Both the position numbers and the translations under genes were made by a program. This document shows positions 1-43,846 of a stretch of 43,846 nucleotides of DNA, piece by piece (the stretch's first letter is position 1; every line of letters starts with the position of its first letter). The notes beneath the pieces were generated by a model, which saw only the letters and a program-made list of their open reading frames with translations, had not been told where the DNA came from and did no database searches. This stretch comes from Steroidobacteraceae bacterium (GTDB lineage Bacteria > Pseudomonadota > Gammaproteobacteria > Steroidobacterales > Steroidobacteraceae): the NCBI GenBank assembly GCA_019683695.1, contig JADGHX010000019.1:1-43846 (forward strand). The letters are read 5' to 3'.

Positions 1-1047
1 GCATTTCGGGCAGCGCCAGTACCAGCCCACACTGTGCAACCCACAGTCGTCGCACTGATACCGCCCGCCTGTATCGCTCATGCGCGTGAGCATGGCGCCC
101 AGCGCACGAGCTTCGGCCGGAGACGTGTTACTGCCTGCCAGCTCCGGCAGGCGCGGCACTCCTAGCGTCGGAAGAGCGGTCGCAAGCAGCCACGCGAGTT
201 GCCGCTCGGTTACGCGTCCGGTGCTGCGCAAGCGCGCGGTGAGCTCGTCGACGATGCCCTCGTCTCCCAGCTGGCTTGCCAGCGCCAGCACCCGCGGGAT
301 GATTTCAAGGGCCAGAGAAGGGGCCGCTTCCAGCGCGAGGAGGTATGCGGTGAGCGCGCCCGAGGCATCGCCCGACGCCTCGATGATCCGCGCGGAGAGA
401 ATTCCGGCCCGCGGCAGACTTTCATCATGCGATCGCGCTTGCCGCAGCAGCAGCTGCGCGCGATCCAGGTCGCCCTGCAGAAGAGCTTGCTCCGTGAGCT
501 CGCAAAGGTAGTGGGCGGCGACACGCTTCTGCTCTTCCTGAACGGGCGGTGGCAGCTCGTGGAAGATCTTCAGTGCGTTCGGCCAATCCATCTGCTGCTC
601 GTACACGCGCAGCAGATGCTCCAGGGCGGAATTCCGGTAGTCCCGCGACGCGGAGAGCTCTTCGAAGATGCGCTCGGCGCGGTCCATGAGCCCGGCGCTC
701 AGGTAGTCCTGCCCCAGCGCAAAGGCGGCTTTCTCGCGCAGTGCCGGCGGCCCCTGCTCGCGCAGGCGCGAGTGCACGGCGATGGCGCGTTCCACCTCGC
801 CGCGCCGCCTGAACAGGCTGCCGAGCGCGAACTGGATTTCCGTGGCATCGCCTTCGGCTTCCGCCACGCGAGCGAAGACTTCCGCCGCGCGATCGATGCG
901 ATCGTTGATGAGGTGCTCGAGACCGAGATAGTAGTCACGCGGCAGACGCACCGTGCGCGCCGCTCCGCTGCGCCGGCCGAGATACCAGGCGGCCGCGCCC
1001 ACCAGCACGAACGCAAGACCCAGCAGGAATGGCGGCAGATCGATCAC
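1..1047 (-). CDS. lapB: LapB (YciM), LPS assembly/LpxC-turnover regulator, 3' end cut by window edge
   Basis: Inner-membrane TPR protein that in the known family recruits FtsH to degrade LpxC and so balances LPS synthesis. The frame opens with GTG at 1047; the first residues VIDLPPFLLGLAFVLVGAAA form one membrane segment, followed by LPRDYYLGLEHLINDR and helical TPR repeats rich in Ala, Glu and Arg. The last codons in the window read QCDDCG, then WYWRCPKC, which is the C-terminal rubredoxin-like metal site (CxxCG and CPxC) typical of LapB. About 349 codons are present and roughly 40 are expected beyond the edge. It lies downstream of ihfB, as is usual, but the small partner gene lapA normally between them was not found. 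The start is chosen because the membrane segment follows directly; no strong Shine-Dalgarno is visible. Confidence 0.9.
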   Translation of the reverse strand, partial: MIDLPPFLLGLAFVLVGAAAWYLGRRSGAARTVRLPRDYYLGLEHLINDRIDRAAEVFARVAEAEGDATEIQFALGSLFRRRGEVERAIAVHSRLREQGPPALREKAAFALGQDYLSAGLMDRAERIFEELSASRDYRNSALEHLLRVYEQQMDWPNALKIFHELPPPVQEEQKRVAAHYLCELTEQALLQGDLDRAQLLLRQARSHDESLPRAGILSARIIEASGDASGALTAYLLALEAAPSLALEIIPRVLALASQLGDEGIVDELTARLRSTGRVTERQLAWLLATALPTLGVPRLPELAGSNTSPAEARALGAMLTRMSDTGGRYQCDDCGLHSVGWYWRCPKC

Positions 1048-1357
1048 GCGCCAAGGCTAGCAGCTTGTCGAACGCGCCGGGCAGTGGGCGTGCGTGGTGA
1101 GGCACGTCGCCACGACAAGGGGTATCTGCCGCACCAACCGGAGCGGAGTCTCGAACCTGCCGCGCAGAACCCGGTGCACAGGCGGAGCCGGCACGAGTCA
1201 CGCCTTGGGTAGCGGCGGAGAATAGAAGGGCTCGGAAAATTGCCGCGCCGGAATCGGATTCAGAGGAACGGCCGGCAACGGATGCGCCTGCCGGAAGAAG
1301 AAGAAACGAAGTCCGGGTCGCGAAGAAATCGCTGGCGGGCGACTTCTTCCCCGGGGG
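1048..1357. other. Intergenic stretch between ihfB and lapB with no recognised gene
   Basis: About 310 bp. All three minus-strand frames were read for a LapA-like protein (about 90 residues, two hydrophobic helices) and none fits. The only long open frame is Ala/Arg/Gly-rich without membrane helices. No clear terminator or promoter was seen. Confidence 0.5.
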
Positions 1358-1660
1358 TCAGTCGCGGATCGGGCGTCCCGCGCCGTCGTTCACGCGCTCG
1401 CGCAGGTCCTTGCCGGGCTTGAAGTGCGGGACGTATTTCCCGGAGAGGGCCACGGCCTCCCCTGTCTTGGGGTTGCGGCCCTGGCGCGGCGGGCGGAAGT
1501 GCAGCGAAAAGCTGCCGAAGCCTCGAATCTCGATCCGTTCGCCCGCGGAGAGCGCGTCGCTCATGATTTCCAGGATCTGCTTCAGCGCCAGCTCGACGTC
1601 CTTGGCAGGCAGGTGCTTCTGCTTGGCCGTGATGATCTCGATGAGTTCCGACTTCGTCAT
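1358..1660 (-). CDS. ihfB: Integration host factor beta subunit
   Basis: DNA-bending nucleoid protein that pairs with IHF-alpha and acts in replication, recombination and transcription. The 100-residue product starts [10 protein letters not shown] and carries the HU/IHF fold, with the beta-arm core [16 protein letters not shown] and the tip GRNPKTGE, where the Pro intercalates into DNA. The start at 1660 is preferred over an upstream ATG six codons earlier because GAAAGGCGAG sits just before it and the protein then begins as in the family. It follows rpsA on the same strand, the classic rpsA-ihfB pair, with a hairpin between the two. Confidence 0.97.
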
Positions 1661-1684
1661 GTCTCGCCTTTCAGGCACCCCGAA

Positions 1685-1704
1685 AGAGCCCGCAACCGGG
1701 CTCT
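1685..1704 (-). terminator. Hairpin between rpsA and ihfB (weak terminator or attenuator)
   Basis: Perfect 8-bp stem AGAGCCCG/CGGGCTCT with a 4-nt loop, 70 nt past the rpsA stop. On the minus strand only two further T follow before CGGGG, so read-through into ihfB is expected. Confidence 0.45.
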
Positions 1705-1773
1705 CCCAACGACCGGCGCGGCGCAGGCGGCGAGGCCCGCGCCGCGCGTTTTCGGTCGCTCCCGTTCCGGCGG

Positions 1774-3450
1774 TCAGCTGCGGTCGCCGATGTGCTCCTT
1801 CAGCAGATCGCCCAGGCTCGTGCCGCTGGACGTCTGATCGGAGGAGCGATAGCTCTGCACCGCCTCCGCCTCCTCATGTATTTCTTTCGCCTTGATGGAG
1901 AGCGAGATCGTGCGAGTCTTGCGGTCCACGCCAGTGAACTTCGCCTCGATCTCCTCGCCCTCCCTGAGCACGGTGCGCGCATCCTCCACCCGATCGCGCC
2001 CCAGCTCGGACGCGCGCAGCTGGCCCTCGACCCCGTTGCCGAGATCGATGATGGCGCCCCGCGCATCCACTTCCTTGACGATACCGCGCACGATGGTGCC
2101 CTTCGGGTTCTCCGCGATGTAGGCGGAGAAGGGATCCTTCGCGAGCTGCTTGATGCCGAGGCTGATGCGCTCGCGCTCCGGATCGATGGACAGCACCATC
2201 GCCTCGATCTGCTGACCTTTCTGGTAATTGCGCACGGCTTCCTCGCCGGGCTGATCCCAGGAGATGTCGGACAGGTGCACGAGGCCGTCGATGTTGCCCG
2301 GCAGGCCGATGAAGATGCCGAAGTCCGTGATGGACTTGATCTGGCCGGTGACGCGGTCGCCGCGGTTGTAGTTTTCCGCGAACTCCTTCCAGGGGTTCGC
2401 CTGGCACTGCTTGAGGCCGAGGGAGATGCGGCGGCGCTCCTCGTCGACGTCGAGCACCATGACCTCCACTTCCTGGCCCGTGTGCACGACCTTCGCAGGG
2501 TTCACGTTCTTGTTGGTCCAGTCCATCTCGGACACGTGGACCAGACCCTCGACGCCATCTTCGATTTCCACGAACGCGCCGTAGTCGGCAATGTTCGTGA
2601 CCTTGCCGAACACGCGCGTGTGCGGCGGGTAGCGCCGGGAGATGTTCTCCCACGGATCGGCGCCGAGCTGCTTGAGGCCGAGGCTCACGCGCGAGCGCTC
2701 GCGGTCGAACTTCAGGATGCGCACATCGATCTCGTCGCCGACCTTGACGACTTCGGAAGGATGCTTGACGCGCTTCCACGCCATGTCCGTGATGTGCAGC
2801 AGGCCATCGATGCCGCCCAGGTCGACGAACGCGCCGTAGTCGGTGAGATTCTTCACCGTGCCGCGCACGACCGCGCCTTCCTGCAGGTTTTCCATGAGCG
2901 CGCTGCGCTCGGCGGAGAACTCCTGCTCGACGACGGCACGCCGCGAAACGACGACGTTATTGCGCTTCTGATCGAGCTTGATGACCTTGAACTCGAGCGG
3001 CTTGTTCTCGAGGTATGACGTATCGCGCACCGGGCGCACATCCACGAGCGAGCCCGGCAGGAACGCGCGGACGTTCTCGATTTCCACCGTGAAACCGCCC
3101 TTGACGCGGCCGGTGATCACACCCGTGACGATCTCCGAATTCTGGAAGGCCTGCTCGAGGCGCGTCCACGTGCGGGCACGCTTTGCCTTCTCGCGGGACA
3201 GCCGGGTCTCTCCGGTGCCATCCTCGACGGAATCGAGCGCGACCTCGACTTCGTCGCCCGCCTTGACCTCCACCTCACCACGTTCGTTCTTGAACTGTTC
3301 GACGGGGATCACGGCCTCGGACTTGAGGCCCACGTTGACGATGACGACGTCATCCGTGACCTCCACGACGAGCCCCGTCAGGATCATGCCGGGGCGAATA
3401 CGTTTGTTGGCGAGACTTTCTTCGAAGAGCTGAGCGAAACTTTCTGTCAT
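1774..3450 (-). CDS. rpsA: 30S ribosomal protein S1
   Basis: Binds mRNA on the 30S subunit and is needed to initiate translation on most messages. At 558 residues it matches the six-domain gammaproteobacterial form (E. coli 557). Successive S1 OB-fold repeats begin near residues 21, 106, 192, 277, 364 and 451; the later ones show the usual core such as [18 protein letters not shown] and [20 protein letters not shown]. The N-terminus [13 protein letters not shown] is the conserved S2-docking segment. It lies between cmk and ihfB. The 165-bp leader before it is long enough for the S1 autoregulation known in E. coli, but I did not resolve the structure. Confidence 0.99.
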
Positions 3451-3615
3451 ACCTTCACTTCGCGCGGCCGGCCCGTCCCGATGACGAGGTGCTCGCGCAT
3501 GTACTGGAGCGCATCCGCTGCGACCCAGGCAGTTGCATTTCCGGTCCCGCCGTCCATGCGGGCCGACACACCGTTACACTTTCCGCAAATTCGCGACACG
3601 ACGCCTTCGAAACAA

Positions 3616-4296
3616 TCAGGGCCAGAGCGAGCGGCTGCGTCCGATGGCGAGTACGCGATCGACGACCTGCCCGATCGACAGACCGGTGGAATCGATCACC
3701 TCGGCATCCGGCGCGGGCTTCAACGGAGCCACCGCACGGGTCGAGTCCCGGGAATCCCGCTCGGCTATCTCGCGCGAAAGGGCGGGAAGGCTAACATCCG
3801 AACCCTTGTCTTTCAACTGCTTATAGCGCCGCAAGGCGCGCTCTTCGGCGCTCGCAGTGAGGAAGATCTTGAGGGCGGCATCGGGAAAAACCACCGTCCC
3901 CATGTCGCGCCCGTCCGCCACGAGCCCGGGGGGCTGCGCAAAGGCGCGCTGGCGCGCCAGGAGCGCCTCCCGCACCTCCGGCCAGGCCGCCACGCGTGAG
4001 GCTCCGCTGCCGGTAGTCTCCGAGCGCAGCTCGGAGGTCACATCCTCCCCGTCCAGGGTGATGCGCTCGGTGCCGTCGCTCTGGCTGCCGAACGTCACGT
4101 TCATGGCGCCGGCCAGGCGGGCGTGGCCCTGAACGTCCTGCGGGTCGAGCCCCGCGCGGGCGCCAGCCAGGGCCGTGAGCCGATAGAGCGCCCCGCTGTC
4201 GAGCAGGTGCCAGCCCGCGTGCCGGGCCACGGCACGGGCGATGGTGCCCTTGCCGGAGCCGCTGGGACCATCGATGGTGACGACCGGTGGCGCCAT
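3616..4296 (-). CDS. cmk: Cytidylate kinase
   Basis: Phosphorylates CMP and dCMP with ATP in pyrimidine salvage and RNA turnover. The 226-residue protein begins with the P-loop GPSGSGKGT (residues 10-18), followed by the CMP-binding region with LDSGALYR and the conserved [15 protein letters not shown]. The lid region has [11 protein letters not shown]. It starts 8 nt after the aroA stop and sits upstream of rpsA, the widely conserved aroA-cmk-rpsA order. Length and motifs are normal. Confidence 0.98.
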
Positions 4297-4304
4297 TTAC
4301 GCCG

Positions 4305-5630
4305 TCAAACCGTGTCGATCTGCAGCCCGGCGCTCCGCGCGATGTTCACGAAGCCGGGGAATGAGGTGGCGACGTTGGCCACATCACGAATCTCGAGGGG
4401 GCCCGCGGCGCGCGCGCTCGCCACCGCGAAGGACATGGCAATCCGATGGTCGCCGTGACTGTCGATGGTGCCTCCGGAGAAGCCCGAGCCGCCGCGGATC
4501 CAGATGCCATCGGGGAGCAACTCGTGTTCCACGCCAAGCCGCGCGAGCCCCTCCGCCATCACGGCGAGGCGATCGCTTTCCTTCACGCGCAGCTCGTGCG
4601 CGCCACGAACGAGCGTCTCCCCCTCCGCACAGGCGGCGGCGATGAAGAACACGGGGAACTCATCGATCGACAGCGGCACCAGCGATTCCGGCACGGTGAT
4701 GCCGCGCAGCCGGCTCGCGCGCACTTCGATGTCCGCCAGCGGCTCCCCCGTGAAGCGGCCCTGCTGCTCGGGCGTGCCTTTCGGCCGGACGCGAATGTCC
4801 GCGCCCATCATGACGAGCATGTCGAGCAGGCCGGTGCGGGTCGGATTGACGCCGACGTTGCGAATCGTGAGGCCGTTCTTCGCCGCGAGGCAGCCGAGCA
4901 CCATGAAGAACGCGGCGGACGAGAAATCCCCCGGCACCTCCACGCGCGTACCCCGCAGCACCTGCCCGCCTTCGATGGCGACTACACGATCGTTCCGGAG
5001 CACCTCCACGCCGAACTGCGCGAGCATGCGCTCGGTGTGATCCCGAGTAGGCGCTGGCTCGACCACACGCGTGCGGCCATCCGCGCGCAACGCTGCAAGC
5101 AGCAGCGCGGATTTCACCTGCGCGCTCGCAACGGGCAACTCGTAATCGATGGCCTTCAGCTGCCGGCCCCCGCGGATCTGCACCGGCGGCGTGCCGTTCT
5201 GCGTGGTGATGTCCGCGTTCATGAGCCGGAGCGGCACCGCGACCCGCTCCATCGGGCGCTTCATGAGCGACGAATCCCCGATGAGCGTGGAGTCGAACTT
5301 CTGACCTGCCAGCAGACCCATGAAGAGCCGCATGGCCGTGCCGGCATTGCCCATGTCGAGCGGCGCGGCGGGCGCGTTGAACCCCTCAGGCCCCACGCCG
5401 TGCACGACAACGCGGTTGCCCGCGAAACGCGCGATGTTCACCCCAAGGCTGCGCAACGCTGCGAGCGTGGCAAGGCAATCCTCGCTTTCGAGGAACCCGG
5501 TGATCTCCGTTTCACCTTCGGCGATGCCGCCCAGCATGAGCGCGCGATGCGAGATGGACTTGTCGCCCGGCACGCTCAGCTCGCCGCCGATAACGCTTCC
5601 GGGTTGGCAGAAATAACGCTGTATCGTCAT
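4305..5630 (-). CDS. aroA: 3-phosphoshikimate 1-carboxyvinyltransferase (EPSP synthase), class II-like
   Basis: Joins shikimate-3-phosphate and PEP in the sixth step of the shikimate pathway. The chosen start MTIQRYFCQPG at 5630 gives 441 residues; a longer frame reaching 5687 runs into pheA and lacks family sequence. Motifs are VPGDKSISHRALM (21-33), GNAGTAMRL (94-102), SAQVK, RDHTE, NPTR, ESLVPLSIDEFPV and RVKESDRL. GDKS, SAQxK, RxHxE and NxTR are the motifs I recall for class II enzymes of the CP4 type rather than class I E. coli AroA. The residue matching E. coli Gly96 is still Gly (GNAGT), so natural glyphosate tolerance through that position is not implied. It starts 4 nt after the pheA stop. 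Confidence 0.96.
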   Translation of the reverse strand: MTIQRYFCQPGSVIGGELSVPGDKSISHRALMLGGIAEGETEITGFLESEDCLATLAALRSLGVNIARFAGNRVVVHGVGPEGFNAPAAPLDMGNAGTAMRLFMGLLAGQKFDSTLIGDSSLMKRPMERVAVPLRLMNADITTQNGTPPVQIRGGRQLKAIDYELPVASAQVKSALLLAALRADGRTRVVEPAPTRDHTERMLAQFGVEVLRNDRVVAIEGGQVLRGTRVEVPGDFSSAAFFMVLGCLAAKNGLTIRNVGVNPTRTGLLDMLVMMGADIRVRPKGTPEQQGRFTGEPLADIEVRASRLRGITVPESLVPLSIDEFPVFFIAAACAEGETLVRGAHELRVKESDRLAVMAEGLARLGVEHELLPDGIWIRGGSGFSGGTIDSHGDHRIAMSFAVASARAAGPLEIRDVANVATSFPGFVNIARSAGLQIDTV

Positions 5631-5634
5631 GTCA

Positions 5635-6828
5635 CTACGCCGTGACGGCGCGCGGATAGGAACCAAGCACGCGGAACAGCGATGCACGCCGCTTCAGCGC
5701 CTCGAGCGCCTTGGCCACGTGCTTGTCTTCCGCGTGCCCTTCGATGTCGATGAAGAACACGTAATCCCACTTGCGCCGGTGAGACGGCCGCGACTCGATG
5801 CGAGTCATGTTCACCTTGTATCGCGACAGCGGTTCGAGCAGGTGGAACAGCGCGCCCGAGGTATCGGTGTGCGCCACGGAGACGAGGAGCGTCGTGCGGT
5901 CGTCCCCACTCGGCCGGAAGAGCTTGCGGCCCAGAACGAAGAAGCGCGTGGTGTTGTCCGGGCGGTCCTCGATCTCCGCGGCGAGCACCTTCAGGCCGTA
6001 GATCTCCGCGGCCGTCTGGCCCGCAATGGCGGCAGTGCCCTTCTCGTCCCGCGCGCGGCGCGCGCCTTCGGCGTTGCTGGACACGGGCACGCGCTCCACA
6101 TCCGGCAAATGATCGTCGAGCCACACGCGGCACTGCGCGAGCGCCTGCGCATGCGCGCACACGCGCTGGATGCGATCCAGCGAATCCATGTTGCCCATGA
6201 GGAAATGGTGGATGCGCAGCTCGACTTCGCCGCAGATCTTCAGCGGCGAATTGAGGAAGCGATCGAGCGTGTTGTTCACCACCCCTTCGGTGGAGTTCTC
6301 GATGGGCACGATGCCGAAGTCCGCCGCGCCCGACTCCACCTCATGAAACACCTCGTCCGTGGAGGGCAATGCCAGCGCCCGCACGGAATGCCCGAAGTGC
6401 GTGTACACGGCCGTCTGCGTGAAGGTGCCCTCCGGGCCGAGGAAGGCCACCTTGAGCGGCTCCTGCTGCGCAAGGCACGCGGACATGATCTCGCGGAACA
6501 GGCGCAGCACTTCCTCGTTCCGCAGCGGCCCCTTGTTCCGCGCCTTCGCCATGCGCAGGACCTGGGCTTCCCGCTCGGGCCGGTAGAAATCGACCGTACG
6601 CCCGTCCAGCGTCTTGGAAATGCCCACGAGCTGCGCGAGCCTCGCGCGCTCGTTCAGCAGGTTGTGGATTTTCTCGTCTACCGCATCGATGCGACTGCGC
6701 ACCTGCTCGAGATCCACCGGCGCGGCGTCGCGGGAGGAGCGCTCGGCGGCCTTGCGGCTCGCGCGCGTTCTCACTGCAGTACGTTTCGCGCCGGTGCGGG
6801 GTGCAGATCGGGATTGCTTGCGCGCCAT
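5635..6828 (-). CDS. pheA: Bifunctional chorismate mutase/prephenate dehydratase (P-protein)
   Basis: Turns chorismate into prephenate and then phenylpyruvate for phenylalanine synthesis. The start MARKQSRSAP at 6828 gives 397 residues. A basic, probably disordered stretch (1-37) precedes the AroQ chorismate mutase helices (about 39-125, with RSRIDAVDEKI and ERARLAQLVG). Next come the dehydratase domain (about 127-305, with FLGPEGTFTQ, IPIENSTEG-like VPIENSTEGVVNNTLD and NTTRFFVLG) and a C-terminal ACT domain (about 313-390) with the Phe-binding ESRPS motif. The ACT domain implies feedback inhibition by phenylalanine. It lies between serA and aroA. No strong Shine-Dalgarno is seen, so the exact start is less certain than the product. 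Confidence 0.96.
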   Translation of the reverse strand: MARKQSRSAPRTGAKRTAVRTRASRKAAERSSRDAAPVDLEQVRSRIDAVDEKIHNLLNERARLAQLVGISKTLDGRTVDFYRPEREAQVLRMAKARNKGPLRNEEVLRLFREIMSACLAQQEPLKVAFLGPEGTFTQTAVYTHFGHSVRALALPSTDEVFHEVESGAADFGIVPIENSTEGVVNNTLDRFLNSPLKICGEVELRIHHFLMGNMDSLDRIQRVCAHAQALAQCRVWLDDHLPDVERVPVSSNAEGARRARDEKGTAAIAGQTAAEIYGLKVLAAEIEDRPDNTTRFFVLGRKLFRPSGDDRTTLLVSVAHTDTSGALFHLLEPLSRYKVNMTRIESRPSHRRKWDYVFFIDIEGHAEDKHVAKALEALKRRASLFRVLGSYPRAVTA

Positions 6829-6842
6829 GTGAGTGTGTGGCC

Positions 6843-8012
6843 TCAGACGAGGCGTGCGGACAGCACGCCGTCGATCGCCCTGATCCGGGCGACCAGCTCT
6901 TCCGGTACCGCGCCGTCCGCATCGATGAGCGTGTAGGCGTATTCGCCCCGGGACTTGTTCAGCAGGTCCGCGATGTTGAGGCCCGCCGACGCAAGACACG
7001 TGGAGATCTGGCCCACCATGTTCGGCACGTTGCTGTTCGCGATGGCGAGCCGCGCGGTATTCGGCGCACGGGGCAACACCGCTTCGGGGTAGTTGACGCT
7101 GTTGCGGATGTTCCCGTTTTCCAGGAAGTCGCGCAGCGTATCCGCCACCATGACGGCGCAGTTCTCTTCGGCTTCGCCCGTGGAGGCACCGAGGTGCGGC
7201 AGCGTGATGACCTTGGGATGGGATTTCAGCGCGTTCTTCGGGAAGTCGCACACGTAGGCATGCAGGCGACCATCGTCCAGCGCGGCGATGATGGCCTGAT
7301 CGTCCACGATGGCGGCGCGGGAGAAATTGAGGACCACCCCGCTCTTCTTCATGAGCTTCAGGCGCGCCGCGTTGACCAGGCCGCGCGTGTCATTCGTGAG
7401 CGGCACGTGCACGGTGACGACGTCGGAGCGCGCAAAGAGATCGTCGAGCGACAGCGCCTGCTCCACATTCGATGAGAGCTGCCACGCACGCTGCACGGTG
7501 ATCTGCGGATCGTAGCCGAGCACCTTCATGCCGAGCGCATGCGCGGAGTTGGCCACATGCACGCCGATGGCGCCGAGCCCCACGACGCCGAGCGTGCGGC
7601 CCGGAATCTCGAAACCGACGAATTTCTTCTTGCCGGCCTCGACCGCCTTGTCGATGGCTTCGTCGTCGCCTTCGAGGGAGCGGGCGAAGTCCCACGCCTG
7701 GCAGATGTTGCGCGCAGCGAGGAACAGGCTGGCGAGCACCAGTTCCTTTACCGCGTTCGCATTGGCGCCGGGCGCGTTGAAGACGGGAACGCCCCGCTTG
7801 CTGAGCGCAGCCACCGGGATGTTGTTCGTGCCCGCACCGGCGCGGCCAACGGCGAGCACGGATTCCGGCACGACCATGCTGTGCATGTCGGCGGAGCGCA
7901 CGAGGATGCCGTGCGGATCGGCGATGTCCGGGGCGATGTCGTAGCGATCGCGCGGCAGCCGCTCGAGGCCGCGCGCACTGATGTTGTTGAGCGTCTGGAT
8001 TCGGAAGCGCAT
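6843..8012 (-). CDS. serA: D-3-phosphoglycerate dehydrogenase, short ACT-domain form
   Basis: Oxidises 3-phosphoglycerate to 3-phosphohydroxypyruvate, the first step of serine synthesis. The 389-residue protein has the D-isomer dehydrogenase fold: a substrate lobe (VGRAGAGTNNIPV), a central NAD domain with GVVGLGAIG near residue 145, the catalytic Arg in NFSRAAIVDD and the His in LPHLGASTGEAEEN. The segment usually carrying the catalytic Glu reads YVCDFPKN, a form I recall from the short SerA group. A C-terminal ACT domain (about 315-389, IANSNVPNMVGQIS) probably binds serine. It sits between serC and pheA, 14 nt before pheA. In the Pseudomonas version of this cluster the neighbour of pheA is hisC, not serA. 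Confidence 0.95.
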   Translation of the reverse strand: MRFRIQTLNNISARGLERLPRDRYDIAPDIADPHGILVRSADMHSMVVPESVLAVGRAGAGTNNIPVAALSKRGVPVFNAPGANANAVKELVLASLFLAARNICQAWDFARSLEGDDEAIDKAVEAGKKKFVGFEIPGRTLGVVGLGAIGVHVANSAHALGMKVLGYDPQITVQRAWQLSSNVEQALSLDDLFARSDVVTVHVPLTNDTRGLVNAARLKLMKKSGVVLNFSRAAIVDDQAIIAALDDGRLHAYVCDFPKNALKSHPKVITLPHLGASTGEAEENCAVMVADTLRDFLENGNIRNSVNYPEAVLPRAPNTARLAIANSNVPNMVGQISTCLASAGLNIADLLNKSRGEYAYTLIDADGAVPEELVARIRAIDGVLSARLV

Positions 8013-8037
8013 GTCGGGAGCTCGAGTTCGCGCGGGT

Positions 8038-9117
8038 TCAGCCGTAACGGCGTTCGAATTCCTTCATGAAGGCGATCAGGGCGTCCACCCCTTCGGGCGG
8101 CATCGCGTTGTAGATGCTCGCGCGCATGCCGCCGACCGACCGGTGCCCTTCGAGGTACGCAAGTCCCGCCGCGTTCGCCTCCGCGATGAAGGTCTTGTCC
8201 AGCTCGGGGTTCGCGAGCGTGAAAGGCACGTTCATCCACGAGCGGCAATGCTTCGCCACGGGATTGCGGTAGAAGCCGGACGCGTCGATGGCTGCGTAAA
8301 GCTTCTCGGCCTTGGCGCGGTTGCGCTCGGCAATCCACGTGAGCCCGCCGTTGCGCTTCAGCCATTTGAACACCAGGCCCGCGAGATACCACGCGAACGT
8401 CGGCGGCGTGTTGGACATGGAGCCGTTCGCCGCCATCTCGGTGTAATCGAGGATCGACGGCGTGCCTGGCCGGGCGCGACCGAGCAGATCCTCCCGCACG
8501 ATGACGACGGCGAGGCCGGCCGGACCGATGTTCTTCTGCGCGCTCGCGTAGATGATGCCGAACTTCGACACATCCAGCGGGCGCGACAGGAGCGTCGAGG
8601 ACATGTCCGCCACGAGCGGCACGTTGCCCGTGTCCGGGATGTACGGAAATTCCACGCCGCCGATGGTTTCGTTCGGCGTGTAGTGCACGTACGCCGCGTT
8701 CGGAGTGAGCTTCAGCGCGCTCTGCTCCGGCACGGTGGTGTACTTCGACGCGGCTTCATCCGCCGCGATGTTCACCTTGCAGAAGCGCTTCGCCTCACCC
8801 AGCGCCTTCTTCGACCAGGACCCGGTATTGATGTAATCCACGACCGAGTCGGGCGTGGTGAGATTCGCCGGCACGGCGGCGAACTGACCCGTGCCGCCAC
8901 CCTGCAGGAAAAGCACCTTGTAGTTCGCCGGCACGGCCAGCAACTCGCGCAGCACGCTTTCCGCCTCCTGCGCACAGGCGATGAAGGCCTTGCCGCGATG
9001 GCTCACTTCCATGACGGACATGCCGGAGCCCTGCCAGTCGAGCAGCTCCTCGCGAGCCTGTTGAAGGACTTCCAGGGGCAGGGTGGCCGGCCCCGCGGCG
9101 AAATTGAATACGCGCAC
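8038..9117 (-). CDS. serC: Phosphoserine aminotransferase
   Basis: PLP enzyme converting 3-phosphohydroxypyruvate and glutamate to phosphoserine; related roles in pyridoxal synthesis are known in the family. A GTG start at 9117 is chosen because AAAGGGA lies 6 nt upstream and the protein then begins [20 protein letters not shown], the standard N-terminus; the longer open frame upstream is Arg-rich and meaningless. At 359 residues it matches E. coli (362). The PLP lysine is in [12 protein letters not shown], and substrate residues are in [14 protein letters not shown]. With serA directly downstream, two of the three serine-pathway genes are co-transcribed. Confidence 0.97.
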
Positions 9118-9157
9118 GAGATCCCTTTGAAAATCGGACCAATCGGGAATGCGCGAT

Positions 9158-9189
9158 CTTATACAACTCGGCCGCCGTTTTGGCGGCCG
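9158..9189 (-). promoter_or_regulatory. Candidate serC promoter with an overlapping perfect dyad
   Basis: A TATAAG -10 candidate (9163-9158, minus strand) lies about 40 nt before the serC GTG. Just upstream is a dyad with 8-bp arms CGGCCGCC (9169-9176) and GGCGGCCG (9182-9189) around GTTTT, at the -35 position, where no -35 hexamer is visible. The dyad could be an operator or the gyrA terminator stem, but no T-run follows on the minus strand. Confidence 0.35.
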
Positions 9190-9289
9190 ATTTCCCGTTA
9201 CGCGCGCAGCAAAGATTGGCACCTGCGCACAGCGCCTGACCGGAAGGGTGCGCGTGGCAGCGGGAGCACGCCCGCTGCCACGCAGACGA

Positions 9290-11902
9290 TCACGATTGCG
9301 GCGAGGTGGGTGGCTCTTCCGTCGTCGCGCTCGGGTTGGCGGCTTCCGCCGCCCCCTCGGACTCGGCCTCGAGCGATTCGTCGATGCGCTCGATGCCCAC
9401 CAGACGCTCGCCCTCGCCGAGACGCATGAGGCGGACGCCCTGCGTGTTGCGGCCCACGACGGAGATTTCACTGACCGGCGTGCGCACGAGCGTGCCCGTG
9501 GAGCTGATCAGCATGATTTCCTGGCCGGCGGAGACCTGCAGACCGGCGACGCACTTGCCGTTGCGCTCCGTGGTCTGCAGGGCGATGACGCCCTGGCCTC
9601 CGCGCCCGTGCTGCGGGAATTCCTCGAGCGGGGTGAGCTTGCCGTATCCATTTTCGGACGCCGTGAGGATGTTCCCCTCGCCCACCACGATCAGCGCGAT
9701 CACCTCATGGCCCTCGCCGAGCTTGATGCCGCGCACGCCCGCCGCCTCGCGCCCCATGGGACGCACTTCGGACTCGTTGAAGCGGATGGCCTTGCCGCCG
9801 CTCGAGACGAGAATGATCTCCTTCGTGCCATCCGTCAGGCCCACTCCCACCAGCCGATCGTTCTCCGCCAGATCGAGCGCGATGATTCCCGTGGTGCGCG
9901 GACGCGAGAAGGCCGTGAGCGGCGTCTTCTTCACCGTGCCCTGGCTCGTGGCCATGAAGACGAAGTGCGTCTCGTCGTACTGCTTCACGGGCAGCACGGC
10001 GCTGATCTTCTCGCCTTCCTCGAGCGGCAGCAGGTTCACCATGGGCTTGCCGCGAGCGCCGCGGCCTGCCTGCGGCAGCTCGTACACCTTCAGCCAGTAC
10101 ACCTTGCCGCGGTTCGAGAAACAGAGAACGGTGTCATGAGTGTGTGCCACGAATAGTTTCTCCACGAAGTCCTCGTCCTTGACTGCCGTAGCAGCCTTGC
10201 CTCGCCCACCGCGGCGCTGAGTCTGGTATTCCGCCACCGGCTGGGACTTTGCGTAGCCGGCGTGCGAGAGCGTGACCACCACATCCTGAGGCTCGATGAG
10301 ATCCTCGGTGCTGAGGTCCAGATGGTCGCGGTTGATCTCGGTGCGGCGCGCATCGCCGTACTGCTCGCGCACTTCGATGAGCTCCTCGCGGATCACCTGG
10401 GTGAGCCGCTCGGGCCGCGCCAGGATGTCGCTCAAATCCGCGATGCGCGCCAGCAGTTCCCGGAATTCCTCGATGATCTTGTCCTGCTCGAGGCCGGTCA
10501 GCCGGTGCAGGCGCATGTCCAGGATGGCCTGCGCCTGCGCTTCGGAGAGGTAGTACAGCCCGGAATCCCGGTGCAGGCCGGCCTCGGCCGCAAGCCCCGC
10601 CGGACGCGTGGAAATCGCACCCGCACGCTCGAGAAGCTCCGGAACCACGCCGGGGCCCCAGCCGCGCGCCTGCAGGGCCGCGCGGGCCTCGGCCGGAGTG
10701 GCCGCGGCCTTGATGAGCGCGATGATCTCGTCGATGTTTGCGAGCGCAACGGCGAGACCTTCGATGATGTGCGCGCGCTCGCGCGCCTTCGCAAGATCGA
10801 AGATCGTCCGCCGCGTGATGACTTCGCGACGATGCCGGATGAACGCCTCGAGCATCTCCTTCAGCGACAGCAGCTTCGGCTGCCCGTCCTGAAGCGCGAC
10901 CATGTTGATGCCGAACACGGTCTCCATCGGCGTTTGCGCGAAGAGGTTGTTGAGGACGATGTCCGCCACCTCACCGCGCTTCAGCTCGATGACGACGCGC
11001 ATACCGTCCTTGTCGGACTCATCGCGCAGCTCGGAGATGCCGTCGATGTCCTTCGAGCGCACGAGATCCGCAATGCGCTCGAGCAGCCGCGCCTTGTTCA
11101 CCTGGTACGGCAGCTCGGTGACGATGATCGCCTGACGCTCGCCCTTGCCGATGTCCTCGATGTGCGTGCGCGCGCGGATCGAGAGCCGCCCACGCCCCGT
11201 GCGATACGCCGTGGCGATTTCCTGGGCGCCGTTGATGATGCCGGCCGTGGGGAAATCCGGGCCGGGGATGTGCTGCATCAGCTCGGCCAGCGTGATGGCC
11301 GGGTTGTCGAGCATGGCCAGGCACGCGTTCACCACTTCCGTGAGATTGTGCGGCGGGATGTTCGTGGCCATGCCCACGGCGATGCCCGTCTGCCCGTTGA
11401 TGAGCAGGTTCGGCACGCGCGTGGGCAGCACGGCCGGCTCGGACTCGGTCTCGTCGTAGTTCGGGACGAAGTCGACCGTCTGCTTGTCGATGTCCGCGAG
11501 CAGCTCGTGCGCGAGGCGCGACATGCGCACCTCGGTGTAGCGCATGGCCGCGGGCATGTCGCCGTCCACCGAGCCGAAATTGCCCTGCCCGTCGATGAGC
11601 AGGTAGCGCATCGAGAACGGCTGCGCCATGCGCACGATGGTGTCGTACACCGCCGTGTCGCCGTGCGGGTGGTATTTACCGATGACGTCGCCGACGACAC
11701 GAGCCGATTTCTTGTACGGCTTGTTCCAGTCGTTCGACAGCTCCCGCATGGCGTAGAGCACGCGTCGATGCACGGGCTTGAGACCATCGCGCACATCGGG
11801 CAACGCACGCCCGACGATGACGCTCATGGCATAGTCGAGATAGGACTGCCGCATCTCGTCTTCGAGATTGACCGGCACGATTTCGCGAGCGATTTCCGAC
11901 AT
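9290..11902 (-). CDS. gyrA: DNA gyrase subunit A
   Basis: Breaks and rejoins DNA in the A2B2 gyrase that introduces negative supercoils. The 870 residues match the family (E. coli 875). The N-terminal domain has the active-site Tyr122 in RYTEVRMS. The quinolone-determining segment reads [10 protein letters not shown], with Thr83 and Asp87 in E. coli numbering; Thr83 is natural in some wild-type gammaproteobacteria such as Pseudomonas, so it is not proof of resistance. The C-terminal beta-pinwheel has the GyrA box QRRGGRG, needed to wrap DNA. An acidic/Pro tail ([20 protein letters not shown]) ends the protein. It is divergent from the MtaD-like gene and upstream of serC. Confidence 0.99.
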
Positions 11903-11935
11903 TCGACCTGGAAAGCTGGGGAAAGGCGAACTTTA

Positions 11936-12000
11936 CCACACGGGCCCCTCCGGCGGCGCCCGCGATACACCCGTGTGGGGCAGGCGCGACGTACTATACT
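11936..12000 (+). promoter_or_regulatory. gyrA/MtaD-like divergent control region: dyad plus -10 element
   Basis: An inverted repeat with 9-bp arms CCACACGGG (11936-11944) and CCCGTGTGG (11970-11978) has a 25-nt spacer. A TATACT -10 candidate (11995-12000) reads toward the downstream gene. The right arm covers the place where a -35 would be, and no good -35 is visible, so it may be a regulator site. The left arm lies in the gyrA leader, 34 nt from its start. Confidence 0.35.
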
Positions 12001-12060
12001 TCGGGCCCCTCTTCGCGCCCCCGAAAGAACGGTTCGAAACCGAAAGAGTCCTGCGCGCCG

Positions 12061-13392
12061 ATGCAGTCCAAGGAACCTGCCGATCTGCTGATCGCGCCCC
12101 GATGGCTTCTGCCCATCGCGCCGGCGCCCGATACGTTCGAGCGGCACGGCGTGGTGGTCGACCGCGGGCGCATCGTGGGCGTGGGTGCGCTCGCGGATCT
12201 CGAAGCGCGCTTCGAACCGCGCGAGCGCGTGCTGCGGCCGGATCATGTTCTGATGCCCGGCTTCGTGAATGCGCACACGCGCGCGTCCATGATGCTGTTG
12301 CGGGGCCTGCCGGTGCAGGGGCCGCTCATGCGTTGGTGGCGCGAAACGGTTGCGCCCGCCGAGCTTCGCTGGGTGAACCCGGATTTCGTGCGGGAAGGCA
12401 CGCAGCTCGCGATTGCGGAGATGCTCCGCGCGGGCATCACGGCCTTCGGGGAGTCGTACCTTTTCCCGGACGAAGCCGCGCGCGCCGCAGCCGCCGCCCG
12501 CGTGCGCGCGGTGATCGGGCTTCCGGTTCAGGATGCAGAGAACAGCTCCAACCCGCATTCCGTCACACAACTCGCGCGGGCCGAGCGCCTGTGGGACGAC
12601 TACAAATCGAATCCATGGGTGTCGCTGTACTTCGCGCCTCCTCCGTCGTACGCGATCAGCGATGCGGCGCTCACGCACGTCCGCAGCGTTGCGGACGAGA
12701 TCGATGCGCGCATCGCCATGCCCGTGCACGAAACGGAAGTCGAAGTGCGCGACACGCTGAGCCAGCACGGACGCAGACCTCTCCAGCGACTCGCCGATCT
12801 CGGCCTGCTGCGCCCCGGCTTCACGGCCGTTCACATGAACCGGCTCGATCCCGCAGATCTCGAGCTTGCGCACGAGACCGGCATCGCGGTGGTCGCGTGC
12901 CCGCAGTCGGACCTGCGCCTCGGCAGTGGTTGGACGCCAGTGGCCCGGCTTCAGGAACGCGGCGTTCCCGTCGGCCTGGGCTCGGACTCGCCCGTGACCG
13001 CCGGCGCTCTCGACGTGCTGGCGGAAGCGCGGCTGGCGGCACAGCTCGCGTCTGCGCGGCAGGGCATCGAGGCTCGCCCTCTTTCTGCTTACGACGCGCT
13101 TCGCGCCGCAACCTTGGGCGGTGCGATTGCACTGGGCCTCGGCGCCACATGCGGGTCGATCGAAGTGGGCAAGTCGGCGGACCTCGTGTGCATCGATCTC
13201 GGCTCGCTCGCGTGTCAGCCCGTCGTCAGTGTGGCCGAAGCCGTGCTGTTCTCGGCCACGCGCCAGAACGTATCGGACGTGTGGGTTGCCGGCCGCGCAG
13301 CCGTGGCGCAAGGGCGCCTGCTCGCATTCGATGAACAGGAACAGCGGCATCTGTTGCAGCAGTGGGCGGCACGAATCCGCATGACAGGTTGA
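12061..13392 (+). CDS. MtaD/TRZ-ATZ-like amidohydrolase with a degenerate metal site
   Basis: Clear homologue over 443 residues of methylthioadenosine/S-adenosylhomocysteine deaminase, which normally removes the 6-amino group of MTA or SAH using one metal ion. Key sites differ. The HxH ligand pair NAHxHAAM reads NAHTRASM, with Arg74 for the second His. The substrate-site PHAPY reads PPPSY (193-197). HCPESN-like sequence reads ACPQSD, and GTDGAASNN reads GSDSPVTAG. Kept are His72, His223 and Glu224 (VHET), His258 (VHMN) and Asp309. Two His losses suggest it is not an ordinary deaminase. It precedes ubiG, the mtaD position in Pseudomonas, but mtnA, which I recall between gyrA and mtaD there, is absent. 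It could be an enzyme with a new substrate, a non-catalytic remnant, or a binding protein. The reading frame is intact. Confidence 0.85.
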   Translation: MQSKEPADLLIAPRWLLPIAPAPDTFERHGVVVDRGRIVGVGALADLEARFEPRERVLRPDHVLMPGFVNAHTRASMMLLRGLPVQGPLMRWWRETVAPAELRWVNPDFVREGTQLAIAEMLRAGITAFGESYLFPDEAARAAAAARVRAVIGLPVQDAENSSNPHSVTQLARAERLWDDYKSNPWVSLYFAPPPSYAISDAALTHVRSVADEIDARIAMPVHETEVEVRDTLSQHGRRPLQRLADLGLLRPGFTAVHMNRLDPADLELAHETGIAVVACPQSDLRLGSGWTPVARLQERGVPVGLGSDSPVTAGALDVLAEARLAAQLASARQGIEARPLSAYDALRAATLGGAIALGLGATCGSIEVGKSADLVCIDLGSLACQPVVSVAEAVLFSATRQNVSDVWVAGRAAVAQGRLLAFDEQEQRHLLQQWAARIRMTG

Positions 13393-13412
13393 ACCGGAGT
13401 ACACGCAACATC

Positions 13413-14150
13413 ATGACCCCTGGCGCCACCGGCCCGGCCGGGCCCGCAACTGCCGACGCAGCCGAGATCGGCAAGTTTCACGCGCTCTCGCATCGCTTCT
13501 GGGATCCGCAGGGCGAGTTCAGGCCGCTGCACATTCTCAATCCCGTGCGCGCGCGCTACGTCGCCGAGCGCGCATCGCTGAACGGCGCGCGCGTGCTGGA
13601 TGTCGGGTGCGGTGGCGGGCTGCTGTGCGAAGCGTTCGCGCGCGCCGGCGCAACGGTCACGGGCATCGATCTGGCCGAGGGCATGATCGAGATCGCGCGG
13701 CTGCACGCCGCCGAGCAGGGCATCCAGATCGATTACCGGCTCACGGACGCCGAAACCGTCGCGGCTCAGGAAGCCGGCACGTTCGATGTCGTGTCCTGCA
13801 TGGAAATGCTGGAGCACGTGCCCTCCCCGGCCGCCACGCTCGCAACGCTTGCGCGCCTGGTGAAACCCGGCGGCTCCGTGTTCGTGTCCACCATCAACCG
13901 CAACCTGAAATCGTTCCTGCTCGCGATCGTGGGCGCGGAGTACGTGATGAGACTCATCCCGCGCGGCACGCACGAGTACGAGCGGCTCATCCGCCCGGCG
14001 GAGCTCGCCGCCTGGGCCCGCAACGCTGGGCTCGCCCTCATGGACGTCGCCGGTCTGGAATTCAATCCGTTCACGAACCAGTGCCGGCTGACACGCGATC
14101 CGTCCATCAACTACATCGTGCATTTGCAGCGCCCGGACGCCGGTTCGTGA
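13413..14150 (+). CDS. ubiG: Ubiquinone biosynthesis O-methyltransferase
   Basis: SAM-dependent enzyme for both O-methylations in ubiquinone synthesis. The 245-residue form from the ATG at 13413 matches E. coli (240); a longer start at 13362 would overlap the previous gene by 31 nt. Motifs are FHALSHRFWDPQGEFRPLH, the SAM loop VLDVGCGGGLLCE, GIDLAEGMI, and MEMLEHVPSP. GTHEYERLIRPAEL and DVAGLEFNPF are typical UbiG C-terminal signatures. GGAG at 13396-13399 is a rather distant ribosome site. It lies between the MtaD-like gene and rmuC. Confidence 0.96.
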   Translation: MTPGATGPAGPATADAAEIGKFHALSHRFWDPQGEFRPLHILNPVRARYVAERASLNGARVLDVGCGGGLLCEAFARAGATVTGIDLAEGMIEIARLHAAEQGIQIDYRLTDAETVAAQEAGTFDVVSCMEMLEHVPSPAATLATLARLVKPGGSVFVSTINRNLKSFLLAIVGAEYVMRLIPRGTHEYERLIRPAELAAWARNAGLALMDVAGLEFNPFTNQCRLTRDPSINYIVHLQRPDAGS

Positions 14151-14163
14151 GATCCTGCGCACG

Positions 14164-15681
14164 ATGAGCATCACGGTTGCAGTCAGCCTCGCGGGCATCG
14201 CGCTGATTCTCGGGTTCGCCGTGGGGTACGCCCTGGCCGCCCTGCGCGCGAATCGCGAAAAGCACGATCTCCATGTCGCGCTCGAAAGCGAGCGCGTCCG
14301 CCGCGAAACTGAAGCACGCCAGGCGAGCGAGCGCGTCGCGCTTCTCGAGCAAGCCGAAACGCGCCTGCGCGCCGCGTTCGATTCGCTCGCGAGCGAGAGC
14401 CTGCGAGCCAACAGCGAGATGTTCCTGCGTCTTGCGCGCGAATCCCTGAGCCGCGAGCAACTCGTTGCGCAGAACGCCTTGCGGGAGCGCGAAACCGCCA
14501 TTGCGCAGATGGTGGAACCGCTGCGCGCCGCGCTGGAAAAGGTGGAAGCGCAGACACAGGCCGTCGAGCGCGAACGGCGGGACGCCTTCGCTTCCTTGCG
14601 CGCGCAGATCGAAAGCCTCTCCGAGGGGCACGCCCAGCTCCAGCGCGAGACGCGCAATCTCGTGACAGCCCTGCGGCGCCCCGAAGTGCGGGGCCGGTGG
14701 GGCGAGATGACGCTCCGGCGCATCGTCGAGATCGCCGGCATGACCGAGCACAGCGACTTCACGGAACAGCTGCATCTCTTCGGCGAAGACGGCGCGCTCC
14801 GCCCGGACCTCGTCGTGCACATGCCCGAAGGGCGCGATCTGGTGGTGGACGTGAAGACACCACTCGACGCCTATCTCGAAGCCATCGAGGCCACGACCGA
14901 GGAGGCACGCGCCGCCGCGCTGAGGCGCCACGCGCAGCAGGTGGAGACGCGCGTGCGGCACCTCGGCTCGAAGGCCTACTGGGCGCAGTTCGAGCGCAGC
15001 CCCGAGTTCGCGATCCTGTTCCTGCCGGGGGACCAGTTCCTCTCGACCGCGCTCGCCGAGCGGCCGGACCTTCTGGAAACCGCCCTCAAGCAGGGGGTGA
15101 TCATCGCAACGCCCTCCACGCTCATCGCACTGCTGAAGACCGTGGCGCACGGGTGGCGGCAGTCGGCTGTCGCAGAGAATGCCGCGGTGATTCGCGAGCT
15201 CGGGCAGGAGCTGTATCGTCGACTGGGCAACTTCATCGGCCACATCGCCCAGCTCGGTCAACGGCTGAACAAGGCCGTGGAGGCCTACAACTCGGCGGTC
15301 GGCTCGCTCGAACGGCAGGTGCTGCCGCAAGCGCGGCGCTTTCCGGAGCTGGGCGTCACGCCGGACGCACCGCTGCAGCAGCTGGAGCCTCTGGCGCAGC
15401 GGGCTCGCGCCACCACGGCCGCGCCGAAACTCGAGGCCCCCGGCAAATCGAAATCGCTCGCCGCGCAGAGCACCGCACCCGATGATGTGGTGGAGGATGC
15501 GGGTGGCCCGAAGGACGATGCATCCGCAGAACCCTCCGCAGAGGAGCCGGCTGCGGAACCCGCGCCTCGGGCGCAAACGGATGCGCCCGAAACGTCCGAC
15601 GCTCCGCCGGCCGGTGCGGAAGATTTCGAGGGCAAGGAACGCTCCCTGCCGGCAGCAGCAGCCGGCGCACGCCGACACTGA
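14164..15681 (+). CDS. rmuC: RmuC family protein (DNA recombination limiting, nuclease-fold)
   Basis: RmuC limits recombination at inverted repeats in E. coli; the family has a PD-(D/E)xK-like core, but its exact activity is unclear. The 505-residue protein has an N-terminal membrane helix (about 3-28), a long coiled coil (about 30-165), and the conserved core with RGRWGEMTLRRIVEIAGM, RPDLVVHMPEGRDLVVDVK and FAILFLPGDQFLSTAL. DVK is the likely catalytic strand. The last 110 or so residues are Ala/Pro/Glu/Asp-rich and probably disordered. It starts 13 nt after ubiG. In the Pseudomonas order the gene here is the phosphoglycolate phosphatase gph, so rmuC appears to replace it. Confidence 0.93.
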   Translation: MSITVAVSLAGIALILGFAVGYALAALRANREKHDLHVALESERVRRETEARQASERVALLEQAETRLRAAFDSLASESLRANSEMFLRLARESLSREQLVAQNALRERETAIAQMVEPLRAALEKVEAQTQAVERERRDAFASLRAQIESLSEGHAQLQRETRNLVTALRRPEVRGRWGEMTLRRIVEIAGMTEHSDFTEQLHLFGEDGALRPDLVVHMPEGRDLVVDVKTPLDAYLEAIEATTEEARAAALRRHAQQVETRVRHLGSKAYWAQFERSPEFAILFLPGDQFLSTALAERPDLLETALKQGVIIATPSTLIALLKTVAHGWRQSAVAENAAVIRELGQELYRRLGNFIGHIAQLGQRLNKAVEAYNSAVGSLERQVLPQARRFPELGVTPDAPLQQLEPLAQRARATTAAPKLEAPGKSKSLAAQSTAPDDVVEDAGGPKDDASAEPSAEEPAAEPAPRAQTDAPETSDAPPAGAEDFEGKERSLPAAAAGARRH

Positions 15682-15682
15682 C

Positions 15683-15699
15683 GACGCCTGTTCGGCGTC
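15683..15699 (+). terminator. Hairpin after rmuC, weak
   Basis: Stem GACGCC/GGCGTC with a 5-nt loop begins 2 nt after the rmuC stop. Only TTCC follows, so it may protect the transcript end rather than stop transcription. Confidence 0.3.
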
Positions 15700-15732
15700 T
15701 TCCGCATCCACGTTCGCGAACGGCAAGAGCAC

Positions 15733-16509
15733 ATGACCACGACTTTCGATCCCCGCACGTTCACACCGGGCCCCGATGAGCTGGCCGGGCGCGTCATCGC
15801 CATCACGGGCCCCACGCGGGGAATCGGGCGCGCCGTTGCGCTGGCCTGTGCACGGCATGGCGCGAGCGTCGTGCTCATCGGGCGGAAGCTCAAGGACCTG
15901 GAGGCGGTGCATGCGGAGATCGCGGCCCTCGGACGGGAGGAAGCGACGATCGCGCCGTTCGATCTCGAAAAAGCCGTCGCCTCGGACTACGACACGCTTG
16001 CCGCAGCGGTGGTCGAGCGTTACGGGCGGCTGGATGGTCTGCTACACAACGCCAGCCTGCTGGGCATGCTCGCGCCCATCGAGCATTACGACGTGCCCAC
16101 GTTCTACCGCGTGATGCATGTGAACGTGACGGCTGCTTTCGCGCTCACGCACGTGTTGCTGCCAGCGCTGAAGCGTTCGCAGGACGCGTCGATTGTCTTC
16201 ACGTCGAGCAGCGTGGGACGCAAGGGCCGCGCGTTCTGGGGGGCGTACGCGGTGTCGAAGTTCGCGATCGAAGGCCTTTCGCAGGTGCTCGCGCAGGAGC
16301 TGGACAACGTGTCCGCCGTGCGCGTGAACACCCTGAACCCCGGCCCCACGCGCACGGCCATGCGCCTGCAGGCCTACCCTGCCGAAAACCCCGAGAGCCT
16401 GCCGCCCCCGGAAGCCATCACGGCGCCCTATCTCGCGTTGCTCGGGCCCGCGAGCCGGGGCATCACGGGCCAGAGTTTCGACGCGCAGCCCCTGCCGGGG
16501 CGTGCGTAG
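15733..16509 (+). CDS. yciK: YciK-type short-chain dehydrogenase
   Basis: NAD(P)-dependent SDR oxidoreductase of 258 residues whose physiological substrate is not known for the family. The cofactor loop reads ITGPTRGIGRAVA (TGxxxGIG), with Pro where most SDRs have Ala. LLHNASLLG matches the NAG region, the catalytic Ser lies in VFTSSSVGR, and the Tyr/Lys pair is in GAYAVSKFA. NPGPTRTAMR is the usual loop after the active site. Placement after ubiG is conserved in gammaproteobacteria and supports the YciK name. It converges on the PPIase gene with 5 bp between stops. Confidence 0.93.
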   Translation: MTTTFDPRTFTPGPDELAGRVIAITGPTRGIGRAVALACARHGASVVLIGRKLKDLEAVHAEIAALGREEATIAPFDLEKAVASDYDTLAAAVVERYGRLDGLLHNASLLGMLAPIEHYDVPTFYRVMHVNVTAAFALTHVLLPALKRSQDASIVFTSSSVGRKGRAFWGAYAVSKFAIEGLSQVLAQELDNVSAVRVNTLNPGPTRTAMRLQAYPAENPESLPPPEAITAPYLALLGPASRGITGQSFDAQPLPGRA

Positions 16510-16514
16510 CGGCG

Positions 16515-17402
16515 TTACTTCGAGCCGGCGGGCGCGGCGGGTGCGCTGCCTTCGGCCGGTGCGGCGGGAGCTGCTGAAGCTTCGAGCTTGTTCTCGACTT
16601 TTGCGGTCTTCATGAGCCCGTCCACGTAATCCCGGAACTTCCGCGCCAGGATCACCTGCTCGAGGCGCTGCTTCACGGACTCGTAGGTCGGCGGCGCGAG
16701 ATCACGCGTCTCCTCGAGCTTGATGATGTGCCACCCGTACTGGGTCTGCACCGGCGTGTGCGTGTACTCACCCGGCTTCAGCGCCACCACCGCATCCGCG
16801 AACGGCTTCACCATGCGGTCCGGCGTGAACCAGCCGAGATCGCCACCGTTCTGCTTGGAGCTGTCCATCGACTCGCGCCTGGCCAGATCCTCGAACTTGG
16901 CGCCGCGCTCGAGATCCTTCACCAGCTTGTCGGCGAACTGCTCGGTCGCGACGAGGATGTGCCTCGCGTGGTACTCCTGATGGGACATCTGCGCCACCTG
17001 GGTTTCGTACTCGGCGCGCAGCTCCTTCTCCGTGGGCTGCTTGTCCTTCAGATACTTCTCGGAAAGCGCCTGCTGGAGGATGTTCAGCCGCTGCAGCTCG
17101 ATGAGCGCTGCCGTATCCTTCTCGCCGGCCAGGCCTTCCTTCTGAGCCTGCGCGGCAATCACCTGGGCACGCACGAGGTTGTCCAGCGCCTGATTGCGCT
17201 GCTCCGGCGTGAGCTCGCTCGAGGACTTGCCGGAGAGGTTCTTCACGTAGAACTCGAAGAGATCCTTGCCGATCGGCTGGCCGTCGACCGTTGCGACCGG
17301 CGCGCCGAAGTTGCCCGTCGAGCCCTTCGGACCCGCCCCGTTCGGCTGGCAGGCCGCCAGCGTGCAAAGGCCCGCAATGGCGAGCGTCCACTGAAGTTTC
17401 AT
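16515..17402 (-). CDS. Parvulin-type peptidyl-prolyl isomerase lipoprotein (SurA/PrsA-like)
   Basis: Likely periplasmic, membrane-anchored foldase. The 295-residue product starts with a lipoprotein signal peptide, MKLQWTLAIAGLCTLAAC, with lipobox LAAC and Cys18 as the lipidation site. A SurA-N-like helical part (about 35-135) precedes a parvulin domain (about 143-235) with YHARHILV, NGGDLGWFTPDRMVKPFADA and TQYGWHIIKLEE. The Ala/Pro-rich C-terminus resembles a flexible linker. It lies upstream of nothing on its strand and follows bolA by 29 bp, so the yciB-bolA-PPIase trio may be one operon. This is not SurA itself, which has two parvulin domains. Confidence 0.9.
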   Translation of the reverse strand: MKLQWTLAIAGLCTLAACQPNGAGPKGSTGNFGAPVATVDGQPIGKDLFEFYVKNLSGKSSSELTPEQRNQALDNLVRAQVIAAQAQKEGLAGEKDTAALIELQRLNILQQALSEKYLKDKQPTEKELRAEYETQVAQMSHQEYHARHILVATEQFADKLVKDLERGAKFEDLARRESMDSSKQNGGDLGWFTPDRMVKPFADAVVALKPGEYTHTPVQTQYGWHIIKLEETRDLAPPTYESVKQRLEQVILARKFRDYVDGLMKTAKVENKLEASAAPAAPAEGSAPAAPAGSK

Positions 17403-17431
17403 TGCTTGTATCTCAGTAAGTTACGTGATGT

Positions 17432-17707
17432 TTATGAACTGATTTCTTCTGGCGTGCGGGCATCGATGTTGAGCGCATGAATGTCCCGCCCCATGAGTGA
17501 CCCCACCGCGGCGTACACCAGCCGGTGCCGCTGGATGGCCGTCTTGCCGCGGAAGCTTTCCGACACCAGCCGCACGCGAAAGTGTCCCCCCTCCCGTGCG
17601 CCGGCGTGCCCGGCGTGGCGGGCACTATCATCCTGGATTTCGAGCTCGAGCGGGGCGAGCTCGCGTTCGAGGGCCGCGCGAATGCGGCTGATGCGCTCCT
17701 GTGTCAT
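17432..17707 (-). CDS. bolA: BolA family protein
   Basis: Small protein of 91 residues. The BolA family pairs with monothiol glutaredoxins in iron-sulfur cluster handling and also affects cell shape. The class II KH-like fold is visible: helix RISRIRAALERELAP, EIQDDSARHAGHAGAREGGHFRVRLVS with the His ligand region, then the conserved FRGKTAIQRHRLVYAAVG and HALNIDARTPEE. It starts 1 nt from the yciB stop, so the two are translated together. Confidence 0.93.
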   Translation of the reverse strand: MTQERISRIRAALERELAPLELEIQDDSARHAGHAGAREGGHFRVRLVSESFRGKTAIQRHRLVYAAVGSLMGRDIHALNIDARTPEEISS

Positions 17708-17708
17708 G

Positions 17709-18266
17709 TCACGCCTGCGCGGAAGGCTCGCCCGCTGGCCTGCGCATCAGCCAGAACAACTGCGCGGCGGTGAACGCGAAGACCAGCGCCGTGAGACCAA
17801 TGACCTTGAACTTCACCCAGGTGGCCTCGCTCGCGTTGAATGCGACCAGCAGGTTGGCCACCCCCAGGGCGGCATAGAAGGCGCACCACATGAGATTGAG
17901 TTTGCGCCAGGTTGCGTCCGTTACCTGAACCTGCCCCTCAAGTACCTTGCCCACGAGACGCTGCACGAGCGGCTGCTTGCCGATCCACATGCTTCCGAGT
18001 AACGCCGCGCTCAGCAGCCAGAAGAACACGGTGGGTTTCCACTGGATGAATCGCTGGTCGTGCAGAAGCAGCGTCGCCGTGCCGAAGAGCAGCACGAGCA
18101 CCGTGCTGACTCCGTGCATCGCGGGCACCTTGCGTGTGCGCGCGTAGTCCACGAGCACCATCAGCACCATCGCCGCCATGAGCACGCCCGTGGCCACGTA
18201 AATACCGCCCAGGTAGTACGCGACGAAGAACGCGATCAGCGGCGCCAGTTCGAGAATGGACTGCAA
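17709..18266 (-). CDS. yciB: YciB/IspZ inner-membrane septation protein A
   Basis: Polytopic inner-membrane protein linked to septation and envelope integrity. A TTG start at 18266 gives 185 residues (E. coli 179) beginning MQSILELAPLIAFFVAYYLG, which matches the family N-terminus; the longer frame upstream would overlap the divergent yciO gene. Five hydrophobic segments are evident, with the signature GIYVATGVLM, the KPTVFFWLLS segment and WRKLNLMWCAFY. It is followed at once by bolA and is divergent from yciO across 73 bp. Confidence 0.94.
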   Translation of the reverse strand: MQSILELAPLIAFFVAYYLGGIYVATGVLMAAMVLMVLVDYARTRKVPAMHGVSTVLVLLFGTATLLLHDQRFIQWKPTVFFWLLSAALLGSMWIGKQPLVQRLVGKVLEGQVQVTDATWRKLNLMWCAFYAALGVANLLVAFNASEATWVKFKVIGLTALVFAFTAAQLFWLMRRPAGEPSAQA

Positions 18267-18298
18267 GGCACGAAACCTGCCGGAAAAATCGGGCCGCG

Positions 18299-18305
18299 TA
18301 TCATA
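18299..18305. promoter_or_regulatory. Overlapping divergent -10 candidates for yciO and yciB
   Basis: TATCAT on the plus strand (18299-18304) and TATGAT on the minus strand (18305-18300) overlap midway in the yciB/yciO gap. Each is five of six to consensus, about 35 nt from the respective start. No clear -35 was found. Confidence 0.3.
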
Positions 18306-18339
18306 GCCCAATTGGTTCGACGGACCCGGCAGGCGCACC

Positions 18340-18978
18340 TTGAGCCAGTATTTCGAAGTCCACCCCGTGAATCCGCAGCCGCGCCTCATCCGGCGCGCGG
18401 CGGACATCGTGCGTGACGGCGGTGTCATCGCCTACCCGACCGACTCCTGCTACGCCCTCGGTTTCCATCTGGGCGACAAGGACGCGCTCGAGCGCGTGCG
18501 GCGCATCCGCCAGGCCGACCGCAATCACCATTTCACGCTCGTGTGCAGGGACCTGAGCGAGATCGGCCGGTACGCGAAGGTGGACACCTGGCAGTTTCGG
18601 CTGCTGAAGGCCTGCACACCCGGCGCATACACGTTTCTGCTGCCGGCCACGCGCGAAACGCCACGCAGGCTGCAGCATGAGCGCCGTCGCACTATCGGCA
18701 TCCGCGTGCCCAACCATCCCGTCCCGCTCGCTCTGCTCGAAGAGCTGGGGCAGCCGCTCATGAGCTCGACGCTCATGCTGCCTGGCGAGAGCACTCCGAT
18801 GACGGATCCGCATGAGATCCGCGCCCGGTTGGAGCACCAGATCGACGCCGTGCTGGATGGGGGCACGTGCGGGATGGAGCCGACCACCGTGGTCGATCTC
18901 GCGGTGATGCCGCCAGCCATCGTCCGCAACGGCAAGGGCGATATCACTCGCGTTTCCGGCATTTTGCGGGCCGTTTGA
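18340..18978 (+). CDS. yciO: YciO, Sua5/YrdC-family protein
   Basis: Paralogue of the threonylcarbamoyl-AMP synthase TsaC/YrdC; YciO binds nucleotide and RNA and its cell role is less sure. The start is TTG at 18340, giving MSQYFEVHPVNPQPRLI, close to E. coli YciO (MSQFFYIHPDNPQQRLI). At 212 residues it matches that protein (206). Conserved segments include GGVIAYPTDSCYALG, FTLVCRDLSEIGRY, CTPGAYTFLLPAT, TIGIRVPNHP, and PTTVVDL. The clear YciO-type N-terminus separates it from TsaC. It is followed by trpS after 196 bp. Confidence 0.93.
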   Translation: MSQYFEVHPVNPQPRLIRRAADIVRDGGVIAYPTDSCYALGFHLGDKDALERVRRIRQADRNHHFTLVCRDLSEIGRYAKVDTWQFRLLKACTPGAYTFLLPATRETPRRLQHERRRTIGIRVPNHPVPLALLEELGQPLMSSTLMLPGESTPMTDPHEIRARLEHQIDAVLDGGTCGMEPTTVVDLAVMPPAIVRNGKGDITRVSGILRAV

Positions 18979-19040
18979 GCGCGGCCTGTCTCGTGGCGGG
19001 CAACGTCCGGCGCGGGCGGCCGGCGCCGCCGGCATTCGGC

Positions 19041-19046
19041 TATAAT
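19041..19046 (+). promoter_or_regulatory. TATAAT -10 candidate upstream of trpS
   Basis: Perfect -10 hexamer, 129 nt before the trpS start; no good -35 is visible at the right spacing. If used, it gives a leader of about 120 nt with no sign of a Trp-rich leader peptide. Confidence 0.4.
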
Positions 19047-19174
19047 CCGCGCGGTTTCAATTGAAGGGTCTCCAGAGCCATCAGCGTGCCCAGTCGCAGC
19101 CCGCGTTCTGATATCAACATCCGTTTCTCACCAGCCACCCGCGTCGCTGGCCGTCGCATGGACGGCAATCACCC

Positions 19175-20389
19175 GTGAGCTCCAATCCGCAATCCCGCCG
19201 GATTCTGTCCGGCGTGCGCCCGACCGGCGCGCTCCATCTCGGCAATTACCACGGTGCCCTGCGCAACTGGGTCGAGCTGCAGTACCAGTACGAATGCTTT
19301 TTCTTCATTGCGGACTGGCACGCGCTCACCACCGGGTACGAGGACACGTCGAAGCTGCAGGAGAACATCCGGCAGGTGCTTATCGACTTTCTGGCGGCCG
19401 GGCTCAATCCGGGCGTCGCGACGATCTTCGTGCAGTCTCACGTGCCCGAGCACGCGGAGCTGCACCTGCTGCTATCGATGATCACGCCGCTCGGCTGGCT
19501 CGAGCGTGTGCCCACGTACAAAGATCAGCAGGAAGCCCTGAAGGAGAAGGACCTCGCCACGTACGGCTTTCTCGGCTACCCGCTGCTGCAGAGCGCGGAC
19601 ATCCTGCTCTATCGCCCCACCTACGTGCCCGTGGGCGAGGATCAGGTGTCGCATCTCGAGATCGCGCGTGAGATCGCGCGCCGCTTCAATCACCTCTACG
19701 GCCGGGAGCCGGATTTCGAGATCAAGGCGGAGCTCGCCGTGAAGAGCCTCGGCGGGAAAAATTCATCCACGTATCGCCAGCTGCGCCGGCGCTATCAGGA
19801 AGCCGGCGACACCGAGTCGCTCGAGCGAGCCCGCGCGCTCGTTCACAGCAACAACCGCATCACCGTGGCGGACAAGGAACGGCTGCTCGGCTATCTCGAG
19901 GGCTCGGGCGTCACCATTCTGCCGGAGCCGCAGGTGTTGCTCACGGAGACGCCGAAGGTGCCGGGGCTCGACGGACGCAAGATGTCCAAGTCGTATGGCA
20001 ACACCATCGGCATGCGCGAGGATCCGGACGCCGTCGCGCAGAAGATGCGCACCATGCAGACGGATCCGGCGCGGGTCCGCCGCACCGACCCGGGCACGCC
20101 CGAGAAGTGCCCGGTGTGGGATCTTCACAAGATCTACTCCGACGACAGCACGCGGGAGTGGGTCTACAACGGCTGCCGCACCGCTGGCATCGGCTGCCTC
20201 GATTGCAAGAAGCCGCTCATCGACAAGGTGGTCGAGGAGATCAACACCCTGCGGAAGCGCGCGCAGGAATTCGAGGAGAGCCCGGAGCTGCTGCGGAACA
20301 TCGTGACCGAGGGCGCGGACAAGGCGCGTGAAGCCGCGCGGGCGACGCTCGATGAAGTGCGCCGCGCGATGAATCTGCGGGCCGACTGA
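19175..20389 (+). CDS. trpS: Tryptophanyl-tRNA synthetase
   Basis: Class I synthetase that charges tRNA-Trp. The 404 residues include the HIGH-type motif ALHLGNYHGAL near the N-terminus and the KMSKS loop GRKMSKSYGN. Between them is an insertion of about 60 residues (KSLGGKNSSTYRQL to LLGYLEGSG) that makes it longer than E. coli TrpS (334); longer forms are known in related proteobacteria. The C-terminus has CRTAGIGCLDCKKPL. The start is GTG at 19175 with no clear ribosome site. A seven-codon mini-frame (ATG at 19158, stop overlapping the GTG by 4 nt) might couple translation, but this is speculative. scpA follows after 8 nt. Confidence 0.96.
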   Translation: MSSNPQSRRILSGVRPTGALHLGNYHGALRNWVELQYQYECFFFIADWHALTTGYEDTSKLQENIRQVLIDFLAAGLNPGVATIFVQSHVPEHAELHLLLSMITPLGWLERVPTYKDQQEALKEKDLATYGFLGYPLLQSADILLYRPTYVPVGEDQVSHLEIAREIARRFNHLYGREPDFEIKAELAVKSLGGKNSSTYRQLRRRYQEAGDTESLERARALVHSNNRITVADKERLLGYLEGSGVTILPEPQVLLTETPKVPGLDGRKMSKSYGNTIGMREDPDAVAQKMRTMQTDPARVRRTDPGTPEKCPVWDLHKIYSDDSTREWVYNGCRTAGIGCLDCKKPLIDKVVEEINTLRKRAQEFEESPELLRNIVTEGADKAREAARATLDEVRRAMNLRAD

Positions 20390-20397
20390 CGTCGCCC

Positions 20398-21912
20398 ATG
20401 AAGCCGAAGCTCGAGATCGTCGCCTCCAATGATCCGGCACCGCCCGCGCCGGCGGAAGGAGTGCCCGAACAAATGGAAATGCCATTTGCCGTCGTCCGTG
20501 GCGAGCCGATCACCGAGCTGCCGAAGGACCTCTACATCCCGCCGCAGGCGCTCGAGGTGTTCCTCGAGGCCTTCGAGGGTCCGCTCGATCTGCTGCTGTA
20601 TCTCATCCGTCGGCAGAACCTCGACATCCTCGACATTCCGCTGGCGGAGATCACCCGGCAGTACATGCAGTACATCGAGCTGATGCAGGAATTGCAGCTC
20701 GAGCTCGCGGGCGAATACATGGTGATGGCCGCCACGCTCGCGGAAATCAAATCGCGCATGCTGCTGCCGCGGCCGAAGGTCGAGGGCGATGGCGCGGAGG
20801 AAGACCCGCGTGCGGAGCTCGTGCGCCGGCTGCAGGAGTACGAGCGCTTCAAGCGCGCGGCGGAAGATCTGGATCGCCTGCCCCGCCTGGAGCGCGACAC
20901 GTGGTGCGCGGGCGCGGAGCTGAAAGATCGCAAGGTCGTGCGTCTGCTGCCGCAGGTGACGCTGCAGGAGATGCTCATCGCCTTCAAGGAAGTGGTGGTG
21001 CGCGCGGAGATGTTCTCGCATCACCACATCTCCCGCGAGCGGCTGTCCGTGCGCCAGCGCATGACGGACATTCTTGCGACGCTCGAGCGCGCGAGCTTCG
21101 TGGAGTTCGTGCGGCTGTTCCGGCCCGAGGAAGGGCGCATGGGCGTCACGGTGACGTTCATCGCCATTCTCGAGCTGATGCGCGAGGGGCTGCTGGATAT
21201 CGTGCAGGCCGAGCCGTTCGCACCCATTCACGTGCGGCTGGCGTCGGAAAACCGCATGCTGCGGCTGGTCGCGAACAACGAGCCGCGGGATGCTCCTCCC
21301 GGCGCAGCCGGTGAGCTCGCTGCTGAAAGCGTGTACGAGGAGGCGGCCACCGAGGAGAACGCGGCGAACCCCAGCGCCGCCACCGACGTTGACGCTGCCG
21401 AGCGCGACGCTGCTCGGACCGATGATGGGGAGATCGACGACGCGGAGCGCGACTTCGCCGAGAGCGCGGATGCCGCCGCCAGCATGGCTGCGTTCGACGC
21501 CGCCGGGATCGAATCCGCCGAGGCCGAGCGCGAATCCGTTGAGACCGAGGCTGTTGGGGGCGACTCGGCCGAGTCCGGCGTTGAAGAGACCTCACCTCAC
21601 GAAGCCGCGTCCACCGACAGCGAATCTGCCGCGCACAGCGCTGCTGTCGTGACTCCGGATGCGGATGCGTTCGCAGAATCGCAAGCCCCGCATGCCGCAG
21701 AGTCCAGCACGCTCGAGATGGCCTCACAGGAAAACCGCGAGGCACCGCCGTCCGCGGCCACGAACAGTATCACGGCGGGCAATGATCCCGCCCCACACAT
21801 GGAGCCGGGCAAATCGCCGGCTTCAGGCATGGAAGCGGGTCCCACGCCCGCCCACAACGACAGTGAATCACAGGGTGGAGAATCGCCGCCGCCAGACGAG
21901 GGGCGTTCATGA
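20398..21912 (+). CDS. scpA: Segregation and condensation protein A with a long acidic tail
   Basis: Kleisin that bridges the heads of the SMC dimer. The conserved core spans about residues 45-290, with FLEAFEGPLDLLLYLIRRQNLDI-type N-terminus (57-78), EYMVMAATLAEIKSRMLLP and a C-terminal winged helix with FVEFVRLF and GVTVTFIAILELMREG. Residues 295-504 form a tail dominated by Ala, Glu, Asp and Ser with almost no hydrophobic patches, so the product is far longer than usual (about 250-290). It starts 8 nt after trpS and overlaps scpB by 4 nt (ATGA), implying translational coupling. smc lies in the same window on the opposite strand. Confidence 0.95.
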   Translation: MKPKLEIVASNDPAPPAPAEGVPEQMEMPFAVVRGEPITELPKDLYIPPQALEVFLEAFEGPLDLLLYLIRRQNLDILDIPLAEITRQYMQYIELMQELQLELAGEYMVMAATLAEIKSRMLLPRPKVEGDGAEEDPRAELVRRLQEYERFKRAAEDLDRLPRLERDTWCAGAELKDRKVVRLLPQVTLQEMLIAFKEVVVRAEMFSHHHISRERLSVRQRMTDILATLERASFVEFVRLFRPEEGRMGVTVTFIAILELMREGLLDIVQAEPFAPIHVRLASENRMLRLVANNEPRDAPPGAAGELAAESVYEEAATEENAANPSAATDVDAAERDAARTDDGEIDDAERDFAESADAAASMAAFDAAGIESAEAERESVETEAVGGDSAESGVEETSPHEAASTDSESAAHSAAVVTPDADAFAESQAPHAAESSTLEMASQENREAPPSAATNSITAGNDPAPHMEPGKSPASGMEAGPTPAHNDSESQGGESPPPDEGRS

Positions 21913-22856
21913 ACGAGTCGTACATCAAGAATGTGATTGAAGCGGCGCTGCTTGCGGCGGGCCGTCCTTTGCAGATCGCCGAGCTGGCCGCGCTGTTCGA
22001 CGAGGCGAGCCGGCCCGCGCCGGCCGCGATTCGCGACGCGCTCACGACTCTCGAAGCGGACTACGCCGAGCGCGGCATCGAAGTGAAGGAAACCGCCACG
22101 GGCTTCCGCATCCAGGTGCGACGGGAGCTGGCGAACGAAGTCTCGCGGCTGTGGCCCGAGCGCCCGCCGCGCTACTCGCGCGCGCTGCTCGAAACGCTCG
22201 CGCTGATCGCATACCGCCAGCCCATCACCCGCGCGGAAATCGAAGCGGTGCGCGGCGTGGCCGTGAATCCGAACATCATCAAGACGCTCATGGAGCGCAA
22301 CTGGGTGCGCGTCGTGGGCCAGCGCGACGTGCCGGGCCGCCCCGAGCTGCTCGCCACGACGAAGGAGTTCCTGGACTACTTCGGCCTGAAAAGCCTCGAG
22401 GATCTGCCGCCGCTCGAAGAGCTCAAGGCCATGGGCGATGTGAATCTGCAGCTCGATCTGGCCAAGGCGCCCGATGGCGCGCAAGGCTCGAATGCCGCGG
22501 AAGGCCAGCCCGATGCCGCGGCAGCGGATGGCGCAGCGTCCGATTCGAACACGGCAGCCGATACAACCAGCGAGGCCGCTTCGACTGCCGGGCAGGAGTC
22601 GTCTTCCGAGCCTGCTTCCGCCACCGCAGAGCCGGCCGACGCCGCATCGACCGCCGATGAGGCCTCCGCGAGCGGGGAGCCGGAGGATGACGACTCGAAC
22701 GACGGCGCCCCGACGGCCGAGGCGGATGCGAGCCCTGCAGCCGATGCCGACTTCGAGGACGATGCCGCGGACGATGCGGCCGATGAGGAAGAGCTCTCGG
22801 CCGATGCGGATGACTCGAAAGAGCTGGTCGCCGCACCCCACCGCTTCGAAGACTGA
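21909..22856 (+). CDS. scpB: Segregation and condensation protein B with an acidic tail
   Basis: Two tandem winged-helix domains that dimerise and bind ScpA in the SMC condensin. Core residues 1-185 show YIKNVIEAALLAAGRPL, RYSRALLETLALIAYRQPITRAEIE (split over 89-112), GVAVNPNIIKTLMERNWV and GRPELLATTKEFLDYFGL. Residues 186-315 are a low-complexity tail rich in Ala, Asp, Glu and Ser ending in ELVAAPHRFED. The overlap with scpA and the 5-nt gap to the RluB-like gene make trpS-scpA-scpB-rluB a likely operon. The core has normal length, and only the tail is unusual. Confidence 0.95.
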   Translation: MNESYIKNVIEAALLAAGRPLQIAELAALFDEASRPAPAAIRDALTTLEADYAERGIEVKETATGFRIQVRRELANEVSRLWPERPPRYSRALLETLALIAYRQPITRAEIEAVRGVAVNPNIIKTLMERNWVRVVGQRDVPGRPELLATTKEFLDYFGLKSLEDLPPLEELKAMGDVNLQLDLAKAPDGAQGSNAAEGQPDAAAADGAASDSNTAADTTSEAASTAGQESSSEPASATAEPADAASTADEASASGEPEDDDSNDGAPTAEADASPAADADFEDDAADDAADEEELSADADDSKELVAAPHRFED

Positions 22857-22861
22857 CTTCC

Positions 22862-24082
22862 ATGGCCGCCCGCGGCCGCGACAAGCACCCACGCAGCCCA
22901 GGCGCTGCACGCAGACCCGGCTCGCCGCACGCCCGTGCTTCGGGGCGCGGCGAGCCTTCGCGATCTGCCCAGCACGCTCCCGATGCGAGCCGTGGCAAGC
23001 GCCAGTCGCTCACAAAACTTCGCAGCACACGTGTCGGTGCGCGATCGCCGGAAAGCGATCGCGGTTTCTCCGACGTGCGGCGTGATGCTTCGAGACGCGC
23101 GCCACCGGCCTCGGACTCACGTGAACTGCCGCGCGACCGCAGCGCCCCGGCTGAGGGCCGTGGCATGCGAAGCAAGCGTGATTTCAGTGATGCCACGCCA
23201 CGCCCGGAACAGCGTGCTGCCGGCCGCTTCCGGGCGGCAGAGGAATCGAAGCACACAGGGCCGGGCGAACGGCACCGCCGCGGGCGTCCCGGTTCGCGGC
23301 GCTTCTCGCCATCTCGACGCGGGCATCATGGTGGTCGCAGCGCCGAGGGCGAGCGCCTGCAAAAGGTGCTCGCGCGCATGGGCGTGGCCTCACGCCGGGA
23401 GGCGGAGGACTGGATCCGCGCAGGCCGGATCACGGTGAATGGTCAGCCGGCGGTGCTCGGCATGCGAGTCACCCGCTCGGATCGCCTGCGGCTCGATGGC
23501 CGGCTCATTCACCGGCACGAGATTGCCGCGGGTCAGGTGTATCTGTGCCATCGCTCCCCCGGCGAGCACCTGCGCAGCCCCGATGAGCCGTCGGAGCATC
23601 AGGCGCTCGTGGAGCGTCTGCCGCGCCGGGCGGGCAACCGGTTCATCATGATCAGTCCCATGCCGCGCATCGATGGGGGCCTCGAGCTCGTCACGTCGGA
23701 TGGCGAGCTGGCGGCAACCCTGCAGCGAACCATCCACAGCCTGCCAAGCGAGTTCAGCGTGCGCGTGCTGGGTGAACTGACCGATGCTCAGCTCCGCAAC
23801 ATCCTCGACGGCCTGCTGGATCGCGGCGACCGCCTGCAGGTCGAGAGCTGCGAGCCGAGCGGCGGCGAAGGCGCGAACCGGTGGTACACCATCGTCGCGC
23901 GCGGCGGGAGCGGCAAGGACGTGCGTCAGCTCTTCGAGCGCCAGGGTGCGCTGGTGAGCCGCGTGCTGCGCACGCGCGTGGGAACGCTGGTGCTCGACCG
24001 ACACTTGTCGCGCGGCCAGTTCCGCCCGCTCACGAAAGACGAAGTCGCCGCGCTCACCCCGCCGGAGCCGACGGTCACCTGA
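22862..24082 (+). CDS. RluB/RsuA-family protein lacking the catalytic Asp; Arg-rich N-terminal extension
   Basis: By position after scpAB and by overall similarity this is the RluB homologue, which in E. coli makes pseudouridine in the 23S rRNA near the peptidyl transferase centre. Residues 1-160 are an Arg/Ser/Gly-rich, disordered extension. The S4 domain follows (163-215, GERLQKVLARMGVASRRE). In the synthase domain the universal GRLDxxT motif, which holds the nucleophilic Asp, aligns without gaps to SPMPRID (265-271), so Pro268 occupies the Asp place. The conserved Tyr of the YAVRVFG strand is Phe298. EGRNREVRRLW reads GGSGKDVRQLF. The fold-level anchors LPRRAG, TSDGELA, GGEGANRWY and VSRVLRTR remain. 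It probably binds rRNA without ordinary synthase activity; Asp271 could substitute only if the loop shifts. The frame is intact and no strong ribosome site is seen at the ATG. Confidence 0.85.
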   Translation: MAARGRDKHPRSPGAARRPGSPHARASGRGEPSRSAQHAPDASRGKRQSLTKLRSTRVGARSPESDRGFSDVRRDASRRAPPASDSRELPRDRSAPAEGRGMRSKRDFSDATPRPEQRAAGRFRAAEESKHTGPGERHRRGRPGSRRFSPSRRGHHGGRSAEGERLQKVLARMGVASRREAEDWIRAGRITVNGQPAVLGMRVTRSDRLRLDGRLIHRHEIAAGQVYLCHRSPGEHLRSPDEPSEHQALVERLPRRAGNRFIMISPMPRIDGGLELVTSDGELAATLQRTIHSLPSEFSVRVLGELTDAQLRNILDGLLDRGDRLQVESCEPSGGEGANRWYTIVARGGSGKDVRQLFERQGALVSRVLRTRVGTLVLDRHLSRGQFRPLTKDEVAALTPPEPTVT

Positions 24083-24202
24083 AGTCCGTCCTCACCCATT
24101 TCAGGCGATACGGCGCCAGCGCGGCCGTGTAAACAACTGCGAGGACTGATCAGCCAAGCGGTAGAAGTGCGCCGGCGCAGCGTTCGGGTGCACGAAAACG
24201 CT

Positions 24203-27639
<3,437 letters not shown>

Positions 27640-27799
27640 AGGTCACTCGTTCACGCGGAACGTCGCCAGCAGCGACTCTTCGGTCAACGCTTTCGTTCCC
27701 CGCCACGTTCGAGGCGCACGCCCCGCACGACCGGGCGTGGCGGCTGCACTGCCCGCCCGACCGTCTGCCGAGCATGAACCGAGCCTCCCTTGTGGCCGA

Positions 27800-30700
27800 T
27801 CACACCGCCGCGAGCCGCACGGCCTCGTCGACGTCCACAGCCACGAGACGCGAGACGCCCGGCTCGTTCATCGTCACCCCGATGAGCTGCGAAGCCAGCT
27901 CCATCGTCGTCTTGTTGTGCGTGATGAAGATGAACTGCACGCGTTCCGACATATCACGCACGATATCGCAGAAGCGCCCGACGTTGTGCTCATCGAGCGG
28001 CGCGTCCACCTCGTCGAGCAGACAGAACGGCGCAGGGTTCAGATCGAAGATGGAGAACACGAGCGCCACGGCGGTGAGCGCCTTCTCTCCGCCCGAGAGC
28101 TGATGGATGGTGCTGTTGCGCTTGCCCGGCGGCCGCGCCATGACGGCGATGCCGGCCTGCAGCGGATCATCGCCCACCATTTCGAGATACGCGTGCCCGC
28201 CGCCGAAGAGCCGCGGGAATTTCTCCTGCATGCCGGCGTTGATGCGGTTGAACGTTTCCTCGAAACGCGTGCGCGTCTCCCGGTCGATGCGCTGCATGGC
28301 CTGCTCGAGCGTGGCCAGGGCATCCGTCAGGTCCGTGAACTGGCGGTCGAGATATTCCTTGCGCTCGGTCTGCTCCTTGAGCTCATCGATCGCGGCGAGG
28401 TTCACCTGTCCGAGCTTCTCGATGTCCGCGCGAACGCCGTGCAGGGATTCCTCCCACGCGGGCACCGTGGCATCGGCTGCGAGGCCCTGCTGAATTTCCG
28501 CAAGCTCGAAGCGTGTGGCCGCGAACTGCTCGGCAATGGACTCGCGGCGCACGCGCGTTTCCTGCGCGGCGAGCTTCGCGGCTTCCATCGCCTCGCGGGC
28601 GCTGTTCACGCGCTGCTCGGCTTCGAACCGCTTCTCTTCGAGCTCGCGCAATTCCGCATCCGCATCTTCGAGCGCGCGGCGGGCGGTCGAGAGCTCCGCC
28701 TCGATATCGAGGCGCCGCGACAGCGCCTCATCGAGCCGCTGCTGCAGCTCGAGGATGGGCGCATCGCCGCTTGCCAGCTCTTTCTCCAGCTCCTCGCAGC
28801 GCTGTGCGAGCTGCGCGCGCTGTTCGATCATGCGGGCAAGACTTACGGAGACGGAGCTTTCGGTCGACCTGCGCGATTCGATGCGGATGAGCAGATCGCG
28901 CGCCGTCACCTGTGCAGCCTGCGCGGCGGCACGACGACTCGCCACCGCCTCGCGACGTTCCTCGCGCTCGTTCTCGAGATCCGGCCGACGCGAATCGAGC
29001 TCGCCCAGCGTGAGCAGCCCCCGATCGAGCTCTTCGCGGGCGCGCGTGAGCGCTTCCTGTGCCGTGCTGATCTCGCGCGCGACTTCCGCTGCCTCGGCTT
29101 CGAGACGCTCGCGACGGAGCGTCGTCTCCTGCGCACGCGCCCGCATCGCTTCGAGCTGCGCCAGCAGGTCCGCATGCTGCCGGTGCGCGCCCTGAATGCC
29201 CGACTGCGCCGCGTCGCGCTGCGCTTCTGCCTCGGCCAGCGACTGGCGCACCTCGGTCAGGTGAGTCTCGATCGCGCGCACCTGCTCTTCGGCGAGCGCG
29301 AGATCCGCGCGCAGCGACTTGAGGCGATGCTCGCGCTCGATGACGCCGGCGTGATGATCCGCACCGCGGCTGACCCGAAGCCAGTTCCGCCCGATCCACT
29401 CGCCGTTGCGCGTGATGATGGACTTGCCCGCCGGCAGAGAGCCGCGGCCGGCAAGCGCTTCGGCGAGCGTTTCCGCGGTGATGACATCCGACAGCGGTCC
29501 CACGACTGACGCGGGTCCCTTGACCTTCGAGGCGAGGCTCCCCGGCTGTGCCGAGTCGGCCGCGCCATCCTGCTCGACGAGCGCGAGGCGGCCGCTGGTG
29601 AATCCATCAAGCGCGGCGGCAATCTCGTCGAGCCGGTCCACGCAAACGGCTTCGAGGTAATCCCCGAGCGCAGTTTCCACGGCACGTTCCCAGCCGGGCT
29701 CGACCTCGAGGGTCTGGGCGAGGCGGGTGTTCGCCCCGAGACCGCGCCCTGCAAGCCACTCGGTGGCATGACCGGCCTCGCGGCTGAGCGCAGCCTTCTG
29801 CAGCGCCTCGAGTGACATGACCTCCGAGCGGATGCGCTCGCGCGCGGCGCGTGAGGACTCGAGCCGGCCTTCCACCGCAAGCTGCTCGGAACGCAGGGAC
29901 TGCACCACATCCAGCGCCTGCGCGAGCGTATTCGCGAGCTCCTCGCTCTTGAGGCGCGCCTGCGCTTCGCTTTCCGCAAGCGATGCAAGCTGCTCATCCG
30001 CGCTTTGCGCGGCAAGCGTCTCGCGCTCGAGCGCCAGGCGATCGGCCTGCGCCATGAAGCGGCGAAGCTGATTTTCGAGCTGCTCGATGCGGGCGCGCTC
30101 GACCTGCGTGGTCTGGTGCGCGGTGCCGAGCGAGCGGTTGAAGTCTTCCCAGCGCTGCTGCCAGGCATGCAGGGCCTGCTCGGCTTCCTCGAGCGCGGTG
30201 CGCGCCGTTTCCTCGGCGAGCTGTGCCGTCTCGAGCTCGGGAGCGAGCGTTTCGAGCTCCGCGCGCAGATCCGCGAGCTGCTTTTCATCACGCTCGATGT
30301 GAAGCGCGAGCTCGTTGAGGGTGCCGCGGGATTGCGCCAGGTCGTTCTTCTGGCGCTCGCGCAGCTGGCGCGTGTGCTCGATGGTCTGCTCGGTGCGGGA
30401 GATTTCCGCGCCCACCTCGTAGTAGCGGCCCTGAACGGCGGATACCCGCTCGCTCTGCTCCGAATGGAACTGCCGCTGCTTCTCGATGGCCGCTTCGGCG
30501 GCGCGCTGGTCTGCAAGCGCCGCCTGCATGGCAAGGTCGCATTCGCGGACGGCGCTGTCGTGCACCTCCGTACCGCTGTCGAGCTCGCGCATGCGCAAGG
30601 CGAGCAGCTCTGCGGTGAGCTTTCGCTCCTGCTCCTTCAGCGCCTGATATCGACGAGCCGTGGCGGCCTGGCGCTGCAGGTGGCGAATCTGTTTCTCGAC

Positions 30701-31300
30701 CTCATCCCGCACATCCTGCAGCCGCTCGAGGTTCTCGCGCGTGTCGGCCACACGGCTCTCGGTTTCCTTGCGCCGCTCCTTGTAGCGGGAGATGCCCGCG
30801 GCCTCCTCGACGAACGCGCGCATGTCCTCCGGCTTGGATTCGATGACGCGCGAGATCATGCCCTGCTCGATGATCGCGTAACTGCGCGAGCCAAGGCCCG
30901 TGCCGAGGAAGAGCTGGGTGATGTCCTTGCGGCGGCAGCGCGCGCCGTTGAGGTAATACGTCGAAGAGCCGTCGCGCTCCACCTGGCGCTTCAGCGACAC
31001 CTCGGCGTAGCTCGCGTACGCGCCGCCGATCTTGCCGTCCGAATTGTCGAACACCAGCTCGACGGAGGCGGTGCCCACGGGCTTGCGCGACGTGGAGCCG
31101 TTGAAGATGACGTCGGTCATCGAGTCGCCGCGCAGATGCCGCGCCGACAGCTCGCCCATCACCCAGCGCACGGCGTCGATGACGTTCGACTTGCCGCACC
31201 CGTTGGGGCCGACGATGCCAGTCAGATTGGTGGGAAAGGGAACTGTGGTGGGATCGACGAAGGATTTGAAACCAGCGAGCTTGATCTTGGTCAGCCGCAT
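27800..31300 (-). CDS. smc: Chromosome partition protein SMC
   Basis: Long coiled-coil ATPase that with ScpA and ScpB loads on and organises DNA. The start MRLTKIKLAGFKSFVDP at 31300 is the standard one; a 40-codon upstream extension is Arg/Ala-rich and rejected. At 1166 residues it is normal. The Walker A loop is GPNGCGKSN (31-39), two coiled-coil arms flank a hinge (roughly 510-640, with GRGLGANTRLAQTLEV), and the C-terminal head has the ABC signature QLSGGEKALTAVAL and Walker B CLLDEVDAPLDEHN. It heads the smc-zipA-ligA unit and is divergent from queF. Its presence with scpAB means a complete Smc-ScpAB system rather than MukBEF. Confidence 0.98.
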   Translation of the reverse strand: MRLTKIKLAGFKSFVDPTTVPFPTNLTGIVGPNGCGKSNVIDAVRWVMGELSARHLRGDSMTDVIFNGSTSRKPVGTASVELVFDNSDGKIGGAYASYAEVSLKRQVERDGSSTYYLNGARCRRKDITQLFLGTGLGSRSYAIIEQGMISRVIESKPEDMRAFVEEAAGISRYKERRKETESRVADTRENLERLQDVRDEVEKQIRHLQRQAATARRYQALKEQERKLTAELLALRMRELDSGTEVHDSAVRECDLAMQAALADQRAAEAAIEKQRQFHSEQSERVSAVQGRYYEVGAEISRTEQTIEHTRQLRERQKNDLAQSRGTLNELALHIERDEKQLADLRAELETLAPELETAQLAEETARTALEEAEQALHAWQQRWEDFNRSLGTAHQTTQVERARIEQLENQLRRFMAQADRLALERETLAAQSADEQLASLAESEAQARLKSEELANTLAQALDVVQSLRSEQLAVEGRLESSRAARERIRSEVMSLEALQKAALSREAGHATEWLAGRGLGANTRLAQTLEVEPGWERAVETALGDYLEAVCVDRLDEIAAALDGFTSGRLALVEQDGAADSAQPGSLASKVKGPASVVGPLSDVITAETLAEALAGRGSLPAGKSIITRNGEWIGRNWLRVSRGADHHAGVIEREHRLKSLRADLALAEEQVRAIETHLTEVRQSLAEAEAQRDAAQSGIQGAHRQHADLLAQLEAMRARAQETTLRRERLEAEAAEVAREISTAQEALTRAREELDRGLLTLGELDSRRPDLENEREERREAVASRRAAAQAAQVTARDLLIRIESRRSTESSVSVSLARMIEQRAQLAQRCEELEKELASGDAPILELQQRLDEALSRRLDIEAELSTARRALEDADAELRELEEKRFEAEQRVNSAREAMEAAKLAAQETRVRRESIAEQFAATRFELAEIQQGLAADATVPAWEESLHGVRADIEKLGQVNLAAIDELKEQTERKEYLDRQFTDLTDALATLEQAMQRIDRETRTRFEETFNRINAGMQEKFPRLFGGGHAYLEMVGDDPLQAGIAVMARPPGKRNSTIHQLSGGEKALTAVALVFSIFDLNPAPFCLLDEVDAPLDEHNVGRFCDIVRDMSERVQFIFITHNKTTMELASQLIGVTMNEPGVSRLVAVDVDEAVRLAAV

Positions 31301-31488
31301 CTTTTCGCTCTCAGCATTCTCCACACCCTCCCGCACGCCCCTGGCAGACAAGCACGCTGCGGCGATCTCCCGAACAAGGCCTCGGCGCGCCGACGGGAGC
31401 GATGACTCTCGCCGGCTCAAGACTTGTCACCTCGAAGGGACCTGCATCCGACAGGCTTCGAGGCGCGCGGTAGTGTAAGGTAATTGCC

Positions 31489-31902
31489 ATGTCTGCAACA
31501 CCAGCCTCACCTCTGAAGCGCGCGCCCTCGAGCGAGCTGCAAACCTTCGCCAATCCCGCGCCGGATCGGGACTACACCATCCGCATGACGCTGCCGGAAT
31601 TCACGTGCCTGTGCCCCATGACGGGCCAGCCGGACTTCGCCACGCTCGACCTCGAGTACGTGCCGGACAAGCTCTGCGTGGAGCTCAAGTCCCTGAAGCT
31701 CTACATCTGGTCGTTCCGCGATCGGGGCGCGTTCCACGAGGCCGTCACGAACGAGATCCTCGACCACCTGGCCGCGGCCATCGCGCCCCGCTTCATGCGC
31801 CTGACGGCGAAGTTCAATGTCCGCGGCGGCATCTACACCACGGTTGTCGCGGAGAGGCGTCTGCCGGGGTGGCAGCCGGCGCCGCCGGTGGCGCTGCCCT
31901 GA
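31489..31902 (+). CDS. queF: NADPH-dependent preQ0 reductase QueF
   Basis: Reduces 7-cyano-7-deazaguanine (preQ0) to preQ1 in queuosine synthesis. It is the short, single-domain type (137 residues). The catalytic Cys42 lies in [15 protein letters not shown], with Asp49 as the acid, and the QueF motif is [12 protein letters not shown] (65-76). [14 protein letters not shown] is a conserved C-terminal strand. A ribosome site AAGGT lies 8 nt before the ATG. The divergent neighbour is smc. The first 20 residues are poorly conserved. No preQ1 riboswitch was evident in the 188-bp upstream gap. Confidence 0.96.
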
Positions 31903-31949
31903 CGGGCCGAGGGCAAAAAACCCTTCCAAAAGAGGGGCTTTCAATTCGG

Positions 31950-31977
31950 TTTACAGGCCGGGGTCCGCCGGTATAAT
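31950..31977 (+). promoter_or_regulatory. Sigma-70 promoter for dksA
   Basis: TTTACA (31950-31955) and TATAAT (31972-31977) are separated by 16 bp, giving a near-consensus promoter about 43 nt before the dksA ATG. GAGGAG lies at a good ribosome-site distance from that ATG. Confidence 0.75.
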
Positions 31978-32019
31978 CCCGCGTCCTTCGCAAGGCACAT
32001 AGCGTTTGAGGAGCGACTG

Positions 32020-32862
32020 ATGGCGGCCAAACGCCCCGCGCCCAAGACTGCCAAGGCCAAGAAGCCGGCGACGCGGCCCGCTGCCCGCAAGGCCGAGAAG
32101 CGGCCTGCCGAGCGCCCAAGGGCCCTTGTTGCCGCATCCCCGAGGAAATCCGTACCCGTGTCATCTGCGACGAAGAAAGCCCCGAATTCACGCCCCGTTG
32201 CGGCGGCGGAAACACCCGCTGCGAAGCCGAAGGCGGCGGAAGCCTCCAAGGCGGTGGAAGCCCCTGTGGAGAAGGCTGTGGAAGCCCCCGTGGAAACGCC
32301 TCAGGAGGCCGCGGAGGAAGCCATTGCCGTGGCGACGTCCTCTTCGCGCCTGAACGAACCTCCTGTGTCGAGCCTCACCTCCGCCGCCGATCCGGACGAC
32401 ACGGAAGGCGTCGAGCCGGGCAGCCTCCTGGCCGGTCCGCGCAACGTCAAGCCGTACATCCCCAAGCGCGGCGAGCAGTACATGAGCAAGGAGCAGCTCG
32501 AGCATTTCCGCAAGATCCTGCTCGACTGGAAGCGCGATCTCATGGAAGAGGTGGACCGCACCGTCTCTCACATGAAGGACGAGGCAGCGAACTTCCCCGA
32601 CCCGAACGACCGGGCCACGCAGGAAGAGGAATTCAGCCTTGAGCTGCGCACGCGCGATCGTGAGCGCAAGCTCATTCGCAAGATCGACGAGGCGCTGAAG
32701 CGCACCGAAGACGGCACGTATGGCTACTGCCTCGAGACCGGCGAGGAGATCGGGGTGAAGCGCCTCGAGGCGCGCCCGGTGGCCACGCTCAGCATCGAGG
32801 CTCAGGAACGCCGTGAGCGCCGCGAGCGCCAGTACGGCGACCGCGACGACCGCTATCGCTGA
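32020..32862 (+). CDS. dksA: RNA polymerase-binding transcription factor DksA, long form with degenerate zinc finger
   Basis: Works with ppGpp in the secondary channel of RNA polymerase. The C-terminal 130 residues match E. coli DksA: YMSKEQLEHFRKILLDWKRD, the coiled-coil tip FPDPNDRA with both acidic residues (Asp194, Asp197), and EEEFSLELRTRDRERKLIRK. Of the four zinc Cys only the first survives: CLET (237-240) and SIEA (258-261) stand for CxxC and CxxC. I recall such Cys-poor forms in alphaproteobacteria, in Xanthomonas and as DksA2 of Pseudomonas, so function is probably kept without zinc. Residues 1-140 are a Lys/Ala/Pro-rich extension, Lys-rich at first and acidic later, which includes two copies of KAVEAPVE. 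A strong promoter precedes it and the gluQ frame overlaps its end. Confidence 0.95.
   Translation: MAAKRPAPKTAKAKKPATRPAARKAEKRPAERPRALVAASPRKSVPVSSATKKAPNSRPVAAAETPAAKPKAAEASKAVEAPVEKAVEAPVETPQEAAEEAIAVATSSSRLNEPPVSSLTSAADPDDTEGVEPGSLLAGPRNVKPYIPKRGEQYMSKEQLEHFRKILLDWKRDLMEEVDRTVSHMKDEAANFPDPNDRATQEEEFSLELRTRDRERKLIRKIDEALKRTEDGTYGYCLETGEEIGVKRLEARPVATLSIEAQERRERRERQYGDRDDRYR
32248..32295 (+). repeat. Two tandem 24-bp units inside dksA
   Basis: Units 32248-32271 and 32272-32295 both encode KAVEAPVE and differ at three third-codon positions. The copy number could vary between strains. Confidence 0.8.
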
Positions 32863-33937
32863 AGCGGCGGGCGGGGGCCCTCCCCCCGCCCTTCCTGGCC
32901 GCCCCGCGGGCGCAGACGGTCAAGCCTGCAGCGCGGCTTCTCGTCCTTCATCACCCGCCGGCACCAGCGCTTCCCGCGCCCCCGAACGCCCGCACGAGAC
33001 TCCGGCAGACTCATCATCGATAAACCGAACGCCCGGGACGTACGTCGGGCGCTTCGCGCCTTCCCCCACCGGGTCGCTGCATCTCGGCTCGCTCGTCGCC
33101 GCGGTCGGCAGCTTTCTTGACGCACGGCACCACAACGGACGTTGGCTCGTGCGCATGGAAGATCTGGACAGGCCGCGCGTCGTGCCAGGCCGTGACGCGG
33201 AAATCCTCCGCACACTCGAGTCGTTCGGGCTCACGTGGGACGGCGAAGTGCTGTACCAGAGTGGGAACACCGAGCGGTACGCGGATGCGCTCGAGACCTT
33301 GCGCAGAGCCGGCCATACCTACGAATGCAGCTGTTCACGCCGCGCTCGCGCAGGAAGCGAAGACGGGGGGTATCGGGGCACGTGTCGTTACAGGTCTTCA
33401 CATGAGACTTCGACGGCGACCCGATTTCGGGTCGATGACCGCAGGACTGTCACGATCATGGACCGGTTTCAGGGCGAGTGCCGGTTCGACATGCGCAGGC
33501 TGGGTGATGTGATCGTCCGCCGGCGCGATGGAATGTTCGCGTATCAGCTCGCGGTAGTGGTCGATGACGCGGATCAGGGTGTCACGCATGTGGTACGCGG
33601 CGCGGATCTGCTCGCGAGCACCGCATGGCAGGTGTGCTTGCAAGGTGCATTAAACCTGAATCAACCCGAGTACGGGCATCTGCCGCTCATCGTGGAACCC
33701 GACGGCACGAAACTTGCGAAATCGCGCAGATCGGTGCCGCTCGACCCGACGCGGGCCGGTCCCCTCCTGCTCCTCGCCCTGCGACTCCTGCGTCAGCCTT
33801 CGCCGCCCGCGGGAATCGAATTCGAGTCACCGGCGTCGATCTTGTATTGGGCTTTGGGGCACTGGCAGCCGCTCGCTTTTCGTGGTATTCGCGAGCTTCC
33901 TGCGCCCGTTTCGCTGCACACCGCAACGTGCATTTAG
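32813..33937 (+). CDS. gluQ: Glutamyl-Q tRNA(Asp) synthetase; start uncertain
   Basis: Truncated GluRS paralogue that attaches glutamate to the queuosine of tRNA-Asp. The core begins at TYVGRFAPSPTGSLHLGSLV (77-96, HIGH-like HLGS), has the zinc segment CSCSRRARA and GYRGTC, and a weak KMSKS counterpart GTKLAKSRRS. Core length from residue 77 is close to E. coli GluQ (YadB). The only ordinary in-frame start codon is the ATG at 32813 inside dksA, which adds about 75 Ala/Pro/Ser residues and reads through a strong hairpin; no ATG, GTG or TTG lies nearer the core. An ATA at 33020 is the only near-cognate site near it. queF upstream belongs to the same queuosine theme. Confidence 0.85.
   Translation: MSAASASTATATTAIAEAAGGGPPPALPGRPAGADGQACSAASRPSSPAGTSASRAPERPHETPADSSSINRTPGTYVGRFAPSPTGSLHLGSLVAAVGSFLDARHHNGRWLVRMEDLDRPRVVPGRDAEILRTLESFGLTWDGEVLYQSGNTERYADALETLRRAGHTYECSCSRRARAGSEDGGYRGTCRYRSSHETSTATRFRVDDRRTVTIMDRFQGECRFDMRRLGDVIVRRRDGMFAYQLAVVVDDADQGVTHVVRGADLLASTAWQVCLQGALNLNQPEYGHLPLIVEPDGTKLAKSRRSVPLDPTRAGPLLLLALRLLRQPSPPAGIEFESPASILYWALGHWQPLAFRGIRELPAPVSLHTATCI
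32869..32893 (+). terminator. Strong GC hairpin just after dksA
   Basis: Stem GGGCGGGGG (32869-32877) pairs perfectly with CCCCCGCCC (32883-32891) around a 5-nt loop, 7 nt after the dksA stop, followed by TT. It may end or stabilise the dksA transcript, and it lies inside the annotated gluQ extension. Confidence 0.5.
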
Positions 33938-34039
33938 TTTGGTTAGGCGCCGCAGTTGTACTAATGTACGCACGTCGAGCTGCTGACCCTGACGCGTGTG
34001 GATACCGGAACGTCCTTCATTCAGTACAGGGGGGTGCGC

Positions 34040-34540
34040 ATGAGCGATCCGCGGGTTATCAAGAAGTATCCGAACCGTCGGCTCTACGACACCGTCGAGA
34101 GCCGATACATCACACTGGCCGACGTACGCAAACTCGTAGTGGACCGAATCGATTTCGTGGTCGTCGACAAGAAGAGCCAGAGCGACATCACTCGCAGCAT
34201 CCTGCTGCAGGTGATCGCCGAACAGGAGCAGGCGGGAGAGCCGGTGATGAGCCGGGACTTTCTCTCGCACGTCATCCGTACCTACGGCGGCTCGCTTCAC
34301 GGCATGATCGGGAGCTATCTCGAGCAGAGCGTGAAGCTCTTCGTTTCCCAGCAGCGCGAGATGCGCGAGCGTGGCAAGGCGATCGGCGAGGAATTCACGG
34401 ATGCCGTGGCAGGCCTCGCCAATCGCAACTACCAGCGCTGGCGCGCCGTGCAGGATGAGATCTACAGCACGCTCGTGCGTGCCGTAGGCAATCCGGGCGA
34501 GGAAGGCGATCAGCTGAACGTGGCCCGCTCGCGGCAATAG
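34040..34540 (+). CDS. phaR: PhaR, polyhydroxyalkanoate synthesis regulator
   Basis: DNA-binding repressor that in known systems senses PHA and controls phasin genes. The ATG at 34040 is preceded by AGGGGGG and gives 166 residues; a GTG 42 nt upstream is less likely. The N-terminal PhaR/PhbR domain is plain: VIKKYPNRRLYDTVESRYITLADVRKLV, split as VIKKYPNRRLYDT (6-18) and SRYITLADVRKLV. The accumulation-regulator domain has TRSILLQVIAEQE, DFLSHVIRTYGGSLHGMIG and YLEQSVKLF. No PHA synthase or phasin gene is nearby, so targets lie elsewhere. The upstream gap of about 100 bp should hold its promoter. Confidence 0.93.
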   Translation: MSDPRVIKKYPNRRLYDTVESRYITLADVRKLVVDRIDFVVVDKKSQSDITRSILLQVIAEQEQAGEPVMSRDFLSHVIRTYGGSLHGMIGSYLEQSVKLFVSQQREMRERGKAIGEEFTDAVAGLANRNYQRWRAVQDEIYSTLVRAVGNPGEEGDQLNVARSRQ

Positions 34541-34580
34541 CGAGCGAGCCCGAACGAGTTGGCGCGCGTAGACAGGAAGA

Positions 34581-34606
34581 CGCCGCTGTCCCGCTGGACA
34601 GCGGCG
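34581..34606 (+). terminator. Perfect 11-bp hairpin downstream of phaR
   Basis: CGCCGCTGTCC (34581-34591) and GGACAGCGGCG (34596-34606) flank a CGCT loop, 41 nt after the phaR stop. No T-run follows on either strand, so it may be an RNA-stability or Rho-related element rather than an intrinsic terminator. Confidence 0.45.
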
Positions 34607-34883
34607 CGGGTTCGGACGGGTCTGCCGGAAAACCCGGTGGGCCTGCGAGCGCTCTTTCGCGCACTCCATCAACGCCGTTTCGCGCAAGGCGAGACGGTGC
34701 TCGTCCGTGGCGCGTGTGTGCAAAACCTGCCCACCGCCAACCGGAGCCGCGGGTGCGCACGAAATACACGCTCCGCGAGCACAAGAGCACATCGCCGCGG
34801 ACGGATAAGCCAGCACTAACCGAAGCGGCCCGTGCGCGACGCGCGGGGCTCAGTGAGGAAAAGAGAAGATTACGTCGGCAAAT

Positions 34884-34901
34884 GCCCCGCCAGGGCGGGG
34901 C
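34884..34901 (-). terminator. GC hairpin downstream of pnp
   Basis: GCCCCGC and GCGGGGC enclose a 4-nt loop about 100 nt past the pnp stop. On the minus strand ATTTG follows, a poor U-tract; it is a candidate end for the rimP-pnp operon. Confidence 0.4.
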
Positions 34902-35002
34902 GAAGTCCGACCGGTCGCCGCAGCTGCAGAACTCGTGCGGCCACCCGAGGAGAGCCGCCGCGGCAGGACGTACCCTGCCCCGCCGCGTGCGAAGGTGCGG
35001 TA

Positions 35003-37090
<2,088 letters not shown>

Positions 37091-37133
37091 GCTTTTCGTC
37101 CTCTAAAACCGTCGGAAAGTCAGGCGCCAAAAC

Positions 37134-37165
37134 ACGAGGGCCGCAACCTGTGTCGCGGCCCTCGT
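37134..37165 (-). terminator. Intrinsic terminator between rpsO and pnp
   Basis: Perfect 11-bp stem ACGAGGGCCGC/GCGGCCCTCGT with a 10-nt loop; on the minus strand GTTTTGG follows. It lies between the rpsO stop and the pnp start, as in E. coli, and likely gives partial termination or an RNase-processed pnp leader. Confidence 0.75.
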
Positions 37166-37187
37166 TCGAGGCCTGTGATGCGTGGGG

Positions 37188-37457
37188 TCAGCGCCGAAGC
37201 CCCAGGCGCTCCACGAGCTCCTGGTATTTCTGCGGCTTCGTCGCCTTGAGGTAATCGAGGAGCCGGCGGCGCTGATTCACGAGCTTCACGAGCCCGCGAC
37301 GCGAGGAGTGATCCCGCTTGTGTGCCGCGAAGTGCTCACCCAGGCCGGCGATGCGTTCGGAAAGGAGCGCGATCTGCACTTCGGGAGAACCCGTGTCCTG
37401 GGGCCCGCGGCGGAACTGCGCGAGAATTCCGCCCTTTTTCTCGGTGGATAACGACAT
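37188..37457 (-). CDS. rpsO: 30S ribosomal protein S15
   Basis: Primary 16S rRNA-binding protein that organises the central domain of the 30S subunit. The 89 residues equal the E. coli length. The signature [29 protein letters not shown] is nearly canonical, split as [20 protein letters not shown] and SRRGLVKLV, then [11 protein letters not shown]. It lies between truB and pnp. S15 regulates its own mRNA in E. coli; the 89-bp gap after truB was not resolved for a pseudoknot. Confidence 0.99.
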
Positions 37458-37546
37458 TGCGCGAGAGATTCCTAAAAGCTTGTCTTGATTGCCCTTTTAC
37501 GCGGCGCGCGATTCTACCCGCGCACCCCCTGCAGCCACAACTGTTT

Positions 37547-38443
37547 TCACGGCCGGCCCGGTGTCCGGTCCGCGAAGAGTCGGCGCGGCTGCACTGCGCC
37601 GAATCCGTCAGCTTCACCGAGGCCGAAAAAGCGGCCTGCGGCGTCGTAGAGCCGCACGCGGCCCGGCGCGAGCACTTGAGGCGTCGACACAGCCTGGCCG
37701 TGACGCACCCGTTCTGTCGCCTGCGCGTCGAGCGCAACAGCAGGCAGGTGCAGAACCGCGCGATCGGGCGCCAGCAGCGCCGGCGTTTCACCGGACTCCA
37801 CTCGCGCGGTGAGCTCGTCCAGGGTGATCATCGGCTCATCCTGGAACGGTTCGACATAAAGACGGCGCAGCGCGGCCACGTGGCCGCACGTGCCCAGCGC
37901 CCGCGCGATGTCTTCCGCAAGCGTGCGGATGTAGGTGCCCTTCGAGCAGAGCGCTTCCAGCTCGATGCGCTCCGCCTCGCTCGATAGCACGCTGATCTCG
38001 TAAATCTCGATCCGCCGCGGCTTGCGCTCGACCTCGACGCCGGCGCGCGCCAGCTTGTAGAGCGGCTGGCCATCGCGCTTGATGGCCGAATACATCGGCG
38101 GAATCTGCGTGGTCTCTCCCCGGAAGCGCGCGAGCACGCTTTCCAATGCCGCGCCATCGAAGGTGGGCACCGGCAGCGTTTCCATCACTGCGCCTTCGAC
38201 ATCACCCGTTGCCGTGCGCGTGCCAAGTGCCAGGGTGAAGCGATATCGCTTGCGGCCTGCGACGATGTCTCCGGCGATCTTCGTGGCTTCACCGAGACAG
38301 ATGGGCAGCATGCCCGTCGCCAGCGGATCGAGGCTCCCGACGTGCCCGGCCTTGTCGGCCCGCAGGAGCCGGCGCACGCGCTGAAGCGCCGCATTCGACG
38401 AAACCCCGAGGGGTTTGTCGAGCAAGAGGATTCCGCAAACCAC
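37547..38443 (-). CDS. truB: tRNA pseudouridine-55 synthase
   Basis: Makes pseudouridine 55 in the T-loop of tRNAs. The GTG start at 38443 directly abuts the rbfA stop and gives 298 residues. The nucleophile Asp39 is in GSLDPLATGMLPIC; other family segments are KPLGVSSNAAL, YSAIKRDGQPLYKLAR and CSKGTYIRTLAEDIARALG. The C-terminal PUA-like domain ends with FGLGEADGFGAVQPRRLF. It is the fully conserved counterpart of the catalytically odd RluB-like protein in this window. Its place after infB-rbfA is conserved. Confidence 0.98.
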   Translation of the reverse strand: MVCGILLLDKPLGVSSNAALQRVRRLLRADKAGHVGSLDPLATGMLPICLGEATKIAGDIVAGRKRYRFTLALGTRTATGDVEGAVMETLPVPTFDGAALESVLARFRGETTQIPPMYSAIKRDGQPLYKLARAGVEVERKPRRIEIYEISVLSSEAERIELEALCSKGTYIRTLAEDIARALGTCGHVAALRRLYVEPFQDEPMITLDELTARVESGETPALLAPDRAVLHLPAVALDAQATERVRHGQAVSTPQVLAPGRVRLYDAAGRFFGLGEADGFGAVQPRRLFADRTPGRP

Positions 38444-38794
38444 TTACTTGGGGGCGCGATCGATGAGCGCCGTGAGCCGGGCCGCTTTATCGAACGAATC
38501 GTCGAACACGAACTCGAGGCGTGGCGCATGCCGCAGGCGCAGACGCCGGCCCACCTCACCACGCAGATACGCGCCGGCGCTGGTGAGCCCTTCGCGCACC
38601 TCTTCAGGCGCCGCCTTCGATGCGAAAGGCGTGAAGTAGACGCGCGCCACGCTCAGATCCGCCGACACCTTCACCTCGGTGATGGTGACGTTGCCGACGC
38701 GCGGGTCCTTCACCTCGCGCGCCACCAGCTCCGAGAGCGTGCGCTGCATCTCTCCTTCGAGACGCCGTTGCCTTGACTGACTCACTGGCCTCAT
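38444..38794 (-). CDS. rbfA: Ribosome-binding factor A
   Basis: KH-fold 30S maturation factor needed for 16S 5'-end processing and cold growth. The 116-residue protein has RVGNVTITEVKVSADLSVARVYFTP (in two parts, DPRVGNVTITEVKVSADLS and ARVYFTP), then the second helix and RLRHAPRLEFVFDDS, all standard. It follows infB after 80 bp and is directly joined to truB. The start MRPVSQSRQRRLEGEMQR is typical. Confidence 0.97.
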   Translation of the reverse strand: MRPVSQSRQRRLEGEMQRTLSELVAREVKDPRVGNVTITEVKVSADLSVARVYFTPFASKAAPEEVREGLTSAGAYLRGEVGRRLRLRHAPRLEFVFDDSFDKAARLTALIDRAPK

Positions 38795-38874
38795 CCGGCG
38801 CGATTCGCGCCGCTACGTTTGCGCGGCCGGACGCGCGCCCACGCGATCCGGTCCCAAGCCCGGGTGCAAACCCG

Positions 38875-41481
38875 TTACAGGGTTCGCGCCACCTCGACAC
38901 GCGCGAAGCACTCGATCTGGTCGCCCACGCGGACGTCCTGATAGTTCTTCACGCCGATGCCGCACTCCGTGCCCGCACGGACTTCGTTCACGTCGTCCTT
39001 GAAGCGGCGCAGGGATTCGAGCGAGCCCTCGAAGATGACCACGTTGTCGCGCAGGACGCGGATCGGATTGTTGCGGCGGACGACGCCTTCGGTGACCAGG
39101 CAGCCGGCGACCACGCCGAACTTGCTCGAACGGAACACCTCGCGCACCTGCGCCACACCGACGATCTGCTCCTTGATCTCCGGCCGCAGCAGGCCCGACA
39201 TCATCTGCTTGATGTCGTCCAGGGCCTCGTAAATGATGCTGTAGTACCGGATCTCGACGCCCGTCTCCTTCACCGCATCGCGTGCGCCCGAGTCCGCGCG
39301 CACGTTGAAGCCGACGATGATGGCATTCGAGGCCGCAGCGAGCTGCACGTCCGACACGGTGATGCCGCCCACGCCGCTCGCGATCACTTTCACCTGCACC
39401 TCGTCGGTGGAGAGCTTCGTCACCGCATCGCGCAGCGCTTCCGCACTGCCCTGCACGTCTGCCTTGATGACGACGGACACGGTGCCGGCCTTCTCCCCCT
39501 CCAGCTGCGAGAATGCGTCTTCGACGCGCGCAGAGGACTGCCGCGCAAGCTTCACATCGCGGAACTTGCCCTGCCGGTGCAGCGCCACTTCGCGTGCCTT
39601 GCGCTCGCTCTCGGCCGCCAGCAGCTCGTCGCCCGCATTCGGCGCGCCCGACAGACCGAGCACGACGACCGGCATCGACGGCGCGGCTTCCTGCACCGAA
39701 CGCCCCGTCTCGTCGAACAGCGCGCGAACGCGCCCGAACTCCGAGCCGGCGATGATGGGATCGCCCACCTTGAGGGTGCCCTTCTTGACGAGCACCGTGG
39801 CCACGGCACCGCGGCCCTTCTCGACGCTCGCCTCGATGACGACGCCCGTGGCGAGACCCTTGCGCGGGGCCTTGAGCTCCAGCACTTCCGCCTGCAGCAG
39901 AATCGCCTCGAGCAGCTGATCCACGCCCTCGCCGGTGTGCGCCGACACGTTCACGAAGATGTTCTGGCCACCCCACTCCTCGGGAATGACCTCGTGCTTG
40001 GACAGTTCCGTGCGCACACGCTCCGGATCCGCGTTGTGCTTGTCGATCTTGTTGACCGCGACCACGATGGGCACACCGGCCGCCTTTGCGTGCTGAATGG
40101 CTTCGATGGTCTGGGGCATGACGCCGTCATCCGCCGCCACCACGAGCACCACCACGTCCGTCGCTTTCGCGCCGCGCGCACGCATGGCCGTGAATGCCGC
40201 GTGGCCCGGCGTATCGAGGAACGTGACGACGCCCTTCGGCGTGGTGACGTGATACGCACCGATGTGCTGCGTGATGCCGCCTGCTTCGCCCGCGGCCACC
40301 TTCGTGCTGCGGATGTAGTCGAGGAGCGAGGTCTTGCCGTGGTCCACGTGACCCATCACGGTGACCACTGGCGGACGCGCCTCGAGCTCGCCCACGTCGG
40401 CCTGCGAACCCTGCAGGTCGGCCTCCATCTGGTCTTCCTTCAGGAGCTTTGCCGTGTGACCCATCTCTTCCACGACGAGCACGGCCGTGTCCTGATCGAT
40501 GACCTGATTGATGGTCGCCATGACGCCCATGTTCATGAGCACCTTGATGACCTCGGTCGCCTTCACCGCCATGCGCTGCGCGAGCTCCGCCACGGTGATG
40601 GTCTCGCCAATGCTCACCTCGCGCACCACCGGTGCGGTGGGCATTTCGAAGCCGTGCCGAGTGTCCTGCTCGCCGCCAAACGGGCGACGGCCGCCTGCAC
40701 GGCGCTTCTTCTTGTAGCGCGAGCTCACATCGCCAACGACGTGCAGCTCCTGCCGGCCATAGCGCGTTTCGCCCTGGCCACTCGGCGGCTGCGCACGCGG
40801 CGGCGGCTCCGCTCGGGCGGTACGCTGCGGCGGAGGCGGTGTTTCCTGGCGCGCCGGACGCGGCGGCGCCGGAGGCGGCGGGGGCGCTGCGGCCGCCGCT
40901 GCTGCTTCCGCGGCCTTGCGCGCGGCTTCGCGTTCGCGCTCTTCCTGCTCCTGACGCTCACGCTCCTGCTGCTCGGCGAGCTTGCGTGCTTCCTCGGCGG
41001 CCTGGCGCTTGCGGGCGTCCTCCTCCTCGATGCGGCGGCGGTTCTCCGCCTCCACGCGCTCGCGCTCGCGACGCTCGGCTTCGAGGCGCTCGGCTTCGCG
41101 GCGCGCGGCGTCATCCGCCTCGCGACGCTTGGCTTCGAGCTCGTCCTGCTGCTGGCGCGCCTGCTCCTGGAGCACGTCGCGCTTGATGTACGTGCGCTTC
41201 TGGCGCACCTCCACGTTGACCGTGCGGGCTCGACCCTGCGCGCTCGCGAGCTTCAGCTCGCTTTGCGTCTTGCGACGGAGCGTGATCTTGCGAGGGGCGC
41301 CGGCATCGTCGCCCGTGCCATGTGCACGGCGCAGGTGGGTGAGCAGCTCGAGCTTCGCGTCGTCACTGATGCGCGCGTTGGGGCCGTCCACCTTGATGCC
41401 GGCCTGGTCGAGCTGCACGAGCAGCCGGTCGACCGGCACCTTCAGAACCTCGGCGAATTGCGAAACGGTTACATCTGCCAT
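38875..41481 (-). CDS. infB: Translation initiation factor IF-2
   Basis: GTPase that brings initiator tRNA to the 30S subunit. The 868 residues include an IF2 N-terminal domain (1-50), a long charged helix rich in Glu, Arg and Gln (100-195), a Pro/Ala-rich hinge (196-240), a second IF2-N domain (about 285-345) and the G domain. G motifs are GHVDHGKTS (377-385), the switch I segment [21 protein letters not shown] and NKIDK. The OB folds and C-terminal tRNA-binding domain end with [18 protein letters not shown]. It lies between nusA and rbfA. The start [15 protein letters not shown] is canonical. Confidence 0.99.
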
Positions 41482-41496
41482 GCACTACTCCTCGCG

Positions 41497-43002
41497 TTAC
41501 TGGCCCGCTTCGAACCAGTGAGCGCGCGCCTTCATGATGAGCTTGCCGGCCTCCTCGGCCCCGAGCCCCTCGATTTCCGTCAGATCGTCCACCGCCTGCT
41601 CGGCGAGCTCCTCGCGCGTGCGCACGCCACGGCGCGCGAGGGCGAGCGCCAGATCCGGACTCATGCCTTCGAGCAGCAGCAGATCGTCCGCCGGCATCGA
41701 CTGATCGAGGCTCTCCTCGCTCGCGATCGCCTGCGTGAGCAGCACGTCGCGCGCGCGATTGCGCAGCTCCTTGATGATCTCGTCGTCGAACTCCTCGATC
41801 GCCTTCAGCTCCGCCTGCGGCACATACGCGATCTCCTCGATCGTGGAGAAGCCCTCCTGCGCGAGGATCGTCGCGACGTTCTCGTCCACGTCCAGCTGCT
41901 TCATGAAGTTCTGGATCAGGGCACGCGACTCGGCTTCGCTCTTGGTCTCCGCGTCGGACTCCGTCATCACGTTGAGGTCCCAGCCCGTGAGCTGGCTGGC
42001 GAGGCGAATGTTCTGCCCGCCGCGGCCGATGGCCTGCGAGAGCTTCTCCTCCGCCACCGCGATGTCCATGCTGTGCGAGTCCTCGTCCACGACGATGGAC
42101 ATCACCTCGGCGGGCGACATCGCGTTGATGACGAACTGCGCGGGATTCTCGTCGTACGGAATGATGTCGACCCGCTCGCCCGCGATCTCGTTGGACACGG
42201 CCTGCACGCGCGAGCCGCGCATGCCGACGCACGCGCCGACGGGATCGATGCGCGGGTCGTTGCTCTTCACCGCGATCTTGGCGCGCACGCCGGGATCGCG
42301 CGCGGCGCCCAGGATCTGGATCAGGCCCTGGCCGACCTCCGGCACCTCGAGCTTGAACAGCTCGATCAGGAACTCCGGCGCCGTCCGCGACAGGAACAGC
42401 AGCGGGCCGCGGGTCTGCTCGGTGACCTTCTTCACCTCTTTCAGATAGGCCTTGATACGGTCCTGCGGCTTCACCTGCTCGCGGGGGATCATGTCCGAGC
42501 GCGGCACGAAGCCTTCGGCGTTGCCGCCGAGGTCCACATAGATGCCGTTGCGGTCCACGCGCTTGACGATGCCGCTTACGAGCTGCCCGACCCGATCCTT
42601 GTACTGATCGACGATCTGGGCGCGCTCGGCCTCGCGCACCTTCTGCACGATGACCTGCTTGGCCTGCTGGGCGGCGATGCGGCCGAACGCCACCGATTCC
42701 ATCGGCTGCTCGACGTAGCCGCCGGGCTGGGCGTTCGGATCGAGCTCGCGCGCATCCTCCAGGCGCAGCTCGCGCTCGGGCACTTCGAGCTCGGTGGAGT
42801 CATCGGCGAACACCTTCCAGCGGCGGAAGGTCTCGTAGTCGCCGGACTTGCGGTCGATAGAGACGCGCACGTCGAGCTCCTCGCCGTGCTTCTTGCGGGT
42901 AGCCGAGGCCAGCGCGGCTTCGAGCGCTTCGAAAATGACCTCCTTGTCGACACCCTTCTCGTTCGAGACGGCATCCACGACCATCAGGATTTCCTTGTTC
43001 AT
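41497..43002 (-). CDS. nusA: Transcription termination/antitermination factor NusA
   Basis: RNA polymerase-binding factor that modulates pausing, termination and antitermination. The ATG at 43002 has GGAGG upstream and gives 501 residues (E. coli 495). Domains in order are the N-terminal RNAP-binding domain (MNKEILMVVDAVSNEKGV), an S1 domain (QLVSGIVKRVDRNGIYVDLG), KH1 and KH2 (DPVGACVGMRGSRVQAV and AIGRGGQNIRLAS), and two C-terminal acidic repeats (about 345-495) as in other gammaproteobacteria. It follows rimP by 7 nt. In E. coli NusA controls this operon through the leader upstream of rimP, and the terminators seen there fit this. Confidence 0.98.
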   Translation of the reverse strand: MNKEILMVVDAVSNEKGVDKEVIFEALEAALASATRKKHGEELDVRVSIDRKSGDYETFRRWKVFADDSTELEVPERELRLEDARELDPNAQPGGYVEQPMESVAFGRIAAQQAKQVIVQKVREAERAQIVDQYKDRVGQLVSGIVKRVDRNGIYVDLGGNAEGFVPRSDMIPREQVKPQDRIKAYLKEVKKVTEQTRGPLLFLSRTAPEFLIELFKLEVPEVGQGLIQILGAARDPGVRAKIAVKSNDPRIDPVGACVGMRGSRVQAVSNEIAGERVDIIPYDENPAQFVINAMSPAEVMSIVVDEDSHSMDIAVAEEKLSQAIGRGGQNIRLASQLTGWDLNVMTESDAETKSEAESRALIQNFMKQLDVDENVATILAQEGFSTIEEIAYVPQAELKAIEEFDDEIIKELRNRARDVLLTQAIASEESLDQSMPADDLLLLEGMSPDLALALARRGVRTREELAEQAVDDLTEIEGLGAEEAGKLIMKARAHWFEAGQ

Positions 43003-43009
43003 GAGCTCT

Positions 43010-43582
43010 CTACCTCCGCATCGGGCCCGCCGCCTGCGGCGCAAGCCTCGCTTTCTCGATCTCGTCGAACGGCACGCTCACGGCCTGCCGGTCCACTTCG
43101 AGCTCGATGCCGCCCTCCGACACCGACCTCAGCAACCCCGTATAGCGCCGGCGTCCCTCGCGCGGCGTCTTCAGTTCCACGTGTACGCGCGAGCCGGCGA
43201 AGCGCTCGAAATGCGCGCGCGTGCGCAGCACCCGGTCCTCGCCCGGCGAGGAGACTTCGAGCGTGTACGACGTGGGAATCGGGTCCTCCACGTCGAGGAG
43301 CGCCGATACCTCGTGGCTCACCCGCTCGCAGTCATCGATGCCGATGCCGCTCTCGCGTAATCTCGACTCTTCCCCTGAAGCGACCTGGCCGTCGCCGTCC
43401 AGCGCGACCGTGACGTTATCTTCTGTCGCCAACCGCGCCGCCATCTGTGGCCGGTCTATGAAGATGCGCAGCACTCCCTGGCTGCGGCCGGGCACATACT
43501 CCAGCTCCACGAGCTCGTAGCCCAGCTCCGCAAGGAGCGGTTCTATGAGGGCGATCAGTCGCCCGCGCAAGACCGTCGCCAT
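43010..43582 (-). CDS. rimP: Ribosome maturation factor RimP with a loop insertion
   Basis: Needed for early 30S subunit assembly. The ATG at 43582 follows AGGTGA and gives 190 residues, against about 150 in E. coli. The N-terminal domain has ELGYELVELEYVPGRSQGVL and IFIDRP, and the family segment GIGIDDCERVSHEVSALLDVEDP begins at residue 79 (GIGIDDCERVSHEVS, ALLDVEDP). YTLEVSSPGEDR is the conserved link to the SH3-like C-terminal domain. Residues about 46-77 are an in-frame insertion (acidic and Gly-containing) between IFIDRP and GIGIDDC that E. coli RimP lacks. It is the first gene of the nusA-infB operon. Confidence 0.95.
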   Translation of the reverse strand: MATVLRGRLIALIEPLLAELGYELVELEYVPGRSQGVLRIFIDRPQMAARLATEDNVTVALDGDGQVASGEESRLRESGIGIDDCERVSHEVSALLDVEDPIPTSYTLEVSSPGEDRVLRTRAHFERFAGSRVHVELKTPREGRRRYTGLLRSVSEGGIELEVDRQAVSVPFDEIEKARLAPQAAGPMRR

Positions 43583-43608
43583 CGTCACCTGCTTGCCGCC
43601 CAAACGAA

Positions 43609-43629
43609 AATGGGCCCCTGAGGCCCATT
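43609..43629 (-). terminator. Intrinsic terminator/attenuator directly before rimP
   Basis: Stem AATGGGCC/GGCCCATT with a 5-nt loop; on the minus strand it runs into TTCGTTTG, so the U-run is ATTTT then TTT. It ends about 20 nt before the rimP ATG and close to its ribosome site, so transcripts from upstream must read through it to express rimP-nusA-infB. Confidence 0.75.
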
Positions 43630-43734
43630 CGAAATACCCTCTTGGGCAGCGCCACCGCCGCAAGGCGGAGGGCTACCCGACCCTTGCCAGGGGTCCTGTC
43701 GGCCCTTCGGCCACCCGCACGCGGCGGGCCGCCG

Positions 43735-43762
43735 AAAAAACAAAAGCCCCTGGGGGGGCTTT
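43735..43762 (-). terminator. Strong intrinsic terminator upstream of the rimP leader
   Basis: Stem AAAGCCCC (43743-43750) pairs with GGGGCTTT (43755-43762); on the minus strand TGTTTTTT follows. It should end a minus-strand transcript entering from beyond the window. No gene end was recognised in the remaining 84 bp. Confidence 0.85.
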
Positions 43763-43846
43763 ACCGTCAAGCTCTGCGGGACCACACCGCCCTCGCTGCC
43801 CGCCCCCTTCCCTGTGACGGCAAACCGTGGGTGTGCGCCCCAGCCC

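Follow-up and report, generated by a model that had tools for sequence, protein, structure and literature searches.

A putative RluB-derived pseudoenzyme encoded beside scpB in the family Steroidobacteraceae

The window analysed here, i.e., the whole stretch of 43,846 nucleotides from a Steroidobacteraceae bacterium, contains an open frame for a protein of 406 amino acids (22862..24082, + strand), which is regarded here as a putative RluB-derived pseudoenzyme. Located upstream on the same strand are trpS (19175..20389), scpA (20398..21912) and scpB (21909..22856), the latter being the conserved neighbour; the frame starts 5 bases past the scpB stop, a gap suggestive of co-transcription of the two genes. 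The convergent ligA follows (24203..26314, − strand). A scan of 22600-24250 for promoters and terminators found none. The products of scpA (20398-21912) and scpB (21909-22856) carry long Ala/Asp/Glu/Ser-rich C-terminal tails; the last residue covered by the best NCBIfam match is 283 of 504 in the former and 172 of 315 in the latter. Elsewhere in the window, truB (37547-38443, − strand) scores above its profile cut-off and contains GSLDPLATG, in keeping with its initial designation as canonical; in the ORF at 32020-32862 the better DksA match begins at residue 142, indicating either a long N-terminal extension or a wrong start.

The predicted protein begins with an Arg/Gly/Ser-rich N-terminal extension (residues 1-160; 22862..23341, +), which is probably disordered. 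The length of this Arg-rich stretch of ~160 residues (22862-23341) differs between relatives. It is followed by an S4 RNA-binding domain (residues 164-208; 23351..23485, +; Pfam). The closest solved relative is Escherichia coli RluB (4lab/4lgt; phmmer, E 8.9e-39), the residues of which are numbered here after the RluB-RNA structure paper (PMC3919597, used in excerpt). From LP(K/R) to DGELA, including motif II, the phmmer alignment is ungapped, and the former motif II (residues 265-275; 23654..23686, +) reads SPMPRIDGGLE in place of GRLDVNTCGLL. Pro268 (codon CCG, 23663-23665, +) stands at the position of the catalytic Asp110, termed universally conserved in the structure paper (PMC3919597), and Pro266 (codon CCC, 23657-23659, +) at that of the base-flipping Arg108, the R108A mutant of which has 0.6 % of wild-type activity (PMC3919597). 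Tyr140, for which Y140F is given about 3 % of wild-type activity in the same source (PMC3919597), is replaced by Phe298 (codon TTC, 23753..23755, +). In the former A2602 bulge-binding loop (residues 289-296; 23726..23749, +) His131/Ser133/Glu135/Arg138 are exchanged for Arg289/Ile291/Ser293/Ser296, and the former motif III (23903..23929, +) reads GGSGKDVRQ instead of EGRNREVRR, with Lys352 at the position of Arg194. The S4 anchor Arg17, which in RluB contacts U2593-G2595 of H93, is kept as Arg178. The preliminary description had reported SPMPRID for GRLDVNT with Pro268 for the nucleophile, a region of unchanged length, Phe298 for the conserved Tyr and the altered EGRNREVRR motif; its observation is right on each of these points, yet understated.

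Residues were counted in 35 rows lacking GRLD at motif II (the window and 34 of 42 such loci) and in 16 of 38 canonical loci, with 21 of the 38 in a second alignment. Among the 35 rows, the Asp110 position is occupied by Pro (32) or Ala (3), that of Arg108 by Pro throughout (35/35), that of Tyr140 by Phe (28), Tyr (4) or Leu (3) and that of Arg194 by Lys or Arg in 29; the S4 anchor Arg is invariant (35/35). At the position of Thr113, where active enzymes have Thr or Ser (13 and 3 of the 16 canonical rows), the window protein has Asp271 (codon GAT, 23672..23674, +). None of the 57 family genomes read lacks an acid here: 54 have Asp, and three, each of a different genus, have Glu. Taking as conserved what is found in at least 15 of the 16 canonical rows and as kept what is found in at least 90 % of the 35 GRLD-less rows, 16 of 19 conserved positions are kept in the S4 half (164-222) and 20 of 60 in the catalytic half (223-398). 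Arg231, Leu237, Gly258, Ser265, Pro266, Asp271, Gly272 and Glu275 are fixed in the GRLD-less rows (35/35) and rare in the canonical ones; Arg289 (34/35), Gly351 (34/35) and Ser232 (33/35) are nearly so. In the wider family, the deepest branch has Leu instead of Glu275, and the acid at 271 is general.

In the window protein, Pfam calls S4 (E 2.7e-14) and does not call PF00849, both of which are called in the canonical paralogue of the same genome; in L042, a GRLD-less protein from the deepest branch, PF00849 is still matched weakly, at 25.5 bits (cut-off 26.8). The NCBIfam RluB profile (NF007976) scores 140.2 bits against a cut-off of 290. An RluF- or RsuA-type identity was rejected, the protein lying far under both cut-offs (RluF, 54.3 bits vs. 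318; RsuA, 42 bits vs. 275). Descent and architecture are those of RluB, and the residues that define RluB are missing. An AlphaFold2 model of residues 157-406 reached a pLDDT of 90.1 and a pTM of 0.80, based on a 51-row alignment that includes 16 canonical rows and may bias the model toward the canonical fold. Its best Foldseek match is 4lgt (RluB with a 21-nt RNA; E 1.2e-21), and VIA-align superimposes it on RluB-RNA with Z 21.1 and 3.3 Å over 239 residues. Both match lists also contain 9cl9, known here from its title ('WT 12C IM fraction, B-b3 with RluB bound') and taken by us, on that title, for an assembly intermediate. A canonical control model (pLDDT 89.2, pTM 0.82) matches in the order of elements, except for strands near 58-60 and 163-180. 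As predicted, the window protein would thus keep the RluB fold.

GRLD is absent at motif II from all 57 Steroidobacteraceae genomes read, which represent 24 of the 25 sampled genera. The gene adjoins scpB in 56 of them and lies at a contig edge in the remaining one (G210). Whether relatives share SPMP, as had been asked at the outset, is answered in part: the loss of GRLD is common to all 57 genomes, whereas SPMP itself occurs in 23, next to NTMQ (6), SPLA (6), QPLP (4), SPLP (4) and 11 others, a variety that indicates long divergence. One copy (L148) reads SPMPTPDG at motif II, and its GRLD letters fall elsewhere in the frame. Outside the motif count are G118, G151 and G075 with matches of the same kind as well as G001, which ends before motif II; no scpB is present in the assemblies G006, G023, G026 and G072, and the contig of G032 ends 110 bases past the scpB match. 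Among 23 genomes from other families of the order, all 21 scpB-adjacent copies have GRLD. In the other two, GRLD is present in the copy read and no scpB in the fetched stretch; one of these copies represents a weaker and probably different synthase. The best 80 genome_contigs loci comprise 42 without GRLD at motif II, partly from the same records as the 57 family genomes, and 38 with it, including Pseudomonas, Kangiella and Rhodocyclaceae.

In a tree of 78 chosen rows (29 GRLD-less copies, 14 of the second, canonical RluB described below, 9 from the order, 22 of the 38 canonical loci and 4 RluF-like) the 29 GRLD-less copies are set apart from all other rows by a branch supported at 100/98; this clade has a long stem and long inner branches, and the outermost fork of the tree is weak (45/76). 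The simplest history would be one loss in the ancestor of Steroidobacteraceae. Pairwise NG86 comparisons of close GRLD-less copies yielded dN/dS values of 0.04-0.40, with 84 of 101 loci parsed (some representing the same gene twice), scored pairs of 72-98.5 % identity and at least 180 shared codons, one pair with saturated dS, and dS being rough in these GC-rich genes. The earlier view of an intact gene that is probably kept by selection in its usual place after scpAB is supported by these values together with the conserved synteny.

A search of the window's genome for another rluB, as had been proposed, revealed a canonical RluB (CAN) beside cysM (G000:C286:25617-26330; L003 1291-2082). It has the same S4 and catalytic domain layout as the window protein; unlike the latter, it keeps GRLDVNT, the MHPSSEVEREY loop and EGRNREVRR, and it scores 282.7 bits with the NCBIfam RluB profile, just under the cut-off of 290. 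Of the 37 family genomes tested, i.e., those with a 23S H93 match, 14 have CAN (>220 bits), while the best match in the other 23 reaches 112-148 bits. It co-occurs with the 'core' GRLD-less copies; core genomes without it are G020 (98 % complete) and G004 (88 %), and it is present in 5/5 other tested members of the genus of G020. CAN is absent from G027, a single contig of 100 % completeness. The GRLD-less copy is also kept in genomes where CAN was not found. In the free 78-row tree, CAN forms one clade (100/99) outside the GRLD-less clade; when both are forced together, the likelihood is 1.36 higher and p-AU is 0.53, so that the two may have arisen by duplication within the ancestor of the family. 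CAN may hence be a sister kept after such a duplication, or it may have been acquired from outside.

Five other representative matches comprise one RluF-like gene (GRLDKDS; 310.5 bits, cut-off 318), one RluE-like gene (233.2 bits, cut-off 284) and three generic TIGR00093 synthases. One synthase with an intact GRLDADSTG motif (L088, genome G003) is 47 % identical to CAN over the match and scores 136.5 bits with the NCBIfam RluB profile; since its motif is intact, genes of this type may modify U2605 where CAN is missing.

The H93 hairpin of 23S rRNA was searched for with a pattern leaving 2604-2606 free. Matches were obtained in 24 of 59 genomes, 22 of them with UU at 2604-2605 and the other two outside 23S by their flanks. 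RluB Arg108 is described to stack on the pair G2588-C2606 (PMC3919597). In the core branch this pair is changed to A2588-U2606, namely in 12 of 13 CAN-bearing genomes with credible 23S vs. 0 of 23 genomes without CAN (12 of 14 CAN genomes when G073 is counted). The window's genome carries the swap (G000:C162:11193-11219; L241), as do 11 further family genomes, while G148 has CAN together with the old pair G2588-C2606. Fisher's test of swap against CAN gives p 1e-8, which is not independent evidence, since the swap probably was one event in one clade. G073 was excluded from the count on account of its 23S, which is 81-85 % like that of the family and order over at least 650 bases and at most 90 % over shorter stretches. 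This sequence (G073:C7; L228/L311), only 81-90 % like the others compared, probably represents contamination.

Among the explanations other than a selected pseudoenzyme, an assembly or sequencing error or a misalignment deserves hardly any credence. That resequencing might restore GRLD, as had been considered, is refuted by its absence from 57/57 family genomes, with which 42 of the best 80 genome_contigs loci agree (records partly shared), and no gap against RluB occurs across the region that could betray a misalignment. The long stem of the clade, its long inner branches and the canonical paralogue in the window's genome might raise the suspicion of a pseudogene, or of a duplicate that decays slowly and without consequence. 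However, frames are intact in 57 genomes of 24 genera, dN/dS stays at 0.04-0.40, and the gene is retained where no canonical copy was found, rendering decay very improbable. A frameshift was likewise discarded in view of the ungapped alignment and the intact frames.

More weight is to be given to two other proposals. In one, Asp271, the use of which through a shifted loop had already been raised in the preliminary description, would serve as the nucleophile from a proline-rich loop, three residues downstream of the original position, with U2605 or some new uridine as its substrate. The acid at 271 in all family genomes read, as opposed to Thr/Ser in active enzymes, is in favour of it, and so are the new invariants Arg231, Ser265, Pro266, Gly272, Glu275 and Arg289, whose places in the sequence coincide with the former motifs I and II and the former bulge loop or are close to them, and the 23 of 37 tested family genomes without a canonical RluB copy. 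The acid at 271 together with Lys/Arg at the Arg194 position would fit a rewired active site. Replacement of the true nucleophilic Asp by Glu as a rule inactivates pseudouridine synthases, and three genomes, from as many genera, have Glu instead of Asp271; moreover, Arg108 is Pro in 35/35, the bulge loop is gone and Tyr140 usually so, and an Asp at a Thr/Ser position would be expected of a turn- or helix-capping residue as well. A relocated nucleophile is therefore considered quite improbable. Just as improbable is a rewired site formed by Asp271 with its new invariant partners Arg231, Glu275 and Arg289, be it of an Asp-relocated synthase or of a new RNA-dependent enzyme, many members then maturing their ribosomes without canonical RluB. 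In the other proposal the fold was recruited elsewhere, e.g., to another RNA, to a protein partner or to a reaction on a small molecule within the rewired cleft. The replaced RNA-bulge contacts and the new invariant charged residues (Arg231, Asp271, Glu275, Arg289) are compatible with this, whereas the RNA-anchoring Arg of the S4 domain is invariant (35/35) and the synteny is the same as in canonical relatives; recruitment of this kind appears unlikely.

The protein is probably an ancient, selected RluB-derived pseudoenzyme. Most likely, its ligand is a hairpin of rRNA and its role that of an RNA chaperone or of a 50S assembly factor working without catalysis. The earlier idea of an rRNA-binding pseudo-enzyme stands as far as the family clade, purifying selection, the invariant S4 Arg and the missing catalytic and flipping residues are concerned, while its RNA-binding part is inferred. 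The absence of synthase activity is likewise deduced from the residues. In the family's ancestor, the scpB-linked RluB would have lost both Asp110 and the flipping Arg108, together with the loop that binds the bulge and the greater part of motif III, with the S4 domain and the fold surviving these losses. The S4 domain would still anchor an RNA hairpin, the groove, deprived of flipping Arg and bulge clamp, would hold the stem with no base turned out, and the protein would work transiently on pre-50S particles. The presumed target is H93 or another 23S hairpin, in an assembly role; with the loss of the residues that bind the A2602 bulge, the RNA bound may now be one other than H93. In the E. 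coli delta-10 strain, RluB expression is reported to have no significant growth effect (PMC11194073, in excerpt), and RluB therefore has no known chaperone role to pass on.

The pseudoenzyme interpretation may be compared with known systems. With E. coli RluB (4lgt/4lab; 9cl9) the window protein shares the S4 and synthase folds, the ungapped motif II and descent, and with RluB of related families the location next to scpB; it differs in lacking Asp110 and Arg108, in Phe for Tyr140, in the replaced bulge loop and motif III, and in remaining under the NCBIfam and Pfam (PF00849) cut-offs. RluF (3dh3) has the same architecture, but family genomes hold separate RluF-like genes with GRLDKDS. Trypanosome mt-LAF3 is mitochondrial and not of the RluB type. 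Similar to what is proposed here, it is a synthase orthologue, the catalytic function of which was reported in a review, consulted in excerpt, not to be needed (PMC11469412). TruB, a tRNA chaperone, likewise illustrates a pseudouridine-synthase fold acting without catalysis, since catalytically inactive TruB is stated to rescue fitness (PMC11301382, in excerpt); it differs in being still an active enzyme and in acting on another RNA. For RlmB, an assembly role independent of activity is described (PMC11194073). No account of an RluB-derived pseudoenzyme was found in searches of open-licence literature, in which most subscription papers are missing.

The best reading of these sequences is a family-wide bacterial pseudoenzyme derived from pseudouridine synthases. 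The idea that enzymes modifying rRNA and tRNA have a partly non-catalytic role rests largely on engineered dead mutants. In the present family evolution seems to have split the scaffold from catalysis, with a dead RluB beside an intact RluB in one branch and alone in many members, and it becomes directly testable whether an rRNA pseudouridine synthase can have a role without catalysis. If such genes were named RluB on account of their neighbours or of general similarity, pseudouridine 2605 would be predicted wrongly. Family-wide retention without the catalytic residue suggests an RNA job that needs no chemistry.
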